A stretch of 59,642 nt of DNA from a virus: the IMG/VR virus record IMGVR_UViG_3300037248_000128, positions 1 through 59,642 of that record; one strand, 5' to 3'. The notes under the pieces are model-generated. The model saw only the letters and a program-made list of their open reading frames with translations, searched no databases and was not told where the DNA came from. The position numbers were made by a program, and so were the translations under genes. Below, piece by piece: positions 1 to 59,642 of this stretch. Positions within the stretch are counted from its first letter, which is position 1. Every line of letters begins with the position of its first letter.

Positions 1-1896
1 CCTCGGGTCGATCTCCGCAGCCTCTTGCTCTTTCGATAGCAGAAACCGCGCGACCAACCCGTTTAAACTTCGGCTGTGCAAAGTGGAAGTCCCCGCTTCT
101 TCCGCACGCACGCGTTCATAAGTGAGCCCACGCGAAAGCAGCGGCCCCCGCCGCCAGTTCGTCCAAGCCCGGATCGCGAGCGCCGTCGCGATCACCCGGT
201 CGTCGTTTTCGTTGTTCGGCGCCGCGATCTGGTCGCCGTTCTGCTCGACGATCCGCATCTCCTCGAGCAGCGGCTTGGAACGAATCGCTAACTCGCGGGT
301 CGTGTAGGCCCCGCGCATGCCATACATGATCTCCTGCTTCGTGCGCCAGGTGGACTCAAAATTTGCACAATAGCCGCGCCCCATCGTGTCGGGACGGTTG
401 TACAGATACCAGCGGGCCATCTGCATGGCCGACTCCCAATCGCGCGCGCGGACAGCAGCGAAGTTGGCATCGGCTTGGAGCTGCTGCCGCAGAGTATCCC
501 ATTCCATCATGATGACGCGGCCCGCTCCGCCCGTCAGTTCGACGTTGCAAATACAGTCGACGTATGCGCCAGCGAGGTGCGCCAGAACCCACGCCGCGTG
601 CTTCACCTCGACGTTGTTCGCCGCGTACTCCGCGACTTGAACCATCTTGTCGGCGTAGCAGCGCCAGACCGACGCGACGTGGCAGTCCGAGTGCTCGTTC
701 AGACCCCACGCCGGGTCCATGCCGATCACGTACTCGCCGCCGTCGACCGGCTGCTCCCAGATCCGAAGCTCGACGGTCTCGATGTCAAAGTCCTCGTCCG
801 CCGGGTCGCACTTCTCCAGCTTCATGTCGAAGAACGTGCCGTCCAGCCGATACCGCCAGCCCGTGTACGCGAACTCGTTCTCCGCGGTCGCTCCAATGGT
901 CTCGGCGGCTTCCTCGATGGTCTGGAAGTCCTTTTGAATCATGCGGGTCTGGAAGAAGCTCGTCCCGCTCATCACGAACGCGTCTTCGGCTATCCAGGGC
1001 TGGTTCTGCTCCAGCATGCCTTCGGTGTCGGCGGTGACCGTCGCGTCCTTCCAACGACGCCACGCTAGCTGCTCGGGTGTGATTTTGTGGCCGTAGCGCT
1101 CTTGCACGGCGAGGATGCGTTCGCGCTCGGCGCCAGACGCCGGAGCGGTTCCATACTTCAAGTAGTTCGGGTCGCTGCGCGGGATACGGTTTACGTTTGA
1201 CGACCACCAACCCACAAACGCCGAGCGCTTCGAATAGACATCTTGGAACCCGGAGTACCACTTGGTTCGCCAGTGCCCGAACCCCTTGGCGGTCGATTCG
1301 TAGATGTAGAGTCGGTCAGGATTTGCCTGAGAGAACGCTTCCTCGAACGACGCGAGCGCTGCCGGGCTTCCATAGCTAGCGCATTCGGTCAGATGGGCCA
1401 TCGCATAGCCCTCGCCTTCGGCCCACGACGACCCTTTTTCTCGGGTGCCAGCAACTTTAAAATCTATGCGTGACCCATTGGAAAACCTCATGAAATTCCT
1501 GTTGTCACCGCCCTTGACGATACGAAATTCGTCTCCGAAGTAGCCCTGCGGGAACGACTCGATGTAGCGGCGCAAAATCGCCCGGTTCTTGTCACGGTTC
1601 TTCTCGTCCTCAGTGACCAGCGCGGCCGTGAGATTGTCGTGCATCGCCAGCCAAAAAAGGTCGACAGCCAAGCTGACGGTTGTGATCCCGAGTTGCCTAC
1701 TCTTGAGGAAGTAGAAGATGCGCACGCCCTGCTCGAGGCCGGTCGCTAGCTCCTCCAAAAACCGCTTCTGGCTGTCCCAGAGTTCAAGCGGCACCCCGCG
1801 TTCATCCGGACTCGAAATCTCTTTCGAACTGATGCGGAGATCGCGGATGAACTCCTCAAACAGCGGAAGCCACCGCGTCGCGGCCGAGCGCGCCAT
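1..1896 (-). CDS. terL: Terminase large subunit (cut by window edge)
   Basis: Packaging motor ATPase and nuclease. The frame opens with ATG at 1896 and has no stop down to base 1, giving 632 residues. The ATPase domain has a Walker A-like SRQLGITT at residues 67-73, a Walker B region AMAHLTEC with Glu171, and a coupling motif STA near 201. The C-terminal RNase H-like nuclease shows GMDPAWG near 390, VELTGG near 452 and NDDRVIATAL near 565, which supply the usual acidic triad. The start is one base step from the TAG of the preceding 66-residue gene (TAGATG). The frame continues in phase from base 59642 to a stop at 59322 if the window is circular, which would give about 738 residues. The function is secure; the C-terminus depends on circularity. 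Confidence 0.93.
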   Translation of the reverse strand, partial: MARSAATRWLPLFEEFIRDLRISSKEISSPDERGVPLELWDSQKRFLEELATGLEQGVRIFYFLKSRQLGITTVSLAVDLFWLAMHDNLTAALVTEDEKNRDKNRAILRRYIESFPQGYFGDEFRIVKGGDNRNFMRFSNGSRIDFKVAGTREKGSSWAEGEGYAMAHLTECASYGSPAALASFEEAFSQANPDRLYIYESTAKGFGHWRTKWYSGFQDVYSKRSAFVGWWSSNVNRIPRSDPNYLKYGTAPASGAERERILAVQERYGHKITPEQLAWRRWKDATVTADTEGMLEQNQPWIAEDAFVMSGTSFFQTRMIQKDFQTIEEAAETIGATAENEFAYTGWRYRLDGTFFDMKLEKCDPADEDFDIETVELRIWEQPVDGGEYVIGMDPAWGLNEHSDCHVASVWRCYADKMVQVAEYAANNVEVKHAAWVLAHLAGAYVDCICNVELTGGAGRVIMMEWDTLRQQLQADANFAAVRARDWESAMQMARWYLYNRPDTMGRGYCANFESTWRTKQEIMYGMRGAYTTRELAIRSKPLLEEMRIVEQNGDQIAAPNNENDDRVIATALAIRAWTNWRRGPLLSRGLTYERVRAEEAGTSTLHSRSLNGLVARFLLSKEQEAAEIDPR

Positions 1897-2097
1897 CTAG
1901 TGCACCGTCACCTTAACAAACGGCGCCAGCATCTCGGTCCACCGCTGATTGCGCGTCCCCGCCGTAAACGCGACCGCCTCGGCCGGGTCCTCGGTCTCGT
2001 CCCCTTCCGCGTCGTAGAGGTGCAGGATCGGCACGGTGCGGAGGTCATCGCGCACTGCATAGCCTCGCTCGAGATTCACGGCGATGATCCGCGCCAT
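1897..2097 (-). CDS. Hypothetical protein, 66 aa, next to terminase
   Basis: Small soluble protein of 66 residues with no recognised domain. Its TAG stop abuts the terminase ATG, so the two are probably translationally coupled. The sequence has an acidic middle (DAEGDETEDPAEA) and no membrane segment. A small gene directly upstream of terL could be a small terminase subunit by position, but it is short for that and no DNA-binding motif is visible, so I do not assign it. Confidence 0.7.
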   Translation of the reverse strand: MARIIAVNLERGYAVRDDLRTVPILHLYDAEGDETEDPAEAVAFTAGTRNQRWTEMLAPFVKVTVH

Positions 2098-2106
2098 CGC
2101 TTAGGG

Positions 2107-2388
2107 TTACAGCAAATCGGGCGTGGTGTCGTCTTTGGCTGGACTCGTCTTCAGTCCCTTCTTCAGGACGTGCTCGCGCCACGTTATCAGCCACCCGCTC
2201 GCCGCCCACATTGTCAGACCGATAGGCAGGAGCGCCGCAAGTGGTTGCGGGCCGCAACTACCGAAGCCGTGTAGGGCCACCGCTATCATCGTCGCGCCGC
2301 CGCTCAACACGGACAAAGCGATACCCGAAACGCCCATGACCACGAGCGCCTTGAGAAGCGGGTCCATCGGCGCGTCTTCGTCGCTCAC
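2107..2388 (-). CDS. Two-helix membrane protein (holin-like)
   Basis: A 93-residue protein with two clear hydrophobic segments, at about residues 10-38 and 50-69, and a charged tail ending in DDTTPDLL. GTG at 2388 was chosen because it overlaps the TGA of the upstream gene in the pattern GTGA, as at many junctions in this operon. A longer frame reaching 2637 would run antiphase through that gene and is rejected. Two transmembrane helices in a short phage protein suit a holin or pinholin, but the lysis genes lie 5 kb upstream, so this is inference only. Confidence 0.72.
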   Translation of the reverse strand: MSDEDAPMDPLLKALVVMGVSGIALSVLSGGATMIAVALHGFGSCGPQPLAALLPIGLTMWAASGWLITWREHVLKKGLKTSPAKDDTTPDLL

Positions 2389-2567
2389 AGCAATTCGCCC
2401 GCGATGTCGTCTTTGGTCAGGTTGGGGTTCTCGGCGCGGTAGCGGCGGCGGGAGTCCTCGTAGGCGCGGTTGAGCACGAGGGCTTCGGCCTGCGTCAGCG
2501 GCGCCGGTTCTGGCAGCGGTTGCTGGCAGTTGGGGCAGCGGCAGGGCGGGAAGGGGGTGTAGGTCAC
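2385..2567 (-). CDS. Hypothetical protein with a CxCPxC cluster
   Basis: A 60-residue protein. An N-terminal CRCPNC cluster could bind zinc, although no second cysteine pair is present. The C-terminal half is charged and helical. GTG at 2567 overlaps the previous stop as GTGA, and its own TGA overlaps the next GTG in the same way. Function unknown. Confidence 0.66.
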   Translation of the reverse strand: MTYTPFPPCRCPNCQQPLPEPAPLTQAEALVLNRAYEDSRRRYRAENPNLTKDDIAGELL

Positions 2568-2770
2568 AGCCGCCGCCAGCGGTCGGGCGACCAGCGCTCA
2601 AACCCACGTTCGATGCTGCCTCGAAGCCACGCTGCATCTTCCTGCGACCAGTACATCTTAGCCGTCTGATAGCGCATCTTGCCGGTCCAGTGGTCTGCCC
2701 AGCGGCGCTGACCCATGACCCACATGCCGGACTTGGGCGCGGTTTCCATCGACTCCCACAGATATTTCAC
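2564..2770 (-). CDS. Small DUF551-like phage protein
   Basis: A 68-residue tryptophan-rich protein beginning with a WESMETAPKSG stretch. Short phage proteins of the DUF551 type typically carry a W-x-x-METAPKDG opening, so a family link is likely but not certain. GTG at 2770 overlaps the upstream TGA (GTGA). The family has no firm function. A related-looking segment occurs at the far right edge of the window (59322-59522). Confidence 0.68.
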   Translation of the reverse strand: MKYLWESMETAPKSGMWVMGQRRWADHWTGKMRYQTAKMYWSQEDAAWLRGSIERGFERWSPDRWRRL

Positions 2771-3318
2771 AGCCCGTAATACTCCCGCGTCCCCTCGACT
2801 GGCGGCTCGATCGGCAGCTCGTCTTCGATGTCCTCGATCGTCGGCTCTGGCGGTTCGGCCTGCGCTTCGTCTTCGGGGACGAGTCTGTGAGTCACGACGC
2901 GGCCGGCGCAGTGGGAGGTGTGCTTGATGGCGAGGGCAACAGTTTCAGCGGCGGAGCAGCCGGCGAGCAGGCAGGCGTAGGCGAACTCGTGGCAGGAACC
3001 CTCGACAGCGAACGGCGCGTCCGATCTTTCGCGTTCGTACTTGTTTCGGATCAGGAAAATCTCGCCCGCCGGATTGACGAGCACGGCGCCGAACTCGTCC
3101 TTCTTCTCGCATGGCTCGGGCTTTTTGTCGGGCGGGAAGCCCGCCAGGGCCCATTCCTTGTAAGCTTGGATGTAAACGACATCGCCTGCGCAGCCTAGGA
3201 GCGATCCGTCTGGAAGGCGGATCACCTTGTCCGTTGTCTCGTGGACCATGACGTAATCAGTCGCCCAGACGCCTGTGTCGCAGCACATCTCGCCCGCGCG
3301 CCAAACGATAATCGTCAA
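2767..3318 (-). CDS. HslV/proteasome-like Ntn-hydrolase family protein
   Basis: A 183-residue protein. The N-terminus TIIVWRAGEMCCDTGVWATD and the following KVIRLPDGSLLGCAGD match the pattern of HslV and proteasome beta-type N-terminal nucleophile hydrolases, which read as Thr-initiated strand, acidic residue, then K-x-x-x-LPDG-x-x-xG-x-AGD. The start is TTG at 3318: it has GGAGGTGGA six bases upstream, overlaps the previous gene as TTGA, and would place Thr2 as the exposed nucleophile after Met removal. The C-terminal 30 residues are acidic and Pro-rich. In cells such enzymes need an unfoldase; none is encoded here. A capsid or host-protein protease role is possible, but catalysis is not proven. 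Confidence 0.75.
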   Translation of the reverse strand: MTIIVWRAGEMCCDTGVWATDYVMVHETTDKVIRLPDGSLLGCAGDVVYIQAYKEWALAGFPPDKKPEPCEKKDEFGAVLVNPAGEIFLIRNKYERERSDAPFAVEGSCHEFAYACLLAGCSAAETVALAIKHTSHCAGRVVTHRLVPEDEAQAEPPEPTIEDIEDELPIEPPVEGTREYYGL

Positions 3319-3482
3319 GGCTCCACCTCCAGCACCGGCAGCAATATCTGCCGAATCACCTCTGCCTCGGAGATCCCGAGTCGCGCCGCCCGCCGCTTCA
3401 GCGCCTCCGCAGCCGCGCGCTCGACCGTCGCCTTGATCTCGGCGTCCTTGCGGTCGTCCTTGCGGGAGCCGCGGGGCGGCAT
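3315..3482 (-). CDS. Small RHH-like DNA-binding protein
   Basis: A 55-residue basic protein, not long enough for many gene finders. The pattern of a strand (DAEIKATV), a helix with AAAEALKRRAARLG, and a second helix ISEAEVIRQILLPVL is that of ribbon-helix-helix proteins such as the MobC or CopG type. ATG at 3482 directly follows the stop of the 125-residue gene, and its TGA overlaps the TTG of the Ntn-hydrolase gene. Probably a transcriptional regulator or DNA-bridging factor. Confidence 0.66.
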   Translation of the reverse strand: MPPRGSRKDDRKDAEIKATVERAAAEALKRRAARLGISEAEVIRQILLPVLEVEP

Positions 3483-3860
3483 TCAGAACGCGAGTCCCAT
3501 CCCGAACAGCCGACCGATTGGACTCCAGCAGATTTTGCCGGTGCGCTGGTAGTAGCGGAGCATCTTCACCGCCCGCGCCGCCATCTCCTTGCCTTGCCCC
3601 GACCAGTTGAGTATCGGCCATTCGAGGTACGCGCGTCGGCTTTGTCTGCGCGACATGCCCAAGCGGGCGCCGATTTCGGTTTCTGAGTAGCGCCACCATT
3701 CCATGCCCAGCGTGCGGGCCGCCATGCCCATGACGCACACCGATGGATTGTGCATATCGAAGTGGTCGCCGTGGCGCTCGATGAACGCGATCACCTTCGG
3801 CACATTGTCCACGCGGCCGATTTCCCGCGTGTAGACGACTTCAGCCCCATCAAACGGCAT
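3483..3860 (-). CDS. Hypothetical protein with HTH-like segment
   Basis: A 125-residue protein of unknown family. Residues around 63-80 (SETEIGARLGMSRRQSRRAY) look like a helix-turn-helix, as in sigma-region-4 or MarR-type domains. The N-terminal part has a strand-helix pattern without catalytic motifs. Tight packing with its neighbours suggests a regulatory gene of the leftward operon. The HTH reading is inferred from pattern alone. Confidence 0.68.
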   Translation of the reverse strand: MPFDGAEVVYTREIGRVDNVPKVIAFIERHGDHFDMHNPSVCVMGMAARTLGMEWWRYSETEIGARLGMSRRQSRRAYLEWPILNWSGQGKEMAARAVKMLRYYQRTGKICWSPIGRLFGMGLAF

Positions 3861-3869
3861 GTCTCTCTC

Positions 3870-4103
3870 CTATGAGAAAAGGTCTTTCAGGTTCGCGGCG
3901 TAGAACCGGCCTGCCGATGGCGCGTCTTTGAAGGCGTCCCAGAGTTCGGGCGTCATCTGGCTGGTCGAGTAGGTGCGGCCGTCGCGCAGGAAGGTCACCG
4001 TCGCCTCCCCCGTTTCAGAATTGAAACTGGCCGACGCGACGTTCGAACTGTCAAAGACGTGCAGCTCGACCTTGGAGTCGTCGCCTGAGTCGCTGTAGGT
4101 CAA
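3870..4103 (-). CDS. KTSC-domain protein
   Basis: A 77-residue protein. From VASASFNSETGEATVTFLRD through GRTYSTSQMTPELWDAFKDA to SAGRFYAANLKD it follows the KTSC domain: an internal beta hairpin, a Y-x-Y/S-x-x-x-P turn, then a helix and an SxGxFYxxxL end. TTG at 4103 is chosen because it overlaps the previous stop as TTGA and has AAAGGA seven bases upstream; ATG codons at 4127 and 4136 would overlap the upstream gene more. The domain is often fused to or beside lysyl-tRNA synthetase or phage genes, and its biochemical role is unknown. Confidence 0.8.
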   Translation of the reverse strand: MTYSDSGDDSKVELHVFDSSNVASASFNSETGEATVTFLRDGRTYSTSQMTPELWDAFKDAPSAGRFYAANLKDLFS

Positions 4104-4333
4104 TGCACGTCCTTTCTCAGGGTCCATTCGCCGCAATAGCCCTCTTCGCTCGACATGAGCGGAAAAAAGGACATCTGGCGGGTTGAGGTTTGCGGCTGCA
4201 GCCCGTCGCGGCCGGGGACCATTTTCACGTCGCTCACGACCACCGGAGTCGGCGGAAATCTGCGGCAGATGCCCTCAGTTGGCGGGTCCTCGCTTTGGAG
4301 GAAGAACTTACAGTTGGAACACTGCTCCTTCAT
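4100..4333 (-). CDS. Small cysteine-rich protein
   Basis: A 77-residue protein with CSNCKFF near the N-terminus, a second Cys in GICRRFPP and a fourth in GYCGEW. Four spaced cysteines suggest a zinc or iron-sulfur site. Similar CxxCxFF...GxCRRxPP proteins are common in phages and have no assigned function. ATG at 4333 overlaps the HNH-AP2 gene's stop by four bases (ATGA). Confidence 0.75.
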   Translation of the reverse strand: MKEQCSNCKFFLQSEDPPTEGICRRFPPTPVVVSDVKMVPGRDGLQPQTSTRQMSFFPLMSSEEGYCGEWTLRKDVH

Positions 4334-4944
4334 GGCCGCCCCGCTAGGCCGCAGTAGCCGTGGCGCCCACTGTTTGGGCGCGGCCCTTCGTTCAGTCGGG
4401 CATACTCCCCGTGAACATCCCTAGCCGCTGCATCGTAGGCCGCCGCTGCAGAGTCTTCGTCCGCGAAGGTCCCTAAGTGAAGGTGAACCCCCGACTTGGC
4501 TATTTGGGCCGCCCACTTACCGCTTTTGGTCATGAAAACTCCGCGATGCCTAGACCGACCTCCACGCGCCGCTGAGTTAGCTGCGTTTTGGGCGGGCGTG
4601 ACGAGTCGTAGGTTTCCGCGACGATTGTTTAGGGTGTCGCCGTCCCGGTGATCCACAAACATGCTCTTCGGGATCACGCCCCAGATGCGGCTAGCGATTT
4701 CGCGGTGCAGGTATCCCGCATCATTTTTCGCGTAGCGGCCAGACCACCAATATCCCCACCCGGCCACGTCACTATCGATCCTGTCGATGACTACCGACCG
4801 GTCGCCGCTTATCAGAAACCGCCAATCAGGCTGCCAGCGGAACGCCATGCAGGCCGACCCGATGCAAAACCCATCTGCATCGTGCGTGCCGCCGCGATAG
4901 CCCTCAACGGGACACGCCTTGGCTTTCGCTTCATCTTCGGTCAT
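4330..4944 (-). CDS. Small phage protein interrupted by HNH-AP2 endonuclease
   Basis: A 204-residue composite. The ends look like one small conserved phage protein: MTEDEAKAKACPVE and CIGSACMAFRW at the start, and GRHGYCGLAGRP at the end. Between them lies an HNH homing-endonuclease core (YLHREI, FVDHRDGDTLNNRRGNLRLV) followed by an AP2 DNA-binding domain (HRGVFMTKSGKW, LGTFADEDSAAAAYDAAARD). The frame is open throughout, so the mobile element sits in frame. There is no Cys or Ser at its start and no HN-Cys at its end, so it is not a standard intein. ATG at 4944 has AGAGGTGG upstream and a promoter cassette at 4963-4992; a GTG at 4953 is the alternative start. Confidence 0.85.
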   Translation of the reverse strand: MTEDEAKAKACPVEGYRGGTHDADGFCIGSACMAFRWQPDWRFLISGDRSVVIDRIDSDVAGWGYWWSGRYAKNDAGYLHREIASRIWGVIPKSMFVDHRDGDTLNNRRGNLRLVTPAQNAANSAARGGRSRHRGVFMTKSGKWAAQIAKSGVHLHLGTFADEDSAAAAYDAAARDVHGEYARLNEGPRPNSGRHGYCGLAGRP

Positions 4945-4962
4945 CGGGTCCACCTCTCGCCC

Positions 4963-4992
4963 ATTCTTGGGCTAAATATGCGTCTGTCGCAA
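4963..4992 (-). promoter_or_regulatory. Promoter cassette copy C
   Basis: On the minus strand, TTGCGA (4992-4987), an 18-base spacer containing CATATTTAGCCC, and AAGAAT (4968-4963), followed by a ribosome-binding site and the start at 4944. The same arrangement recurs at 6074-6103 and 8713-8741. Confidence 0.5.
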
Positions 4993-4995
4993 GGG

Positions 4996-5430
4996 CTAGA
5001 ACTCGCCGTCCGCGACCTGAAAGCAGGCGATCCCCTCGCGCCGCCACATATCCACGACCTGCTTGCGATCATCGAAGATCACGTCCGGGCGGGCATCGCA
5101 CGCCGTCAGAAACTCGCGCTTGATCACATGGTCGGGCCGATGGTCGCCGGCCTTGCGCATCCGCGTTAGGTAGGCGGGGGGAATCTTGGCGCGGCGCCAC
5201 AGCCAGCGCTCAGTCTCTTTGCGCACCGCATCGGAACGGCCAGACCAAATCTCGACCCTATGATCACCGTCCGTGAGGTTGAGCAAAAGATCGATGGCTG
5301 GCCGGATCAGTCCGTCCATACCGCACGCCGCGAAGAACCCGTCCCAGTCCTTCGTCTCGCCCTGGATGAAGTGCAAGCGGTGCGTCAGGTCGGCTAGCGT
5401 GCCGTCCAAGTCGAACACGTAGAACGCCAT
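4996..5430 (-). CDS. HAD-superfamily phosphatase
   Basis: A 144-residue phosphatase of the haloacid dehalogenase superfamily. Motif I is DLDGTLAD at residues 7-14, motif II is WSGRSD near 62, a lysine in HVIKREFL near 104 fits motif III, and IFDDRKQVVDMW near 118 is motif IV. The overall pattern resembles the phosphatase half of T4 polynucleotide kinase and similar phage enzymes, which remove 3-prime phosphates from nucleic acid or dephosphorylate nucleotides. No kinase domain is attached, so the substrate remains open. Confidence 0.85.
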   Translation of the reverse strand: MAFYVFDLDGTLADLTHRLHFIQGETKDWDGFFAACGMDGLIRPAIDLLLNLTDGDHRVEIWSGRSDAVRKETERWLWRRAKIPPAYLTRMRKAGDHRPDHVIKREFLTACDARPDVIFDDRKQVVDMWRREGIACFQVADGEF

Positions 5431-5431
5431 G

Positions 5432-6055
5432 CTAAGCTCCTAGCCTCTGGAAGCCCCAAACCTCGCCGACAGTCGGCTCCGGCTCGTCCCACTCGAACTT
5501 GTGCTCTTTCAGGAGCGAGATGGCGGCCTTGTGGATCGCCTCGCCGCGTTCCTCCGCTGAGATGGCGGCTTGGATTTGCGCGGCCTGAGCCTCGAACATC
5601 GGGCGCAGGCGATTCGGGTTTTTGCCTTTCGGCTTGAAGCGGGCCGCGATGCCCTTCACGCGCTTGAAGTCGGTCTTGAAGCCCTTCTGCTTCTCGACGT
5701 TCTGGCGGATGCGCTCGTTCAGGATGCGGACAGCATCGGCGATCAGGTCGACGGTCTCAGTCTTGCGACCACGGGCTTCGGCTTGCTGGGCGGCTTCGGT
5801 CAGAGCGCCGAACGCCGCGCTCTGGGCGCCGGACGCCAGCGTGTCGGGCTCGAGGTTGTAGACCATGCCCGTCTCGTCATAGCGCGCGCGGCGGCGGTCG
5901 CTCGAAAGCACCTCGCTCGCCAGGCACAGCAGCGCGAACGCCTCGGCGGACCCGCCAGCGTCAGGATGGAGCGTTTTTGCCTTTGCTCGGTACGCCTTGC
6001 GAATCGTCGCCTTGTCGGCGTCGCGCTTGATGCCGAGCACGTCGTAGAGGTTCAT
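5432..6055 (-). CDS. J-domain (DnaJ-like) protein
   Basis: A 207-residue co-chaperone-like protein. Residues 2-60 form a J domain: LYDVLGIKRDADKATIRKAY, then the diagnostic HPD tripeptide in TLHPDAGGSAEAF, and a last helix with ARYDETG. The remainder is helical and charged, without Gly/Phe or zinc-finger regions, so it is a class C type. J domains recruit and stimulate host DnaK; a phage copy may redirect the chaperone to replication or capsid assembly. ATG at 6055 is preferred over one at 6085 because AAGGTGGA precedes it and a promoter cassette lies just upstream. Confidence 0.86.
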   Translation of the reverse strand: MNLYDVLGIKRDADKATIRKAYRAKAKTLHPDAGGSAEAFALLCLASEVLSSDRRRARYDETGMVYNLEPDTLASGAQSAAFGALTEAAQQAEARGRKTETVDLIADAVRILNERIRQNVEKQKGFKTDFKRVKGIAARFKPKGKNPNRLRPMFEAQAAQIQAAISAEERGEAIHKAAISLLKEHKFEWDEPEPTVGEVWGFQRLGA

Positions 6056-6073
6056 GAGTCCACCTTCGCGCCA

Positions 6074-6103
6074 TTTCTGGCCCAAAAATGAGCGGCGGGC
6101 AAG
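6074..6103 (-). promoter_or_regulatory. Promoter cassette copy B
   Basis: On the minus strand, TTGCCC (6103-6098), an 18-base spacer containing CATTTTTGGGCC, and AGAAAT (6079-6074). It lies in the gap between the acetyltransferase stop and the J-domain start and precedes AAGGTGGA. It matches copies at 4963-4992 and 8713-8741. Confidence 0.5.
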
Positions 6104-6106
6104 CGG

Positions 6107-6745
6107 TTAGGCGACGGGCTCGGTCTTGATGATGTGCGCGGGGTTGCCGACCACCGTGCAGCCGGGCGGAACGTCCTTCAGCACGACCGCGCCAGCGCCG
6201 ATTGTCGCCCACGCGCCGATCTTAACGTCCGGCAGGATCGTCGCCGCGGCGCCGACGTAGACGCCGTAGCCGAGCGTGACGCGCCCGCAGATCGTGGCGC
6301 GCGGCCCCACGAAGCAGCACTTGCGCACCCGCGTTTCGTGACTCAGCAGCGCGCCGGAGTGAATCGTCGTCCAGTCCCCGACTTCGCAGCCGGCTTGGAT
6401 GCGCACGTCTTCTTGGATGTAGCGTCCGCCGTTCGCCCGCTCACGCGCGGCGCCGGGCCAGATCAGATCGATCAGATAGCCGCCGAGGTCAGTGACTCGT
6501 TTCGAGGTTTCCCAGCGCGCGCGGGTCGAACCGGAAATCTCGTTCGCGAAGACGTAGCCGTCTCGGATCAGCGGCGGCACCGCGTCCCAATCGAAAACGT
6601 CGGGGCCTTGCTTCGCCGGATTGCCGTCGATCGCGCAGTTGAACGCGTACCGCGGCTCGCCGACCAGCCTGTCCGCTTCCTCGATGGCGTCGATGATCGT
6701 CCGCGTATGCGGGTTGTTAGCCCCGAGCACGCAGACCTTGATCAC
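6107..6745 (-). CDS. NeuD/PglD-like sugar acetyltransferase
   Basis: A 212-residue enzyme of the left-handed beta-helix acyltransferases. The N-terminal third (MIKVCVLGANN...) has a Rossmann-like start as in NeuD and PglD. From about residue 108 hexapeptide turns follow: IQEDVRIQAGCEVGDWTTIH, ATICGRVTLGYGVYVGAAAT, and IGAGAVVLKDVPPGCTVVGN, the last being the family's signature end. Such enzymes transfer acetyl from acetyl-CoA to an amino-sugar or sialic-acid hydroxyl. In a phage the likely target is host surface glycan (superinfection exclusion) or a sugar on virion or DNA. A glycosyltransferase at 31625-33046 may be a partner. Confidence 0.82.
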   Translation of the reverse strand: MIKVCVLGANNPHTRTIIDAIEEADRLVGEPRYAFNCAIDGNPAKQGPDVFDWDAVPPLIRDGYVFANEISGSTRARWETSKRVTDLGGYLIDLIWPGAARERANGGRYIQEDVRIQAGCEVGDWTTIHSGALLSHETRVRKCCFVGPRATICGRVTLGYGVYVGAAATILPDVKIGAWATIGAGAVVLKDVPPGCTVVGNPAHIIKTEPVA

Positions 6746-6870
6746 GACGCCTCAGGCTTCGCTTTCTCAGCGCGCGACTGTCGGTTCAGCCAGCGCTGAA
6801 GGTTCTTCACGCTGTTGATCGGCTCCTTGCGATCCGAGTTGCCGTGTTTCGGCTTCTGGAACGTCCTCAC
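6742..6870 (-). CDS. Small basic protein, 42 aa
   Basis: A 42-residue, Lys/Arg-rich protein (VRTFQKPKHGNSDRKEP...). GTG at 6870 overlaps the upstream TGA as GTGA, and its own TGA overlaps the acetyltransferase ATG as ATGA. The two couplings make this a real gene despite its size. Function unknown; nucleic-acid binding is possible from the charge. Confidence 0.55.
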   Translation of the reverse strand: MRTFQKPKHGNSDRKEPINSVKNLQRWLNRQSRAEKAKPEAS

Positions 6871-7139
6871 GACGCAGCGATCTGCGCCGCCAAAGTCGCG
6901 TTGGCCGCCTGGAGCTTGGCCTGAAGCGCGGTGATAGCCGCCAGGTTTCCGCCCTGGATGATCGCCGCGTCGCCGCCAATCTGCGTGACGATCGTGTCGA
7001 CGGTCGAGGCGATCTGGCCGACGGCCGTTCCGATGGCGCCGGCTGCTGGGCCGCCGAGCGAGGCGAGCGGGGCGAACTCGCTGATCAGCGCGAGAGCTTG
7101 TTCGGCGGCGGATTCGATTTGGGCGAGAGTGATGGCCAT
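6867..7139 (-). CDS. Ala-rich helical protein beside lysis genes
   Basis: A 90-residue Ala/Ile-rich protein, mostly amphipathic helix, with a weakly hydrophobic Gly-rich centre around residues 26-45. It lies directly after the lipoprotein and the endolysin, so it may belong to the lysis cassette, perhaps as a small holin or antiholin; the hydrophobic stretch is not convincing as a transmembrane segment. Confidence 0.68.
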   Translation of the reverse strand: MAITLAQIESAAEQALALISEFAPLASLGGPAAGAIGTAVGQIASTVDTIVTQIGGDAAIIQGGNLAAITALQAKLQAANATLAAQIAAS

Positions 7140-7148
7140 GAGCGTTCC

Positions 7149-7466
7149 TTACTTGAGGTCGGCGGCGATCTGGGCGGCAAGCGCCGTCACGGCCGTAAGC
7201 TGAGCGGAGACGGTCGCTGAGTCGCCTTTCGCGGCGGCGGCGTCGGCGAGCTGCACGGCGGCGTACGCCTTCACGAGCAACGGCTTGACCGTCGCCTTGG
7301 TGGCCGCCGACATGGTGGGCAGCGCCGCGAGGTAGGCTTGCGCGGCGCCGTTGTAAGCGACATCCACGGAGGTATCGCCCTCGGCAATCGCCAGCGTTGT
7401 CGATGTGCCGGATGCGCACGCGGCGAGACTCAGCGCCGCGGCGCCGATCAGGAAAAGTCGTTTCAC
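7149..7466 (-). CDS. Small lipoprotein of the lysis cassette
   Basis: A 105-residue exported lipoprotein. MKRLFLIGAAALSLAACASG contains a basic start, a hydrophobic core and a lipobox LAAC with Cys17 as the lipidated residue. The mature part is Ala-rich and helical. It follows the endolysin gene with a four-base overlap (ATGA), the place where outer-membrane spanins (Rz1-like) are usually found. It is longer and less Pro-rich than classic Rz1, so an o-spanin role is inference. Confidence 0.8.
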   Translation of the reverse strand: MKRLFLIGAAALSLAACASGTSTTLAIAEGDTSVDVAYNGAAQAYLAALPTMSAATKATVKPLLVKAYAAVQLADAAAAKGDSATVSAQLTAVTALAAQIAADLK

Positions 7467-8638
7467 GTCGTCGTTCCTCCGATTTGGCTGAGACGATTTG
7501 TCGCAAGCGCGGCCAACTGAGCCGGGGTGATGCCGGATGCGGCGATGCGACCCGGCACGGTGCTGTTCGCGTAGGAGAGCACGCTCGCAACGTAAGCGTT
7601 GTGCACGTCAGCGGTCGCGTGCGCGTCGGCGTACGTGACGCCTTGGGCTGCCAGCGCGTTCACGCCGTTCTCGATCGCCTTCACGACGATCTGCCCAGCC
7701 GCCGACTGCGTTTGTACGTGGAAGTACTGCATCGCGCGGCCTGCGAGCCAGATCGCGAGCGGCAGGACGATCCCAGTAATAATGTAAGGCGCGAGCGCGT
7801 TGATCAGCGCGGTGAAGTCGATCACATGCGTCGTGGCGCCCGTCGCTCCGGCTCCCGCGGCGGCAGCGGCCGTGGCGGCGGCGGCGATGAGCGGGCCGTG
7901 CGTCTGGATGATCGGCTGCTTCGGGGGAGAAGGCGGAACAGTCGACAGTGGCGGGTCCGGTAGGTTGGGGATGTGGACGGGTGTGGGGGTCGGTGTCGCC
8001 GGCGCCTGCACTGGCTGCGGGACTGGCTGACCGGCCGCGGCGGCCGGATCGGCTACGGTCGAGACATCGAGGTCGACGTTGAGCGTCTGGCCCGCCGCAG
8101 TGATGTTCACGCTCTGCGCGTATTGAACGATCGGCGCGATGAGCGATTGCTCGCCCCCGGAGCGGAGGTCCCAGCACCAGACGTTCGCGGCGCCGAAGAT
8201 CGCGGCCATCGCCGCTTGGTTTTCATGGCTGCAATAGACCATCGCGCGGAAGCCGCCCGCCTTCACGCCGCCGCACCACGCAGTCAGGTGGTCGGTCTGA
8301 TTCTGCGGAACCGGCGCTCCGTTCTCGGTGTCGAACGCCACCCCGAAACCGACTGGGTAGCCTTTGGCTTGGAGTTCGTTGACGCAGGAAGTCGCCTCGG
8401 CCGCGCCAGCCGGTCCGCTGACGAGGTAACTGCCGGGCCCTGTTATCTGACCGCCGACCCAAATCGGGATGACGTTCAGGCCGGATGCGGTGATTTCGGC
8501 GAATGTCGGCCAACTCGCGTTCGAGTGACTCGGGGCCTCGAGATAAGAGGCTGTCCAAGAGAAGCCCTGCGCTTTCAGATCGGCGAGCGCTGCTGCGCCT
8601 GGGTAGATGTCTGTGTCGATTCCGCGGAAGGGCATCAA
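7463..8638 (-). CDS. DUF1906 endolysin fused to holin-like membrane domain
   Basis: A 391-residue two-part protein. Residues 1-190 follow the DUF1906 / Rv2525c-like glycoside hydrolase fold (start GIDTDIYPGAAALADLKAQG, then VAFDTENGAPVP with acidic residues placed for catalysis). A Pro-rich linker (about 205-240) leads to two hydrophobic segments near 244-265 and 275-300, then an amphipathic helix and a tail that resemble the LLH-type phage holin family. One chain thus seems to join peptidoglycan cleavage with membrane insertion. ATG at 8638 is used; a second Met follows at once. Confidence 0.83.
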   Translation of the reverse strand: MMPFRGIDTDIYPGAAALADLKAQGFSWTASYLEAPSHSNASWPTFAEITASGLNVIPIWVGGQITGPGSYLVSGPAGAAEATSCVNELQAKGYPVGFGVAFDTENGAPVPQNQTDHLTAWCGGVKAGGFRAMVYCSHENQAAMAAIFGAANVWCWDLRSGGEQSLIAPIVQYAQSVNITAAGQTLNVDLDVSTVADPAAAAGQPVPQPVQAPATPTPTPVHIPNLPDPPLSTVPPSPPKQPIIQTHGPLIAAAATAAAAAGAGATGATTHVIDFTALINALAPYIITGIVLPLAIWLAGRAMQYFHVQTQSAAGQIVVKAIENGVNALAAQGVTYADAHATADVHNAYVASVLSYANSTVPGRIAASGITPAQLAALATNRLSQIGGTTT

Positions 8639-8712
8639 GGCTCCAGGTTGCGCCGTCAGAGCTTCGAGGGGTGTACAGGGTTGGGATTCTTAGGCCCCGA
8701 CGGCGCAAGCGG

Positions 8713-8741
8713 ATGCTTAGGCCAAAAATGCGCGGCGTCAA
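8713..8741 (-). promoter_or_regulatory. Promoter cassette copy A
   Basis: On the minus strand, TTGACG (8741-8736), a 17-base spacer containing CATTTTTGGCC, and AAGCAT (8718-8713), about 75 bases before the endolysin start. It lies in a 194-base gap without a gene. Same layout as copies at 6074 and 4963. Confidence 0.5.
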
Positions 8742-8832
8742 TCCGCTGTCTGGCAAAGGCGGGGCAGATATGTTGACCTTGCGGGACAGCAACCGCCCTG
8801 ACTTTCGAGGCGGAAGCCGAGATCGGGATCGT

Positions 8833-9216
8833 CTAAGCCAGCGCCGCCGCGACCGCCTGGCGGCCAGCTTCGGTCAACCGGTAGCCGCACATATGCCAGC
8901 CGTCGCCTTGGCGCTCGATGGCATCTTGGCCGAGTCGGCGCTTGAGCCTCGAGATGTAGACCGCGACGTTATTGGTGTGAGTGCTGCGGTCCTGCGTGCC
9001 CCACTTCGGCGGCATCTCCTCGTCAACTTTCCACTTCGGGATGAAGCGCTGGCAGCGGTTCAGCAGCAAGAGCACGCGCGCTTCGTTGGGCGAGATTTTC
9101 AGCCGACAGCGCAGCGTGTGAATCTGATCGTCCAGCGTTGAACCGTAGAGAATCGTTCGAAGTTCAACGATCTCCGCTTCAAGCTCGGCGCGCGTCATCT
9201 TCGCTGGCGGCTTCAT
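8833..9216 (-). CDS. Winged-helix DNA-binding protein
   Basis: A 127-residue protein. After a short helix it has a segment like the OmpR/PhoB winged-helix: ISPNEARVLLLLNRC, then THTNNVAVYISRLKRRLG as the recognition helix and GYRLTEAGR as the wing. The usual receiver domain is absent. It is probably a transcription factor, perhaps acting on the promoter cassette that precedes the endolysin next door. ATG at 9216 overlaps the stop of the 22-residue gene (ATGA). Confidence 0.78.
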   Translation of the reverse strand: MKPPAKMTRAELEAEIVELRTILYGSTLDDQIHTLRCRLKISPNEARVLLLLNRCQRFIPKWKVDEEMPPKWGTQDRSTHTNNVAVYISRLKRRLGQDAIERQGDGWHMCGYRLTEAGRQAVAAALA

Positions 9217-9281
9217 CGCCACATGACCCAGATCAGGAACAGCAGCACGCCGACGATGGTGAGCCAGACGCCCGGTTTCAT
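9213..9281 (-). CDS. 22-aa single-span membrane peptide
   Basis: A tiny gene coding for 22 residues, almost all a single transmembrane segment (VWLTIVGVLLFLIWVMW). Both ends overlap neighbours by four bases (ATGA at 9278 and at 9213), and GGGGGA precedes the start. Small hydrophobic phage peptides can act as pinholins or lysis regulators; the role here is unknown. Confidence 0.5.
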   Translation of the reverse strand: MKPGVWLTIVGVLLFLIWVMWR

Positions 9282-9436
9282 GCGATCCCCCGCCACTTCG
9301 CCAGATCGGCGTTCGCCGCCTTGTCCAGCCCAAGCCGAATCAGCAGCGCGCGCTCGGCGCCGTACTTCCATACGAGGACTCTCGCGTGCAGCGACATCTT
9401 CGGAACCGGCGCGAGTTTGAAGGCAGGCGCGGTCAT
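9278..9436 (-). CDS. Hypothetical protein, 52 aa
   Basis: A 52-residue basic protein without recognised motifs. It starts at ATG 9436 after a purine-rich AAGGAG region, and its stop overlaps the start of the 22-residue membrane peptide (ATGA). Function unknown. Confidence 0.55.
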   Translation of the reverse strand: MTAPAFKLAPVPKMSLHARVLVWKYGAERALLIRLGLDKAANADLAKWRGIA

Positions 9437-9464
9437 CCTTCGCCAGCTCCTTCTGGGCGGTTCC

Positions 9465-9656
9465 TCACTTCGCTTTCTCGCAGCCGGCGTAGGTGATCAG
9501 CATGTCCTCTATCTGCTCGGCCATGTTGTCGAGACCCGGCTGGTTGTCGATGTAGCCGTCCTCGTAGAGGTCGCGCAGCACGCGCGCGGCGGCGATAAGC
9601 TGCGAGGCTTGCGCGGGTCGGATCAGTGGTTCCCGGGATAAACTCTCATCACTCAT
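9465..9656 (-). CDS. Hypothetical protein, 63 aa
   Basis: A 63-residue, predicted all-helical acidic protein (ARVLRDLYEDGYID, MAEQIEDMLITYAG). No known family recognised. It lies between two small genes of the leftward operon with gaps of about 25 bases on both sides. Confidence 0.62.
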   Translation of the reverse strand: MSDESLSREPLIRPAQASQLIAAARVLRDLYEDGYIDNQPGLDNMAEQIEDMLITYAGCEKAK

Positions 9657-9680
9657 TCTGGTTGTCTCCGCTTGGCTCGA

Positions 9681-9938
9681 TCATCGCGGGCCGCCGAACG
9701 TGGTCTGCGCGTCCTTCGTCAGGCGGTCGGATTGCTCTGGAGTCAGTTCCGCGGGCCGGATTTGCGCCTCAAGGTCTGCGATTTCCTTGTCGATGGCCAG
9801 ACCGCGCGCCCTGATCGCCTTCAGCATCGCGAGGCGGGCGTGCCGCTGCACGATGTCGTGCGCTTCGTAGCAGACCACGCGCTCCTCAGGCGTGGTCCAG
9901 CCGCAGTGGATGATCAGGCGGGCCTCGTCGAGAGTCAT
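9681..9938 (-). CDS. Hypothetical coiled-coil protein, 85 aa
   Basis: An 85-residue, charged helical protein (AIDKEIADLEAQIRPAELTP) likely to form a coiled coil. ATG at 9938 is used because GAGGAAGCG precedes it and it overlaps the upstream stop as ATGA; a longer frame to 10157 would overlap the upstream membrane gene. Function unknown. Confidence 0.62.
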   Translation of the reverse strand: MTLDEARLIIHCGWTTPEERVVCYEAHDIVQRHARLAMLKAIRARGLAIDKEIADLEAQIRPAELTPEQSDRLTKDAQTTFGGPR

Positions 9939-10084
9939 CGCTTCCTCGCACTGAGCTGCGCGCTCACGCTCCAACAACCGCCGATGATCCACACCATCCA
10001 GCCTTCGGGCGTTATGTGAAACAGCCCATATCGTTGCCAGAACAGCACGCAGCCCGTCAGGCCGATTACGATAGCCAGCAGCAT
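9935..10084 (-). CDS. Small membrane protein, 49 aa
   Basis: A 49-residue protein with a hydrophobic N-terminal helix (LLAIVIGLTGCVLFW) and a second hydrophobic stretch (WMVWIIGGCWSV). It overlaps the next gene by ATGA. Two-span topology would suit a holin-like peptide. It is too short to be found by length-limited gene callers. Confidence 0.52.
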   Translation of the reverse strand: MLLAIVIGLTGCVLFWQRYGLFHITPEGWMVWIIGGCWSVSAQLSARKR

Positions 10085-10086
10085 CC

Positions 10087-10362
10087 TCACGGCTCCCTCC
10101 GCTCGACAGGTGGGCGCATGAACTCGCGCCGCACCAGTTCGACGAAATGGGGGTCAATCGGAATGCGATTGTCGAGCACGAGTTTCAGCATGGGCATGGG
10201 CGTTTTCCACCGTCGCGTCCGCAAAAGGCTCCGAACCGCCGAGTCGATACGGTCCATGCGCCGCAGCGCCGCCTCGTCTTCGTCCGACATCTCCACATGG
10301 TCCGGCGTCATCCCGTGGGCATCCCAAAGGCGTCGCATCGTTGCATTCGGATGCTCGCTCAT
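10087..10362 (-). CDS. Hypothetical protein, 91 aa
   Basis: A 91-residue protein with acidic N-terminal helices and a basic C-terminal half (LLRTRRWKTPMPMLKLVLDN). No known domain recognised. ATG at 10362 overlaps the TGA of the tRNA-bearing gene upstream (ATGA). Confidence 0.66.
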   Translation of the reverse strand: MSEHPNATMRRLWDAHGMTPDHVEMSDEDEAALRRMDRIDSAVRSLLRTRRWKTPMPMLKLVLDNRIPIDPHFVELVRREFMRPPVERREP

Positions 10363-10820
10363 TCCTTCGGCGCCTTCTTCTGCCAGTCGAACCAGTCCTT
10401 CGCCTCCGCGTCGACCCAGATCTCACGGTCGCCATCGTAGCCTTTGAGCTTCCGAAACACCGCCAGCGGGGCTCCCGTACGGCCGTCGGTACCCATCGTC
10501 TTCGTCACCATGCCAATAGGCCGCGTGGTACGCCCGGCTGGGCTCGAACCAGCAACCAGACCGTTATGAGCGGCCGGCTCTACCTCTTGAGCTACGGGCG
10601 CTTCGTCGACCGCATCCATCGGATCGATCTTCGGCGCGGCCTTCGCGACAGGCGGCGGCAAAATCGGCGTCTTCGATAGCGCCTTCTTCCCCGAACCCAG
10701 TCCAGCCTCAATCAACTCCACAATCGCGGCCATCCGAGAGCCAGTCCCACGCCAAACCTCAAGGCGCTCAAACACGCTCGCCGGTATCTTCACCAGAACC
10801 GAAACCCGCGCCTCCGCCAT
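10359..10820 (-). CDS. RHH-like protein whose frame contains a tRNA gene
   Basis: A 153-residue frame. Residues 4-45 read as a ribbon-helix-helix: strand ARVSVLVKIPA, helix SVFERLEVWR, helix SRMAAIVELIEAGL. A Pro/Ala linker follows, then residues about 74-98 are the in-frame translation of a complete tRNA gene on the same strand (10526-10601), and finally a charged segment ending DWFDWQKKAPKE. Both ends are tightly coupled to neighbours: ATG 10820 overlaps the previous TGA as TGATG, and the stop overlaps the next ATG. This argues for one gene spanning the tRNA. The alternative is an RHH gene whose original end was replaced by a tRNA insertion. It may autoregulate the boxes at 11233-11304. Confidence 0.6.
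   Translation of the reverse strand: MAEARVSVLVKIPASVFERLEVWRGTGSRMAAIVELIEAGLGSGKKALSKTPILPPPVAKAAPKIDPMDAVDEAPVAQEVEPAAHNGLVAGSSPAGRTTRPIGMVTKTMGTDGRTGAPLAVFRKLKGYDGDREIWVDAEAKDWFDWQKKAPKE
10526..10601 (-). tRNA. tRNA with anticodon CAU (Ile2 or elongator Met)
   Basis: A 76-base cloverleaf including an encoded CCA. The acceptor stem GCGCCCG pairs with CGGGCGU (one G1-U72 pair), D stem GCUC/GAGC, anticodon stem GGCCG/CGGUC with loop CUCAUAA (CAU at 34-36), five-base variable loop, T stem GCUGG/CCAGC with loop UUCGAGC, discriminator A73. The anticodon stem lacks the three G-C pairs of initiator tRNA. The C4-G69 and C5-G68 pairs are those reported as TilS identity elements in E. coli tRNA-Ile2, so a lysidine-modified tRNA reading AUA is more likely than elongator Met. 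Confidence 0.93.
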
Positions 10821-11221
10821 CAGGTCCAATCCCCGTATTTGACCGGTTGCACCCGATCACCTGTCGCATATCGCGGCGTCGGGTCATGCGCTCCCGCGCT
10901 CATCGTCCTGATCCGCCCCTCGGCGTTCAGCAGCGCGCCTTCATAAATCGCCTGGATGACCCGATGATCAAAGACGAGCTTTCCCGTCCGACCGTGAGTC
11001 TCTTCGGCAAACGACCGCGACCGGTAGACCAGAACGTCGGCGATCTTTCCGAGCGACCGAAGCGCCTCGCGCGCCCACGCCCGCTCCTTTTCGGTCATCA
11101 CCACGAACGCGTCGCCGTCCTCAAGCAGCTTCATCGCCGCAGTCGAGCGACCAGTCTGACGACACGCATCCTCGTAGACCCGCATCCCCACCATCGCAGC
11201 CGCTTTGATCCCGAAGTCCAC
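10820..11221 (-). CDS. First gene of leftward operon, unknown function
   Basis: A 133-residue protein. TGRSTAAMKLLEDGDAFVVM resembles phage proteins with a degenerate nucleotide-binding start, followed by a helical stretch and LVFDHRVIQAIYEG, a pattern seen in small phage NTPase-like proteins. A proper Walker A (GxxxxGKT/S) is not present. GTG at 11221 is the start, with GGGAGAG eight bases upstream. It is transcribed from the box-rich promoter at 11233-11304. Confidence 0.7.
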   Translation of the reverse strand: MDFGIKAAAMVGMRVYEDACRQTGRSTAAMKLLEDGDAFVVMTEKERAWAREALRSLGKIADVLVYRSRSFAEETHGRTGKLVFDHRVIQAIYEGALLNAEGRIRTMSAGAHDPTPRYATGDRVQPVKYGDWT

Positions 11222-11232
11222 CCGTCTCTCCC

Positions 11233-11304
11233 ATATATACGTATATACGACAGACCATATATACGGACGCCATATATACGGGTGTCAAGCGGTTTCGTAT
11301 ATAC
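11233..11304 (-). promoter_or_regulatory. Leftward promoter with five GTATATAC-type boxes
   Basis: Five eight-base boxes read ATATATAC or GTATATAC on the plus strand at 11233, 11241, 11257, 11272 and 11297. GTATATAC is a perfect palindrome. A consensus -35 TTGACA lies at 11288-11283 on the minus strand, and TA-rich sequences in the next boxes (around 11265-11258) can supply the -10. Boxes overlap and flank the promoter, as for operators of small RHH or XRE repressors. The first gene starts 12 bases downstream of the last box. Confidence 0.65.
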
Positions 11305-11903
11305 GGGCGATTTTTGGGACGGGTCTAAGGTGACGCCCTCGCGCCGTTCAGGACCGCGACCCAACGCCCGGCCGATCCGCGGCGCCTGCTCGAGCCCTGC
11401 CTGGCCGCAACGCCTTGCAGAACAAGGGTTTGCGCGGTTCTGCATGCTGAGTCGCTTGTGGTCGCGTGAGCTGGCGATTAGGAATGCTTTACGCTGTAAC
11501 GGTCGCGTGAACTTCGCGTCTAATCTCGTTTATGCGCACCGTTATCAGGCATTCGCAGGCCTGCTTTGAGCCTTCGCTAAGTCGATCCGCCGCGCGTCGA
11601 TTGCTCTACGATCTAAGCGGCTTTCTGACGGCTCGGTTAGTCTTGCTCGCATTGCGGTGCAGCGACGGCGTTACTTGCTGGCGCAATGCCGATGCTAAGC
11701 GAAATGGCGACGCGTGGAAAGCCGGTGGCGTCGTACCGCTATTCCCTCGCCTCTCACACGTACGCGCGTGTACGCGTAGCTATGCGTACGAACGGCTATG
11801 CGAAACGGCTAGCGCTTCGGTTTGTTTAGGCTGAAGGGAGGTTGAGAGGTGGGAGGATAGGCCTGAAGCTCGGAGATTGCTGGTTAGGCTTACGTTTGCG
11901 GCG
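11305..11903. other. Non-coding, repeat-dense spacer
   Basis: About 600 bases with no convincing gene; the frames that exist on both strands lack sensible composition or start sites. It holds short repeats, for example AACGGCTA at 11791 and 11804, GTACGCG twice near 11760-11775, an ACACG/CGTGT inverted pair and two GGTCGCGTGA-like words near 11460 and 11505. It separates two leftward units and could hold an origin, a regulatory RNA or transcription signals. Confidence 0.5.
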
Positions 11904-12362
11904 CTATGTGAGCAGGGATGCGGGCGCCTTGGGTGGTTTGGGGGTTCGGTAGCGGTCGGGTGACTGGTGCGGGATTAGCGGACCTTGAGGCGTCTCGGTT
12001 GAGGGGAGTGAGACTTCGATCGCTCGGGCTCGCCGTATGGCGTTTGTGGTCGCGGCGCCGGCTTTCTGGGCGAATTTGATATGCGTTAGCCGATTGTCGC
12101 GGGCGTGCTTGTAGGCCGCGAGCTCGGCTTGTGACGCATTGAATATGCGGAGAATCGTTTCGCGATGATGGCGCCAGGTCGGTCTATGGGCTCGAGCGAC
12201 GGCGAATAGCTGATCGTCGGCTATGGGAAGCGGTTTGCAGTCGGTTCGCCAGAAATGTTCAAAGAGGCTCCAGAGCATGCCGCGGCCGGCGACGGGAAGC
12301 GCGATATAGTCGGGATTCTCGAAGATCCCCTGAACGGGAAGCGGCCAGAGCTTTTTAGGCAT
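11904..12362 (-). CDS. Replication-initiator-like protein (DUF1376-type)
   Basis: A 152-residue protein. WPLPVQGIFENPDYIALPVA, GRGMLWSLFEHFWRTDCKPL, then PIADDQLFAVARAHRPTW resembles the DUF1376 domain, a winged-helix module found in phage and prophage replication genes: a short strand, a helix with L-x-x-FW, and a D-x-x-L-A helix followed by W. The C-terminal 50 residues are Pro-rich and disordered. It is divergently placed to the rightward block 12462-15375. Similarity is by pattern only. Confidence 0.68.
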   Translation of the reverse strand: MPKKLWPLPVQGIFENPDYIALPVAGRGMLWSLFEHFWRTDCKPLPIADDQLFAVARAHRPTWRHHRETILRIFNASQAELAAYKHARDNRLTHIKFAQKAGAATTNAIRRARAIEVSLPSTETPQGPLIPHQSPDRYRTPKPPKAPASLLT

Positions 12363-12390
12363 GGTTTTAGGTTAAATTTACGGATAGGCG

Positions 12391-12419
12391 TTGACAAGTT
12401 CTCGCGTCGGGCGCATGGA
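12391..12419 (+). promoter_or_regulatory. Candidate rightward promoter
   Basis: TTGACA at 12391-12396 with a poor -10 match at 12414-12419 (CATGGA), in the divergent gap between 12362 and 12462. The perfect -35 and the location before a nine-gene operon are the support. Confidence 0.3.
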
Positions 12420-12461
12420 AAGAGCGTGGCGACGGGCCACAAACCGAAGGGAATGGACCCT

Positions 12462-12647
12462 ATGACAAAGCCAACCAACATCCCGCCGAACGGAGCGCTG
12501 ATCCGCTTCACTCGCCAACCGCGCTGCTCTTACGCCCGCGTCGGCGGATTCGAGGTGTGCGGCAAGATCGGCGAGCAAGACATCGGCCAGCACATTTGCG
12601 ACGCGCTGACTGTGCGCTTCACTGGCCGAATGAACCCGCGCCCTTAG
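12462..12647 (+). CDS. Hypothetical protein, 61 aa
   Basis: First gene of the rightward block. MTKPTNIPPNGALIRFTRQP begins a 61-residue protein with two cysteines (CSYARVGGFEVCGK) and no known domain. ATG at 12462 has AAGGGA about nine bases upstream; ATG at 12453 is the alternative. Confidence 0.6.
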   Translation: MTKPTNIPPNGALIRFTRQPRCSYARVGGFEVCGKIGEQDIGQHICDALTVRFTGRMNPRP

Positions 12648-12693
12648 CGCTCCAGCGGCATCAGCCGCGCAAACAGTGGAAAGGACCACGAAA

Positions 12694-13074
12694 ATGGACA
12701 TTTACGAGCAACACGACAAAGCATTCTCGCGCGTCTCGGCATGGATCGTGCTGAAGGACGGCGAGCGCGTCGCGACGGTCGCGATTAAATATCCGGCCGA
12801 TGGCGCGGGTCGTCTCTGGGCCTACTGCCACCTGATCGGCTTGCCGATGGAACGCGGCTATTCGGGCGGGTACGGCTACGACAAGCGGTCGCCCGCAGTC
12901 GCCAGCGCGTTCGCCAAAGCGCATCGGCGCGACTCGGACTCGCGGCCGGTTGAGGCGATGGACGACACGCTTGCGAACGCTGCGGCGATCAATGCCGCGC
13001 TCGCTGGCGATAGTGGCGAGTACTGGGATCGTCGGCTCGAGAACGCCGGCTTCACCGTGCTGCAGGCGGTTTGA
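12694..13074 (+). CDS. Conserved phage protein, 126 aa
   Basis: A 126-residue protein. The segment VATVAIKYPADGAGRLWAY followed by GLPMERGYSGGYGYDKRSPA occurs in many phage and prophage hypothetical proteins, with aromatic and Gly-rich conservation but no known function. ATG at 12694 follows GGAAAGGACC. The next gene begins one base after the TGA. Confidence 0.72.
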   Translation: MDIYEQHDKAFSRVSAWIVLKDGERVATVAIKYPADGAGRLWAYCHLIGLPMERGYSGGYGYDKRSPAVASAFAKAHRRDSDSRPVEAMDDTLANAAAINAALAGDSGEYWDRRLENAGFTVLQAV

Positions 13075-13075
13075 C

Positions 13076-13711
13076 GTGACCGAATCCGCCTTCAATCTCT
13101 ACCGCATCGCGTGCGCCAGCCATCGAAGGGCGGACTGGCGTCGCGCTGCAATCGCCTTGGCGGACGCGCTAGAGCGGCTTGAGGCTGAACGCGCGTTGCC
13201 GCATATCCCTGAGACTGCTTATGCGGCTCCGGCCGCTTACGAGACGCTGCAAGCGCCGAATGGTAGACGGCTCGGCGCCGAACCGGTGCGGACGAATCCG
13301 GAGGGCCGTGAGAGTCGGCCCACTTCACCCGAAATGGACTTACCGGACGCGCTCGAGGCGCAAGAGCGTGCTGGCGTCGCGCCGCCGCGGCCGATCCGCA
13401 AGCCGTCGCTGATCAAGTTCCTGGCCGATACGGGCGGGATCCGTGACGACGGCGGCGAGCTCGCGAACCGCGACCTGCAGCTTTGGCATCGGTTCAAGCC
13501 GTTCCAGCGCCGACTCTTGAACCCGAACGGCCGCAGCATGGAGCACGCGGCGGAGGCGGCTTGGGAAGCCGGCTTTTGGGGCCGCGACTTGCCGGCGCGC
13601 GGCGAATGCCCGGTCGACTCGGCGATGCTTATGGATGCGATCGAGCGCGAGCTGCGATCGGACGACTTTCACGCCTTGGAGCCCGAGGAGATCGAACAAT
13701 GGAACGCCTGA
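13076..13711 (+). CDS. Protein with large-polyvalent-protein-like domain
   Basis: A 211-residue protein. The N-terminal 60 residues are helical. Residues about 115-195 contain SLIKFLADTGGIRDDGGELA, then WHRFKPFQRRLLNPNGRSME, EAAWEAGFWG and LMDAIERELR, a module found as an accessory domain in very large phage or mobile-element proteins and sometimes alone. GTG at 13076 is used as the start because it lies one base after the previous stop. Its end overlaps the next start by 13 bases. Function unknown. Confidence 0.7.
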   Translation: MTESAFNLYRIACASHRRADWRRAAIALADALERLEAERALPHIPETAYAAPAAYETLQAPNGRRLGAEPVRTNPEGRESRPTSPEMDLPDALEAQERAGVAPPRPIRKPSLIKFLADTGGIRDDGGELANRDLQLWHRFKPFQRRLLNPNGRSMEHAAEAAWEAGFWGRDLPARGECPVDSAMLMDAIERELRSDDFHALEPEEIEQWNA

Positions 13712-13896
13712 AAAGCGAACCGGTGCGCCTCGCGGACGGCGTGGCTCGCCAAATGCTTGTGCCAGGCGTCAAGCCGGTGTCGCTGACGGCGCGCGAGATT
13801 GCGCTTGAGCGTGAGCGTCGGAACGCTAGGCGCGGTCATGCGCCAGCGGGCGGCATGTTCGATGAATGCGAAACCAAGCAAGGGAGGTTGCTCTAA
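13699..13896 (+). CDS. Hypothetical protein, 65 aa
   Basis: A 65-residue basic protein (SLTAREIALERERRNARRGH). Starts within the end of the previous gene and its TAA overlaps the next ATG (TAATG), so the three genes are coupled. No known family. Confidence 0.62.
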   Translation: MERLKSEPVRLADGVARQMLVPGVKPVSLTAREIALERERRNARRGHAPAGGMFDECETKQGRLL

Positions 13897-14414
13897 TGGG
13901 ACTCGACATCACGGCCTATCGTCACATCCGCGCGGCGCCGAGGGCCGCCGTCGATAGTGAGGGCTACCCCGTCAAATGGGAGAAGTATGGCCGCCTCTTT
14001 CCGAATGATGCGGCGTTCGCCGGGCGCGAGGCGGGACTCAAGCTGGCGCCCAAGGCCGTATTCGCTTGGGCTGAAGAACTGCGGTTCCGCGCCGGTAGCT
14101 ACAGCGGTTATGGCGAATGGCGCGACGAGCTGGCGCGGCTCGCTGGATACGAACCGGTCGACGGGCTTACGCATCCATACGCTCGCGGGGCGTGGGACGC
14201 CGCTAACGGCCCATTCTGGGAGCTGATCAACTTCGCTGACTGCGAGGGCGTCATCGGCCCTGTGGTCGCGGCGAAACTGGTCGACGACTTCGACCGGTAC
14301 GCCGAGAGGGCCGCTGAGCACAAGGAAGGCTGGTTTCGCGACCTCTACAAGACATGGCGCGACGCTTTCGCGATGGCGGCTGACGGCGGCGACGGCTGCG
14401 TGGTGTTCCACTGA
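13896..14414 (+). CDS. Conserved phage protein, MGLDITAY type
   Basis: A 172-residue protein with the opening MGLDITAYRHI, which recurs in phage and bacterial hypothetical proteins that share a conserved SGYGEWRDELARLAGY segment and a late CVVFH end. Function unknown; no membrane or catalytic motif is obvious. GGGAGG precedes ATG 13896. Confidence 0.76.
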   Translation: MGLDITAYRHIRAAPRAAVDSEGYPVKWEKYGRLFPNDAAFAGREAGLKLAPKAVFAWAEELRFRAGSYSGYGEWRDELARLAGYEPVDGLTHPYARGAWDAANGPFWELINFADCEGVIGPVVAAKLVDDFDRYAERAAEHKEGWFRDLYKTWRDAFAMAADGGDGCVVFH

Positions 14415-14560
14415 TGCACGTTCATTTCGAATGGAACGCCAAGCGCGACCGGTTCGAGCGGAAGCTGTTCGACCACTACGAACTGCAGGCGATGACGATC
14501 GCCGCCGCATTGGTCGGCGCGCCGCTTGTGACGCTCGCGCTGGTCGCGCTGTTCAAATGA
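14414..14560 (+). CDS. 48-aa tail-anchored membrane protein
   Basis: A 48-residue protein with a basic, aromatic N-terminal half (HVHFEWNAKRDRFERKLF) and a C-terminal transmembrane helix (MTIAAALVGAPLVTLALVAL). TGATG overlap with the previous gene and ATGA overlap with the next. Probably anchored in the inner membrane with the N-terminus in the cytoplasm. Confidence 0.6.
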   Translation: MHVHFEWNAKRDRFERKLFDHYELQAMTIAAALVGAPLVTLALVALFK

Positions 14561-14793
14561 CCCCGACCCGCGCCGTTGTGACCGCCGCCGAGGCGCTGTT
14601 GCCAGGCGTCAACACCGAGGAGCTGTCGGCTATGGCACGCGTGAACCCCAGGACCGCTAGGCGGCTGCTGGCGGCGGCGAAGGGCGGGGACGACATACCA
14701 AGCGCCCGAGGCGTGGCGGCGGCGCTGCATGACCGGCTTACGGCCGCGCTGGTGTATCTTGAGCCGTTCAAGAGGGGGGCGCCGCATGCTTAA
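14557..14793 (+). CDS. Hypothetical helical protein, 78 aa
   Basis: A 78-residue protein with a helix-turn-helix-like region (ELSAMARVNPRTARRLLAAA) and a second long helix. It may be a small DNA-binding protein. The start overlaps the previous stop as ATGA. Confidence 0.64.
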   Translation: MTPTRAVVTAAEALLPGVNTEELSAMARVNPRTARRLLAAAKGGDDIPSARGVAAALHDRLTAALVYLEPFKRGAPHA

Positions 14794-14962
14794 GTTCTGG
14801 CTCAAGGTGCTGGCCGTGCTGGTCGCGTGGCTCGTGATGGGCGGCGGCATCGGGATCGTGTCGGAGTTCTGGCTTATCGCGCAAGCGGCGACCTTTGCGC
14901 TGTCGCTTTGGGTCGCGTTCGGCGTCGCGCTTGCGATCATGGATACGGAGGGGGCGAAATGA
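14786..14962 (+). CDS. Two-span small membrane protein
   Basis: A 58-residue protein with two hydrophobic helices (VLAVLVAWLVMGGGIGIV and FALSLWVAFGVALAIM). GAGGGGGG precedes ATG 14786, and the stop overlaps the next ATG as ATGA. Possibly a holin-like or superinfection protein. Confidence 0.62.
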   Translation: MLKFWLKVLAVLVAWLVMGGGIGIVSEFWLIAQAATFALSLWVAFGVALAIMDTEGAK

Positions 14963-15375
14963 GGCAACCACTACGACCGGACGACGCCGTGATTTTCGCG
15001 GTCGGCATTCTCGCCGGCTTCGTGATCATCGCTGCTGGCGGGCTGCTCGCTTGGGCGCTGGCGGTGCCTCTGGGCTCGCGCGCGCTATGCTCTAGCGCTC
15101 ATTCTGGCGGCGCTATCGTGACCTTCCGCGCCGTCTCTGGCTCCGTCATGTGGGACTCAACCACGCTGGACCGCGAGTCGGTCATGCGGCTGCTTGGGCT
15201 GTTCGAGCGCGCGGCGGGCGAGGCGGCCCGCGATGGCGACCGGCCGTCCATGCTGGTCGCGGCGAGCCTTTGGGCTGAACTGCACTGCGCAGCGGTCTCG
15301 GCTGGCGCGATTGCCCTGCGGCCCAGCCTTGACGCGCGGCTGGACGGCGCGAGCGGGTTCTACGTCATAGGGTAG
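14959..15375 (+). CDS. Single-span membrane protein, 138 aa
   Basis: A 138-residue protein with one N-terminal transmembrane segment (VIFAVGILAGFVIIAAGGLL) and a soluble helical domain. It is the last gene of the rightward block; the 136-base gap to the leftward gene at 15512 holds no clear terminator. Unknown function. Confidence 0.66.
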   Translation: MRQPLRPDDAVIFAVGILAGFVIIAAGGLLAWALAVPLGSRALCSSAHSGGAIVTFRAVSGSVMWDSTTLDRESVMRLLGLFERAAGEAARDGDRPSMLVAASLWAELHCAAVSAGAIALRPSLDARLDGASGFYVIG

Positions 15376-15511
15376 GCGCCGGGGCTTCTCGGCGATTGGC
15401 GGTACGATCATGGCCAAAACGCGCGCCACGCCCGCCAGAGAGACGACCTCACCGAGCCTCGCAGCGTCGCCCCGGCTGGGCGCTGTTTGAAGTGCGAGGC
15501 GCGCGAACTGG

Positions 15512-16483
15512 TTAGCTGATCGTGACCGAGACTTCGGCCGACTGAGGCGGCGTCGAGGAGTCGGTGACGGTGATGGCGCCCGTTTCCGCCGCCGCCGGCG
15601 CGCCCGCGACTTCACCAGTCGCCGTCACGGTGACGTCGCCGAGGCCCGAGGCGTACGTGTACGGGGGAGTCCCGCCGCTGGCCACGATCGGGACCGAGAT
15701 GGACTGGCCCACGCCACTTGAGATGGAGGGCGGGCTTAGCGTCAAAGGGGACGGGGCCGCGACCGCGATGGTGACCGCAACCGTCGCCGTTTGGGGCGGC
15801 GTCGAGGAATCCGTCACCGTGATCGTTCCGGTTTCGGCCGAGGTCGGCGCGCCGCTGACTTCGCCGCCAGCGTTGACGGTCACGTCCGCAAGGCTGGAAC
15901 TGAAGGTGTAGGGCGCGGTGCCGCCGCTCGGAACGAGCGTGGTGCTGATCGACTGGCCGACGCCGCTTGCGACGGACGCTGGGCTGACGGCGAGCGCGGG
16001 AGGCGGCGGCAGAGAGCTGGAAACCGAGGTCGAGGTCGACGTGGAAACGCCGCTGAGCGAACTCGACACGCCCGTAAGCGAGCTGACGGTCGACAGAAGG
16101 CTGGACACCTGAGTCGACAGGCTCGCCGTCGCGGTGGAGATCTGCGACTGCGCGTCGGCTTGGTCGGTCGCGATCTGGCTGGCCAGCGAAGACGACAGCG
16201 CCGCTTGGTCTGTGGCGACTTGCGTCGACAGCGCCGAAGACAGCGTAACCGCGTCCGCGGCCTGCGTGGTCGAAACCGCCGATGACACGGCGCTCGACAC
16301 GTCGGTCGAAATATCGCTCGCCAGCGCGGCGGCGAGTGCGTCCAGTTCGGCGCCCAGCGCCGAAAGAGCGGTGAAGTCCAAATTCAGCATGTCCCAGGCC
16401 CTCGCCTCTAGATGTTCAATCATCCGAACGACGAGGCGCTCAATGTCGCGGGCGATGTGCTCGAGGCGGCGTGGCTCGTCCAT
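15512..16483 (-). CDS. Ig-repeat, coiled-coil surface protein
   Basis: A 323-residue protein. Residues 1-45 are charged helix; 50-140 is a Ser/Ala/Thr-rich heptad-like stalk; a Pro linker precedes two near-identical repeats of about 80 residues (about 166-245 and 250-323), each with SVASGVGQSIS-type start, SGGTAPYTF, GEVSGAP and TVTDSSTPPQ. These resemble bacterial putative-Ig/cadherin-like modules used in adhesins and head or tail fibres. It lies at the end of the replication block, away from structural genes, so it may be a virion decoration. ATG at 16483 follows GGGAG. Confidence 0.75.
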   Translation of the reverse strand: MDEPRRLEHIARDIERLVVRMIEHLEARAWDMLNLDFTALSALGAELDALAAALASDISTDVSSAVSSAVSTTQAADAVTLSSALSTQVATDQAALSSSLASQIATDQADAQSQISTATASLSTQVSSLLSTVSSLTGVSSSLSGVSTSTSTSVSSSLPPPPALAVSPASVASGVGQSISTTLVPSGGTAPYTFSSSLADVTVNAGGEVSGAPTSAETGTITVTDSSTPPQTATVAVTIAVAAPSPLTLSPPSISSGVGQSISVPIVASGGTPPYTYASGLGDVTVTATGEVAGAPAAAETGAITVTDSSTPPQSAEVSVTIS

Positions 16484-16536
16484 GACTCCCTAATGCTCCA
16501 CTTTCATCTCAGTTTCTAGACAGCGGCGTTATGTCG

Positions 16537-17043
16537 CTAGAGCATGTCGATCAGGTCGGCGGGGTCGACGCGGCGCGGCGGCAGCGGGCGGCTTTCCGGC
16601 GCGGGCTTCGGCAGCATCGCGCGCAGCTCGGCGGAGATTCCCGTTCCATCTGTGCGGGCTTGGATGCTCGGCACGCCGCGGAACAGCTCACGATCGCGCG
16701 CCGCCTTCGCCTCGAACGCCTCGCGCATGTCGATCAGCATCCCGCGAACCATCGGCAGTTCGGCCGCTTCGATGCGCTTGCGCTCTGGCGGCCCGGCCAC
16801 CACGCGACCGTTGGGGCTGACGAGCGTGATTCCAAGCGCGCGAAGCATCGTCATCGCATCGAAGTTCTGCGCGACTCGGTCGAACGCGATGTTGGTTTTC
16901 GTGATCAGGCGACGGTTCACCAGCGTCGCGCCCGACAGGTAGCTGTCGGCGAACGCTACCGACGTTTTGCCGGCCATCTCCTGCCAGAACGGCAGCGCCA
17001 CGGTCAGCGGAAGCTTCGGTTGCAAGTCAACGTCGTCGGTCAT
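16537..17043 (-). CDS. Hypothetical protein, 168 aa
   Basis: A 168-residue protein of mixed helix and loops with a Pro-rich C-terminus (PKPAPESRPLPPRRVDPADL). No known family. ATG at 17043 overlaps the stop of the O-like gene (ATGA), so it may act in the same process. Confidence 0.7.
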   Translation of the reverse strand: MTDDVDLQPKLPLTVALPFWQEMAGKTSVAFADSYLSGATLVNRRLITKTNIAFDRVAQNFDAMTMLRALGITLVSPNGRVVAGPPERKRIEAAELPMVRGMLIDMREAFEAKAARDRELFRGVPSIQARTDGTGISAELRAMLPKPAPESRPLPPRRVDPADLIDML

Positions 17044-17672
17044 GATTCATCCAGAATTGAATTGAGAAGGGCGAGTCGGTCTTCCTCTCTACCTGGCAAC
17101 GGTAGCGGCTCATGCCGGGCGCGGCTCGGCATGGTGGAGTGTTCAGCCTCGTCCAGCCAACTATCGGAGTTCAGCCAGCTCGCTGGATAAAGCACCTTGT
17201 CCCGCGGTCGGCTGGCCGTTTCCCGAGAATACCGCTCAGCAACCGCGATTAACGATTCGACGGTTGCTCCCCGGTTTAGGGCCGCCAGAAACGCCCGCTC
17301 AGCGTCTCGTGGCTTTTTGTGTATCGGGTAAACCCTGTACCACCGATCAAAATCGGGCCGGTGGCCGTTCAATTTGGAACCATGAGCCCCCGTAGGGGGC
17401 GAAGGAGGAAATGGGAGAGGTTGAGTTTTTGAAGGGGGTGTGGGGGAAACTTTTTCCTTGGGGAGGGGTCCGGCATTGTCCGCGGACAGTCCCGTGACCG
17501 TCCCGTGACCGTCCCGTGACTTCGCTCTATTACGTTGTTTTCTTTCACGTTCTATAGCGCGCTTGGATTCGATGATCGCCTCTTTTTCCTCAATCGCACG
17601 CACCGCAATCACGATTGCGGCCATAGGCGCGCCAGCTTCGGTCATCGCTTGGATGAGATCCGCGACGCTCAT
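17040..17672 (-). CDS. Replication protein O-like / helicase-loader-like
   Basis: A 210-residue protein. The N-terminal helix (VADLIQAMTEAGAPMAAIVIAV) and basic linker are followed by a long disordered region and a C-terminal module FDRWYRVYPIHKKPRDAERA, ... YSRETASRPRDKVLYPASWL, NSDSWLDE, as in phage O-like or DnaC-recruiting proteins where a W-x-x-YP-x-x..K motif precedes an ASWLN helix. The coding sequence holds three perfect 11-bp tandem repeats at 17489-17521. Neighbours are an HNH nuclease and DnaA domain IV, so this is likely the replication-initiation module. Its stop overlaps the following ATG. Confidence 0.74.
   Translation of the reverse strand: MSVADLIQAMTEAGAPMAAIVIAVRAIEEKEAIIESKRAIERERKQRNRAKSRDGHGTVTGLSADNAGPLPKEKVSPTPPSKTQPLPFPPSPPTGAHGSKLNGHRPDFDRWYRVYPIHKKPRDAERAFLAALNRGATVESLIAVAERYSRETASRPRDKVLYPASWLNSDSWLDEAEHSTMPSRARHEPLPLPGREEDRLALLNSILDES
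17489..17521. repeat. Three 11-bp tandem iterons inside the O-like gene
   Basis: GTCCCGTGACC is repeated at 17489, 17500 and 17511 (last copy ends in T). The period is 11, not a multiple of three, so the amino-acid reading differs from copy to copy and the repeat must be kept for its DNA. Iterons inside an O gene recall lambdoid origins. Confidence 0.7.
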
Positions 17673-18163
17673 TGCGTCGGTTTCTCCATGCCGAGCATCG
17701 CTCGAATATTGTCCTGAGTTTCAGCTTCATAGCCGGACGCCGCTAAAATCTCCTCCATAGCCCAATCAAGGGTGGGTGCGCTGTTGACCGCGCGAATGAG
17801 TCGCGTCGGGTTGAACGGGGCATTAGCGCCAACGAGTTGGAGAGCCTCAAAGATGTGACTGAGCGTAAGGCCCGCATCGTGAAAGCGAGCGATCAAATCG
17901 CAGACGATAAGTCCCTCTGCAGCCCACTCGCGGTAGCCAAAAATTGGCTGTAGTTCGTTAGCAGCTTTGCCAAGATTGCAGTCTTGGCAGGCTGTGGCGA
18001 GGTTGCGCGGTTCGTTCGTTCCGCCGGACGCTACCGGTTTTACGTGGTCGACGTGGAGTCGGACATCAGCGTCGTTCACACTGGCGCCACAGTATCGGCA
18101 TCGGAACCCGTCGCGCTCCAAGATAGCGAAGCGTAGTTGCAGCGGCACTGAGCGCCTACGCAT
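17669..18163 (-). CDS. HNH endonuclease, McrA type
   Basis: A 164-residue nuclease. RFAILERDGFRCRYCGA provides the first CxxC, LHVDHVKPVASGGTNEPRNL the catalytic HxxP region, and ACQDCNLGK the second CxxC. The C-terminal 90 residues are helical and unassigned. ATG at 18163 is chosen over upstream options because the RRRSVPLQLR start is typical and it overlaps the DnaA-domain gene by eight bases. It may nick or cleave DNA in replication or be a free-standing mobile nuclease. Confidence 0.83.
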   Translation of the reverse strand: MRRRSVPLQLRFAILERDGFRCRYCGASVNDADVRLHVDHVKPVASGGTNEPRNLATACQDCNLGKAANELQPIFGYREWAAEGLIVCDLIARFHDAGLTLSHIFEALQLVGANAPFNPTRLIRAVNSAPTLDWAMEEILAASGYEAETQDNIRAMLGMEKPTQ

Positions 18164-18434
18164 TGGCCCGCGCCTCGTACCGCTGGAAAGCGACAACGCA
18201 CGTCGAGTGGTCTCGGTTGAAGAACTGGCCGATCCGCGGGTAGGTCCATCCCTTGGCGCGCAGATGGGCGATGGCTTCGTCGCGGGCGCGGACGATGTGC
18301 CGGTCGCGATTGGCGGATCGAATGTCGCCGATCGTGAGCCCGTGCCAGCGGGCTATCTCAACCAGCTCTTCACACGTCCGCTCGTACGGCGTCTTGAAAA
18401 CGCAATGTTCGGAGGGTATTTCTAGGCCAGTCAT
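18156..18434 (-). CDS. DnaA domain IV-like DNA-binding protein
   Basis: A 92-residue stand-alone equivalent of DnaA domain IV. Residues 45-86 (IVRARDEAIAHLRAKGWTYP, RIGQFFNRDHSTCVVAFQRY) contain the helix-turn-helix and the DHST signature that binds DnaA boxes. No AAA+ domain is present. It could recruit or block the host initiator at DnaA boxes, or serve as the phage origin-binding protein together with the O-like gene next door. A hairpin CGTCCT/AGGACG lies in the 92-base gap upstream (18435-18526). Confidence 0.82.
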   Translation of the reverse strand: MTGLEIPSEHCVFKTPYERTCEELVEIARWHGLTIGDIRSANRDRHIVRARDEAIAHLRAKGWTYPRIGQFFNRDHSTCVVAFQRYEARANA

Positions 18435-18526
18435 GGCGCGCTGAGGTCCAGCAAAATTAAGCGCGTCCTGTGATTAGGACGGCGGGACTGGCGCTGCTAA
18501 CGCCTCCCCCGTCCGTCACACTGCCC

Positions 18527-18772
18527 TCACGAATCGCCTAGAGCAAGCCAGCGCCGCTGGTGCGGCAAAAACGAATCTGGCGCGTGTTCCGTGCAGAACC
18601 ACGTCCGCCCAAAATCGTCGGAATAGTGTGCCGAGCCGCCGCCGACCCTACATATATGGCCACCGACCTCCGCCGCCCTCCGGCACGGCACGGGCGCCGC
18701 GTCGAATGCGTCGAGCGGATCAAGGGGCGCGGTAACGTAAATTTGATCGAACGCGTCTAGGGGGTCAGACAT
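18527..18772 (-). CDS. Hypothetical protein with DPLDAFD motifs
   Basis: An 81-residue protein with a duplicated N-terminal motif DPLDAFD (residues 3-9 and 18-24) and a Cys/His-containing rest (CRRAAEVGGHICRVGG, WFCTEHAP) that may bind a metal. The same short motif appears as DPLDAFG in the 33278-33619 gene and as NPFDQFD in the 33619-36381 virion gene. The start overlaps the methyltransferase stop by 16 bases. Confidence 0.64.
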   Translation of the reverse strand: MSDPLDAFDQIYVTAPLDPLDAFDAAPVPCRRAAEVGGHICRVGGGSAHYSDDFGRTWFCTEHAPDSFLPHQRRWLALGDS

Positions 18773-19494
18773 AGCGGCAACAGTTCCGCAATCCGGTCAC
18801 GCGCGATTTGCGCCATCTCCGGGTCGATTTCGCAACCGACATAGCGGCGGCCCGCCATCGCTGCAGCCTCGCCCGCCGCACCTGACCCCGCGAAGAAGTC
18901 ACCGACCAGCCCGCCAGCAGGGCAAGACGTGCGAATCAGGATTTCCAGCAGCGCCGACGGCTTCTCTGTGGGGTGCAGCGCGCGACCGTGGCGCGAACGC
19001 ATGTAGATCACTGAGCGAGCGATACGCGGGCCGCCGTCAACGCTGGCGTACGGAACGGCGTCGATCTTGCCCATGTGAGTCGGGCGACCCTTGCGGCGGC
19101 GAACCTCGCGCGCCACGGCATCGGGGGTGGTCTGAACCTCGTTGAAGACATCGGCCCAAGCGGCGTCGTCGCGATAGAATTGGACTGCGTGCTCATGCAC
19201 CCGCTTGAAACGGTCAGCATGGAAGCCGGACCCGTTGTGCTTTTCCCACACGATGTCTTGGGCGAAGCGCCAGCCAGACGGCACGCCTTGCGTCAAAAAG
19301 CAACGCATGGATCCGAACACCCACATGGAACCGGTCGGCTTCAGCGCCTCGCGCGCCGCATCGGCCCACATGCTGACTTTGCGATCCCAGCCCAGCGAGG
19401 TTTCGCCGTAGGGCGGGTCGGCGATGATCATGTCAAACGGGCCATGCGCCGCCATCGCTTCGCGGCAATCGCCAACGATCAGCCGGACGCTCAC
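18757..19494 (-). CDS. DNA adenine/cytosine N-methyltransferase, beta class
   Basis: A 245-residue S-adenosylmethionine-dependent methyltransferase. Motif IV ADPPYG at about residue 27 precedes motif I DFFAGSGAAGEAA near 210, so the order is that of the beta class of amino-methyltransferases (N6-adenine or N4-cytosine). Motif X region HPTEKPSALLEILIR is present just before. GTG at 19494 overlaps the upstream stop (GTGA). It probably protects phage DNA from host restriction or sets methylation during replication. DPPY favours N6-adenine. Confidence 0.86.
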   Translation of the reverse strand: MSVRLIVGDCREAMAAHGPFDMIIADPPYGETSLGWDRKVSMWADAAREALKPTGSMWVFGSMRCFLTQGVPSGWRFAQDIVWEKHNGSGFHADRFKRVHEHAVQFYRDDAAWADVFNEVQTTPDAVAREVRRRKGRPTHMGKIDAVPYASVDGGPRIARSVIYMRSRHGRALHPTEKPSALLEILIRTSCPAGGLVGDFFAGSGAAGEAAAMAGRRYVGCEIDPEMAQIARDRIAELLPLCLTP

Positions 19495-19676
19495 AGCCAG
19501 CCCTTCGCGCCTAGCCAGCAGCGCACGTAGCGCCAGCGCCACCAAGGGAAGACCTTGCGGTCTTGCATCAGAAAATAGAGCGAGACCGCGTACAGCTCAC
19601 GCTTCGTCGGGAACATCTCGTTCGGGATCGTGTACGCGTAGAAGGTCTTCATCTTCACACCGCCGTCGTCGCTCAC
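19491..19676 (-). CDS. Small aromatic protein, 61 aa
   Basis: A 61-residue Trp/Tyr-rich protein (VFPWWRWRYVRCWL). GTG at 19676 overlaps the RuvC-like stop as GTGA, and its stop overlaps the methyltransferase GTG. No domain recognised. Confidence 0.6.
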   Translation of the reverse strand: MSDDGGVKMKTFYAYTIPNEMFPTKRELYAVSLYFLMQDRKVFPWWRWRYVRCWLGAKGWL

Positions 19677-20227
19677 TCTACCGCCTTCACGATCACGTCG
19701 ACTCCCGCTGTCTCAATCAGCGGCAAGTCGTAATCGTCCTGTCTGCGAGGCGCTGGCGTCACTCGATAGCCGTACAGCGCGATCAGCGCCGCCTCTGCGC
19801 GGCCGTCGTGCTTCTTCAGAGGCCAATTGGACGAGTGCCGCGGCAACAGCACCGAGGCGCGCGCTCGAGCCCCGTCCTTGTCCTTCGGCACCGCCAGAAG
19901 CTTCTTCCACGCCATCGGCGACACGCGCTCAATCACGAGCTTGTTGGCCGCGCAGACGCCGTAGAGAAGCCCGAACGTCTTGCCGAACGAGAACGTCGAT
20001 GCGAGCCCGCCGCCTGGCATTGGCGTCGAGTTTTCGATGAAGACGGTCGGCCGCAGCTTCGCCATCCAAAGGATCAGGTCGACCAACGCCTGAACGTCAA
20101 CCTCGCGCTTGTTCTTCGCGTTGCGCGTCAGCAAGAGCGTGGGCACGTCTCGCACGTCAAGGCGATCGGTCGCCGGGTCGTAGAGGGCGAGGGCGCCGCT
20201 CAAGCCGGGATCGATGCCGAGGATCAC
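19673..20227 (-). CDS. RuvC-like Holliday junction resolvase
   Basis: A 184-residue RNase H-fold nuclease. LGIDPGLSGALALY gives the first catalytic Asp, VFIENSTPMPGG the Glu, and KKHDGRAEAALIALYG the C-terminal Asp cluster, the standard RuvC/A22-type arrangement. It would resolve recombination or replication branches before packaging and works with the RecE/RecT-like genes of the divergent operon. ATG at 20227 overlaps the GapR-like stop. Confidence 0.87.
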   Translation of the reverse strand: MILGIDPGLSGALALYDPATDRLDVRDVPTLLLTRNAKNKREVDVQALVDLILWMAKLRPTVFIENSTPMPGGGLASTFSFGKTFGLLYGVCAANKLVIERVSPMAWKKLLAVPKDKDGARARASVLLPRHSSNWPLKKHDGRAEAALIALYGYRVTPAPRRQDDYDLPLIETAGVDVIVKAVE

Positions 20228-20520
20228 GCGGCGTCCGGCTCGGCAGCGTCGAGCATGTCGAGGATGCGCCCGCTGATGGCGACGCGATACATCGCGATCT
20301 GATCCTGTTCGGACTTTAGCGCGAGTTGGTCCTTGCGTTCCTCGGCGATGGCCTTGCGGAGAATCTTGGTCTCGAATCCCGCCTCCTTGGCCTCGTGGAA
20401 AACCTCGCGAAGGTCTTCGTTCACCGCGTCGCGATCATTGAGCAAATTCATCGCGCGCTCAGCCAGCGCCTTAAGCTGGCCGGCAGCTTGGCCGCTCAGC
20501 ACGCCCGGTTCGTCATCCAT
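20224..20520 (-). CDS. GapR-like (DUF2312) nucleoid protein
   Basis: A 98-residue protein with the DUF2312 pattern: QLKALAERAMNLLNDRDAVN, EDLREVFHEAKEAGFETKIL, RKAIAEERKD. GapR is an essential nucleoid-associated protein of Caulobacter and other alphaproteobacteria that binds AT-rich, overtwisted DNA ahead of replication forks. A phage copy may support phage DNA synthesis or displace the host protein. ATG at 20520 overlaps the XRE gene by eight bases. It is the best host-range clue in the window. Confidence 0.84.
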   Translation of the reverse strand: MDDEPGVLSGQAAGQLKALAERAMNLLNDRDAVNEDLREVFHEAKEAGFETKILRKAIAEERKDQLALKSEQDQIAMYRVAISGRILDMLDAAEPDAA

Positions 20521-20719
20521 TGGTCGACTCCTTGATGAAGTAGATGGTCTTGCGCTCAAGGCCGAGCGCGTCCAGCACGCGGTCTGAGGGCATCGCCTCG
20601 CCGCTCTTGATTCGGCTCAGATAGGCTGGCGAAATGCCGATTTGCGCGGCCAGCGTCGCCGCAGAGCCAACGCGGGCTTCTGCTTGTTGCAGCAAGACTA
20701 TCATCTGCTCGTGATCCAT
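20513..20719 (-). CDS. XRE-family (Cro/CI-like) regulator
   Basis: A 68-residue HTH protein: ATLAAQIGISPAYLSRIKSG is a typical five-helix XRE recognition segment, followed by LDALGLERKTIYFI. It stands at the head of the leftward replication block and faces the rightward recombination operon over a 100-base gap with inverted repeats, so it probably controls both, like Cro. Confidence 0.85.
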   Translation of the reverse strand: MDHEQMIVLLQQAEARVGSAATLAAQIGISPAYLSRIKSGEAMPSDRVLDALGLERKTIYFIKESTNG

Positions 20720-20746
20720 AGGCGCGGACGATAGGCTTAGCTAAAT

Positions 20747-20777
20747 ATTGCAGTCAATCGCAAATCGCGCTTGCAAT
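20747..20777. promoter_or_regulatory. Divergent operator region
   Basis: Between divergent starts at 20719 and 20821. TTGC (20748-20751) and GCAA (20760-20763) form a 16-bp inverted repeat, and TTGCAA, itself a palindrome, lies at 20771-20776. TTGACT reads on the minus strand within the same stretch. Likely operators for the XRE protein, overlapping promoters in both directions. Confidence 0.45.
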
Positions 20778-20820
20778 CCACGCGAGAGGCGACTAGGTGG
20801 GGGCAGAGGTGGAGACGAGC

Positions 20821-21186
20821 ATGGGAATTTTCAGCGGGCGCGATCACGCCGAAACGACGCCAAGCGGTATGAACGTCGAGAATGTGCGGGAGGATGTGCC
20901 CGCTTTCGGTCGCCACTATTCCGCTCAGTTGGACGATGGCCGTTCGATCAAGGTCACCATGAAGACCTTCATGGGCTCGCGCATGTGCGACGGCGAGCTC
21001 GATCAGGCGTTTGGTCGATGGGTGTTGTTCGATCCCCACGCCATAGCCGACAAAATGCTCGACCCGAACCTCGTTCCGAAAGTTAAGGCGGCGTGCGAGG
21101 AAATTTTTGCGCTCGACCGCGCTTACATGGCGTCGAATCGGCCAGAGTTCGTGGATGAGCACGGCACGACATGGCGCCGAGACTGA
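20821..21186 (+). CDS. Hypothetical protein, 121 aa
   Basis: First gene of the rightward recombination operon. The 121 residues have a beta-rich start (FGRHYSAQLDDGRSIKVTMK) and a helical acidic end, without known domain. ATG at 20821 follows GGTGGAGACGAGC. Overlaps the next gene by 16 bases. Confidence 0.68.
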   Translation: MGIFSGRDHAETTPSGMNVENVREDVPAFGRHYSAQLDDGRSIKVTMKTFMGSRMCDGELDQAFGRWVLFDPHAIADKMLDPNLVPKVKAACEEIFALDRAYMASNRPEFVDEHGTTWRRD

Positions 21187-21410
21187 CCCCCCGCGATCAG
21201 AACCTCGCCAAGATGCAGGCGTTCGTCCGCCAGATGAGAATCAACGCGGCGAAGCAGCCCGATCCCGACGCCTTCTTGATGAGTTGGCACACGGAGTTGG
21301 GGCTGCTCATGTCGCATTTGCCTAGTGACGCGCGCGAGTTGGAAGGTCTTACAGCTTGGGACCTCGGGGAGGCGCAGATTGCGCTGATTAAGCCGCTGGT
21401 GAACGCATGA
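21171..21410 (+). CDS. Hypothetical protein, 79 aa
   Basis: A 79-residue all-helical protein with no known family. It ends four bases into the homing-endonuclease gene (ATGA). Confidence 0.66.
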   Translation: MAPRLTPRDQNLAKMQAFVRQMRINAAKQPDPDAFLMSWHTELGLLMSHLPSDARELEGLTAWDLGEAQIALIKPLVNA

Positions 21411-21958
21411 GCGAGGAACGCTGGTTGCCGGTCGTCGGGTTCGAGGGTCTGTACGAGGTAAGCGACTTCGGGCGTGTGCGCAGCCTGGACCGGCTAGCGA
21501 CATACACCACGCCGAAGGGCACGGTGGTGATCCGTCGCCACAAGGGAGTCCTTCTCAAGCCGGGCATAGCGAGCAACGGCTATCCACTTGTCGTTCTCGG
21601 AAAAGGCAACAGTCGTCTTGTGCACGCCCTTGTACTGACAGCGTTTGTCGGCCCGCCCGCCCCTGGGTTCGAGGTTTGTCACGCCGACGGCACTCGCACG
21701 AATAACTGCCTAACGAACCTCCGCTGGGGCACGCGAACGGACAACATGCGAGATGCAGTTCGGCACGGGACGGCGAACGGCTACTCGTCACCCGGTTCCA
21801 CGAACGGAAGCTCGGTACTGACCGAGGGCGACATTCCCCTGATCCGACAATTGGTGCGCAGCGGGCTTCGCTACACCGAAATCGCGCCTAGGTTTGGTGT
21901 CGGGCCCGACACGATCGGGCTTATCGCCCGCGGTCGTACATGGAGCCATGTGCCGTGA
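21407..21958 (+). CDS. NUMOD4-HNH homing endonuclease
   Basis: A 183-residue endonuclease. Residues 4-35 are a NUMOD4 module (ERWLPVVGFEGLYEVSDFGR), the centre an HNH domain (RLVHALVLTAFVGPPAPGFE, VCHADGTRTNNCLTNLRWGT) and the end an HTH-like module (IRQLVRSGLRYTEIAPRFGV) that recurs in the HNH gene at 57963. It sits exactly between two genes with ATGA/GTGA overlaps, so it has become an integral part of the operon. Confidence 0.88.
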   Translation: MSEERWLPVVGFEGLYEVSDFGRVRSLDRLATYTTPKGTVVIRRHKGVLLKPGIASNGYPLVVLGKGNSRLVHALVLTAFVGPPAPGFEVCHADGTRTNNCLTNLRWGTRTDNMRDAVRHGTANGYSSPGSTNGSSVLTEGDIPLIRQLVRSGLRYTEIAPRFGVGPDTIGLIARGRTWSHVP

Positions 21959-22947
21959 GCCTCAACATCATCAAGTGGAACGGTAACCCGATAAGTGAGC
22001 CGGGGATTTACTCGCACGTCCCGATCCTCACGTATCATGGCCCGGGCCTATGCGTCGGCCCCTCAATTAGCTCTTCCGGGTTGCGTACGATCTTCAGCGA
22101 CTCGCCGATGCAGTACTGGATCCGGTCGCCCTATAACCCGCAGCGCCTCACCGAAGAGGAAAGCCGCGCGTTGATTCTCGGACAAGCTGCACACCACCTC
22201 TGTTTGGGCGAGGTCAACTTTAAGAAGGTCTTCGTCGTACGCCCCGACGAGTACCCCGATCAACGAACTGGCGAACTCAAGAAGTGGACCCGGGCCGCCA
22301 ATTACTGCAAGGCGTGGGAAGCCGAGAAAGCGGCCGCAGGGCTTGCGATTCTCACGCCCGCCGAGTTGGAAACGATTAAGGGGATCGCCGGCATCTTGCC
22401 GTGGCAGAAGGGTCTTGAGGACTCCGGGCTGCTGAACAACGCCGTGGTTCGCGCGGGTGCTCTGCAGGGCCTCGTTGAGCACACGATAATCGCCTACGAC
22501 AAAGAGACCGGAGTGTATCTGCGCGCCAGGCCGGACGTGATTCCGACCGCCAGTACCGAGGCGGTCGACCTGAAAACGACGGCGGCGATTGATGACCGCA
22601 GTCTCCAACGCACCCTCGATGACTATAGGTATGATTTCCAAGCCAGTTTGATTAGCCGGTGCCTTGAACAAGCGGCCGATTTCCGCCTCACCAATTTCGC
22701 GCTCGTCTTCGCCTGCAAGAGTCCGCCATACGAAGTCGCCGTCCGCGAACTGAAGCCGTTCGACATGGACGAAGCCGCCAAGGACGTACAGGCCGCCATC
22801 CGCACGTTTGCCCTCTGCATGGAGCGCGGGAAGTGGCCAGGCGTCGGCGGCGGCGAGACAGACGCTAAGTACCTCGAACGCTCCGAATGGAGCCGACAGC
22901 GCGCCGCTGAACGGCGCACGCAGCTCGCGCGGGACATCTTCGGATGA
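21955..22947 (+). CDS. RecE-like PD-(D/E)XK exonuclease
   Basis: A 330-residue nuclease of the exodeoxyribonuclease VIII type. SISSSGLRTIFSDSPMQYWI and ALILGQAAHHLCLGE form the conserved N-terminal part; LRARPDVIP followed by AVDLKTTAAIDDRSL supplies the catalytic Asp and D-x-K; YRYDFQASLISRCL is the following helix. It would degrade 5-prime ends to give single strands for the RecT-like protein two genes downstream. GTG at 21955 overlaps the homing-endonuclease stop. Confidence 0.84.
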   Translation: MSLNIIKWNGNPISEPGIYSHVPILTYHGPGLCVGPSISSSGLRTIFSDSPMQYWIRSPYNPQRLTEEESRALILGQAAHHLCLGEVNFKKVFVVRPDEYPDQRTGELKKWTRAANYCKAWEAEKAAAGLAILTPAELETIKGIAGILPWQKGLEDSGLLNNAVVRAGALQGLVEHTIIAYDKETGVYLRARPDVIPTASTEAVDLKTTAAIDDRSLQRTLDDYRYDFQASLISRCLEQAADFRLTNFALVFACKSPPYEVAVRELKPFDMDEAAKDVQAAIRTFALCMERGKWPGVGGGETDAKYLERSEWSRQRAAERRTQLARDIFG

Positions 22948-23189
22948 GGATCGGTCGCTACGACCCGTCGAAGCCGCACAAGCCTCGGTCCGATAAGCAG
23001 AACGAGCAGTTCCGCCTCGCGCGTGTTCGCGGCCTTTGGTTTCACGCCTACATGCTGACAGGCGAGCGCCGCGAGGCGATGCAGCAAATCGTCGACGACG
23101 AACTGACCGCGCACGGCGGCGAAAGCCAGACTGATCGCGCTCGACGCCAGCGCGCCGAACTAGAAGCTCGATTTGGAAAGGACCACTGA
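22944..23189 (+). CDS. Hypothetical protein between exonuclease and RecT
   Basis: An 81-residue basic helical protein (KPRSDKQNEQFRLARVRGLW). ATG overlaps the exonuclease stop (ATGA), and its stop shares the base with the RecT ATG. Probably an accessory of the recombination pair, without recognised domain. Confidence 0.68.
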   Translation: MRIGRYDPSKPHKPRSDKQNEQFRLARVRGLWFHAYMLTGERREAMQQIVDDELTAHGGESQTDRARRQRAELEARFGKDH

Positions 23190-24727
23190 TGACCGACGCC
23201 CAACTACCCGCCGTAGCCGAGAAGCCCAAGCCGCAGATCGCTGGCGGCGGCGCCGTGGTCGCGCTCGTGCCACAGACGCTCGACGAGGCGTATCGGCTGG
23301 CGGACGCGATGTCGCGCTCCGGGCTCATGCCGAGCAGCTTCAAATCACCCGAGGCGGTGATGGTCGCGATCATGGCCGGCGCCGAACTCGGCTTCGCTCC
23401 TTTTCAATCTTGCCAGAGTCTGGCTGTGATTTCCGGGCGGCCCGTACTTTTCGGCGATGCGATCCCGGCCCTGATTTGGTCGAACGGCTTCAAGCTCAAG
23501 GAGTGGTTCGAGAACGAGGCGGCTGACTACCCCGACGAGATGGCCGCGGTCTGCGAAATCACGCGCCCTGACGGCCAAGTGATTGCGGGGCGGTTCTCGG
23601 TCGCGGACGCGAAGGAAGCGCGCCTGTGGTCCAAAGATGGGCCGTGGCAGACCGCCAAGAAGCGGATGCTAAAAATGCGAGCCCGGAGCTTTGGCGCCCG
23701 AGACGGTGCCGCCGACTTGCTCCGCGGTCTGTTTGTCGCAGAGGAAGCCCAGGACATCCCGCCCGCCGCCGACAACGGGGCCGGAACTGGCATGGTCGGC
23801 CGCCTGCAAGCCCGAGAGGTCAACGTCGATCCCGACGTACTGAACGTCCGCGAGATCGCCAACGCGGTCGACGGCCAGCCCAAGCGCCGCACCCGCCGCA
23901 CGAAGGCGCAGATCGACTTGGACGGACGAGTGGCCGCGTTCCTCAATCTACTGCCGAGCGACGAGCCCATGCCAAGTGCAGAGTACGTCGCCGAGAAGAT
24001 CGACGCGCCGCTGGCCGATGTGATCGAGTCGCTACAGCGCCAAGACATCGAAGTGGTCGGTGCGCCCGACGCTGGCTCGCACATGGAGAACGAGATCGAA
24101 GCAGAATTTGAAGCAGGAGGCGAAGATGCAACGGACGTCGGGAAAGCCGGCGAGCAGTCGACCCCGGTGGAGACGCCGGGGGAGCCTGCCCCCGCTGCGG
24201 AACCTCCCGCAGAGCCGTCGCCCCAAACGCCGTACGCTGTCGGTGACGAAGTGACCTACGCCAACGGCGAGTCTGGCACGATCGTAGGCACCATGGAGTC
24301 AGAACCCGAGCCTGCGGAGGAAGCTGAAGTCGACGAGGGGGAGCCCTCCCCTCCTACCTCCGCCGCCTCGCCGGGCCCGGTTGACCTCTACCGCATGGCC
24401 TTGGCGAATGCTGGGGACTTCGCGAGCGTGCGCGGCATCGTCACCGAGTTCCGCAAGACGACAGCGTTCGGCGACATGGACGCGAGCGAGCGGATCGAAG
24501 TGAACAGGGCTGCCGTCGAACGTCTCAACGATCCGAGCGTCATCGGCGTCCCCGGCGTCGACCAGAACGTCTGGCTGTTCTCGCTCTGGATGGCGACCGC
24601 GGACAACGAGGCGGTCGCGCAGCGGTTCGAGATGCTCAAGCAATCTGGCGACTGGCAGGCGATCCCGCCCGAGCGGCAGGCCATCATCGCCAGCGCCGTC
24701 CATGAGCGGACAGGAGCGATGCTATGA
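23189..24727 (+). CDS. recT: RecT-like single-strand annealing protein
   Basis: A 512-residue protein. Residues 20-190 have the RecT pattern seen in actinobacterial and alphaproteobacterial phages: AYRLADAMSRSGLMPSSFKS, VAIMAGAELGFAPFQSCQSL, GRPVLFGDAIPALIWSNGFK and PWQTAKKRMLKMRARSFGAR. The C-terminal half is unusual: a basic linker (KRRTRRTKAQ), then acidic Pro-rich sequence with VGDEVTYANGESGTIVG and a terminal helical domain. RecT proteins are commonly 250-350 residues, so this one carries about 200 extra residues. It pairs with the exonuclease at 21955. Confidence 0.82.
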   Translation: MTDAQLPAVAEKPKPQIAGGGAVVALVPQTLDEAYRLADAMSRSGLMPSSFKSPEAVMVAIMAGAELGFAPFQSCQSLAVISGRPVLFGDAIPALIWSNGFKLKEWFENEAADYPDEMAAVCEITRPDGQVIAGRFSVADAKEARLWSKDGPWQTAKKRMLKMRARSFGARDGAADLLRGLFVAEEAQDIPPAADNGAGTGMVGRLQAREVNVDPDVLNVREIANAVDGQPKRRTRRTKAQIDLDGRVAAFLNLLPSDEPMPSAEYVAEKIDAPLADVIESLQRQDIEVVGAPDAGSHMENEIEAEFEAGGEDATDVGKAGEQSTPVETPGEPAPAAEPPAEPSPQTPYAVGDEVTYANGESGTIVGTMESEPEPAEEAEVDEGEPSPPTSAASPGPVDLYRMALANAGDFASVRGIVTEFRKTTAFGDMDASERIEVNRAAVERLNDPSVIGVPGVDQNVWLFSLWMATADNEAVAQRFEMLKQSGDWQAIPPERQAIIASAVHERTGAML

Positions 24728-24969
24728 CGATAAGCCCAGTCGATCTCCGCGATCCCGTTGACGTGCACATCGCCGCCCGTCTTCGGGCTCGGCGCCAAGA
24801 ACTGCACATCAGCCAAGGCAAGCTCGGCGTTGTGTACGGCGTCTCCTACCAGCAGACTCAAAAACACGAGACGGGCGCGAACCGCTTGCTCGCCTCGCAG
24901 CTCTGGCTGATCGCTCAAGCGCTCGGGGTGCCGATCGACTACTTCTTCGAGGGGTTGGGCGCGCCTTGA
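24724..24969 (+). CDS. XRE-family regulator
   Basis: An 81-residue HTH protein: RLRARRQELHISQGKLGVVY, GVSYQQTQKHETGANRLLAS is a typical XRE domain, closest in pattern to alphaproteobacterial cell-cycle or prophage regulators, ending with IDYFFEGL. It is placed inside the recombination operon (ATGA overlap), so it may repress late in infection. Confidence 0.84.
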   Translation: MTISPVDLRDPVDVHIAARLRARRQELHISQGKLGVVYGVSYQQTQKHETGANRLLASQLWLIAQALGVPIDYFFEGLGAP

Positions 24970-25388
24970 TTCAAGATCCCGACCTCCGCGCTGCCCGCGA
25001 CATCATCCGCGCAGACAACCGCTCTCGTGCGCGCGCGAGGAAGGCGGAGAGAGAAAAGCGGTCGGCGCCGACGGGAGAGGGCCAGCGGAGGCCGAGAGTG
25101 CGCGAGCCGGCCTATCTAGCGTGGCTCAGGAGACAGCCGTGCGTCTTCGCGTTCACCGGACAGTGCGAAGGGCCAATCCAAGCCTGCCACATCCGAACGA
25201 GTCCGCCAGGCCAGCCGCCGACCGGTCTACAGACGAAGCCTGACGATCGCCGCGCGTGGTCCGGTTGTGCGAAACATCACGCCGATCAGCACGGCATGGC
25301 AGAACTGCGCTTTTGGGCCGCCTACGGGCTGGACCCCTACGAGACGGCCGAAAGGCTGCACGCTCAATTCGAGAGAGGTGACCCATGA
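24966..25388 (+). CDS. HNH-type nuclease (DUF968/NinG-like)
   Basis: A 140-residue protein with YLAWLRRQPCVFAFTGQCEG, then IQACHIRTSPPGQPPTGLQT and WSGCAKHHADQHG. The pattern W-x-C-x...C-x-G-x..ACHIR...G-C-x-x-HH-x-x-x-HG is that of phage DUF968/NinG-like proteins, which bind metal and act in recombination in place of resolvases. The start is TTG at 24966, overlapping the upstream stop (TTGA). Confidence 0.78.
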   Translation: MIQDPDLRAARDIIRADNRSRARARKAEREKRSAPTGEGQRRPRVREPAYLAWLRRQPCVFAFTGQCEGPIQACHIRTSPPGQPPTGLQTKPDDRRAWSGCAKHHADQHGMAELRFWAAYGLDPYETAERLHAQFERGDP

Positions 25389-25726
25389 CCGACAACGCGC
25401 GAACGGAACAGCCAGTTAGAGTGCAGCGTAAGCGTACGAAGGGCTGGCGGATGCCTGAGAACACAGTCTACGTCGGTCGTCCGACAAAATGGGGAAACCC
25501 GTTCAGAGTTGGTTGGGCCAACGCCTACACTGGCGGTCGGCCCGTGCAGGATAAGCGCCACGCCTTCGTGCTTTACCGTTCCGTCGCGCCCGACAACGAA
25601 ACGCTGGTGACCGCCGCTCGCGCGGAGCTTCGTGGCAAGAACCTCGCGTGCTGGTGTCCCGTCTCGCTCTACTCCAACGACGGCTGCCACGCCAATGTGC
25701 TCTTGGAGATCGCAAATGCCGACTGA
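25385..25726 (+). CDS. DUF4326 protein
   Basis: A 113-residue protein matching DUF4326: VQRKRTKGWRMPENTVYVGR, PTKWGNPF, LRGKNLACWCP and CHANVLLEIAN. The invariant GRPTKWGNPF and CWCPxxxxCHA are present. Family function is unknown. ATGA overlap with the gene before. Confidence 0.85.
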   Translation: MTDNARTEQPVRVQRKRTKGWRMPENTVYVGRPTKWGNPFRVGWANAYTGGRPVQDKRHAFVLYRSVAPDNETLVTAARAELRGKNLACWCPVSLYSNDGCHANVLLEIANAD

Positions 25727-26411
25727 CCCTAACGCGCGAACGGAACAGGTGGCCACGGACGTACAGGGGATGGTGGAGGAACAGCCCCGAGATCGCGCCA
25801 TCGTCACAGAGGCGCGGCAATTCGCCCATGCGAAGTTCAACGGCAGAGTGGCCAAGGCGAAGGAACTCATCCGTCGTCTCGCTGACACCATAGAACAACA
25901 GGCCCACCGAGAGGTTCAGTGGCATAGCGGCCTCTCTAAGGCTGGGCGAACTATCCTTGATCTAACCGCGCGCGCTAACAGAGCGGAAGCAGCTCTCGAA
26001 TCCTCCCAATCCCCCAGCCCGGTGTCGGAGAAGCAGAGCGCGAACGGAGTTATCTCGATTAAGGCGGAACTGGAACGCGCCAGAAACTACATGGCGGATG
26101 CGAAGGATATGGTTGGAACCCCTGCTGGAACGCGAGCGAGTTGTTGTGATGCGCTGGGTTGTATTGAACGCGCTGAATACGCTCTCTCCGCTCAACCCCC
26201 TGTATGGACGCCAACCGACGAACAGGGCGCGATGGTGAGGGAGGCGCTCACGAAGGCCGCTGGCTGGTTTCGTGACTATCAGCGACAGCACAAGGCTAAG
26301 GGAACGTCCGAAGGTGATGTAAAGGCCGCGACGAACGCCGCCCGCGCCATCATGTGCGAGTCTGTGCTCCTCGCCCTCAACCCGCTCAGTAAGGGGAACG
26401 CAGATGCTTAG
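25716..26411 (+). CDS. Hypothetical coiled-coil protein, 231 aa
   Basis: A 231-residue helical protein with long charged helices (RVAKAKELIRRLADTIEQQA) and a Cys pair (RASCCDALGCIERAEYALSA). No known domain. Its C-terminus GNADA is encoded by a GGGGAACGCAGATG cassette that also provides the ribosome-binding site of the next gene, as at three other junctions. Confidence 0.66.
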   Translation: MPTDPNARTEQVATDVQGMVEEQPRDRAIVTEARQFAHAKFNGRVAKAKELIRRLADTIEQQAHREVQWHSGLSKAGRTILDLTARANRAEAALESSQSPSPVSEKQSANGVISIKAELERARNYMADAKDMVGTPAGTRASCCDALGCIERAEYALSAQPPVWTPTDEQGAMVREALTKAAGWFRDYQRQHKAKGTSEGDVKAATNAARAIMCESVLLALNPLSKGNADA

Positions 26412-27075
26412 GGCGCTCGATCTGTTTTGCGGAGCGGGCGGGGCTTCAATGGGCTTGGCGAGGGCCGGGTTTGATGTGGTTGGCGTCGATCTTGTTCGGC
26501 AAGCCAACTATCCCTTTCCATTCGTCCAAGCCAATGCGCTCGAACCGCCGTTCGACCTGGGCGAGTTCGATCTTATCTGGGCGTCTCCGGTATGCAAGGG
26601 CTACAGCATTACCGCGAAGCTCTGGCCTGGCCGGGAGCACCCGATGCTGATCCCAGAGACGCGGGCCATGCTGAAAGCGTCTGGCGTGCCCTACGTGATC
26701 GAGAATGTTGTCGGAGCGCCGCTGGTCAATCCGCTCAGGCTTTGTGGGACGATGTTCGGCCTTCGGGTTTTCAGACACCGGCTGTTTGAGTCCAGCTTCT
26801 GGATGATGGAACCAAGTCACGCGGCACATCGCGGCACAACGAACTCTTCCCGCGCCTACAGCACGTTTGATAGCGGCGCGGACATGATCTGCTTGGCGGG
26901 ACACAACTTCCGCCGCACAGACGGCGCGAAGGCGATGGAGATCGATTGGCACACAACCCGCGACGAACTCGCCCAGGCCATCCCTCCCGCCTACAGCGAA
27001 TACATCGCCCGCGCCTTCATCGCCGAGAACTCTAACTCTCGCCAAGCCCTGAAGGACAACGCAGATGCCGGCTGA
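26404..27075 (+). CDS. C5-cytosine DNA methyltransferase
   Basis: A 223-residue methyltransferase. Motif I is LDLFCGAGGASMGLARAGF at the N-terminus, GVDL near 29 is motif II, LIWASPVCKGYS near 60 is motif IV with the catalytic Cys, and YVIENVVGAPL near 98 is motif VI. The target-recognition region is short, and the last helix QAIPPAYSEYIARAF fits motif X. The PC dipeptide is replaced by VC, a variation seen in phage enzymes. Probably methylates phage DNA against restriction. Confidence 0.85.
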   Translation: MLRALDLFCGAGGASMGLARAGFDVVGVDLVRQANYPFPFVQANALEPPFDLGEFDLIWASPVCKGYSITAKLWPGREHPMLIPETRAMLKASGVPYVIENVVGAPLVNPLRLCGTMFGLRVFRHRLFESSFWMMEPSHAAHRGTTNSSRAYSTFDSGADMICLAGHNFRRTDGAKAMEIDWHTTRDELAQAIPPAYSEYIARAFIAENSNSRQALKDNADAG

Positions 27076-27361
27076 CGAGAGCAAGAAAATGACAATCGAA
27101 ACCCTGGCCTACTTCAAGCACCACCCGGAAGCGTCCGACGACTTCTGCATCGAGGTCGATTGCATACGCGGCATGGCCTACGACGCGGCGAACGGCATCC
27201 GCTCTCAATGGCCCTTCTGGAGTCGCCTCTCTGCTGCTCTCGGCTGGGCGAGACGCAATCCAATGGCCGATGACTACATGGAAAGGGCTCACGCCCAGCT
27301 TGTCACGATCGAGCCTGACTACCAAGCCGGCCGCTTCGACGCAGCGAACTTTCGCCCATGA
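27065..27361 (+). CDS. Hypothetical protein, 98 aa
   Basis: A 98-residue protein with an acidic-aromatic sequence (FCIEVDCIRGMAYDAANGIR) and no known domain. Preceded by the repeated cassette (GGACAACGCAGATG here). It overlaps both neighbours. Confidence 0.64.
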   Translation: MPADESKKMTIETLAYFKHHPEASDDFCIEVDCIRGMAYDAANGIRSQWPFWSRLSAALGWARRNPMADDYMERAHAQLVTIEPDYQAGRFDAANFRP

Positions 27362-27729
27362 CCGACCCGGCTGACGAGAGCGAGGAACTAGCGGAAGCGG
27401 TGGCGCATCTTACAATGTGGGCCTCAAGGCTTGAGGAGATACACCCGCTTGGCCACGGAGGCGCGAAGGGGATTCGCCGCCTCCTCTCCGCCCTCTCCGA
27501 CCGTGACAAGCGGATCAAGGCGCTGGAGGAAGGGCTGAGGCCGTTCGCCAAAGAACTGCCCGCGCCGTTCATTGGAACGCACGACACCGATCAGGTGTGG
27601 CTCAAACCCTGGCCCACATCTTACCTAAACGACACCCCAATCTACGCCGGCCAGCGTGTGGGCGACTTCCGCCGCGCCCGCTCCCTTCTCAAGTCTACGC
27701 CCGAAAGCATGGGGAACGCAGATGGCTAA
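27358..27729 (+). CDS. Hypothetical protein, 123 aa, paralogue of 28250
   Basis: A 123-residue protein with a helical first half and RIKALEEGLRPFAKEL followed by YAGQRVGDFRRARSLL. The gene at 28250-28582 carries the parallel segments YEEALKPFAAVQ and ITVGDFRRARAAS, so the two are paralogues. This pattern is widespread in phage small proteins without known function. Confidence 0.68.
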   Translation: MTDPADESEELAEAVAHLTMWASRLEEIHPLGHGGAKGIRRLLSALSDRDKRIKALEEGLRPFAKELPAPFIGTHDTDQVWLKPWPTSYLNDTPIYAGQRVGDFRRARSLLKSTPESMGNADG

Positions 27730-28036
27730 AAGAACCTACCACTGGTGTTCGGTTGGTCGGGCGCCCTTGGAGCCCTGCGCAGTTGACACAGATGTAGATA
27801 AGATGGGCCTGCCAACAAAACTGGCTTATACCTGCGGATGCGCTGATGCCTTCGATTTGAACAACCCTGACTGCAAGCTCGTATTGTATAGGTTGTTCGA
27901 CTGGGCGCATAGCGACAGTACGTCACAAGAACTATACCCGCCGGAGTTACCCGAAGGCATGGGCGGCAGGCGACAAGCAATCTCCCGTTCGCACGGTTGG
28001 AGACCCCCCCCAACGGGGAACGCAGATGGCGGGTGA
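27722..28036 (+). CDS. Hypothetical protein, 104 aa
   Basis: A 104-residue protein with HWCSVG and CGCADAFDLNNPDCKL cysteine-bearing segments, possibly metal-binding. Start fixed by the GGGGAACGCAGATG cassette. Function unknown. Its codon usage appears less GC-rich than that of its neighbours, which may reflect recent acquisition. Confidence 0.6.
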   Translation: MAKRTYHWCSVGRAPLEPCAVDTDVDKMGLPTKLAYTCGCADAFDLNNPDCKLVLYRLFDWAHSDSTSQELYPPELPEGMGGRRQAISRSHGWRPPPTGNADGG

Positions 28037-28253
28037 GGGATACGCAATCATCGATGCAAGCGGCTTGGATGTAGCGACCGTCTCGCCAGACCGACGAGGG
28101 GCCATCGTGAACTGGCTCGTCCGAAACGGGCTGTTCATCTCGGCGCGCATGTCCGACGAGGCCATAGAACTTGCGTGGGAAGATCGCAAAGGAACGGCCC
28201 GCTGCGTCATGGTCGATATCGAGGAACAGCCGTGGCCCGTCCTGAGCCGTTGA
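28026..28253 (+). CDS. Hypothetical protein, 75 aa
   Basis: A 75-residue protein (AIIDASGLDVATVSPDRRGA), probably alpha/beta, with no known family. Start fixed by the fourth GGGGAACGCAGATG cassette. Overlaps the next frame by TTGA. Confidence 0.62.
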   Translation: MAGEGYAIIDASGLDVATVSPDRRGAIVNWLVRNGLFISARMSDEAIELAWEDRKGTARCVMVDIEEQPWPVLSR

Positions 28254-28582
28254 GCGCGGAACTGCGGGCCGCTTTGGAGAGGGTGCCGATGACCGAGCAA
28301 CCAGACTACGCGGGAGCGGTGGAGAGGGTGAGGGAAAGCCTCACGGACTACTACGGCGATATACCCAGCGTGGCGATGATCGAGCAGCAAGCCCTCGACC
28401 TCCGTCTCCTCCTGGCCCTGATCGAGAAATACGAGGAAGCGCTGAAGCCGTTCGCGGCGGTGCAAGATTGGCTGAATCTCGATACCCGAGGCGACCAAAG
28501 CATGTGCTCGCCAACCACCATAACCGTTGGCGACTTCCGCCGTGCTCGTGCTGCTTCTGCCCTTGTGAGAGGGGAGAGATAG
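28250..28582 (+). CDS. Hypothetical protein, paralogue of 27358
   Basis: A 110-residue protein if TTG at 28250 (TTGA overlap) is the start; ATG at 28289 with GGAGAGGGTGCCG upstream is an equally good choice and gives 97 residues. Ends with ITVGDFRRARAASALV, shared with the gene at 27358. Function unknown. Confidence 0.6.
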   Translation: MSAELRAALERVPMTEQPDYAGAVERVRESLTDYYGDIPSVAMIEQQALDLRLLLALIEKYEEALKPFAAVQDWLNLDTRGDQSMCSPTTITVGDFRRARAASALVRGER

Positions 28583-28696
28583 ATGTCGCCTAGGCGCCGC
28601 CTCGCCCCGATGCCACCAGCCGGGAGGATGCTGCGGCGCTGGCGGGGGCTGATCGCTCATCGGCGCATGATGCCCGTCGCTCGCTGCTTCGGCTAG
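28583..28696 (+). CDS. Arg-rich 37-aa peptide
   Basis: A possible small gene of 37 residues with ten or more arginines (MSPRRRLAPMPPAGRMLRRW). GGGGAGAGATAG lies right before its ATG, and it starts one base after the previous stop. The support is position and ribosome-binding site only. Confidence 0.4.
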   Translation: MSPRRRLAPMPPAGRMLRRWRGLIAHRRMMPVARCFG

Positions 28697-28746
28697 TGCT
28701 CAGGCGGCAGCTTTATGGGCGGGAAGGGATTGGGCATTCACGTCAG

Positions 28747-30591
28747 TCAGGCCACGAGCAGCGTCGTCGAGGTCAGCGCCGTTCCCGCCAAGTGGCCCGT
28801 GTTCGCCGTCGTCACCGTGCCGTCGCCGTTGTGGTAGTAAGCGAGGCCAGGCGTTAGTCCTGTGAGGTTGGCGCAGACTTGGCCCGGCGGAACGATGGTC
28901 GCCGTACCGCTGGAACTTACGGCAGAGGCGGTGAGGCCGATGGGGCCTTGGCTCAGATTCGATACTGCGGAGATGATGCGCGTGCTTATCGTGTCGTCCA
29001 CGTTCCAAAGAACGGCAAGAACTGTCGTGGAACTAACAGCAAACACCCAGTATTGAATTACGTTATGGGCGATACCCCCCGAGACGACGCCGGCTGTAAC
29101 TTGGAAGACTGTTCCATCCGTGTCGTTGAAGATAAACGATCCCGCGCCAAGAACCGCCAAGGTCATTGGCGAGCGTCCAGCTCCCCCCAGTATGTTATTG
29201 AAGTTCGTCGTACTGCCGTGCGGACTCGTCGTGGGCAGCAACGAGCCCTGCGTGATGGTTGTGCCTGATACAGTGAAGATCGGCGGCGCGTTACCGGGTT
29301 CAATCTGAACCACGGCAAACGTCGTGGCGCTCAATGTGGATAAAGCGGGAGCGCCGATTGACTGGCCACCTTTTTGAAGGGTGACTACGCCGGCATCCAG
29401 CACGGCGCCTAACGTGACGGTCGTGCCAGATATGGACCCCGCCAAAAGGCCCGTGGTGGGCGGCTGCGGATCGCCTGATGTAAAAGCAAGCACGAAACTG
29501 GTCGTGCTTAACAGCACCATCGAGAGTTGCCCATTGACAGAAGCGCCGGGGCTGACGGTGGCTGGCGTGTTCAATGTTATCGTGGCGCCCGATACGCTGG
29601 CGATGACAGCGCCCACGACGGGGGATGCGTCATAGGAAATTAGCGCCTCGCTGGAGGAGATAGGCGCAACATTGACTGATAGTCCACCAGTGACGACGGT
29701 TACTGCCGCACCAAGCGTGATGGTTGTACCTGATACAGTTCCTGCAATAGCATAGGTGTTGGTGTCATTAGAGCCAGTGTAGACGATGATGAAGCTGGTG
29801 GCGCTCAGACTGGCAACGCCGATACAGTTGAAACCATTGGTATTTGTATTGAGGCCCTGTGCCGCATCAACAACCGCAGGCGTTCCGGCGGTGATTGTGC
29901 CGCCTGAGACGGAAGCGGCGACGGCCGTGAGGAATCCGCTGTTGGTCGGATCGTTGTAGGCGCAGACAAAAAGTGAAGCGGAGAGGGCGGCTGCGCTTGG
30001 AGAGCCAAAGGGTATATTTCCGGCGGGTCTCACATTGGCCATGCCGGTCGTCGTGTTCGGCGTTCCGTAGGTGATTGATGTGCCCGACACCGTTCCGACG
30101 ACAGCGCCTATGATCCCCGCGTTCGTGAAAAAGTTGGCCGCACCGTTGCCAGCGAACAGGACGAAGTGGGTAGCATCGAGCTGGAGGTAACTGATTCCTA
30201 CCGCGTCGTACCAAAGCAGGGAGCCAAACGGATTGACGACGCCCGCTACATTCGGAGCCGGCCCCCATGTCTGCACCGCATCTCCTGAGGAATTGACAGA
30301 GACAGAAGTTCCAGCGGCGAGGTTGGTTGCGGCGGTGAGGGTGATGGAGGGCGAGCCGCCGCTGATCGTCAGCGTCGCATCAGGCGTAGAGCCGCCGACC
30401 GTGCCGCCGGTGACAGTGATCTGCTCGACGCCATTGACGGTGTGCGTGCCGTCCGTGAGCGAGAGGTTGCCCAAGCCAAGCAGGCTCGTCGCGTTCGCGT
30501 TCAGGGCCGTCGTGTTGCCGGGCCGCGCAAAGGGGAAAAGGTCGGTTCCTAGCGGCGTAACCGTCGTAGCGGCTGAGATTTTAGTGTTCAC
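28747..30591 (-). CDS. Propeller-repeat tail fibre / receptor-binding protein
   Basis: A 614-residue virion protein. After a 40-residue N-terminal anchor-like start (TPLGTDLFPFARPGNTTALN) it has about seven repeats of near 50 residues, each with VSGTTITLG-type strand, a variable loop and SATSFVLAY-type strand (for example VSGTSITYGTPNTTT, VSGGTITAGTP, VSGATITLNTP, ISGTTVTLGAV). This is the look of a beta-propeller or related sheet array used in receptor binding. It is the last gene of a leftward structural operon. The N-terminal region resembles other phage fibres; the repeats are the likely host-recognition part. Confidence 0.75.
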   Translation of the reverse strand: MNTKISAATTVTPLGTDLFPFARPGNTTALNANATSLLGLGNLSLTDGTHTVNGVEQITVTGGTVGGSTPDATLTISGGSPSITLTAATNLAAGTSVSVNSSGDAVQTWGPAPNVAGVVNPFGSLLWYDAVGISYLQLDATHFVLFAGNGAANFFTNAGIIGAVVGTVSGTSITYGTPNTTTGMANVRPAGNIPFGSPSAAALSASLFVCAYNDPTNSGFLTAVAASVSGGTITAGTPAVVDAAQGLNTNTNGFNCIGVASLSATSFIIVYTGSNDTNTYAIAGTVSGTTITLGAAVTVVTGGLSVNVAPISSSEALISYDASPVVGAVIASVSGATITLNTPATVSPGASVNGQLSMVLLSTTSFVLAFTSGDPQPPTTGLLAGSISGTTVTLGAVLDAGVVTLQKGGQSIGAPALSTLSATTFAVVQIEPGNAPPIFTVSGTTITQGSLLPTTSPHGSTTNFNNILGGAGRSPMTLAVLGAGSFIFNDTDGTVFQVTAGVVSGGIAHNVIQYWVFAVSSTTVLAVLWNVDDTISTRIISAVSNLSQGPIGLTASAVSSSGTATIVPPGQVCANLTGLTPGLAYYHNGDGTVTTANTGHLAGTALTSTTLLVA

Positions 30592-30594
30592 GGC

Positions 30595-30777
30595 CTATCC
30601 CCATTGCCAACTGCCAGAGCCGTCTTCTAGCTCCCAAGTGCCGGATGCGTCTTCGAGCTCTATAAGATTCGGCGTCGGCGGTGGCGGGCCGCTACCGGCA
30701 GAGCCGCCCATGATCAGGCCGAGGCCAAGTCCGCCGGCTTGGTTCTCGGGCCAGAGGGTCTGCTGCTCTGTCGGCAT
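30595..30777 (-). CDS. Small fibre-associated protein, 60 aa
   Basis: A 60-residue Gly/Pro-rich protein with an EDASGTWELEDGSGSW near-repeat at its C-terminus. It lies between two virion genes, with its start directly at the stop of the upstream gene and three bases before the fibre gene. Likely a minor tail or fibre accessory. Confidence 0.58.
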   Translation of the reverse strand: MPTEQQTLWPENQAGGLGLGLIMGGSAGSGPPPPTPNLIELEDASGTWELEDGSGSWQWG

Positions 30778-31425
30778 CTACGGCGCCCACTTACAGGCCA
30801 GCACATCGCTGGACGTGCCTATGACCGAGATGCTGTCAGTACTGCAGAACGTCCCGTTGAATGCTAATGGCCCCGTCCCCGAGGCCAAAATCAGCCCAGC
30901 GCTCGTCAGCGCAGGTGTCGCGCAGCCGTAAGGGTCCAGATCACTGTTGGTGATGAACACGTACGGCGCGCAGGCGTAGCCCGAGCCGCCATCGTCGACA
31001 GTGATCGACGCGACGGTCAGCGCCCCTGGCGATCCGCTCATCACGCAGTGCGCCTCGGCGAGATGCGACGGCGCGGGGCCGTTCGGCTGGTTCAGGCCGA
31101 GATAGGACGTATTCAGCCCGCCCTGCCCGACGCCAGTGCTCGTCTGCGGATAGCCGCCCCCAAGGAACCTCACCACGGGCGGCTTGGTGAAGTTGAACCC
31201 CGCGTTGGTCACGGCGATGCTGCTGACCGCGCCGTTGGTCAGCGTCGCCGTCGCGCGCGCCGAGCCAAACTCGATCGCCATCGAATTCGCGCCGAGGTTC
31301 TGAAGGATCAAGCACGAACGCGCCAACGACTGAGCGAGCACGAGCTGCGCTGAACCGCTGAGCGTCAGCGTCGCGTCGAAAAGGGGGCTGCGGATTTGCT
31401 GGTTCGAACTGCCTACAAGGTTCAT
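30778..31425 (-). CDS. Virion structural protein with GGG-repeat units
   Basis: A 215-residue protein with beta-rich sequence (FDATLTLSGSAQLVLAQSLA) and two units of a repeat also seen in the 44116 and 47685 genes: SSIAVTNAGFNFTKPPVVRF and ASITVDDGGSGYACAPYVF. It is probably a tail or fibre protein. Confidence 0.72.
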   Translation of the reverse strand: MNLVGSSNQQIRSPLFDATLTLSGSAQLVLAQSLARSCLILQNLGANSMAIEFGSARATATLTNGAVSSIAVTNAGFNFTKPPVVRFLGGGYPQTSTGVGQGGLNTSYLGLNQPNGPAPSHLAEAHCVMSGSPGALTVASITVDDGGSGYACAPYVFITNSDLDPYGCATPALTSAGLILASGTGPLAFNGTFCSTDSISVIGTSSDVLACKWAP

Positions 31426-31625
31426 GTCGCTCTCCCCGCCTTACGGCCGCGGCGCTTGTGGCGGTCCTTGTTTCGACTGACCACAGCGTTTGCGGCGCGG
31501 ATCGCCGCGCCCTCTGATGCCCCGCGCTCAAGCATGGAATTCGAGACGTGAGCAAATTGCCTGCGCTTCTTTGCAGTGTTCGCCTTGCGGGTGAACCGCC
31601 GCGCGTCTGAAGGCTTCCAGGGCAT
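31422..31625 (-). CDS. Conserved small basic phage protein
   Basis: A 67-residue protein: PWKPSDARRFTRKANTAKKR, then FAHVSNSMLERGASEGAAIR and AANAVV. This layout is common in phages and prophages of Proteobacteria, usually beside structural or lysis genes, and its function is unknown. The basic C-terminal tail suggests nucleic-acid contact. Confidence 0.76.
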   Translation of the reverse strand: MPWKPSDARRFTRKANTAKKRRQFAHVSNSMLERGASEGAAIRAANAVVSRNKDRHKRRGRKAGRAT

Positions 31626-33046
31626 CAGGCGGCCTCCTGCCGTTGCTCAGCGCTAGCGACGAGCGCCGACATCCAATCGCCTTCCCAAATCCAGCGGCCC
31701 GCGTGCTGCAACGACACCCACGGGGCCACGAGCACCTTGCCGCCGAGCTGCCGCCAGCGGTGACACATCGCGAAATCTTCAGCCAAGTACCGCTTGTTGA
31801 AGATGATCGGGTTGAAGACGCCGAAGTCGTCTTGGCCATTCGGCCCAGAGAACGCCAAATCCGCGTACGACTGACTCATCCGAACCGCGCAGTGGTGCGA
31901 GATCAGCGTGAACGCCATGCCGACGCCGGTCACTTCGATCAAACCAGCCGAGGCATCCGAGAAGATCGGCATCGTCTGCCCGCGGTCGTCGGCGTTGTTG
32001 ACCGCGAACGACGGGTCCTTGCGGGGATCGGTCTTCCGCGGTCCCGCCGCAGCCACGAAGTCCTTGTTCGCAAGCAGCAAGCGGACGACATCGTGGGGAT
32101 CCCACCCCATGTCGTCGTCGATCATCATCATGTGCGTGTCGGACGAGCGCAGGAACGCGCCGAACAGATGATTGCGCGCCAGTACGATGTCGCTCGAGCC
32201 CGGAAGCTCGCTCCGATGCACCTTGGCGCCGAGACTGCGCAGAAGCTCCATCGTGCCCATCATGGAGGCGACGAACACGCGGTCGTAGCTGCTCGAGCCA
32301 CAAGGAGTCGCGAGCATGATCGAATACGGCGAGAGGTCTGGCCGGCTAAACTCGAGCCCGCTCTTGGCCTGAAGCGCCTGAATCCTCTCGACCGTGGCCG
32401 GGAACTCGTCGCGCTGCCAGCGCTCCCAGACGAGGGTGTCGTGCGCCCAGCTTGAGTTCGTCCGCTTGGCGGTGTCGTCCGTGACTCCCGTCTTCAGCGC
32501 GTGATTGTGTCGAACGACGATGGAGAGGTCGCAGGTCCAGCACTTCGTCGCGCGGCCAAGCATCTCCCAAGCGTCGTCGCTGAACATATGATTTACGCCC
32601 GGCAGGTTCATCCAACCGACCGCTTCAAGCAGCGGCGCCGAGAAGACCCAGCACGTTCCGCCCTTCTCTGGAGCGTTCAGGCGATCGTCGCAGGTCGCGA
32701 ACGACCAGCCGTTCAGATGCGCGATGAGCTTGCGGTCCCAATCTGCGGTTTCGCAGATAGCGTCGTCAGCGAGCCACCCGAACCACGTGGCGTCGGGATG
32801 CGCGTTGCGAAGTTGGTCATACGCCCAATCGGATTTGGAGAGCGCGCCGTCGAGCTCGGTGACCATGATCGACCAGTCGGCGGGCAGGGTCAGTGCGTCG
32901 TAGGCGTCCTTATTCTCAGCGTAGTCTCGGTCGTTGAGCACGAGTACGCCGGGCGTCGAGATGCCCGTCTTGATCGCTGAAGCGAGGAACCGCGGCAGAT
33001 GTGTCGCCACCCGGCCTCTCGTGGGCAAAATCCACCAGCCAGTCAT
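31625..33046 (-). CDS. Two-domain glycosyltransferase
   Basis: A 473-residue protein with two GT-A-like halves. The first (WILPTRGRVATHLPRFLASA) has WFGWLADDAI with an acidic pair near 95; the second (SIMLATPCGSSSYDRVFVAS) has HMMMIDDDMGWDPHDVVRLL near 310, a DxD metal site. The ends of the halves carry aromatic and His residues (DVVRHNHA-like region, QHAGRWIW). It is embedded among virion genes with overlaps on both sides. Targets may be virion proteins or host surface glycan. Confidence 0.78.
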   Translation of the reverse strand: MTGWWILPTRGRVATHLPRFLASAIKTGISTPGVLVLNDRDYAENKDAYDALTLPADWSIMVTELDGALSKSDWAYDQLRNAHPDATWFGWLADDAICETADWDRKLIAHLNGWSFATCDDRLNAPEKGGTCWVFSAPLLEAVGWMNLPGVNHMFSDDAWEMLGRATKCWTCDLSIVVRHNHALKTGVTDDTAKRTNSSWAHDTLVWERWQRDEFPATVERIQALQAKSGLEFSRPDLSPYSIMLATPCGSSSYDRVFVASMMGTMELLRSLGAKVHRSELPGSSDIVLARNHLFGAFLRSSDTHMMMIDDDMGWDPHDVVRLLLANKDFVAAAGPRKTDPRKDPSFAVNNADDRGQTMPIFSDASAGLIEVTGVGMAFTLISHHCAVRMSQSYADLAFSGPNGQDDFGVFNPIIFNKRYLAEDFAMCHRWRQLGGKVLVAPWVSLQHAGRWIWEGDWMSALVASAEQRQEAA

Positions 33047-33345
33047 TGCCGCTTCCGAACCTCTAGGACCGTAGCCGGGATCACGGTCAGACAGGCGTAC
33101 GCGATCAGCACCAGCAGCGGCATGTACCCCTGTCGCAGCATCGCCATCACGGCGAGGGCGAAGGCACCCAGAAGGGCCACCAGAAGCAGCGCGCGGGCGC
33201 TCAGGGCGAACGCCAAGCCTCCGAAGGCAGCGACGATCACTTCAAGGGTCTCCGCCTTGTACGGCGCCGGCTGCGGGTCAGTCGGCTCCGAAGGCGTCGA
33301 GGGGATCGGCGTCTCCTGCGGGGTCGGGTCCGCTATCGTGTCCAT
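33043..33345 (-). CDS. Two-span membrane protein, 100 aa
   Basis: A 100-residue protein with a Pro-rich start (TPQETPIPSTPSEPTDPQPA) and hydrophobic stretches (VIVAAFGGLAFALSARALLL, LLVLIAYACLTVIPATVL) separated by a basic turn. ATG at 33345 is preferred; a TTG at 33423 would extend it. It overlaps the 33278-33619 gene by 68 bases in another frame. It could be an inner-membrane protein made late, or a membrane-piercing virion component. Confidence 0.58.
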   Translation of the reverse strand: MDTIADPTPQETPIPSTPSEPTDPQPAPYKAETLEVIVAAFGGLAFALSARALLLVALLGAFALAVMAMLRQGYMPLLVLIAYACLTVIPATVLEVRKRQ

Positions 33346-33619
33346 TTGGACGATCTTCGGTCGCGGCCGTTCCTCGACCTCTTCGACCGCCAGCCTCACG
33401 GAGCTGAGATTTGAGTCCGCCAAACTTCGAGCCCTCTTTCCCGTCTGGGACGATGCGGGAGCGCATCTCAGCCCACTTCATCGCCGACTCCAGCGCAGCG
33501 ATCCGATCGCGTGCTGAAGGCGGGTCTGCGCCTTCGACGGTAACCTCGCCATCGACTGTCTTCAAGACAGCCACCACGGCCGCGTCGATCGCGGAAATCA
33601 GGGGGTCGTTCTTGGCCAT
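33278..33619 (-). CDS. Hypothetical protein with DPLDAFG tail
   Basis: A 113-residue protein: helical N-terminal half (ISAIDAAVVAVLKTVDGEVT), then a Gly/Arg-rich linker and a C-terminal DADPLDAFGAD. The last motif echoes DPLDAFD and NPFDQFD in other proteins of this phage. ATG at 33619 overlaps the stop of the big virion gene (TGATG). Confidence 0.62.
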   Translation of the reverse strand: MAKNDPLISAIDAAVVAVLKTVDGEVTVEGADPPSARDRIAALESAMKWAEMRSRIVPDGKEGSKFGGLKSQLREAGGRRGRGTAATEDRPNGHDSGPDPAGDADPLDAFGAD

Positions 33620-36381
33620 CACTTGTTCTCGAGGTCGGCCATTTCGGACAACGCGGACGAGGCGTCGCCAGCGGGCGCGTCATCGGGCGCCCGGGCTTCC
33701 CGCTCAGACGGTCCTCGCATCGGCGCGGTCTTGCCAGCAGTGCCTTCCACGCCGATCTGCGCGAGCGCGATCCGGCGAAGCAATTGCCGGTCGTCCATGT
33801 TCAGATGCGCCGAAGGGTCGATGCCGAGCGTCTTGCCGATGGTCTCCGCGTAGGCTTTCGGGTCGTTCGAACCATCTCCTGCCGGCGCCCAGCGGTCGGT
33901 GATGCCGTAGAGCGTATCGATCCCGTGCTTCGTGTAGTAGGCGTGCAGATTCTCGACCGACGCCTGCAAGCCGTGCTCAGGGGTGTCGAAGACCGCAAAC
34001 CGCCCATTCACGCCCGTCTGGCCGACGTAAGACTTTCCATCCTCGCGCGGCTGAAGGTTCGTCGGATTGTTGTTCTCGAACTCGCCCGTGAGCGGCGCGG
34101 TGACGAACGCGGCGTACTGGGTCGGAACGGGGGTCGGGGCTGGCGCGGCCTGCGCTGCTGGCTGCGACGGCGTGTCGCCGCCCTTCTGGCTGTCGAACTG
34201 ATCGAACGGGTTCGCTTCCTTCGGGCCCTTGTCGGCGTCGTCAGCGGCAGGCCCGCTCTGCGCTCCCTTCCCAGCCGCGACCGAGGCGGGCCAGATTGCC
34301 TTCAGTTCAGGCGGCAATCCCTTGGGTACGTTCCCCTTTTCGGCCGCGTCGGCGATCTCGTGCAAAGTCGCTTCCACGTCCTTTTGCTGCACGGCCCACT
34401 CGGCGATCTGCCGCGCCTCGTCCTCGCCCATGCCGAAGTGGTGACGGGCCAGGAACCGCATTCCCTGAACAACGGCTTGGTGATAGCGCCCGCTGATCAC
34501 GTCGAGGAACGTGCGCGTCGCCGTGTCCTTCACGTCCTGATCAATCATCCGGGTCTGCGAGCCGGTGCGAGAGCCGACGAAGTTAGCCTTGTCGACGCTC
34601 TGCCCGATCAAGTCGACGGCGCGCAGATAGCGGTCCGCGACTTCCTTGCCGAGCAGCTCGGTCAGGTTGGCTTTGGCGTTGTAGCCGGTGGTCAGCACGT
34701 CCTCGAGCCCTTGAGCGCCGCGGCTGCTGGTCCCGAACCGGCTAGAGAGCCGCTCGACGACCGCGTGCTGAAACTCCGCCCGCTGCTCGGGCGTCAAGTC
34801 CTTCAGCATCGCCTTGAACTGCTCCGGCCGCATCGTCGACACGTCCTTGTCGAACTCCGCTTGGCGGATGCGCGTGGAGTAGTCGCGATAGCTGGCGCGG
34901 GCCTCTTGCAGATGCGGCGCCTTGTCCAAGTGCTCGTCGATGGCGTCCATGCGCGAGCGGACCGCCGAAGCATTGTCCATATCGCCTCTGTCGGCGAACT
35001 GAGACGCACGGTCTCGGAGTCGGATGCGAACGCGATCTAGAGCTCCGCCAGATATGGTCGGGGGCTGTGGCTCAGGCGGTACGGGTGCCTGTTTCTCAAT
35101 GGCCGCGAGCACCTGTTGTCGAGCAGCGGGTCCGAGATTTGCTGGAATGGCGTCGACAAGGCTCTGATGCTTTGCCGAATCCGCTTTGTATTTGGCACGC
35201 GCAATGGCGTAGCGGTCGAGCGCGTCGAGCTCATGATACTGCTGCGCGGCTTGGGGGTCGGAGATCATCCGCTCTCGCGCGGTGGCCCGAGCAGAACGAA
35301 TTGCTCTGCCCGACTCGGGGCTATCGAGCGCCTCGAACAGCGATGGCTCTGTCTCAATGGGATGAGAGTAGGGCGTTTGATACTTAGTCTCCGCGAGAGA
35401 ATCTCGCTCCTTCTTGAGCGCCGCGACCCGTTGCTCGGCCGAACCTTGTTTTGTCGAGAGGGCTTCGGTCCGCTGCGTCGCCCGTGCACCGACATCCGCT
35501 CGCGCGCGCCGACGGTGTTCCTCGAGGATCGTGTCGGCATCGCCCGCCCGCGTCGCCGCCGTGCGCACGACGCGCTGTGCGGGCGTTTCCATCACGTCAA
35601 GCAGTCGAGGGTCACCCGCATCGACATCGCGGTGTTCCTGAGCCGCCTGACGGGCTTGGCGAGAGTTTAGCTTGCCTTGGCCGATGAGCCTGCGCGCGGC
35701 GCCAGTACGGGCGGTGTCGGCGGGCGTCGGCGGCTCGCGTACAGGAAGGCGCGCGGTTAGCGGCTCGCTGGCCTGCGGCGGGCCCATGACGGGCTCACCC
35801 TTGGGCCCCGCCAAGTAGAGGTCCGACCAGATGTCCTTTTCCAGATCCTCGACGGACGGGACCTGACCGAAATCTTTGTCTTGCTCCGGGGTTACGTCCT
35901 GCCCGCCCGGCAGAAGCGCGCCAAGGCCACGCTCAGCGACGATCCGGCGCCGACGCTCCTTGTCGGACAGCCGCGCCGCCCTCTGATTCGTCGGCATGGC
36001 TGACAGAAGCGCATGCTCGCCTTCAGCCAGCGGCCTCACGACAGCCGTATGCAGCGGAGCCCCGACGATGGCGGTCATCGGCACGTTCGCCGCGTCCGCC
36101 GCCAGGTGGTAGGCGTCGACATAGATGCCCGCGGCCTCTTTGGCCAACGCGAGCGCGTCCATTGGATCGCCGGTTTTCTGGAACCTCGTCAGAGCGTCGC
36201 TGATGCCTTGCGCGCGAGCGGCTGGCTGTTGGGTTACGTCTTTGCCCAACCGCTGCGCCGCGCTAGCGACATCAGCCCCGTAGGTTGAGCCGAGATAGCC
36301 TGTCACGGGATTTCCCGTGTCCAGACCGCTCGCCGGACCGCTAGGCGCGTCGAATTGGTCGAACGGATTTGCGGCGGGCAT
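33619..36381 (-). CDS. Internal virion protein with lytic domain
   Basis: A 920-residue, mainly helical protein. It opens with NPFDQFD (residues 5-11), passes through long charged helices (about 230-700), then repeats ANPFDQFD at about 723 and a Pro/Ala linker. Residues about 770-900 resemble structural lytic domains of the P5/internal-virion type: NNNPTNLQPREDGKSYVG, GRFAVFDTPEHGLQASVENL, YGITDRWAPAGDGSNDPKAY. It would be ejected with DNA and open the peptidoglycan. The second NPFDQFD just before the lytic domain suggests two once-separate genes were fused. Confidence 0.82.
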   Translation of the reverse strand: MPAANPFDQFDAPSGPASGLDTGNPVTGYLGSTYGADVASAAQRLGKDVTQQPAARAQGISDALTRFQKTGDPMDALALAKEAAGIYVDAYHLAADAANVPMTAIVGAPLHTAVVRPLAEGEHALLSAMPTNQRAARLSDKERRRRIVAERGLGALLPGGQDVTPEQDKDFGQVPSVEDLEKDIWSDLYLAGPKGEPVMGPPQASEPLTARLPVREPPTPADTARTGAARRLIGQGKLNSRQARQAAQEHRDVDAGDPRLLDVMETPAQRVVRTAATRAGDADTILEEHRRRARADVGARATQRTEALSTKQGSAEQRVAALKKERDSLAETKYQTPYSHPIETEPSLFEALDSPESGRAIRSARATARERMISDPQAAQQYHELDALDRYAIARAKYKADSAKHQSLVDAIPANLGPAARQQVLAAIEKQAPVPPEPQPPTISGGALDRVRIRLRDRASQFADRGDMDNASAVRSRMDAIDEHLDKAPHLQEARASYRDYSTRIRQAEFDKDVSTMRPEQFKAMLKDLTPEQRAEFQHAVVERLSSRFGTSSRGAQGLEDVLTTGYNAKANLTELLGKEVADRYLRAVDLIGQSVDKANFVGSRTGSQTRMIDQDVKDTATRTFLDVISGRYHQAVVQGMRFLARHHFGMGEDEARQIAEWAVQQKDVEATLHEIADAAEKGNVPKGLPPELKAIWPASVAAGKGAQSGPAADDADKGPKEANPFDQFDSQKGGDTPSQPAAQAAPAPTPVPTQYAAFVTAPLTGEFENNNPTNLQPREDGKSYVGQTGVNGRFAVFDTPEHGLQASVENLHAYYTKHGIDTLYGITDRWAPAGDGSNDPKAYAETIGKTLGIDPSAHLNMDDRQLLRRIALAQIGVEGTAGKTAPMRGPSEREARAPDDAPAGDASSALSEMADLENK

Positions 36382-37779
36382 CTACTGCCCCAGCACCTTC
36401 GCCGCAGCGCCGGGCCCGTACTTCTGGTCGTATTGATCGCGGAGGTCGGGATGCTGCTTCAGGTGATCGACGGCAGCGGGCGGCGGCGCCTCGTAGTTCT
36501 GCGTCAGAGACGGCACAAGATCGGGGTCGTACTCAGGCGGCGTCAGCACGGACGTATCGGGAATCCCGAGCTTCTCTCCGCGCGCTTGAAGCGCCTCGAT
36601 CTGCTTGTCGTAGGCGGCGTCGATTTCCTTCGCGACCGACCCCGCGATCTGGATCATGTCGTTCGCCATCTTCGGCGAGAGTTGCCCCCCGCCGGCCGCC
36701 ACGCGATTTGCCGCCACCAAGAGCGAGTCGACGTAACTCTTGTGCTCGGTGAGCATCTCCATCTGGAAACCGCGGATCGCACGACCGCCGTTGATGATCT
36801 GCGTGAACGCGTCGGCAAGTGAGGCTTGGCTTACGACGCCCGGAGGCGAGGTGGCGTACTCGTGAATCGTGAACAGCTTTTGCGCCACGGTGTTATAGGC
36901 GGCTCCGACAGTGTTCGGCCGCTGCAGGGCCGCGATCTCGCGGTCTGCCATCGAGGCGACCTCTGACGGCGACCATTCATGAGACGGGGCCAGCCTCGCG
37001 CGGCCCGTCGCAAACGCGTCCAAGCGCTCCTCTGGCGTCGCGTGCGGGTGCTGCTTGTCCCAGTCGGCCATGTACGAGGTGAGCGCATGCTCCTCCTCGG
37101 CCTTGCCTTGGGCGATCTGCGCTTGGCTGACCTTCAGCGCGTAGTCCTCGGTGAAGTTGAAGATCGAGCGGATGTCGCCCGACTGAGCGACTTGTAGCGC
37201 GAGGTCGTTGTGCATCGCGGCCGCGACGCCCTGGAACTTCGCCACGGCCTCACGAACCTGCGCCGCGCCCTCTCGATCGAGAGAATTCGTGCGGCGATCG
37301 ATGCTCGCCAGCGCTTCGTCGTAGGCCTTCTGTTCGAAGTCGGCGGCCTTGACGGCGTTGTCGCTGGCGACCTTCCACGTCTGGAACGCCTGATTCGCCG
37401 CCGCTTGGTCGTTCGCCTGATAGGCTTTGATGACTCCCGCAGCCGCGTTCAGCGCCGTCGTCATCGGTTGACGTGTGAGAAGCCCTCCGAACGCCGCGAT
37501 GAACATCGCAGCCGAGCCCCAGATTTGCTTCGGGTCGGTCGGCTGCACCGTCGGCGGCGGGATGGGCTGGAACTTCGGCGGCGTCAGCTTGCCCGCTTCG
37601 TCCTGAAGCCGCGCCTCGCCAGCCGCGGTTCGGCCCTCGATGCCGGCGATGTCCTGCGATTCCTGGCCCGCCGCGTCGTAAAGCTGGCCCTCCTCGCCCT
37701 TCTCGCGCTTGGCGATGCCAACGATCGCCGAGGAAGCCGACGAAAGAGGATCGGCCGGTGTGAGTTGAGCGTCAGGCAT
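36382..37779 (-). CDS. Internal virion (core) protein
   Basis: A 465-residue helical, Ala/Gln-rich protein without signal peptide. WGSAAMFIAAFGGLLTRQPM (near 85-105) is a membrane-prone stretch, and long helices follow (QAAANQAFQTWKVASDNAVK). Size, composition and place between two other internal-type genes suit a core or ejection protein of a podovirus. Not matched to a named family. Confidence 0.7.
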   Translation of the reverse strand: MPDAQLTPADPLSSASSAIVGIAKREKGEEGQLYDAAGQESQDIAGIEGRTAAGEARLQDEAGKLTPPKFQPIPPPTVQPTDPKQIWGSAAMFIAAFGGLLTRQPMTTALNAAAGVIKAYQANDQAAANQAFQTWKVASDNAVKAADFEQKAYDEALASIDRRTNSLDREGAAQVREAVAKFQGVAAAMHNDLALQVAQSGDIRSIFNFTEDYALKVSQAQIAQGKAEEEHALTSYMADWDKQHPHATPEERLDAFATGRARLAPSHEWSPSEVASMADREIAALQRPNTVGAAYNTVAQKLFTIHEYATSPPGVVSQASLADAFTQIINGGRAIRGFQMEMLTEHKSYVDSLLVAANRVAAGGGQLSPKMANDMIQIAGSVAKEIDAAYDKQIEALQARGEKLGIPDTSVLTPPEYDPDLVPSLTQNYEAPPPAAVDHLKQHPDLRDQYDQKYGPGAAAKVLGQ

Positions 37780-39199
37780 TGGGGGTCACCGCGCGGCCCA
37801 TCCCAGCAAGCGCCGTGGCGAAGTTGCCGAACGCTTGGTTCAACTGGTTGTCTTGGTTGATCTGCTCCTGCATCAATTGCACGTAGAGCTGGTCGCCCGC
37901 GTTCGTCTCTTGGACCCCTTGGGCGAACAGTTGCGTGGCGATCTGCGCTTGGGCGGCGACCTTACGCTCCTGCACCGCCTGCTGGTCCTGCGCTTCGGCG
38001 CTTGAGGCGGTCATTCCGCGCGAGGCGTATTCCGAGGCGATGGAAGCGTCGGCGCCCGCCGCCTGCGCGTTCAGCGCCTCTTGCTCCCCAGGGGGTAGCG
38101 TGCCGTTCTCGAGATAGCCGCGGAGCTGCGCGCCCTGTTGGCTGAGCGCACCCGCTTCTGAGCCCAAGATGCCCGAGTACGGCGTCTTTGGCTTGTTCAG
38201 CGCGTCCAGCGCCAAGCCGGCGAGCGGTAGGAACGGGGCGGCCTCTTTCAGGAACCCGCCAACGCCGCCTGTGGATGCAGCCCCAGCCGCCGGGGCGTTG
38301 AGCGTGATGCCCGGATCAAAAGCGCTTACTGGACCTGTCACGGTCGGCGCCGCCGTCGCACTCGGCACGCTAGCCGTGGTGTCGAACGGGACCGGGCCAG
38401 CAACGCTGGACAAATCAGCCGGACCGGCCGCGCCGACATCGCCGCCCGCGCCCACCGTCCCGCTGGTCAGCGACAGCGTGCTCGGCACGCCGACGTTCGT
38501 AGCGCCAGCCGCGCCCGTCCCGACATCGCCCGGAAGCTGCGCGCTTGCAGCGCTGGTCGGAGCAGTGATGTCGCTCGGCGAACTGAGCGCGACAGTCCCC
38601 GTGCCGCCGGTCAGCGTCGGGAAACTCGGCTGCGTCAGCGTCGCGTCGACCGTCGGCGCCGCGATAGCTGACGGCACGCCGCCAACATCGGCGCCCGTCG
38701 CAACGCTTGCCGGCGGCGGAGCAGATACGCTCGGCGACAGTCCGCCCGGAGCGGCAGAGGGACCGCCAGCGGGAGCAGCGCCTCCACCCCCGCTTGGTGT
38801 GGTGAAGCCTGTCACGCCGCCAGCGAGCGCGCCGAACGCAGCGCCTTCCAGCGGGTTCTGGTGCGTAAGCTCGGCACCGAGCGCACCGCCGGCCCCACCG
38901 GCCAGCACGTCGCCCGCCGTGGTCCCCAGGCCCGTCGCAGCGCCGATAGCCGGCCCGAAGCCGCCGATGGCCCCGCCAGTGACAGCGCCGCCCAGCGCGC
39001 CCTCCCAGAGCGGCTCGTGCGTCAGCGCAGCCTCGCCGGTCCCTAGCAGCGCGCCTGTGGCCGCGCCCTCAAGGCCGGTGCCGATGGCTGAAGCGACGCC
39101 AGCCGGCAGCGTCGCGCCGAACAGGGCCGCCGCGTCTGTGGCCGCAGTCGCGCCGAATGTAGCTACAGCCGTACCTGCGGCTTCAAAGCCAGCGATCAA
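37772..39199 (-). CDS. Gly/Ala-rich internal virion protein
   Basis: A 475-residue protein. The first third is Gly/Ala-rich hydrophobic (LEGAATGALLGTGEAALTHE, GGAVTGGAIGGFGPAIGAAT), the middle is Ser/Thr/Pro-rich, and the last 120 residues are Gln-rich helices (ERKVAAQAQIATQLFAQGVQ). Such glycine-zipper starts are typical of ejection proteins that insert in membranes. The listed start is TTG 39199, but a perfect AGGAGG stands in front of in-frame ATC 39226, which may be the real initiation codon. It overlaps the next gene by eight bases. Confidence 0.72.
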   Translation of the reverse strand: MIAGFEAAGTAVATFGATAATDAAALFGATLPAGVASAIGTGLEGAATGALLGTGEAALTHEPLWEGALGGAVTGGAIGGFGPAIGAATGLGTTAGDVLAGGAGGALGAELTHQNPLEGAAFGALAGGVTGFTTPSGGGGAAPAGGPSAAPGGLSPSVSAPPPASVATGADVGGVPSAIAAPTVDATLTQPSFPTLTGGTGTVALSSPSDITAPTSAASAQLPGDVGTGAAGATNVGVPSTLSLTSGTVGAGGDVGAAGPADLSSVAGPVPFDTTASVPSATAAPTVTGPVSAFDPGITLNAPAAGAASTGGVGGFLKEAAPFLPLAGLALDALNKPKTPYSGILGSEAGALSQQGAQLRGYLENGTLPPGEQEALNAQAAGADASIASEYASRGMTASSAEAQDQQAVQERKVAAQAQIATQLFAQGVQETNAGDQLYVQLMQEQINQDNQLNQAFGNFATALAGMGRAVTPNA

Positions 39200-39395
39200 A
39201 CTACCGATGATTGCACTAATTCCGATGGTCGCCTCCTGGTAGTTTCCGGGGCCAGCCGACTACATCGGAACGTCTCACAGCGCGGTCAGGCGGGCAAGAT
39301 AGCCATCCTGCCTGCCTCGCCGTGCCGGGCTATTCTTCTGCGCGCCATGCCATCACGGGCTTCTCCATGCCATTCGAGGCCGCGCCTTGCCAAAC

Positions 39396-39572
39396 TCAGG
39401 GCGAAAGTAACCTCTCGCGAAGTATGTGCCGCGCAGCCTGTGGCCGCGTAGCGATTCCTCGATAGGCGTCTAGCGCCGCCAACTCTTCAGGACGCAGGCG
39501 AACTTCAACCACAGTCGCATGGACGGGCGGTCTGCCCGTCTTTTTGCCTGTGTTATCTGTTGACGCCTGCAT
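39396..39572 (-). CDS. RHH transcriptional regulator
   Basis: A 58-residue CopG/Arc-type protein: ATVVEVRLRPEELAALDAYR and ATRPQAARHILRERLL form the strand-helix-helix. ATG at 39572 overlaps a plus-strand promoter at 39560-39587, so the protein probably represses its own and the divergent promoter. A 9-bp hairpin without a T tract lies at 39288-39317 downstream. Confidence 0.72.
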   Translation of the reverse strand: MQASTDNTGKKTGRPPVHATVVEVRLRPEELAALDAYRGIATRPQAARHILRERLLSP

Positions 39573-39587
39573 TAAGCCAATGATACA
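39560..39587 (+). promoter_or_regulatory. Divergent promoter for 39649-40890
   Basis: TTGACG at 39560, 16-base spacer, GATACA at 39582. On the other strand, TTGCCT and TATCAT with an 18-base spacer lie in the same gap and could drive the RHH gene. AGGAGAACGAA precedes the start at 39649. Confidence 0.42.
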
Positions 39588-39648
39588 GGTGGAAACTGTC
39601 AAAAGGCAAGCCTGATTGTCGGGCACAGGGCCATGACAGGAGAACGAA

Positions 39649-40380
39649 ATGACGAAAACTGACCGAGAGAGCCTTGCCGGCGCATTGTCGTCCAAGGCAA
39701 CCTTCAAGGGCTTCAGCGTTTGGCTGGTCGGCGATACGCCGGTCATCACTCACGCGTGGAGCGAAAAAGCGCGGCGCGAGATGCTGCAGAAGCAGGTCAA
39801 GGCGACCAAGGGCGGGAAAGAGGCCCGCGATCCCGAGGCCGATTTTGTGTCGAGTCTCTACGAGATGGGCGACGGTGCCTACGGCTTCCCGGCGATGGGC
39901 GTGAAGAACTGCATTCTCAGCTCGGCGCACAAGGACAAGGGCATCCCAAGGTCGGCGGTGATGGCCGGTCTGTGGATCGACGCCGACATGGTGCGCACTC
40001 GACCGGCGCTCGCCGGCGCGGTCTGCGACATGCCGCTGATCCGCATCTACGGCACCGATCCGGAGATGCGGGAGGACATGGTGAAAATCGGCTCTGGCCT
40101 GAACAAGATCGCCAATCTGAGCTACCGCGCGCAGTTCACCGTGTGGGCGATGAAGGTGACCGGCCGGTTCAACACCACGATCCTGACGCCTGAGGCGCTG
40201 GCGTTCCTCATCCAAGAAGCTGGACTCGCGTCTGGCCTCGGCGAGTGGCGCAACGAGCGCCGCGGCATGTTCGGCGCCTTCCACCTCGCCGACGTGGACG
40301 AAGAGGCCGCATGGGAAGCCTACGCCGACGGCAAGGGCGACCTTCCGGTTCCGGCGTCCTATCGGCAAGCGGCGGAGTAA
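39649..40380 (+). CDS. Conserved phage protein, 243 aa
   Basis: A 243-residue protein. KATFKGFSVWLVGDTPVITH, AWSEKARREMLQKQ, EARDPEADFVSSLYEMGDGA and YGFPAMGVKNCILS follow a pattern that recurs in phages of Alpha- and Betaproteobacteria. No catalytic motif is obvious. AGGAG lies six to eight bases before ATG 39649. It is followed at six bases by its usual partner at 40387, so the two probably act together under the RHH regulator. Confidence 0.75.
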   Translation: MTKTDRESLAGALSSKATFKGFSVWLVGDTPVITHAWSEKARREMLQKQVKATKGGKEARDPEADFVSSLYEMGDGAYGFPAMGVKNCILSSAHKDKGIPRSAVMAGLWIDADMVRTRPALAGAVCDMPLIRIYGTDPEMREDMVKIGSGLNKIANLSYRAQFTVWAMKVTGRFNTTILTPEALAFLIQEAGLASGLGEWRNERRGMFGAFHLADVDEEAAWEAYADGKGDLPVPASYRQAAE

Positions 40381-40386
40381 CCAACC

Positions 40387-40890
40387 ATGAACTACGTGTT
40401 CAAGGACGCACCCGTCACGATCTTGAACGCCAAGCGCGCCGATCCCAACCGGATCGGCGCTGCCTTGGCGAAGATCGCCGAAGACGGGCACGGGCGCCTG
40501 ACGCCGAACGCCGTCGTGGAGGCCGCCCGGAATCCGCGTTCGCCGTTGCACCGGCACTTCGAATGGGACGACGCAAAGGCGGCCGAAGCATACCGGCTCG
40601 ACCAAGCTCGCGAAATCATCCGAGTTGTCCGTATCGAGGGCAACGACAATGAAGAACCCGTCCGAGCTTTCCTGTCCGTCAAGGACGCCGCTGGCGTCAG
40701 CTATCGAACGGCCGAAGACGTGCAGGGAAGCCTCGAACTTCAGCTTGCCGTCCTAAGGCAGGCTGAAGCCGATCTCGAGGCGTGGACGAAGCGCTACCGC
40801 GAACTCAGCGAAATCTGCGACGACGTGCTCAAGGCGCGCGACAAGATCAGGACGCGGCGCGAAGCGGCGGAAAGTCGTCTTCACGCCTAG
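40387..40890 (+). CDS. Conserved partner protein, 167 aa
   Basis: A 167-residue protein. NAKRADPNRIGAALAKIAED, LTPNAVVEAARNPRSPLHRH, FEWDDAKAAEAYRLDQAREI is a conserved phage pattern with helices and an FEWDD hallmark; the end is a coiled coil (LEAWTKRYRELSEICDDVLK). Function unknown. It is the last plus-strand gene before a convergent spacer. Confidence 0.76.
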   Translation: MNYVFKDAPVTILNAKRADPNRIGAALAKIAEDGHGRLTPNAVVEAARNPRSPLHRHFEWDDAKAAEAYRLDQAREIIRVVRIEGNDNEEPVRAFLSVKDAAGVSYRTAEDVQGSLELQLAVLRQAEADLEAWTKRYRELSEICDDVLKARDKIRTRREAAESRLHA

Positions 40891-41603
40891 ACGATTTGGC
40901 TGGGACCGGCGGCGCTTTGTCTGAGTGTCGGGCCGGGGCAGGGAAAAGCAGGCGCGGCCACGAAATGTGACGCAAGTCGGCGCGTGTCGCGAACGGGCAT
41001 GGCCGGATGGGCTGGGCTTGGTGGAGCCAGTCAGCGGAGGGAATGGCAGGTCTTTGCTCGGCAGGCGGGGCATCGAAGGTGATGGCGCATTGCGGAGCGG
41101 GAAGGTCATGTTTTGAGCGTCTCGTGTCGGCTCGTGATGGCAAGGCAGGCAGTGCTCGGGGGAGCGGGGCAGAGATCGTTGATGCAGCGCTCGGCCCAGT
41201 TAGGTGAGGCAGGCTCGGAACGGCCAGTCCCAGCAAGTGACGGAACGGCTCGGGCAGGTCGGCTTGGCAGGCGTGGACGGGCTTTGTCCGGCAGAGGCGA
41301 GCTAGTCGCGTAACGCCATGTCTCAGCTTGGCTCGGCAGGAATGGATATGCGAGGCCCGTTGTCGCCCGTCCCGGTAGGGACCGTGATGGCATCTCGCGG
41401 AACGGCGAGGCTGGATAGGAACGGCTGTGCCCGTAGCGGATTGGCTCGGTTGGGCAGGCTGGGAACGGTCGTGAGGGGCGAGCGTCGGCAATGCCCGGAC
41501 GGGAGGTGTTAGGCAAGGCTGGCGGGGTTGGGAAAGGCAAGTAGTCGATAGGACAGTCTCGTCTTCGCATCGCCCGGGCAGTCGTGGCCCAGTAGGGCTG
41601 GCC
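40891..41603. other. Convergent, purine-skewed low-complexity spacer
   Basis: Over 700 bases between two gene ends. The plus strand is strongly G-over-C skewed with degenerate words GGCTCGG, GGCAGG and GGAACGG (for example near 41057, 41150, 41210, 41250, 41330 and 41445). Minus-strand frames here are Pro/Ser/Arg-rich low complexity and look like by-products of the skew. No terminator hairpin with a T tract was recognised. Confidence 0.55.
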
Positions 41604-42059
41604 CTATGCGAACCGGCGCGCGTAAAGCGAACCGGTTATCGAGTAGCCCCGCGCTTGGAGCAAGTATTCGAGCGCGGGGTGACCGATACGACTCTCGATC
41701 ACGATGACGCACGGCTCGTCTTTCGACAAGTCCGCCTCCATGAAGTCGAACAGACCGCCCGCCGCGCCGACGTTTCGGTGCTCAGGCGCCACCCAGATCG
41801 TATCGTCGCGGGCGAACTTATGGTTATAGTGGGCGTGCCTCGGCACAACCGTCATGATGCAGTAGCCGATCAATCGACCGTTGAGGCGTGCGGTGTAGGC
41901 GAACAGCAGTCCAGCGCGGTTCGCTCTCTCGTAAAATCCGAAGTCAGGGTCAAGCGGCGTCTCGACAAGCCGCAACCCAAGTTCCGCCCAGTGCACGGGC
42001 AGCAGCGGACGCAACTCGTCGATCACGTCGCTATAGTTTTCGCGGCGGTATTCGATCAT
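41604..42059 (-). CDS. GNAT-family N-acetyltransferase
   Basis: A 151-residue GNAT enzyme. FAYTARLNGRLIGYCIMTVV is the beta4 region, DTIWVAPEHRNVGAAGGLFD holds the acetyl-CoA pyrophosphate loop (variant of Q/RxxGxG/A), and VIVIESRIGHPALEYLLQAR GYS the C-terminal end. GNAT genes beside head genes occur in several podoviruses, where they may modify a virion or host protein. ATGA overlap with the gene upstream. Confidence 0.84.
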   Translation of the reverse strand: MIEYRRENYSDVIDELRPLLPVHWAELGLRLVETPLDPDFGFYERANRAGLLFAYTARLNGRLIGYCIMTVVPRHAHYNHKFARDDTIWVAPEHRNVGAAGGLFDFMEADLSKDEPCVIVIESRIGHPALEYLLQARGYSITGSLYARRFA

Positions 42060-42394
42060 GAGGCGACTCCCGCAGCGGCTTCCTCCGCTTCGTGGATTTG
42101 CCAGTGAGTGTAGACGAATCCGCGAAGGCTGTTCGGGTTGGTGTAGTCCACATCCTGAAGATCGAACAGCGTCGTGCCGAGGAAGCTGGATTCGTCGATG
42201 TGGCTCTGATTGTTGCGCTGCAAGAACCCGGGGAAGTCGCGCAGGTCTATAGGGTCGAGCACATACTCGATGAGTTGCGGCCCGCCTTTGGCGACGATGC
42301 CCTGCCGGATCACGTTGTGGCTGACGCGGTGATGGAACGACCAGCGCAGCCAGTCTTCGGGCGTCTGCGGGACCTCAAGCAGGACCGGGAGCAA
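42056..42394 (-). CDS. Hypothetical virion-region protein, 112 aa
   Basis: A 112-residue protein with WLRWSFHHRVSHNVIRQGI and FLQRNNQSHIDESSFLGT, His-rich but without a clear metal motif. The start is TTG 42394 because an in-frame TGA of the preceding gene lies six bases before it. Phage structural genes often carry a comparable small gene before the acetyltransferase. Function unknown. Confidence 0.66.
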   Translation of the reverse strand: MLPVLLEVPQTPEDWLRWSFHHRVSHNVIRQGIVAKGGPQLIEYVLDPIDLRDFPGFLQRNNQSHIDESSFLGTTLFDLQDVDYTNPNSLRGFVYTHWQIHEAEEAAAGVAS

Positions 42395-42397
42395 GGC

Positions 42398-42709
42398 TCA
42401 CTCGGAAGTGCGATTTGACCGTCCGCCCGGCCGCGTCGAGTCCTCGGGCAATTCGCCCATCGAGAACGGGTAAACTTTGTTGAAGCCTGTTCCAACGTCG
42501 TGTCCGGTGCCGTTCGGCGTCTGGCTGGTGAAGCCGTTCGGGTTCTGCCCCTTCGCGTACAGCCCCTCAAGGTCCCACTGACGGCTCATGTTGCCGCCGC
42601 GGGTCGCTGGCATCATCGGCACGCCGGGACTGTGGCCGGCCATGATCTCTGGCTGTCGGCCGAAGCCCACGTCGATCGCGGCTGTCGGAACGTCTCGGCG
42701 GCGGGCCAT
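42398..42709 (-). CDS. Hypothetical virion-region protein, 103 aa
   Basis: A 103-residue Gly/Pro/Asn-rich protein, mainly loop, possibly a minor structural component. No known domain. Confidence 0.64.
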   Translation of the reverse strand: MARRRDVPTAAIDVGFGRQPEIMAGHSPGVPMMPATRGGNMSRQWDLEGLYAKGQNPNGFTSQTPNGTGHDVGTGFNKVYPFSMGELPEDSTRPGGRSNRTSE

Positions 42710-42718
42710 GCGTGTCTC

Positions 42719-44119
42719 CTAGATTCCGACGGCGTTACTGTCCGTGTATCCAATGACCAGATCGCCGACCGTGAAGTCCGGGCTCGTGCTGGTGAACGTA
42801 AGCTGAGCGGCGTTGAAATAAAAGCCCTCGCTGCCTGAGCCCCAGACCGACCAGTAGGGCTGCGGCGCCGGGAGGCTGGGGTTCTGATCCACGAGCGCGC
42901 CCGTCGACAGCGTGAGGTTCTGCATCTCCGCGTAGGTCGGGTCTGCGGGCTGCAGCGCGACGCCTGAGCCGGTGAACGTCAGATCCACCGTCACGCCAGA
43001 TTGGGCCGCGGTGTTGTCCTGCATGGCCGTCCAGAGGCCGCGGAGCTGCTTGGTCACCAGCATCGTGTCGATGCCGTACGTCTTGGTGGTGAGCGTCTTG
43101 GTGAGGTTGCCCGAGGCTTGCTGGAACAGCGGGAACAGATTGGTCCCGTCGGTGCCCCAGGCGGTGAATTTGCTCTCGACCTTCTGCTGGGCGATGCGCG
43201 TCAGGTTCACCGACTGGCTTGTGACTACCCAGTCCTTTTCGTTCCACGTCAGCATGACGTTGCGCGGGTTGTTGCCGAACTGATCTTGGACGCTCAGCAG
43301 CAGCATGTAGTGCTTGATGTTGAAGAGATGCGCGAGCGCCGAGGACGGCGTGATTCCACCGTTCGGCGGGAAGACCACGTTGATCGGGCCCGGATAGGTC
43401 GGCGTCGGCGTGGCGACCGCCGTCCACGTCAGATTTCCCGTTCCCGTCCAAGTTGCCGCAGGATTCGGCGGCGGTGGCGGGGCCATCGAACCGCCGCTGA
43501 TCGGCGGAAAGTCGGTCTGCGGAATATCATTCAGGCCGTAGAAGGCGAGAAACCGTAGACGGAACAGTTCAGGCGGGCCGCCGAAGGTCGAGTTGACGAC
43601 ACCGGGCTCTTGAATAAAGACGGTCTGCACGCCGTCCCCGAGAAAAACGCCGCTGCCGTTGAATGAGATGTACTGCTGCGGCAGCGATGGGTCCCAACTA
43701 CAGACCGCCGTTCCTTGGTAATCGCCGAAGGCGGCCGGATCACCGCCAGCAGCGTAGAAGTTTACCGTCGCGGGAAAGGAGGGAGGGACCGGACCGATGT
43801 ACCCCAGCCCCCGGGTTCCGACGCTATCCAGCAGAAAGACATTGCTTGACGGCTCCTCCGCCGGAACGCCGGGCGTTGCGTAAGCATCGGTCCACGTCGC
43901 CACCATGACGCCGCCGGGGATGAGCGTTCTTCCTCGCAGCAAGCCAACGGCTAGGGCGGTGAAAAATGGGCCCCCGGGACTACCCGGAAAGTTGGGCAGC
44001 AACCCCCCGCCATCCACCGTCGGAGTGTCAAAAATATCGGTTATCGCACAGTAGCCAGTGTCCGCGTTGTAGTAGGTCCCGGCGATGAAGTCGCAGTAGA
44101 TGATGGGAACGACGGTCAT
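42719..44119 (-). CDS. Virion protein, 466 aa
   Basis: A 466-residue beta-rich protein starting MTVVPIIYCDFIAGTYYNAD. It carries a Pro-rich insertion (MAPPPPPNPAATWTGTG) and then a segment QFGNNPRNVMLTWNEKDWVV that reads like a beta-propeller or tail-tube neighbour. ATG 44119 overlaps the upstream stop as ATGA; a longer frame to 44845 would read antiphase through that gene. Probably a tail or tailspike component. Confidence 0.7.
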   Translation of the reverse strand: MTVVPIIYCDFIAGTYYNADTGYCAITDIFDTPTVDGGGLLPNFPGSPGGPFFTALAVGLLRGRTLIPGGVMVATWTDAYATPGVPAEEPSSNVFLLDSVGTRGLGYIGPVPPSFPATVNFYAAGGDPAAFGDYQGTAVCSWDPSLPQQYISFNGSGVFLGDGVQTVFIQEPGVVNSTFGGPPELFRLRFLAFYGLNDIPQTDFPPISGGSMAPPPPPNPAATWTGTGNLTWTAVATPTPTYPGPINVVFPPNGGITPSSALAHLFNIKHYMLLLSVQDQFGNNPRNVMLTWNEKDWVVTSQSVNLTRIAQQKVESKFTAWGTDGTNLFPLFQQASGNLTKTLTTKTYGIDTMLVTKQLRGLWTAMQDNTAAQSGVTVDLTFTGSGVALQPADPTYAEMQNLTLSTGALVDQNPSLPAPQPYWSVWGSGSEGFYFNAAQLTFTSTSPDFTVGDLVIGYTDSNAVGI

Positions 44120-46272
44120 CCGAAAATCTGGTCCAGCTTGGCGCTGATCTTCGTGGCGCCGCCGGCGTATAGACCGAAAATCCCCGTCTCGTTGGCGAAG
44201 ATGATGGAGCGGCCGAAGTCCTGCATCGAATCGCGCCACGAGTTGCCGGTCTGCGGGTCGATGTTCTGGTAGTTGAACGTCGTCGTCGGGGGATTTCCCG
44301 AGGTGGTGACGCTCGAGACGACCGAGGCCGAGCCATCGCCGAAGAAGTAGAGGTAGCCGTTCGACTGGCGAATCTGCGTGTAGTGCGTTTGCAAGAAGTT
44401 GTCGGAGTTGGTGAACAGCACCCCGCCATCCGAGGTCGCGTAGTCGGTGAAGCCGCCGGGAGCCGAGACCTGCCAATTGCCTCCGGCCGGCAGCGTCGCG
44501 TAGTTGGCCTGCTTCGGGTTGGCGATCCAGAGGCGAGAGGCGAAGGTCTCCATTGCCGAGCCTGAGACTCCGAACGGCATCAGTGTCACGGTCGCGTAGG
44601 CCGCATTGTTGGCGCCTGCGGAAATCTCGATAGCCGGCGCCGAGGTATAGCCCTCGCCGTAGCTCTCCATGATCGCGCCAGAGAGCGTGGTCGGCGTGTA
44701 GACCACCGTGGCCCCCGCTCCCGTTCCTGGGTCGCCGGAGACGGGCGCGATGAGCACTTGGCTGTTCTGCGTGAAGCCGGAGCCGGGGTTGGTCACGTTG
44801 ATCTGCACGACGCCGCCGCCCTGCAGGACAGGAACGGCCACGCACCCGCCGGAGCCGAAGACCACGATGGGCGGGACGACGTTGTTGTAGCCGGTGCCCC
44901 CGTTGGTGATCGTGACGCCTGTGACAGCGCCACCGGAGACCGTTGCGACGCCTGTGGCCCCCTTACCCCCGCCTCCGACGAAAGCCACCGTCGGAGCTGT
45001 CGTGTAGCCTGACCCGCCCTCGAAGATGATCACCGCGATGAGAGCGCTCGTGCTGTCGGAAGCCGTGGGGCTGGCGATGGCGCCCTGGCCGTTTCCGCCG
45101 CCGATGATGATGATCTGCGGAGGCTCGATATAGTTCTGGCCGGGCGCGGTCACGTTGATGTGGGCGACCGTCGTCGGGGTCAGGGTCGAGATCGCCGTCG
45201 CTCCGGCCCCCCCACCGCTCACGAAGGTCAGAAGCGGAGCCTCCGTGAAGTTCGAGCCCGGATTCACCACGGTCACATTCGCAACCGTTGTGGCGTTCAG
45301 GATCGCCTGCGCGAGCGCGCCTGAGCCGTCACCTGTAATCGTGACCGCCGGAGCCCCAGTGTACCCCGACCCCTCCACGGTCACGTTGATGGCGGTGATC
45401 ATGCCGCTGTTGATGACGGTGGCCGCCGCAGCTCCGGTTCCGCCTCCACCGGAGAAGGCCACGGTCGCGGTCGAATAGCCGGTCCCCTGCGCGATCACCT
45501 CGACCGCGGCCACTGCCGTCGCTGTCAGATTGGCCGTCAGGATCGCGCTCGTATCCGAGCCCCCGCCCGTGAAGGCGAGCTGCACGATGTCGCCGATCTT
45601 GTAGCCTTGGCCTGGATTGGTGATCTCGACGTTCACGATGCCGCCGTTGAGCACCGTTGGGCTGAGCACGAGTCCCGTGCCCCCGCCTCCGAACGGAACC
45701 ACCGTGGGCACGCCCTGGTAGTCAGATCCGACCGACTGAAGAACCACCCCGTTCGGAGCCGCGGAGCCTGACAGATAGAGCAGCGCCCCGTCCCACGCCC
45801 AGAAGTCGTTGGTCGTGTTGTTGTTTGAAATCAATAGGTACTGGACGCCCCATTGCGTGCAGTCGGGCACGTTTCCTGTCGCGGTTTGATAGAACGTCCC
45901 CGGCGGGCCGATGGTGACCGGGCTACCGATTGGAGCCAGCGTCGTCGGGTCGATCTGAACTTGGACCGCCGACCCGTCCGACAGGAACACCGCGACGTAG
46001 TAGTTCGAGGCGATCGTGTAGAAGTAGAAATAGACGATCGTCAGCCCGCCGGTGGCGGTATAGGCGGCCGTGCCGAGGTCCCACGCCGTCCGAAGATACC
46101 CCTTGCCGAGGTGCAGATAGTTCTCGCAGTACGCCAACTCGGTGTTGTCGATCGCGATGTTGGCGTCTTGGAGATTGATGCCCGCCCACGGGAACGGCGA
46201 GTAGGTCTTGAACCCCGGAGGAAGCCCAAGCTGGCGCTGCGCGGCGGTTGAGAGGTCGGCGCCCCGGGCCAT
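44116..46272 (-). CDS. Large virion protein with about ten GGG-repeat units
   Basis: A 718-residue protein. Residues 1-180 (GLPPGFKTYSPFPWAGINLQ, ELAYCENYLHLGKGYLRTAW) resemble stabiliser or tail-needle-hub starts of podoviruses. From about 185 to 540 there are some ten units of about 33-40 residues with the shape V-x-I-x-VTNPGxGYTxAPTVxFxGGGGxGA. The last 150 residues return to a globular region (SRLWIANPKQANYATLPAGG, NSWRDSMQDFGRSIIFANET) like phage tail proteins that contact the receptor. TAATG overlap with the gene before. Confidence 0.76.
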   Translation of the reverse strand: MARGADLSTAAQRQLGLPPGFKTYSPFPWAGINLQDANIAIDNTELAYCENYLHLGKGYLRTAWDLGTAAYTATGGLTIVYFYFYTIASNYYVAVFLSDGSAVQVQIDPTTLAPIGSPVTIGPPGTFYQTATGNVPDCTQWGVQYLLISNNNTTNDFWAWDGALLYLSGSAAPNGVVLQSVGSDYQGVPTVVPFGGGGTGLVLSPTVLNGGIVNVEITNPGQGYKIGDIVQLAFTGGGSDTSAILTANLTATAVAAVEVIAQGTGYSTATVAFSGGGGTGAAAATVINSGMITAINVTVEGSGYTGAPAVTITGDGSGALAQAILNATTVANVTVVNPGSNFTEAPLLTFVSGGGAGATAISTLTPTTVAHINVTAPGQNYIEPPQIIIIGGGNGQGAIASPTASDSTSALIAVIIFEGGSGYTTAPTVAFVGGGGKGATGVATVSGGAVTGVTITNGGTGYNNVVPPIVVFGSGGCVAVPVLQGGGVVQINVTNPGSGFTQNSQVLIAPVSGDPGTGAGATVVYTPTTLSGAIMESYGEGYTSAPAIEISAGANNAAYATVTLMPFGVSGSAMETFASRLWIANPKQANYATLPAGGNWQVSAPGGFTDYATSDGGVLFTNSDNFLQTHYTQIRQSNGYLYFFGDGSASVVSSVTTSGNPPTTTFNYQNIDPQTGNSWRDSMQDFGRSIIFANETGIFGLYAGGATKISAKLDQIFG

Positions 46273-46517
46273 TAGACCCTCGCCCGCTCAGCGTCCTCGG
46301 CCGCAAATCTCTGTTCGAGCTCGACCTTCCCGATGTGGTCCTCGACGGCTTTCTCTGCGGCCACTCCAAGCGCCTTCGTCTGCGCCGGGGTGCCGTAGTC
46401 GATCAGCGTGTCGAGGATCAGCCGAAGTTGCGCGGTGTCGACTTCGGTCCTGAGCCCCGAAAGGCTCATCCGCATCGCGCGCGCGAGGCTGATCGTGCTG
46501 GCGAGTTCGTCGATCAA
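46272..46517 (-). CDS. Hypothetical protein, 81 aa
   Basis: An 81-residue helical protein (TAQLRLILDTLIDYGTPAQT) between virion genes, overlapping both. No known family. Confidence 0.64.
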   Translation of the reverse strand: MIDELASTISLARAMRMSLSGLRTEVDTAQLRLILDTLIDYGTPAQTKALGVAAEKAVEDHIGKVELEQRFAAEDAERARV

Positions 46518-46798
46518 GTCAGTCGTATCCAGCGTCCCATAGCGCCAGCGCCGTCCGGCGTGACCGTCGTCACGCCATTGTCGTCAGCAGCGGTTGAGGT
46601 CGGGTTCCAGTAGAAAAAGCCCTGCCCGCCATCGTTTGGCGTCGCCGTGCCGCTGATCTGCGCGACTTGGCCGTTCACGTTGGTTAGGAAGCCGCGCAGG
46701 CCAGGGACCGAACCCGCCCATTGGATGAACGTGTTGTACGCATCGGCCGAGACCGACCCCTGGCCTTGGATGAACTGCTGATTCTGTGGAGCGCCCAT
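46514..46798 (-). CDS. Tail-fibre-type small protein
   Basis: A 94-residue protein with QGFFYWNPTSTAADDNGVTT and GAMGRWIRL, a pattern shared with N-terminal parts of phage tail fibres (G-x-FYW-x-x-x-S-x-x-x-DNG...GRWxR). It probably forms part of a small fibre or decoration. Confidence 0.7.
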   Translation of the reverse strand: MGAPQNQQFIQGQGSVSADAYNTFIQWAGSVPGLRGFLTNVNGQVAQISGTATPNDGGQGFFYWNPTSTAADDNGVTTVTPDGAGAMGRWIRLT

Positions 46799-46804
46799 GA
46801 TTCC

Positions 46805-47608
46805 CTACACGTTCTGATAGTAGTAGCTGCCCGGTTTCCCATGATCCCGAGCGACGCTCGACACGCCGATGCTGCTGTTGAACCGGTTCTCCATGATCTC
46901 GGCATCGGCAAAGCGGTTCTTACCAAGATAGGCAAGACTCGCAGCGTAGTATTTGATCGCGTTCTGAAAACCGGGCGGAATTGCGTCGTGGTCGGCGTCC
47001 GAATAGATGTCCTTCGGGACGCAGTAGGCCATCGCCTCCATGTCCCCTGTGGTCGAGGGAGCCGGGAACAGCCACGTCTCGCCGTTCTCGCCATCGTCCA
47101 AGACGCTCCAGAAGTACGGATAGGATTCAACCAGCGTCGCGTACGCCCGCGCGTAGGCTTGCAGCTCGTCCCACGGCATCCATGTGATCGAAGGCCGCAG
47201 CGCCCCGCCCCAGTTGATCGACAGGTTCGCCACGTCGATGATGCCCTTGATTCCCGCATACTGGGCCGCCGCGTAGGGGTTCCAGAAGCCCTGGAACGGG
47301 TAGCGCTCGACGCCGGGGATGGTCTGTAGGCTGTTCGTGGCCGCGTTGGCGACCAAGATGCCCGCGCCCGCGGGGAAAGCTCCCGGCAACGCCCCTGGCT
47401 GGGTAGCGCCCGGTATGGCCTGTCCGGGCTGCGCGCTCGCGCCGAACGCCGACTGGCCGCTGATGAGGCGCATGATGCAGCCGGACCGGAGAGCGCACTG
47501 GCGTCTCGCCTCGTTTATCCATCGCGTTAGCTGAGGCTGGCTAACGAATTGATAATTCAAATCATTCAGGAGCGCAGATGTATCTTGCTGGTAGGTGCTC
47601 CAACCCAT
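46805..47608 (-). CDS. Head-tail adaptor-like protein
   Basis: A 267-residue protein: WSTYQQDTSALLNDLNYQFV, TRWINEARRQCALRSGC at the start and long helices (FQNAIKYYAASLAYLGKNRF, ADAEIMENRFN) later. The LLND-x-x-x-x-x-x-x-x-LxRWINEARRQ start is common in phage adaptor proteins at the portal (P22 gp4-like or gp6-type). ATG 47608 has GGAGCAGCCC upstream. A terminator-like hairpin lies just before it. Confidence 0.72.
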   Translation of the reverse strand: MGWSTYQQDTSALLNDLNYQFVSQPQLTRWINEARRQCALRSGCIMRLISGQSAFGASAQPGQAIPGATQPGALPGAFPAGAGILVANAATNSLQTIPGVERYPFQGFWNPYAAAQYAGIKGIIDVANLSINWGGALRPSITWMPWDELQAYARAYATLVESYPYFWSVLDDGENGETWLFPAPSTTGDMEAMAYCVPKDIYSDADHDAIPPGFQNAIKYYAASLAYLGKNRFADAEIMENRFNSSIGVSSVARDHGKPGSYYYQNV

Positions 47609-47619
47609 CAGGGCTGCTC

Positions 47620-47658
47620 CAAAATGAAAGAGGCGACGGCCTGTTTTAGCCGCCGCCT
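47620..47658 (-). terminator. Terminator-like hairpin
   Basis: On the minus strand AGGCGGCGGC, a TAAAACA loop and GGCCGTCGCCT form a stem of about ten pairs followed by CTTTCATTTT. It lies between 47685 and 47608 and could reduce expression of downstream genes. Confidence 0.55.
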
Positions 47659-47684
47659 CCAAGGCTTCGTCAAGTGTCTTGCGG

Positions 47685-48770
47685 CTACGTCGGCCAGATA
47701 AGCGACACGTCGGTTTGCCCGCCGAGCGCGGTGATCAGCGTGGCCGCCGAGGCGCTGCCGCCCTGGATGAAGCCGTAGGTGAACAGCGTCGGCGCGGCTG
47801 GATAGACGCCGCCGTCCTGAATGACGATGCCGGTCGATGTCAGGCCCGTGCCGGAGACGGCGCCGATGATGAAGGCGTTGCGCCCCCGCACCAGCTTCGA
47901 GGTGATCTGCGGGTTGGTCAGAACCGAACCGGCGACTCCGGTCGAGTAGCCGGAGATGATCACCGGGGCGGCGTAGCCGGAGCCAACCGTCGTCGAGGAG
48001 ACGGTGACCGCGGTGATCGACCAGCACATGATCGCCGTCGCGGCCGCGGAGCCGGACGAGAAGGTCAGGGTCGGAACCGCCGTCTGGCCGCCCGTCCCGT
48101 GGTCGAGGCAGAGCAGCGCTGTCACGGTGCCCGAACCAGTGAGCGTGGCGACCGCCGCCGCTCCCGAGCCGACGCCGACGCCATTGACGCCCTCGCGGGG
48201 GTCGTTGGTGAAGATCACCGTCGGCGGGGTGTTGTAGCCCGCGCCCTGGTCGTCGACCGTGATCGTGGAGACCGCGCCGGCCGACAGCGTGCAGTGGCCG
48301 CTGGCCGGAACACCGCCCACCGGCGGAGGCGAGAAGGTCACTTGCGGCGGATAGCTGTAGTTCGACCCGCCGTTGGAAACGGTGACAGAGGTGTTGATCG
48401 CCCCGCCGACAATCGCCTTCCAGACCGAGCCCCCGGCGCTCGCCGAGACGGTCGGAGGAGTCGCGGACGAGTAGCCGGTCCCTGCCGTGGTGACCACCGC
48501 GCCCACCGGGCAACCGGTCTGGTTGGCGAATCGGTAGTTCTCGCCATCGGACACGATCCGAAGGTTCGTGCCGTCGGTCGTGCCGGCGCCGATCGAGCGC
48601 CAGATCGTCGTGATCGGGTCGTACTCTTGGATCGTGGTGTAGATCCCCGGCTTGCACTCCCAACGACCGCTGGGAATGATCGCGACCTCGCCCGACTGCA
48701 GGCTGATCGTGGTCGAGTTGAGGGCGCCTAGACTTGGGACAACCCCGGGTCCTCCGATATTTACGGGCAC
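47685..48770 (-). CDS. Virion protein with GGG-repeat units
   Basis: A 361-residue protein. After LNSTTISLQSGEVAIIPSGR and WECKPGIYTTIQEYDPITTI (an N-terminal phage structural domain) come about six units of the repeat also found in the 44116 and 30778 genes, such as VTTAGTGYSSATPPTVSAS, VTVSNGGSNYSYPPQVTFS, and ITVDDQGAGYNTPPTVIFT. Directly downstream of the capsid region, so perhaps a head fibre or decoration. Confidence 0.74.
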   Translation of the reverse strand: MPVNIGGPGVVPSLGALNSTTISLQSGEVAIIPSGRWECKPGIYTTIQEYDPITTIWRSIGAGTTDGTNLRIVSDGENYRFANQTGCPVGAVVTTAGTGYSSATPPTVSASAGGSVWKAIVGGAINTSVTVSNGGSNYSYPPQVTFSPPPVGGVPASGHCTLSAGAVSTITVDDQGAGYNTPPTVIFTNDPREGVNGVGVGSGAAAVATLTGSGTVTALLCLDHGTGGQTAVPTLTFSSGSAAATAIMCWSITAVTVSSTTVGSGYAAPVIISGYSTGVAGSVLTNPQITSKLVRGRNAFIIGAVSGTGLTSTGIVIQDGGVYPAAPTLFTYGFIQGGSASAATLITALGGQTDVSLIWPT

Positions 48771-48771
48771 G

Positions 48772-49476
48772 TTAGTTGCTCCTTATGTAGCAGTCGCCCT
48801 CAGCGACTGTATGCAGGGGGACGCTCTCGAAGTATTCGGTTGCTTCCTGGCTTTCGAGCGCGAGCAACCGATGGCCTTCTTCGGCGACGAGTTCGGGGTA
48901 GTCCTTAAGCAGGGCGATGGCTGCTCTAACCCGGTCAACTGCGCGCTGACCCGGCGGCTGGCGTTTCACCCAAAGCTCTAGATTGCTGGGTTCGTTGTTC
49001 AGCCTGTCACCGTCCTTGTGGTGGACATTCTCGTTGGGACGGAGAGCGCGGCCAATCATCAACTCCATGACGAGGCGGTGCTCCGCAACGGATTTTCCAC
49101 CGTACTGGATGTAGCGATAACCGCTGTGGTGAATCGCGCCCTTGCCCATCTTGGTTTCGGCGCCACCGACGTGGCCGGTGTCCATCATTCGATCGTAGTG
49201 CATCCCGCACAGTCCCCGCGCGCTTATCGCGCGCGAGCACCCAGGGACACTGCAAAGGCCGACCCGCGGCTGCTTCATGCTCACGAGAGAGATCGCGGTG
49301 CCGTACTTTCTGATTCGCTGGTCGTGCATGGAGCAATAGTGTTCGCGGTGCTGCGGCTTGCGATCACATCCGTCCACCAAGCACCGCCCCCTGTGTTCCA
49401 AGCAAAAGCGCTCGTTCGGGGATTTAACCTCGAACGGTGTGTTGCAAAAACGGCAGAGGCGCGGTGCTACGGTCAT
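48772..49476 (-). CDS. HNH homing endonuclease with zinc fingers
   Basis: A 234-residue nuclease with three CxxC/H-type fingers (CRFCNTPF, CLVDGCDRKPQHREHYCSMH, CSVPGCSRAISARGLCGMHY) and an HNH core GYRYIQYGGKSVAEHRLVME, VHHKDGDRLNNEPSNLELWV. It lies immediately downstream of the major capsid gene on the same strand, a typical site for free-standing homing nucleases. Confidence 0.87.
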   Translation of the reverse strand: MTVAPRLCRFCNTPFEVKSPNERFCLEHRGRCLVDGCDRKPQHREHYCSMHDQRIRKYGTAISLVSMKQPRVGLCSVPGCSRAISARGLCGMHYDRMMDTGHVGGAETKMGKGAIHHSGYRYIQYGGKSVAEHRLVMELMIGRALRPNENVHHKDGDRLNNEPSNLELWVKRQPPGQRAVDRVRAAIALLKDYPELVAEEGHRLLALESQEATEYFESVPLHTVAEGDCYIRSN

Positions 49477-49488
49477 GTTTTCCTTATA

Positions 49489-50559
49489 CTATACGACGGC
49501 GGGTTGAGTCCCGGGCAGAGAGGGCCAGGCCGCGCCAGTGATGCCAGTGACTTGCGCACCGCTCGACGGCTTCGAGCACACGAGGTCGGCGGCGCTGATC
49601 AGAACGCCGATGTCCGCGATCTGCCCGACCGGGATCTGGCTCTCGAAGCCAGAGAAGGTCAGCGGCGCGAACTCGCTCATGAACAGGCCCATGTAGCGCG
49701 AGTTGATGAAGAACGCCGACCCCAGCGGACAGAACGGGTCGGGGAAGATCGGCGTGTCCAGCACCATGATGCCGCGGAAGCCCGCGTTCACCACGTCGTC
49801 GGCGCCGTAAATCGACCGCGGCCGCGTCGTGAACATCTCGAGGTTCATGAAGTCGCCCATGAGCGCCGCCCAGTTGGCCGGGTTCATGGTGACGAAATCG
49901 ACCGCCTCGCCGCCCGCACCGTTCTGGATGCGGGTCAAGAGCTGCGCCATCCCGACCCGCGTGGTCGGAACCGCGCCCGCCGAGGTGATCAGTTGGCCGT
50001 TGAAGAAGTTGTTCCCCGCCCGCGTGATCCCGCCGTACGCCGGAACGTTCGTCCCGTCGTCGTACGCCTGCGTCAGCGAGTCCCACGCCTGCGCATTCGC
50101 GTAGTTGTTCGAGTAGATCGTCTGCGCGAACGCCTGCTTGATCACCACCGCCGCGTCGCTCATCACCGCGCGCAGCTTCGGAATCACCACCTCGCTCGAC
50201 TGCAGAATCGCTTCCATCCCGAAGAAGCCGATCGGCACCATGCCCAGCTTCAGATTGAACTGCGCGTCCTGAATGGCCGCCGCATCCGTCGGGATCGGGA
50301 AGTCGCCAGCGAACGAGCCCCACGAGAAGGACACGAACGAGCTGCCCTGGATCGGGATCGTGATCTGCGAGACGCCGCCGCGGGCTGCTTTGGCATTGGC
50401 CAGAAGCAGGCTCAATAAGGGGTGTGACTGGTATATCTGGACGTAAACACTCGGTAAAAACGCCCTCCTGGTTATGGCGGCTAATTGCGACCCAAGAGCA
50501 CCCCCAGGCACCAGTCCAGAGCCAGTGATCGGGCCTACAGGCGTGTTAGGATAAGCCAT
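49489..50559 (-). CDS. Major capsid protein
   Basis: A 356-residue HK97-fold capsid protein. The N-terminal arm PNTPVGPITGSGLVPGGALG is followed by SHPLLSLLLANAKAARGGVS, the beta-rich body (ITIPIQGSSFVSFSWGSFAG), the spine helix SSEVVIPKLRAVMSDAAVVI, and the P-domain with NGQLITSAGAVPTTRVG, PANWAALMGDFMNLEM and SRYMGLFMSEFAPL. The pattern agrees with phage coat proteins of podoviruses. It is flanked by the scaffold gene and two homing nucleases. Confidence 0.85.
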   Translation of the reverse strand: MAYPNTPVGPITGSGLVPGGALGSQLAAITRRAFLPSVYVQIYQSHPLLSLLLANAKAARGGVSQITIPIQGSSFVSFSWGSFAGDFPIPTDAAAIQDAQFNLKLGMVPIGFFGMEAILQSSEVVIPKLRAVMSDAAVVIKQAFAQTIYSNNYANAQAWDSLTQAYDDGTNVPAYGGITRAGNNFFNGQLITSAGAVPTTRVGMAQLLTRIQNGAGGEAVDFVTMNPANWAALMGDFMNLEMFTTRPRSIYGADDVVNAGFRGIMVLDTPIFPDPFCPLGSAFFINSRYMGLFMSEFAPLTFSGFESQIPVGQIADIGVLISAADLVCSKPSSGAQVTGITGAAWPSLPGTQPAVV

Positions 50560-50646
50560 TCGTCAGGCCCCCATTGCGAAAGTCGTTGCGGAGCGCAGTG
50601 GTGTGTGGCACTGTCTAATCGTCACAACCAAACGGAGCCACACACC

Positions 50647-51435
50647 ATGCGTTTCACGCCAATCGACGTGCCGTGCCAGCATTGCGGCACCAACATGCAC
50701 ATCACGCACAAGCGCGATGCTACGAAGAAGTTCTGCAGCCCGACCTGCTACCACGCCTACGAGGCGGAGCACGGCGGCCACGGCGTTGTGGAGGCGGTCA
50801 CCTTCCACTGCAAGCGCTGCGGAAAGCCCTTTACCCGAAAGCCGGGCTCCCTGCGACAGTACCGAAAGACGTTCGGTCGCGACCCGCTTTACTGCTCCCG
50901 CGCGTGCGGCTGGATCGGCAAGCGGAAGACTGAGGGTAGGCCGTGTATCGTCTGCGGCAAACCTGTACCGACCGTTTGGGTTGCCCGCAGCGGGCGCACC
51001 CCGCGCACCGAAGGTCGCCGCAACACCATCTGCAGTCCTGAGTGCCGATCGGCCTTCAAGGTCGCCGAACTGGCGCGCCTCAAGCCCATTGACAGTCGGC
51101 AGATCACCAAGCGTGTCGAACGACGCACTGGCTACATTCGTCTGCACATTCCGCGGACGCCAGATCGGAAGGGGTACGACATCCTCGAGCATCGCTACGT
51201 CATGGAGCAGATGCTCGGCCGACCGCTCACGAGCGAGGAAACGGTGCACCACGTCAACGGGCAAAGGACCGATAATAGGCCGACCAATCTCAGCCTCCGT
51301 TCGGGACGACACGGCCCCGGCGGCGACGTTCCCGGCATGATCCGCTGGGCGCACGAGTTCATCGCGCGCTACCCTCAGTTCGACGCCGAGGGCAACTTCC
51401 ATCCGGTCAATGCTGGCGAGGTGGTTGATCACTAG
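50647..51435 (+). CDS. HNH homing endonuclease, opposite strand
   Basis: A 262-residue nuclease with four zinc-finger pairs (CQHCGTNM, CSPTCYHAYE, CKRCGKPF, CSRACGWIG, CIVCGKPV) and an HNH domain HRYVMEQMLGRPLTSEETVH, HVNGQRTDNRPTNLSLRSG. It is inserted between capsid and scaffold genes on the plus strand, unlike both. Its end overlaps the scaffold stop by four bases. CGGAG precedes ATG 50647. Confidence 0.86.
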   Translation: MRFTPIDVPCQHCGTNMHITHKRDATKKFCSPTCYHAYEAEHGGHGVVEAVTFHCKRCGKPFTRKPGSLRQYRKTFGRDPLYCSRACGWIGKRKTEGRPCIVCGKPVPTVWVARSGRTPRTEGRRNTICSPECRSAFKVAELARLKPIDSRQITKRVERRTGYIRLHIPRTPDRKGYDILEHRYVMEQMLGRPLTSEETVHHVNGQRTDNRPTNLSLRSGRHGPGGDVPGMIRWAHEFIARYPQFDAEGNFHPVNAGEVVDH

Positions 51436-52049
51436 CGATCGGGGTCGAACCCGGCCTCCTGAATGTACTGCCGCGGATTGTCCATGAACGCTGTGAACTC
51501 GGCGTCCAAGAATGAACCGGCAGGGTCGCGCCACAGGGTCGCGTACTGCTCGTCCTTGTTCTTCGAACCGAAGAGGTCGAGCGACTGCGGCCCGAGATAG
51601 GGTCCGGGCTGCACGGGCTTCGGCATTTGGCCGGCGACCCAGGCGGCGGCGCCCTCGAAGTCGGTGTAGTTCTGCGTCTCCTTCATGTGTTCGATCATCT
51701 TGTCGAACCCTTCGGGAGTAAGGGCGTAGGCGTTACGTGCGGCGGCGGCGCGTTCCTCGAAGTTGCGCGCGGCGGCGGCCTCGGCGGCCTCGGCCTCCTT
51801 CTTCGTCCGCTCCTCGCGTTCGGCGGCGAGCGTCGAGGTCAGTTCCTCGATCTGCGCCTTCAGTGGCGCGATGACCGGCGCGAACTGCTCGTCGGGCAGC
51901 GTGATGTCCGGGTAGACCTCTTTGGCCTTCGCGCGGACGGCGGCGCCGAGCTTGTCGTCGTTCCAGAGCTTCTGGAACAGCTCGCGGGTGCGCTGCTCGC
52001 TTTGGCTAGGAGCGGGCGCGGCGGGAGGTGTGTTGGGCGCTTCGGGCAT
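51432..52049 (-). CDS. Scaffolding protein
   Basis: A 205-residue, acidic, helical protein upstream of the capsid gene. PEAPNTPPAAPAPSQSEQ is a disordered start, ERTKKEAEAAEAAAARNFEE a coiled coil, and GKNKDEQYATLWRDPAGSF-like residues are near the end. Size, charge and place directly before the capsid gene agree with a head assembly scaffold. Confidence 0.8.
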   Translation of the reverse strand: MPEAPNTPPAAPAPSQSEQRTRELFQKLWNDDKLGAAVRAKAKEVYPDITLPDEQFAPVIAPLKAQIEELTSTLAAEREERTKKEAEAAEAAAARNFEERAAAARNAYALTPEGFDKMIEHMKETQNYTDFEGAAAWVAGQMPKPVQPGPYLGPQSLDLFGSKNKDEQYATLWRDPAGSFLDAEFTAFMDNPRQYIQEAGFDPDR

Positions 52050-52258
52050 CAGGAGTGATTCACGCCCTTAGCGGCGGAGCCGCCGGCGTTTCCGCCCACG
52101 TGGGACAGGCTCTTGATATTGTTGGCCCCGCCCTTGGGCATGGCCGACTTGCGCGCGCCGATCGATAGGTTATCGAAAGGCACGTATTCCATCATCGATT
52201 CAGTTCCCTCCTTGCCAACCGTGTTCTGGTAAGCGCGGGGGAAGTTGCCTTCGGCCAT
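52049..52258 (-). CDS. Small head-region protein, 69 aa
   Basis: A 69-residue Gly/Ser/Asn-rich protein (NNIKSLSHVGGNAGGSAAKG). The stop shares a base with the scaffold ATG. Likely a minor head or decoration protein; no family known. Confidence 0.64.
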   Translation of the reverse strand: MAEGNFPRAYQNTVGKEGTESMMEYVPFDNLSIGARKSAMPKGGANNIKSLSHVGGNAGGSAAKGVNHS

Positions 52259-52268
52259 CTGACTCTCC

Positions 52269-52682
52269 TTACGCCGCCATGCCGCCGCCCGCTTGAGCGG
52301 GTGCCGGTGCTGGCGCGTTCTGGTTGGCGGGGAACGCCCGCATCATTGCTTGCTGCTGCGGCTGTTGCTGCGCGGATCGCGCCATCGCAACGAGCTGCTG
52401 CATCTTGGCGGACTGGTCCTGGGCCGCGCCAGCTTCGGCGACGGCCTTGGACAAGTCCTGCACGGCCTTGAGAACCTTCGTGTGGAGTTCGGAGCCCATC
52501 GGCAGGCCCGGAAGGGCTTTCTGCATCGCTTCGAGGCCGACCTGCAGCGCCGTCATGGCCATCTGCTGGCCGCCCATTTGCGGCGCCGGAGCCGCAGCCG
52601 CGCCTGTCCCACCCGGAAAGCCGGGCGGTGGTCCGCCGGCCCCTTGAGGCGGTGTCATCATTGGCGCGCCCGGCATGGGCAT
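52269..52682 (-). CDS. Gln/Ala-rich head-region protein
   Basis: A 137-residue protein with a Pro/Gly/Met-rich start (PMPGAPMMTPPQGAGGPPPG), a helical centre (HTKVLKAVQDLSKAVAEAGA) and a Gln-rich tail. Sequences of this type accompany portal and scaffold genes in podoviruses and may be accessory scaffolds. Confidence 0.7.
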   Translation of the reverse strand: MPMPGAPMMTPPQGAGGPPPGFPGGTGAAAAPAPQMGGQQMAMTALQVGLEAMQKALPGLPMGSELHTKVLKAVQDLSKAVAEAGAAQDQSAKMQQLVAMARSAQQQPQQQAMMRAFPANQNAPAPAPAQAGGGMAA

Positions 52683-52743
52683 TCAGTCTTCTCCGGTCAT
52701 CGGCGGCCGGGCGAGAGGTGGACCCGCGCCCGGCCGTGCCCGA

Positions 52744-52785
52744 CTACTTGCGGCCCTTGCGGCCCTTGTGCCGACGATGAGTCAT
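52744..52785 (-). CDS. 13-aa basic micro-ORF
   Basis: ATG at 52785, stop at 52744. The peptide MTHRRHKGRKGRK is entirely basic, and AAGGGAGACCCCCCG precedes the ATG with a good spacing. Might be a tiny DNA- or RNA-binding peptide or a leader that regulates the head operon; size makes it tentative. Confidence 0.35.
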   Translation of the reverse strand: MTHRRHKGRKGRK

Positions 52786-52864
52786 CGGGGGGTCTCCCTT
52801 GCGGTTGATGGGACGACCTGGGGACCATTACCAACCCAAGCCGTTGCAGTCCGCGAAACTAGGG

Positions 52865-52919
52865 TTCACAAACTCGCTGTGTCAATATAGCCCCATCGCT
52901 CCATTATTGGGCCGAAAAC
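52865..52919 (+). promoter_or_regulatory. Candidate promoter before the portal gene
   Basis: TTCACA (52865-52870), 15-base spacer, TATAGC (52886-52891). Nearer to the gene, CATTATTGGGCC (52902-52913) with GAAAAC matches the promoter-cassette core found at 4963, 6074 and 8713. Divergent from the head operon. Confidence 0.4.
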
Positions 52920-52923
52920 GATC

Positions 52924-54693
52924 ATGCGGATACCCGGGCGCGGCAAAGAGAAGTTCGTTCGCGAAATCGTAGACAGTTGCACCGTTTCTCAAACAGAGCG
53001 AGTGCAACGCGGGAGCTATTTCAAGAATTACTTTCTGTTCGGCTCGCAAAACCCGCAGGGCGCGGCGATTTATAACAAGACCTTCTCGTATCTCGACGAC
53101 CTCGAATCTCTACTTTATTCGCCCGTCTCATTGCGCTTCCACATCGGCGACCCGGATTTGCCCAATGTGGTCGAGCGCGCGAAGGGCCAGGCGGCGGCGG
53201 CGAAGCTGCGCCAGTTGTGCCGCTCGACCGAGACCGACACGGTTATCTCGTCCGCGGTGTGCTGGGCGCTGGTCAAGGGCAAGACCTTCACGAAGGAGCT
53301 TCCGCGCGGGAATGAGCTGAAGTCGATCCTCGTGCAGCCGGAAACGATAGGCGTCCTGCATGAGAATCACGGATGCCTCGACGAGGACATGGAGGCGTTC
53401 ACGCACTCCATGTACATCACGCTCAACCAACTAGAGCGGCTGGTCTGGGCGCATCCCGAGCGGGACAAGATCGTCGCCAGGGCAAAGCGCCACGCGATCA
53501 TCACCCGCGATTCTCTCGGCGAGCTGAGCGGCGCGCAGAGACAGGTCGTCGTCGGCGGTCTCTATCCGTTCCAGGCTGGCGGCGGGACGCCGACGAATCA
53601 GCGCGGAATCGTCGACTGGATGGGCGGGGCGACGCCTCAGATCGCACCTGCGGTCATCAACGAGGTCGTGCGGCTGGACGAGGTGTGGGTCTGGGATACC
53701 GAGCGCGGCGACTGGTCGACGTTCCAGCAGATCGGCGACGACATCCTGCTGATCGGGAAATACCAGATTTACAATGCCTTCGCGTGGGACCCTCAGACGC
53801 AGCAGGAAAACCCGGAGCTGAAGGGCAAGCATCCATTCACCGAGTTCTGCCCCTCGCCCCTTGATGGCTACTTCTGGGCCCAATCGGAGATCATGCACGT
53901 CGCGCTCTTGCAGGAAGCGATCAACGCGCGGGTCAACGGGATCAACGCGCTGCTCCGCCGGCAGGAAGACCCGCCCGTGCGGTTCATCGGCGGCTCCGGC
54001 GTCAACCAACTGGCGCTGTCCAAGTTCCGCAAGCCGGGCGGGCACATCGTCGACACAAACCCCGGCGCCAAGATCGAGCCGATGCCGCCGCAGATCAGCG
54101 AGGACCTGTGGAACTCTCTGCACGAATACGAGCGGATGTTCGACGACATGGGCGGGCTTCCGCCGATCGCTCGAGGACGGGGTGAAGCAGGTGTCCGCAG
54201 TCAGGCGCACGCCGAGACGCTCGTTCGGATGTTCTCGCCCAGGTTCAAGGACCGGGCCCTCTTGATCGAGCGGTCAGTCGAGCGCCTTGCTTCTCTCAAG
54301 CTGGACCTCGCCAAGGCGTACATCCCGCAGAAGCTAACGGCATGGGTTCCGGAAGCGATGGCGGGTGCAGAGGCGGAGGTCGTGAAGAACCCGTTCCTCG
54401 TCCCACCCGCGCCCGGCATGGTCGCGATCAACTTCATGTACGGCGACCTCGACGACGACATGACGCTGACAGTCGATGCGCACTCCTCGTCGCCGGCGTT
54501 CGCCGCCGAGGCGCGCGCGCTGCTGTTCGATCTGTTCAAGATTCAGGCGATCGGCCAGGAAGACGTGCTGGTCCGCTCAGAGGTCGACGATCCCGAAGAC
54601 CTCATCGCTGGACTGGAACGCAGGCGAGCCGCGCAGGCTGAAGCCGCGGCGAAAGACCAGCAGCTCAAGCTGATCTCAGGCGGGAAGCGCTAG
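52924..54693 (+). CDS. Portal protein (reversed relative to other head genes)
   Basis: A 589-residue portal-type protein: RGSYFKNYFLFGSQNPQGAA, YLDDLESLLYSPVSLRFHIG, then a wing region, FWAQSEIMHVALLQEAINAR (stem helices), EYERMFDDMGGLPPIARGRG and QAHAETLVRMFSPRFKDRAL with helices that line the channel. This agrees with podovirus-like portals. It forms the packaging vertex with the terminase. All other head genes are on the minus strand, and it is flanked on both sides by minus-strand genes, so it must have its own promoter or be transcribed differently. Its stop overlaps the membrane gene at 54690. Confidence 0.82.
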   Translation: MRIPGRGKEKFVREIVDSCTVSQTERVQRGSYFKNYFLFGSQNPQGAAIYNKTFSYLDDLESLLYSPVSLRFHIGDPDLPNVVERAKGQAAAAKLRQLCRSTETDTVISSAVCWALVKGKTFTKELPRGNELKSILVQPETIGVLHENHGCLDEDMEAFTHSMYITLNQLERLVWAHPERDKIVARAKRHAIITRDSLGELSGAQRQVVVGGLYPFQAGGGTPTNQRGIVDWMGGATPQIAPAVINEVVRLDEVWVWDTERGDWSTFQQIGDDILLIGKYQIYNAFAWDPQTQQENPELKGKHPFTEFCPSPLDGYFWAQSEIMHVALLQEAINARVNGINALLRRQEDPPVRFIGGSGVNQLALSKFRKPGGHIVDTNPGAKIEPMPPQISEDLWNSLHEYERMFDDMGGLPPIARGRGEAGVRSQAHAETLVRMFSPRFKDRALLIERSVERLASLKLDLAKAYIPQKLTAWVPEAMAGAEAEVVKNPFLVPPAPGMVAINFMYGDLDDDMTLTVDAHSSSPAFAAEARALLFDLFKIQAIGQEDVLVRSEVDDPEDLIAGLERRRAAQAEAAAKDQQLKLISGGKR

Positions 54694-54881
54694 GCGTGTC
54701 CGCAGCCTGAGCCGGCGCCGAACACCAGCCACAGGATTTCGCAGGCTAGGACGAACAGCCCCAATCCGTTGGCGAACGGCGCGTAGGGCGCGACCGTCGG
54801 CGCTCGCATCCAGCCCCAACCGCCACCGGTCAGGATGCAGTAGACGAGGGTCGCAAGAATCAGGAAGGGTAGGAAGGACAT
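54690..54881 (-). CDS. Two-span small membrane protein
   Basis: A 63-residue protein with two hydrophobic segments (FLPFLILATLVYCIL, ANGLGLFVLACEILWLVFG) linked by a WGWMRAP turn. GAGGAAACGCCAA precedes ATG 54881. The tail overlaps the portal gene's stop (convergent). Holin-like by size. Confidence 0.66.
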   Translation of the reverse strand: MSFLPFLILATLVYCILTGGGWGWMRAPTVAPYAPFANGLGLFVLACEILWLVFGAGSGCGHA

Positions 54882-54894
54882 TTGGCGTTTCCTC

Positions 54895-55473
54895 TTAGTG
54901 GGCCGGCGTTGGGGTCGCTTGTGACGGCGGCGCGACAAGGCCAGCGGGCCCCGGAAATCCACCGGGAATATAGGTGACAGGGTTAGAGACAGGCAGCGCG
55001 CGTGTGCCCGAGAAGAAGGTCGACGCGCCGAACAAGAGCGATCCTATAACCCCAGCGGCCAGCAACAGTTGCATGATGGTCGCGCCGGTTAGGCCAAGCC
55101 CCTCGGACTTGCCGGTCTGGATGTTGGTCGCACGCTGCGTCGACTCCTTGTAGGCGTTGAACGTCGCTTCGGAGAGCGTCTTACCTAAGCGCTCCTCGGT
55201 GGTGCGGCGCCACTCCTCGCCGGATTTCCTATCGGCGTCGTAGAGTTCGCGCGGCACGCTGGCGGCGTTCGCTGCGAGAAGGCGCTGACCTTCGTGGTTG
55301 AGCGAGTCGAAGTGGACCTTGTTCGCCTCTGCTTGCAGCTTCAGCGCCTCGTCGGCCGCGTCCAGCCGCGCCTTGAGCAGATCAACCGCAGCCTCGCGCG
55401 CAGCGACCTCGGCGTCGATCTTCGCTTGGAAGAACTCCTTCAGAGTGTCGATGGTCCACTGACTCTCGGCCAT
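54895..55473 (-). CDS. Coiled-coil, single-span membrane protein
   Basis: A 192-residue protein: N-terminal coiled coil (KARLDAADEALKLQAEANKV), then a transmembrane segment (IMQLLLAAGVIGSLLFGAST) near 140-160 and a Pro-rich tail. ATG 55473 is preferred over longer frames. The topology would suit an inner-membrane spanin or a lysis-timing protein, but no signature was found. Confidence 0.66.
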   Translation of the reverse strand: MAESQWTIDTLKEFFQAKIDAEVAAREAAVDLLKARLDAADEALKLQAEANKVHFDSLNHEGQRLLAANAASVPRELYDADRKSGEEWRRTTEERLGKTLSEATFNAYKESTQRATNIQTGKSEGLGLTGATIMQLLLAAGVIGSLLFGASTFFSGTRALPVSNPVTYIPGGFPGPAGLVAPPSQATPTPAH

Positions 55474-55543
55474 GCTGGAAAATGACGGGCGGAGCGGCGC
55501 TTTGGCAAGACGGCCCCTTGCGCGTGGGCTACGGTGATCACCG

Positions 55544-56096
55544 ATGGCCCGAAAGAACAAGACTGCTGTCGCCGGCATCCCGAAGTCGACTCTGCTGACG
55601 CTCGCTAATGAGATGTGCCGCGAGCGGGGCGAACGGCCCAATCGCGGAGTCGTTGCGACCGTTCAGCTAATGACCGGTAGGACTAGGGCGCGCTCTGCCG
55701 CGTGGAAGTGGCTGGCGAGTGAGTATCGCCGGCGAAACACGATTGCCGAGCCGCCCCGGCAGAAGCGGCGGCCCGCGTCCCGTCCAGCCGAGTCGTTCTA
55801 CAACTCGAAAGAATGGCGGGCGGTTCGGTTTAAGGCGTTGAAGGGCTCTAACGGATGCTGCGCCCTATGTGGGCGCTCACCCCGCGAGCATGGCATCGTT
55901 CTGCACGTCGACCACATCAAGCCCCGCTCAAAGCGGCCCGACCTCGAACTCGCCCTGAGCAACCTTCAGGTTCTCTGTCAGGACTGCAACATGGGCAAGT
56001 CGAACCGAGACGATACCCGATTGGCGGCCAGCGCCGTCAGCGGAGTCAGACGACGACTTCCTAACCGTCCTCGCGATTGCGGCAAACGACCGCTAG
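55544..56096 (+). pseudogene. HNH endonuclease with a +1 frameshift
   Basis: An HNH nuclease: SFYNSKEWRAVRFKALKGSN, CCALCGRSPREHGIVLHVDH, IKPRSKRPDLELALSNLQVL, CQDCNMGKSNRDDT. After the CCC run at 56016-56018 the frame is wrong: removing one C gives DWRPAPSAESDDD and an end at 56096 (IAANDR then TAG), a normal HNH tail. Total length 553 bases is one more than a multiple of three. In the current frame the reading continues antisense through the minus-strand gene to 56581. The restored stop forms CTAG, shared with the stop of the convergent gene at 56093. This is either a true mutation or a sequencing error. Confidence 0.78.
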
Positions 56097-56596
56097 ACCG
56101 CCTGATCAATCCTCGCCTGGATCGCCGCCGGGTTGTTCAGGTAGGCGGTGAGCGAGTCGATGTACGGCTGCGCGTTGCCGATCTGCGTCAGCCAGAAGAT
56201 TTGGTCCTGCGTGAGCATCTGCTCGACGGGGACGCCGGTCGAAACCTGTCCTTGGCGGGACAACCAAGCATGGCCGCCGTCGTGGATGATGCAGCCGGCC
56301 CACCAGAGCGGGTCGCTGTTGATCTGCAGATCCTCGACGCCGATGTAGAAGTTGTAGTCGCCCGCCTGTTGATCGGCCGTCCCCGCGCAGGGCGTGAAGC
56401 TGCGGTTGGGCGCGATCCCGAGTCCCGCGAGCGCGCCGATGTAGCTGATCATCCCCGGCGTCAGCGTCTTGGAGTTGCTCTGCAGGAACGTCGTCGCGCC
56501 GATCAGAACCGCGAGCGCATGGGTCGCGTCGTTCGGCTGCACGGCGGGGTCGACGATCACCGGGACGAGCCGGCCGAGTAGGGCGAGTTGGGTCAT
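56093..56596 (-). CDS. Virion-region protein with HDGGHAW motif
   Basis: A 167-residue protein. DPLWWAGCIIHDGGHAWLSR has two His separated by three residues, and VPVEQMLTQDQIFWL follows about 20 residues later with a Glu, a spacing reminiscent of metal-dependent hydrolases. Beginning LALLGRLVPVIVDPAVQPND is helical. Function unknown. Confidence 0.68.
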   Translation of the reverse strand: MTQLALLGRLVPVIVDPAVQPNDATHALAVLIGATTFLQSNSKTLTPGMISYIGALAGLGIAPNRSFTPCAGTADQQAGDYNFYIGVEDLQINSDPLWWAGCIIHDGGHAWLSRQGQVSTGVPVEQMLTQDQIFWLTQIGNAQPYIDSLTAYLNNPAAIQARIDQAV

Positions 56597-57235
56597 CTAA
56601 CCTCCGTACGACGCGACTAGCGCCAGCACCATCGCTTCGGCGTTCGGCGCCGCGGTGCGGATCTGAGTCGCCGCACCCAAGCCGATGTTGTCCAGCAGGG
56701 TGAAGCTCTGATCCTCGTAGCCGACGAACATCTGCCGCGTGACCCAGTTGTAGGCGACGAAGGCCACGATGTCGCCGTTGATCGGGACGGACCAGAACGG
56801 GTTGATCTGCGGGACGTTGAACTCGCCGAGCGCCTCGAGCTTGCCTTCGCCGGTCATGCTGAAGGCGGCGGGAGCGTTAGCGAACTTGTCCCAGGCGAGA
56901 GTGCCGGAACTGGTCATGGTGGCGACACTGGCGGCCGTGAGGGCGCCAGAAGCGGCAAACGCCCCAGAGCCCGCCCATGCAGCTACGCCGGGCGGTGCGC
57001 CAGTGGCATCGCCCGCGAAGACGCCCTGGCCCGTCAGAGACGCAACCACAGTCGTCACCGCGCTGCCGACGAACGAGAGCGAGCCGATCCCCGTCAGCGC
57101 GCCAACGGTTGGGCCCACCGGGGTCGAGACGTTGCCGACGAATGCGCCGGCGCCAGCCCACGTCGCGACCGCTTGATTCGATTCGCCGACCGCGGCGAGC
57201 GCGCCTGAGCCAGCCCATACGGCGACAGAGGCCAT
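56597..57235 (-). CDS. Structural protein with W-x-GxG repeats
   Basis: A 212-residue protein. Residues 1-130 have about seven units of 17-25 residues with WAGSGALAAVG, WAGAGAFVG, LTGIGSLSFVG, LTGQGVFAG, WAGSGAFAASG and MTGEGKLEALG. The end (NGDIVAFVAYNWVTRQMFVG) is a separate beta-rich part. Likely a virion decoration or fibre. Confidence 0.72.
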   Translation of the reverse strand: MASVAVWAGSGALAAVGESNQAVATWAGAGAFVGNVSTPVGPTVGALTGIGSLSFVGSAVTTVVASLTGQGVFAGDATGAPPGVAAWAGSGAFAASGALTAASVATMTSSGTLAWDKFANAPAAFSMTGEGKLEALGEFNVPQINPFWSVPINGDIVAFVAYNWVTRQMFVGYEDQSFTLLDNIGLGAATQIRTAAPNAEAMVLALVASYGG

Positions 57236-57421
57236 CTAGGCTCCGATCACGGCATCCCGGGCGGCGAACATGCGGGCCTTGATCGCGGCGGGGTCGGTCA
57301 CGCCTTCGGCCTGCGCTCTTTGGAGCTCGGCGAGCATCGCCTGTTCGATCACCCTGTCCTGCGGGGTCATCTCGCCGGAAAGCGGCCCGACCATGACGAA
57401 AGCGGCTTCGACGACGGGCAT
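57236..57421 (-). CDS. Hypothetical protein, 61 aa
   Basis: A 61-residue helical protein (QAMLAELQRAQAEGVTDPAA). It is packed between two structural genes. Function unknown. Confidence 0.62.
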   Translation of the reverse strand: MPVVEAAFVMVGPLSGEMTPQDRVIEQAMLAELQRAQAEGVTDPAAIKARMFAARDAVIGA

Positions 57422-57422
57422 C

Positions 57423-57851
57423 TCAGGTGATCGTCAGCGCCGATGCGGTGGTGAGAGCCGGCGTCACGCCGTTCCCGGTCACGATCGAGGGGCTGATCGG
57501 GCCGCTCCACAGGATGATACCTGCGCCGCTCGACAGCATGCCGATCGAGGCGAAGGTCGCCGTACCGGAACCGCCCGTGCCGGTCGGGAAAGTGACGTTG
57601 GCGGCAGGGCTGACGGCGTTCGAGGTCACGGTCCAGCCGACGTTCGAACGCGCGACAGCTACACGGGCGTAGCCGGTGTACGTGACCTCGCTGGTCGCCT
57701 GAGTACCGCCGGCGCCTGGGTCGGCGGTGTGCAAAGCAACGTAGAGATTAGTTGCCGGGCTTGAAGTAGCGTTTATCGCTATTGAAGTCCATGTCGTTGC
57801 ATTGAAGACCAATAACAAGAGCGAATTCGCTGTGGCGGTGGATGTGCCCAT
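57423..57851 (-). CDS. Phage virion protein, 142 aa
   Basis: A 142-residue beta-rich protein with LYVALHTADPGAGGTQATSE and VTYTGYARVAVARSNVGWTV, a pattern common in phage structural genes of Proteobacteria that is often annotated as a minor tail or head protein. An upstream gap holds the plus-strand homing gene's start. Confidence 0.75.
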   Translation of the reverse strand: MGTSTATANSLLLLVFNATTWTSIAINATSSPATNLYVALHTADPGAGGTQATSEVTYTGYARVAVARSNVGWTVTSNAVSPAANVTFPTGTGGSGTATFASIGMLSSGAGIILWSGPISPSIVTGNGVTPALTTASALTIT

Positions 57852-57962
57852 CTATACTTCCCCATTGACTAGGGCGCAGCGTCGCGCCAAATTCGGGCGG
57901 CGTGAGAACCTGTTCCGAGGTTCGCCACGCCTAACCGATGAACGACTGACAGGAGTCGCGTC

Positions 57963-58568
57963 ATGGCTGAGAAGCCTCGTACCACAAAAATCTGCGCGGT
58001 GTCGGGATGCGAGAAGCCAGTCCGAACCGCTGGCCTCTGCGTTGCGCACTATAGCCGCTGGTATCGCGGCAAGCCGCTGGAGGGCCCGCTTCGCCTCGTA
58101 GGCGTGCCCGTACAGCAACGATTCGATAGTAAGGTCAGGCGAGGCGCGCCCGACGAGTGCTGGCCGTGGCTCGGCGCCACGAGTCCCAAAGGGTACGGTG
58201 TTCTTCAGCTCGGTACCGCCGTTGAGAGTGACACCCGGTTCGCTCATAGGCTTGCGTGGGAGTACGCGAACGGCCCGATCCCAGAAGGCCAGCGCGTCCT
58301 GCACCGCTGCGACAATCCGCCGTGCTGCAATCCCGGTCACCTGTTCCTTGGAACGGACACCGACAATCAGCGCGACAAGGTGGAGAAAGGGCGACAAGCA
58401 AAGGGGCAGGATTTGCCGCAAACCGTGCTGACGCCCGCCGACGTGCGAGCAATCAGGCGGTCGCTCGCAGCGGGACAAACGCAGGAACTCATCGGCCTCC
58501 GCTACGGTGTCTCCCGGGCGACTATCGGACAGATAAAGCGCGGCGAGACGTGGCGGCATGTCGTCTAA
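57963..58568 (+). CDS. HNH homing endonuclease
   Basis: A 201-residue nuclease on the plus strand within minus-strand late genes. Finger CAVSGCEKPVRTAGLCVAHY, HNH core AHRLAWEYANGPIPEGQRVL, HRCDNPPCCNPGHLFLGTDT, and an HTH end (LTPADVRAIRRSLAAGQTQE, YGVSRATIGQIKRGETW) that matches the end of the 21407 nuclease. The stop overlaps the downstream gene's stop by four bases. Confidence 0.88.
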   Translation: MAEKPRTTKICAVSGCEKPVRTAGLCVAHYSRWYRGKPLEGPLRLVGVPVQQRFDSKVRRGAPDECWPWLGATSPKGYGVLQLGTAVESDTRFAHRLAWEYANGPIPEGQRVLHRCDNPPCCNPGHLFLGTDTDNQRDKVEKGRQAKGQDLPQTVLTPADVRAIRRSLAAGQTQELIGLRYGVSRATIGQIKRGETWRHVV

Positions 58569-59170
58569 CTGATCTTGCCCAGCGAGCGCAGCGCCTTCTC
58601 GCCCGGCTGACGGCCGACGCCGGCCACGTTCGGGCTGATCGCCATGTTGCGGTAGCGGCCATGGATGGCGCGCATGCCCATCATCTGAGCCTGGCGAGCG
58701 TGCAGACCACCAGCGTCCGCGACCGCCTTGCCCGAGAAGAACTCGTCGGCGGCCTTCTGAAGGTTCATCGGGTTGCCGGCCATGTCGCGGCCGACGCCCA
58801 GCCGCGGCGCCATCGTCTCGCCCTCGCGGATGTTGTCCTTCAGGTCGGTCAAATGATGGTCTTCCATGACGATGTTCGCCGTGGTGTCGATCGCCTTGAC
58901 CACAGGCTTGTCGCCGATCACTCCCGGCGCGCGCTGTTCCTCGAACATCTTCGTGCGGTTGGCGACTTCGCGCTGAATCTGTTCCTCGATCGCCGCAGCC
59001 TTACACGCTTTTCGGGGACAGGGGCGGTCGTCGTCGGTGATGCGCGAAGTGACGTAGCTGTACGGCTGATTGCACCTCAAGCACTGGCAGCGAATGCGAT
59101 AGCGCTTAGGCTTCAAATATCCGTCCGGCGGCAGAGTGTCGCGGCCCTCGTAGGCGAAGAAGTCGGTCAC
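58565..59170 (-). CDS. Zinc-ribbon protein near terminase
   Basis: A 201-residue protein. IRCQCLRCNQPYSYVTSR and RPCPRKACKAA supply four or more cysteines for a zinc ribbon. The rest is helical with basic ends. It lies close to the terminase if the window is circular, a region where phages often keep small zinc-ribbon terminase accessory proteins. Function unknown. Confidence 0.72.
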   Translation of the reverse strand: MTDFFAYEGRDTLPPDGYLKPKRYRIRCQCLRCNQPYSYVTSRITDDDRPCPRKACKAAAIEEQIQREVANRTKMFEEQRAPGVIGDKPVVKAIDTTANIVMEDHHLTDLKDNIREGETMAPRLGVGRDMAGNPMNLQKAADEFFSGKAVADAGGLHARQAQMMGMRAIHGRYRNMAISPNVAGVGRQPGEKALRSLGKIS

Positions 59171-59325
59171 TTAAGCCTCGCGTTCCGGGCTGCGCGACGG
59201 ATGATCGCCATCGCATCGGGAATGCCACACCAGTTGACCAGCCCTTCTTTCAGGGCCAGCGAGGAAGCGGCAATGAGAACCTCGCGGTCGACGTAATCAG
59301 CGCGGCGTTGCTCAGCGGGGGTCAT
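59167..59325 (-). CDS. Hypothetical protein, 52 aa
   Basis: A 52-residue helical protein (MTPAEQRRADYVDREVLIAA). ATG 59325 overlaps the upstream stop (ATGA), and its end overlaps the zinc-ribbon gene. A longer frame to 59463 would overlap the right-edge gene fully. Confidence 0.62.
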   Translation of the reverse strand: MTPAEQRRADYVDREVLIAASSLALKEGLVNWCGIPDAMAIIRRAARNARLK

Positions 59326-59642
59326 TGCGCTGGGCGCCACGCCACAGGCTGAGTCGGTAGCTTCGTCCCACCAGCGTTGCGAACGGCCCAGAAGCCCCCC
59401 TGCTGCCATTGGCCACAGACCATGAACCGCGTGTGCCGCCATACCGTCTCTATCGGTAGCCACCCGTTGCGATCGAGGTGCAGCGTCCAGATCGGCTTTC
59501 CATCGTCGGGGGCTGAGTCCATATTGAGGTCCCAGCCCTCGGGCAGACGCGGCGGGAACTTGATCAGCGCGAGGTGACCGTTTGCCTTGGCCGCGACCTT
59601 CGCCGGCTTCGCATCCTCGGGCGCTTTGACGCGATGTTCCGT
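59322..59642 (-). CDS. Right-edge frame: probable terminase C-terminus with DUF551-like end
   Basis: A frame open from the window edge to 59322 (106 residues). It has a basic start (HRVKAPEDAKPAKVAAKANG), then MDSAPDDGKPIWTL, WRHTRFMVCGQWQQGGFWAV and LPTQPVAWRP, a pattern like small DUF551-type phage proteins. Codon phase at 59642 matches that of the terminase at 1-3 if the ends join, so it is probably the terminase C-terminal extension. An independent 66-residue gene could start at ATG 59522. Confidence 0.6.
   Translation of the reverse strand, partial: TEHRVKAPEDAKPAKVAAKANGHLALIKFPPRLPEGWDLNMDSAPDDGKPIWTLHLDRNGWLPIETVWRHTRFMVCGQWQQGGFWAVRNAGGTKLPTQPVAWRPAQ

What the first reader, a model, noticed from the sequence alone, without database searches (positions are those of the whole stretch)
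10359..10820. A complete tRNA gene lies inside a protein-coding frame on the same strand
The 76-base tRNA at 10526-10601 is canonical and its bases are read in frame by a 153-codon gene that overlaps its neighbours by one and four bases. RNase P and tRNA 3-prime processing would cut the mRNA in the middle of this gene, separating the first two cistrons from the rest of a long operon. This could be a switch: tRNA maturation removes the regulator's complete mRNA.
Basis: partly seen in the sequence, partly recalled or inferred. Interest (0 to 1): 0.78.

Follow-up and report, generated by a model that had tools for sequence, protein, structure and literature searches.

The report
tRNA gene nested in phage protein gene
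A phage carries a complete transfer-RNA gene inside the reading frame of a protein gene on the same strand, so one stretch of RNA can become either the tRNA or part of the protein; the same trick recurs in other phages, most clearly in the disordered link between the two halves of a DNA-replication enzyme.

Summary
A canonical tRNA(CAU) with encoded CCA lies at 10526-10601(-), inside the open frame 10359-10820(-), which overlaps its neighbours by 1 and 4 bases. The open frame alone is weak evidence (about 3% by base composition), but codon bias is coding-like in the same frame on both sides of the tRNA (C-terminal part above 0 of 2074 null windows; N-terminal part in the top 2%).

The wider result is that this is recurrent. 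In eight distinct IMG/VR phages (nine contigs) of a DNA primase-helicase family (phrog_3022), one or two tRNAs, CAU and/or Gln(UUG) in either order, are nested in frame on the same strand inside the replication gene. In the modelled case they coincide exactly with the disordered interdomain linker (residues 291-342). Relatives with an empty linker exist, and the nested tRNAs keep their cloverleaf by compensatory changes. Fusion-like cases occur in L083 and L187.

The published precedent is tRNASec nested in selB (Mukai 2021), which already proposes mutually exclusive tRNA or protein output. Regulation (the "switch") is untested. I judge this a new variant of a known kind.

The parts
10526..10601 (-). 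tRNA(CAU), 76 nt including encoded CCA; probably tRNA-Ile2 (AUA-reading) rather than Met
   Evidence: ARAGORN; RF00005 57.7 bits; 55/76 identical to E. coli ileX against 48 for metT/metU, C4-G69 and C5-G68; pairs covary across related tRNAs
10359..10820 (-). Open reading frame of 153 codons that contains the whole tRNA in frame
   Evidence: codon bias on both flanks in the same frame
10602..10820 (-). N-terminal part (73 codons): possible ribbon-helix-helix domain (about residues 4-43) then Pro/Ala-rich stretch
   Evidence: PHROG 4738 'transcriptional repressor' E 0.014; strand-helix-helix in a low-confidence single-sequence model; codon score 0.22 bits/codon, top 1.9% of null
10359..10525 (-). 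C-terminal part after the tRNA (about 55 codons), no known relatives
   Evidence: codon score 0.44 bits/codon, above 0/2074 null windows; no relatives
10820..11221 (-). Upstream gene, 133 aa, unknown; its TGA overlaps the ATG of the tRNA-bearing gene by one base
   Evidence: no family match
10087..10362 (-). Downstream gene, 91 aa, unknown; its ATG overlaps the TGA of the tRNA-bearing gene (ATGA)
11231..11306 (.). Five copies of a 12-nt repeat around TATATACG just upstream of the operon; probable operator array
   Evidence: the only copies (up to 1 mismatch) in the 59.6-kb record, 0.42 expected by chance, 1 of 100 shuffles reaches 5
11283..11288 (-). TTGACA hexamer inside the repeat array, possible -35 box
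   Evidence: read in sequence; the consensus promoter scan did not call a full site

Best explanation
It is a nested, dual-use gene. One leftward phage transcript carries an orphan protein gene whose middle codons are a complete, working-type tRNA(CAU). Ribosomes that reach the unprocessed transcript read the tRNA as a 25-26 residue unstructured linker joining an RHH-like N-terminal part to a C-terminal part. Transcripts that fold and are cut by RNase P and the 3' processing enzymes give the tRNA instead, leaving a non-stop 5' piece and a 3' piece without the first start. Protein and tRNA are therefore alternative products of one RNA. Such insertions persist where the protein tolerates a floppy insert (interdomain linkers, gene ends) and only in a stop-free frame of the tRNA. 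Shown: the tRNA, the open frame, coding bias on both sides in frame, recurrence in other phages, and selection on tRNA structure in the nested set. Inferred: translation through the tRNA, processing from this transcript, mutual exclusivity. Not shown: that the partition is regulated.
For: tRNA calls by two methods. Codon bias on both flanks in one frame. Overlaps with both neighbours. Independent parallels: of 27 primase-helicase loci, 9 contigs (8 distinct phages) carry tRNA-CAU and/or tRNA-Gln in frame, in both orders, and 18 have empty linkers. The chance of the open frame by composition is 6e-25 (L207) and 1e-15 (L180). Every nested tRNA-CAU is read at offset 0 and every nested tRNA-Gln at offset 2. 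AlphaFold2 of L207 (22-sequence alignment, mean pLDDT 83): the only long segment under 50 is residues 291-342, exactly the two tRNAs, between folded primase and helicase domains. Compensatory changes: CAU set 99.3% of cells paired, 14/21 pairs changed on both sides; Gln set 98.0%, 16/21; no shuffle reaches these. On the primase tree the empty/nested state needs 5 changes, at least 2 forced. Further cases: L083 (305-aa ORF) and L187 (RHH-like start, tRNA-CAU, tRNA-Arg, C-terminal part in one 189-aa ORF).
Against: No homologue of the window's protein exists in the collections searched, so conservation of the frame across the tRNA cannot be tested here. The open frame alone is only P about 0.03, and tRNA-CAU has an intrinsically open frame 0 in most cases (49 of 69 different sequences). 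The RHH assignment is weak. A 76-nt tRNA is not a multiple of three, so flanks had to compensate. No expression data.
Confidence: 0.7

Rival explanations
1. Two separate small genes flank the tRNA. The first (RHH-like) lost its stop and runs through the tRNA by accident; the second is translated from its own start (ATG codons a few residues after the tRNA). The fused protein is incidental.
For: ATG codons follow the tRNA closely (PIGMVTKTMG). L187 and L083 look like gene-tRNA-gene fusions. Small genes ending inside tRNA-CAU are seen in L171/L183/L216. tRNA-CAU frame 0 is usually open.
Against: No clear Shine-Dalgarno sequence before the internal ATGs (read in sequence). Both coding parts share one frame. 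The primase cases show that true single-protein nesting exists.
Confidence: 0.2
2. Chance frame: the stretch 10359-10820 is a non-coding tRNA locus in a high-GC genome and the ORF is spurious.
For: Openness P about 0.03. Chance frames of 149-201 aa span tRNA arrays in the related G015 record. The antisense strand is open too.
Against: Codon bias on both flanks; overlaps with both neighbours; otherwise a 460-nt gap in a tightly packed operon.
Confidence: 0.08
3. Regulated switch: tRNA maturation is controlled (by infection stage, translation rate or tRNA demand) and thereby turns the protein and downstream cistrons on or off.
For: Geometry: cleavage would separate promoter-proximal cistrons from the rest. 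Mukai 2021 (PMC8124441) proposed the same logic for selB/selC. The operator-like array suggests a regulatory operon.
Against: No data on processing. No enrichment of AUA or CAA codons upstream of the nested tRNAs compared with empty-linker relatives, so a codon-starvation feedback gets no support. Patchy gain and loss in primases suggests tolerance more than an essential control.
Confidence: 0.25
4. The element is a tRNA-like mRNA structure (binding site for a synthetase or RNase P) rather than a source of tRNA.
For: tRNA-like elements in mRNAs are known (general knowledge; also mentioned in PMC8124441).
Against: Complete canonical features including encoded CCA, T-loop and anticodon loop; anticodon invariant in the aligned CAU set.
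Confidence: 0.07

Closest known systems
selC (tRNASec) nested inside the selB ORF of Alphaproteobacteria (Mukai 2021, PMC8124441)
   Same: Entire tRNA on the same strand inside a protein ORF, read in frame; stop codon of the ORF overlaps the next gene's start; processing would give a non-stop mRNA; proposed mutually exclusive tRNA/protein output.
   Different: There a chromosomal tRNASec forms a C-terminal extension and is usually 93 or 96 nt. Here ordinary elongator tRNAs (CAU, Gln) in phages, 74-76 nt, internal between coding parts, one or two per gene; hosts are an orphan RHH-like gene and the primase-helicase.
tRNALys within cox1 of the Armadillidium vulgare mitochondrion (Doublet 2015, as cited in PMC8124441)
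   Same: Whole tRNA in direct orientation inside a coding region.
   Different: Mitochondrial compaction; different processing machinery; the original paper was not read here.
Phage-encoded tRNAs and tRNA arrays (e.g. tRNA-Ile2(CAU), arrays of 18-27 tRNAs in relatives G019 and G015)
   Same: Same kind of tRNA, carried by phages, thought to supplement rare codons.
   Different: Those lie in clusters; the ORFs across them are chance.
phrog_3022 primase-helicase of Pseudomonas phage 73 / Kakheti25 type
   Same: Same protein family as the nested cases (E 6.6e-230).
   Different: Among named phages the top matches to a nested linker stop at the helicase side; no named phage with the tRNA at this site was seen.

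Membership tests
Canonical tRNA gene (RF00005) | Cloverleaf with conserved D/T-loop and anticodon-loop bases, CCA end | tested here: met
   T8, A14, G18G19, TTCGA, CCA read in sequence
Canonical tRNA gene (RF00005) | Matured and aminoacylated in the cell | not testable with these tools
   needs RNA from infected cells
tRNA-Ile2 (CAU, lysidine) | Acceptor stem C4-G69, C5-G68 and closer to ileX than to elongator Met | tested here: met
   (55 vs 48 identities); that these pairs are TilS determinants is from general knowledge
tRNA-Ile2 (CAU, lysidine) | Lysidine at C34 and Ile charging | not testable with these tools
   biochemistry needed
Nested tRNA genes of the selB/selC kind | Entire tRNA inside a same-strand ORF in an open frame | tested here: met
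Nested tRNA genes of the selB/selC kind | ORF stop overlaps the next gene's start | tested here: met
   ATGA at 10359-10362
Nested tRNA genes of the selB/selC kind | Nesting conserved in related genes | tested here: inconclusive
   no relatives of the window gene; met for the primase-helicase parallels
Nested tRNA genes of the selB/selC kind | tRNA length usually a multiple of three | tested here: not met
   76 nt (CAU) and 74 nt (Gln); not an absolute requirement in the paper either (95-nt cases), so the claim made here is 'works like', not 'is a selB/selC-type locus'
Ribbon-helix-helix regulators | Significant profile match to an RHH family | tested here: inconclusive
   no Pfam/NCBIfam match; PHROG repressor E 0.014; low-confidence strand-helix-helix

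The most novel reading that the evidence does not exclude
Phages repeatedly place elongator tRNA genes in frame inside linkers of their own protein genes, including the replicative primase-helicase, as a processing-dependent switch: RNase P cleavage makes tRNA and at the same time splits or silences the protein, coupling translation supply to replication or regulator dose.
Probability: 0.25. Interest if true: 0.88.

Novelty: new variant of a known kind. Interest (0 to 1): 0.7.

Why it matters
Same-strand nesting of whole tRNAs in bacterial protein genes was, to its author in 2021, a first and concerned one special tRNA at a gene end. Here ordinary elongator tRNAs sit inside phage genes, in the middle of a replication enzyme, with empty-site relatives for comparison. 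That gives a clean system to ask how one RNA is shared between RNase P and the ribosome. It also means that annotation pipelines that forbid tRNA/CDS overlap will cut real phage genes or drop real tRNAs.

Tried and rejected
Relatives of the window gene: N part, C part, upstream and downstream genes scanned in IMG/VR and the N and C parts in GTDB genomes: none. Phages related by major capsid protein (80 loci) share terminase-side genes but not this cluster. A weak G017 match to the tRNA segment has stops and no tRNA: noise. Codon-feedback idea (AUA or CAA enriched before the nested tRNAs): no difference from empty-linker relatives. Integration-site idea (tRNA as attP): the tRNA lies inside the record in an operon and no integrase was recognised among the genes scanned (not every ORF was scanned). 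Single-sequence AlphaFold2 of the window protein was too poor to search (pLDDT 40). Literature searches for tRNA nested in phage genes found nothing beyond Mukai 2021; subscription journals are not covered.

Full report
WHAT IS THERE. The window is an IMG/VR phage record of 59,642 bases. ARAGORN and Rfam both find one tRNA, at 10526-10601 on the minus strand, anticodon CAT, with a complete cloverleaf and an encoded CCA. It lies wholly inside the minus-strand frame 10359-10820 (ATG to TGA, 153 codons plus stop). The ATG shares one base with the stop of the 133-aa gene upstream, and the TGA overlaps the ATG of the 91-aa gene downstream by four bases.

IS IT MORE THAN CHANCE. The tRNA can be read in only one frame: U8A9G10 stops frame 1 and U36A37A38 stops frame 2. 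The gene uses the open one, but this frame is intrinsically open in most tRNA-CAU (49 of 69 different sequences). Given the record's GC content, the open flanks have P about 0.03. In a related phage (G015/L151), plainly accidental frames of 149-201 aa run across tRNA arrays, so openness alone proves little. Codon usage is stronger evidence. With a model trained on 14 long genes of the same phage, the 53 codons after the tRNA score 0.44 bits/codon (0 of 2074 wrong-frame windows as high). The 73 codons before it score 0.22 (1.9% of null windows as high), and the tRNA codons score -0.12. Coding-like sequence therefore continues in the same frame on both sides of the tRNA. I take the gene as probably real.

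WHAT THE GENE IS. The N-terminal part reads like a ribbon-helix-helix regulator, but the support is weak (PHROG repressor profile E 0.014; strand-helix-helix in a low-confidence model). Upstream of the operon, at 11231-11306, are five copies of a TATATACG repeat, the only ones in the record up to one mismatch (0.42 expected). A TTGACA hexamer lies among them. This would suit an autoregulated promoter, which is inference. No relative of either half of the protein, or of its neighbours, was found (halves also 75, 81), and capsid-related phages lack the cluster. The tRNA resembles E. coli ileX more than metT/metU (55 against 48 identical positions) and has C4-G69 and C5-G68, so it is more likely tRNA-Ile2 for AUA than Met. 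AUA is rare in this phage (16 of 319 Ile codons in the training genes).

THE PARALLELS. A pattern scan of IMG/VR for this tRNA found two AT-rich contigs (36-37% GC) where a tRNA-CAU sits inside frames of 794 and at least 513 codons. Chance of such open runs by composition is 6e-25 and 1e-15. The protein is a DNA primase-helicase, phrog_3022 (E 6.6e-230). Twenty-seven related loci were fetched. Nine contigs, eight distinct phages, carry tRNAs in frame in the linker between primase and helicase: CAU then Gln (L219, L225), Gln then CAU (L222, L224, L242), CAU alone (L220), Gln alone (L228, L231, L232). Eighteen have no tRNA there. L219 is the same contig as L207, and L220 the same as L180. Every nested CAU is read at offset 0 and every nested Gln at offset 2. 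AlphaFold2 on a 22-sequence alignment models both domains well and leaves residues 291-342 below pLDDT 50; that stretch is exactly the two tRNAs. On a tree of the primases without the linker, nested against empty needs five changes, with at least two forced by well-supported branches: the tRNAs come and go.

THE NESTED tRNAs ARE STILL tRNAs. In the CAU set (13 sequences: nine nested, including the window, and four free) 99.3% of stem cells are paired and 14 of 21 pairs changed on both sides, against 7.4 in shuffles. In the seven nested Gln tRNAs the figures are 98.0% and 16 of 21. No shuffle reached the observed values, and sliding the partners destroys the signal. The cloverleaf is maintained while the frame stays open.

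OTHER CASES. L083 has a 305-aa frame with the tRNA-CAU between two coding-looking parts. L187 has an RHH-like start, tRNA-CAU, tRNA-Arg and a C-terminal part in one 189-aa frame just upstream of a terminase-like gene (the terminase reading is by eye). L187 is the nearest architectural parallel to the window. These two may be gene-tRNA-gene fusions.

HOW IT PROBABLY WORKS. Unprocessed transcripts can be translated through the tRNA, which then encodes a flexible linker. Folded transcripts can be cut by RNase P and 3' enzymes, yielding tRNA and destroying that copy of the message. Insertions survive where the protein tolerates a disordered insert. Mutual exclusivity per transcript follows from established tRNA processing. 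That the partition is regulated is not shown, and one specific version, feedback by AUA or CAA demand, has no support from codon placement.

COMPARISON WITH WHAT IS KNOWN. Mukai 2021 (PMC8124441) reports tRNASec nested in the selB ORF of Alphaproteobacteria, with the ORF's stop overlapping the next start, and proposes the same mutually exclusive processing. The author calls it the first nested tRNA gene in a bacterial protein ORF, and cites a mitochondrial tRNALys inside cox1. The present cases differ in being phage genes, ordinary elongator tRNAs, internal to the protein, sometimes paired, and in a replication enzyme. Hence a new variant of a known kind. My literature search is limited to open-licence papers.

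LIMITS. No expression data; the window gene has no homologue; all parallels are metagenomic, though they come from many separate assemblies. Whether the window's C-terminal part is fused to the N-terminal part or started separately is not settled.

Noticed in passing
L155:10857-10933(-) and L155:10380-10453(-) (record G024): A relative by capsid protein carries a tRNA with anticodon CUA (amber-reading) and a second tRNA that ARAGORN cannot assign a normal anticodon; a possible suppressor tRNA in this phage group.
   Followed up: no
L139:10418-10493(+); L154:11719-11793(+): tRNAs called with four-base anticodons (GCTG, TAAA) in capsid-related phages G025 and G019.
   Followed up: no
G015 (L151) and G019 (L154): Capsid-related phages carry arrays of 27 and 18 tRNAs while most relatives carry none: very uneven tRNA load within one phage group.
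   Followed up: partly
L171:1155-1230, L183:3557-3632, L216:1403-1478: A small zinc-ribbon-like ORF of 92 aa runs in frame through a tRNA-CAU near its 3' end, resembling the selB/selC layout.
   Followed up: no
L246 (OP712479.1 34868-37431): Pseudomonas phage PSV3 primase-helicase locus is annotated as several hypothetical proteins and is about 240-480 nt longer than in relatives, by steps near 121 nt between records.
   Followed up: no
window 11231-11306: Five TATATACG repeats, the only ones in the phage, overlapping a TTGACA hexamer upstream of the operon.
   Followed up: partly
window 2767-3738(-): Gene matching PHROG 'peptidase HslV family' (E 1e-26) in the phage.
   Followed up: no
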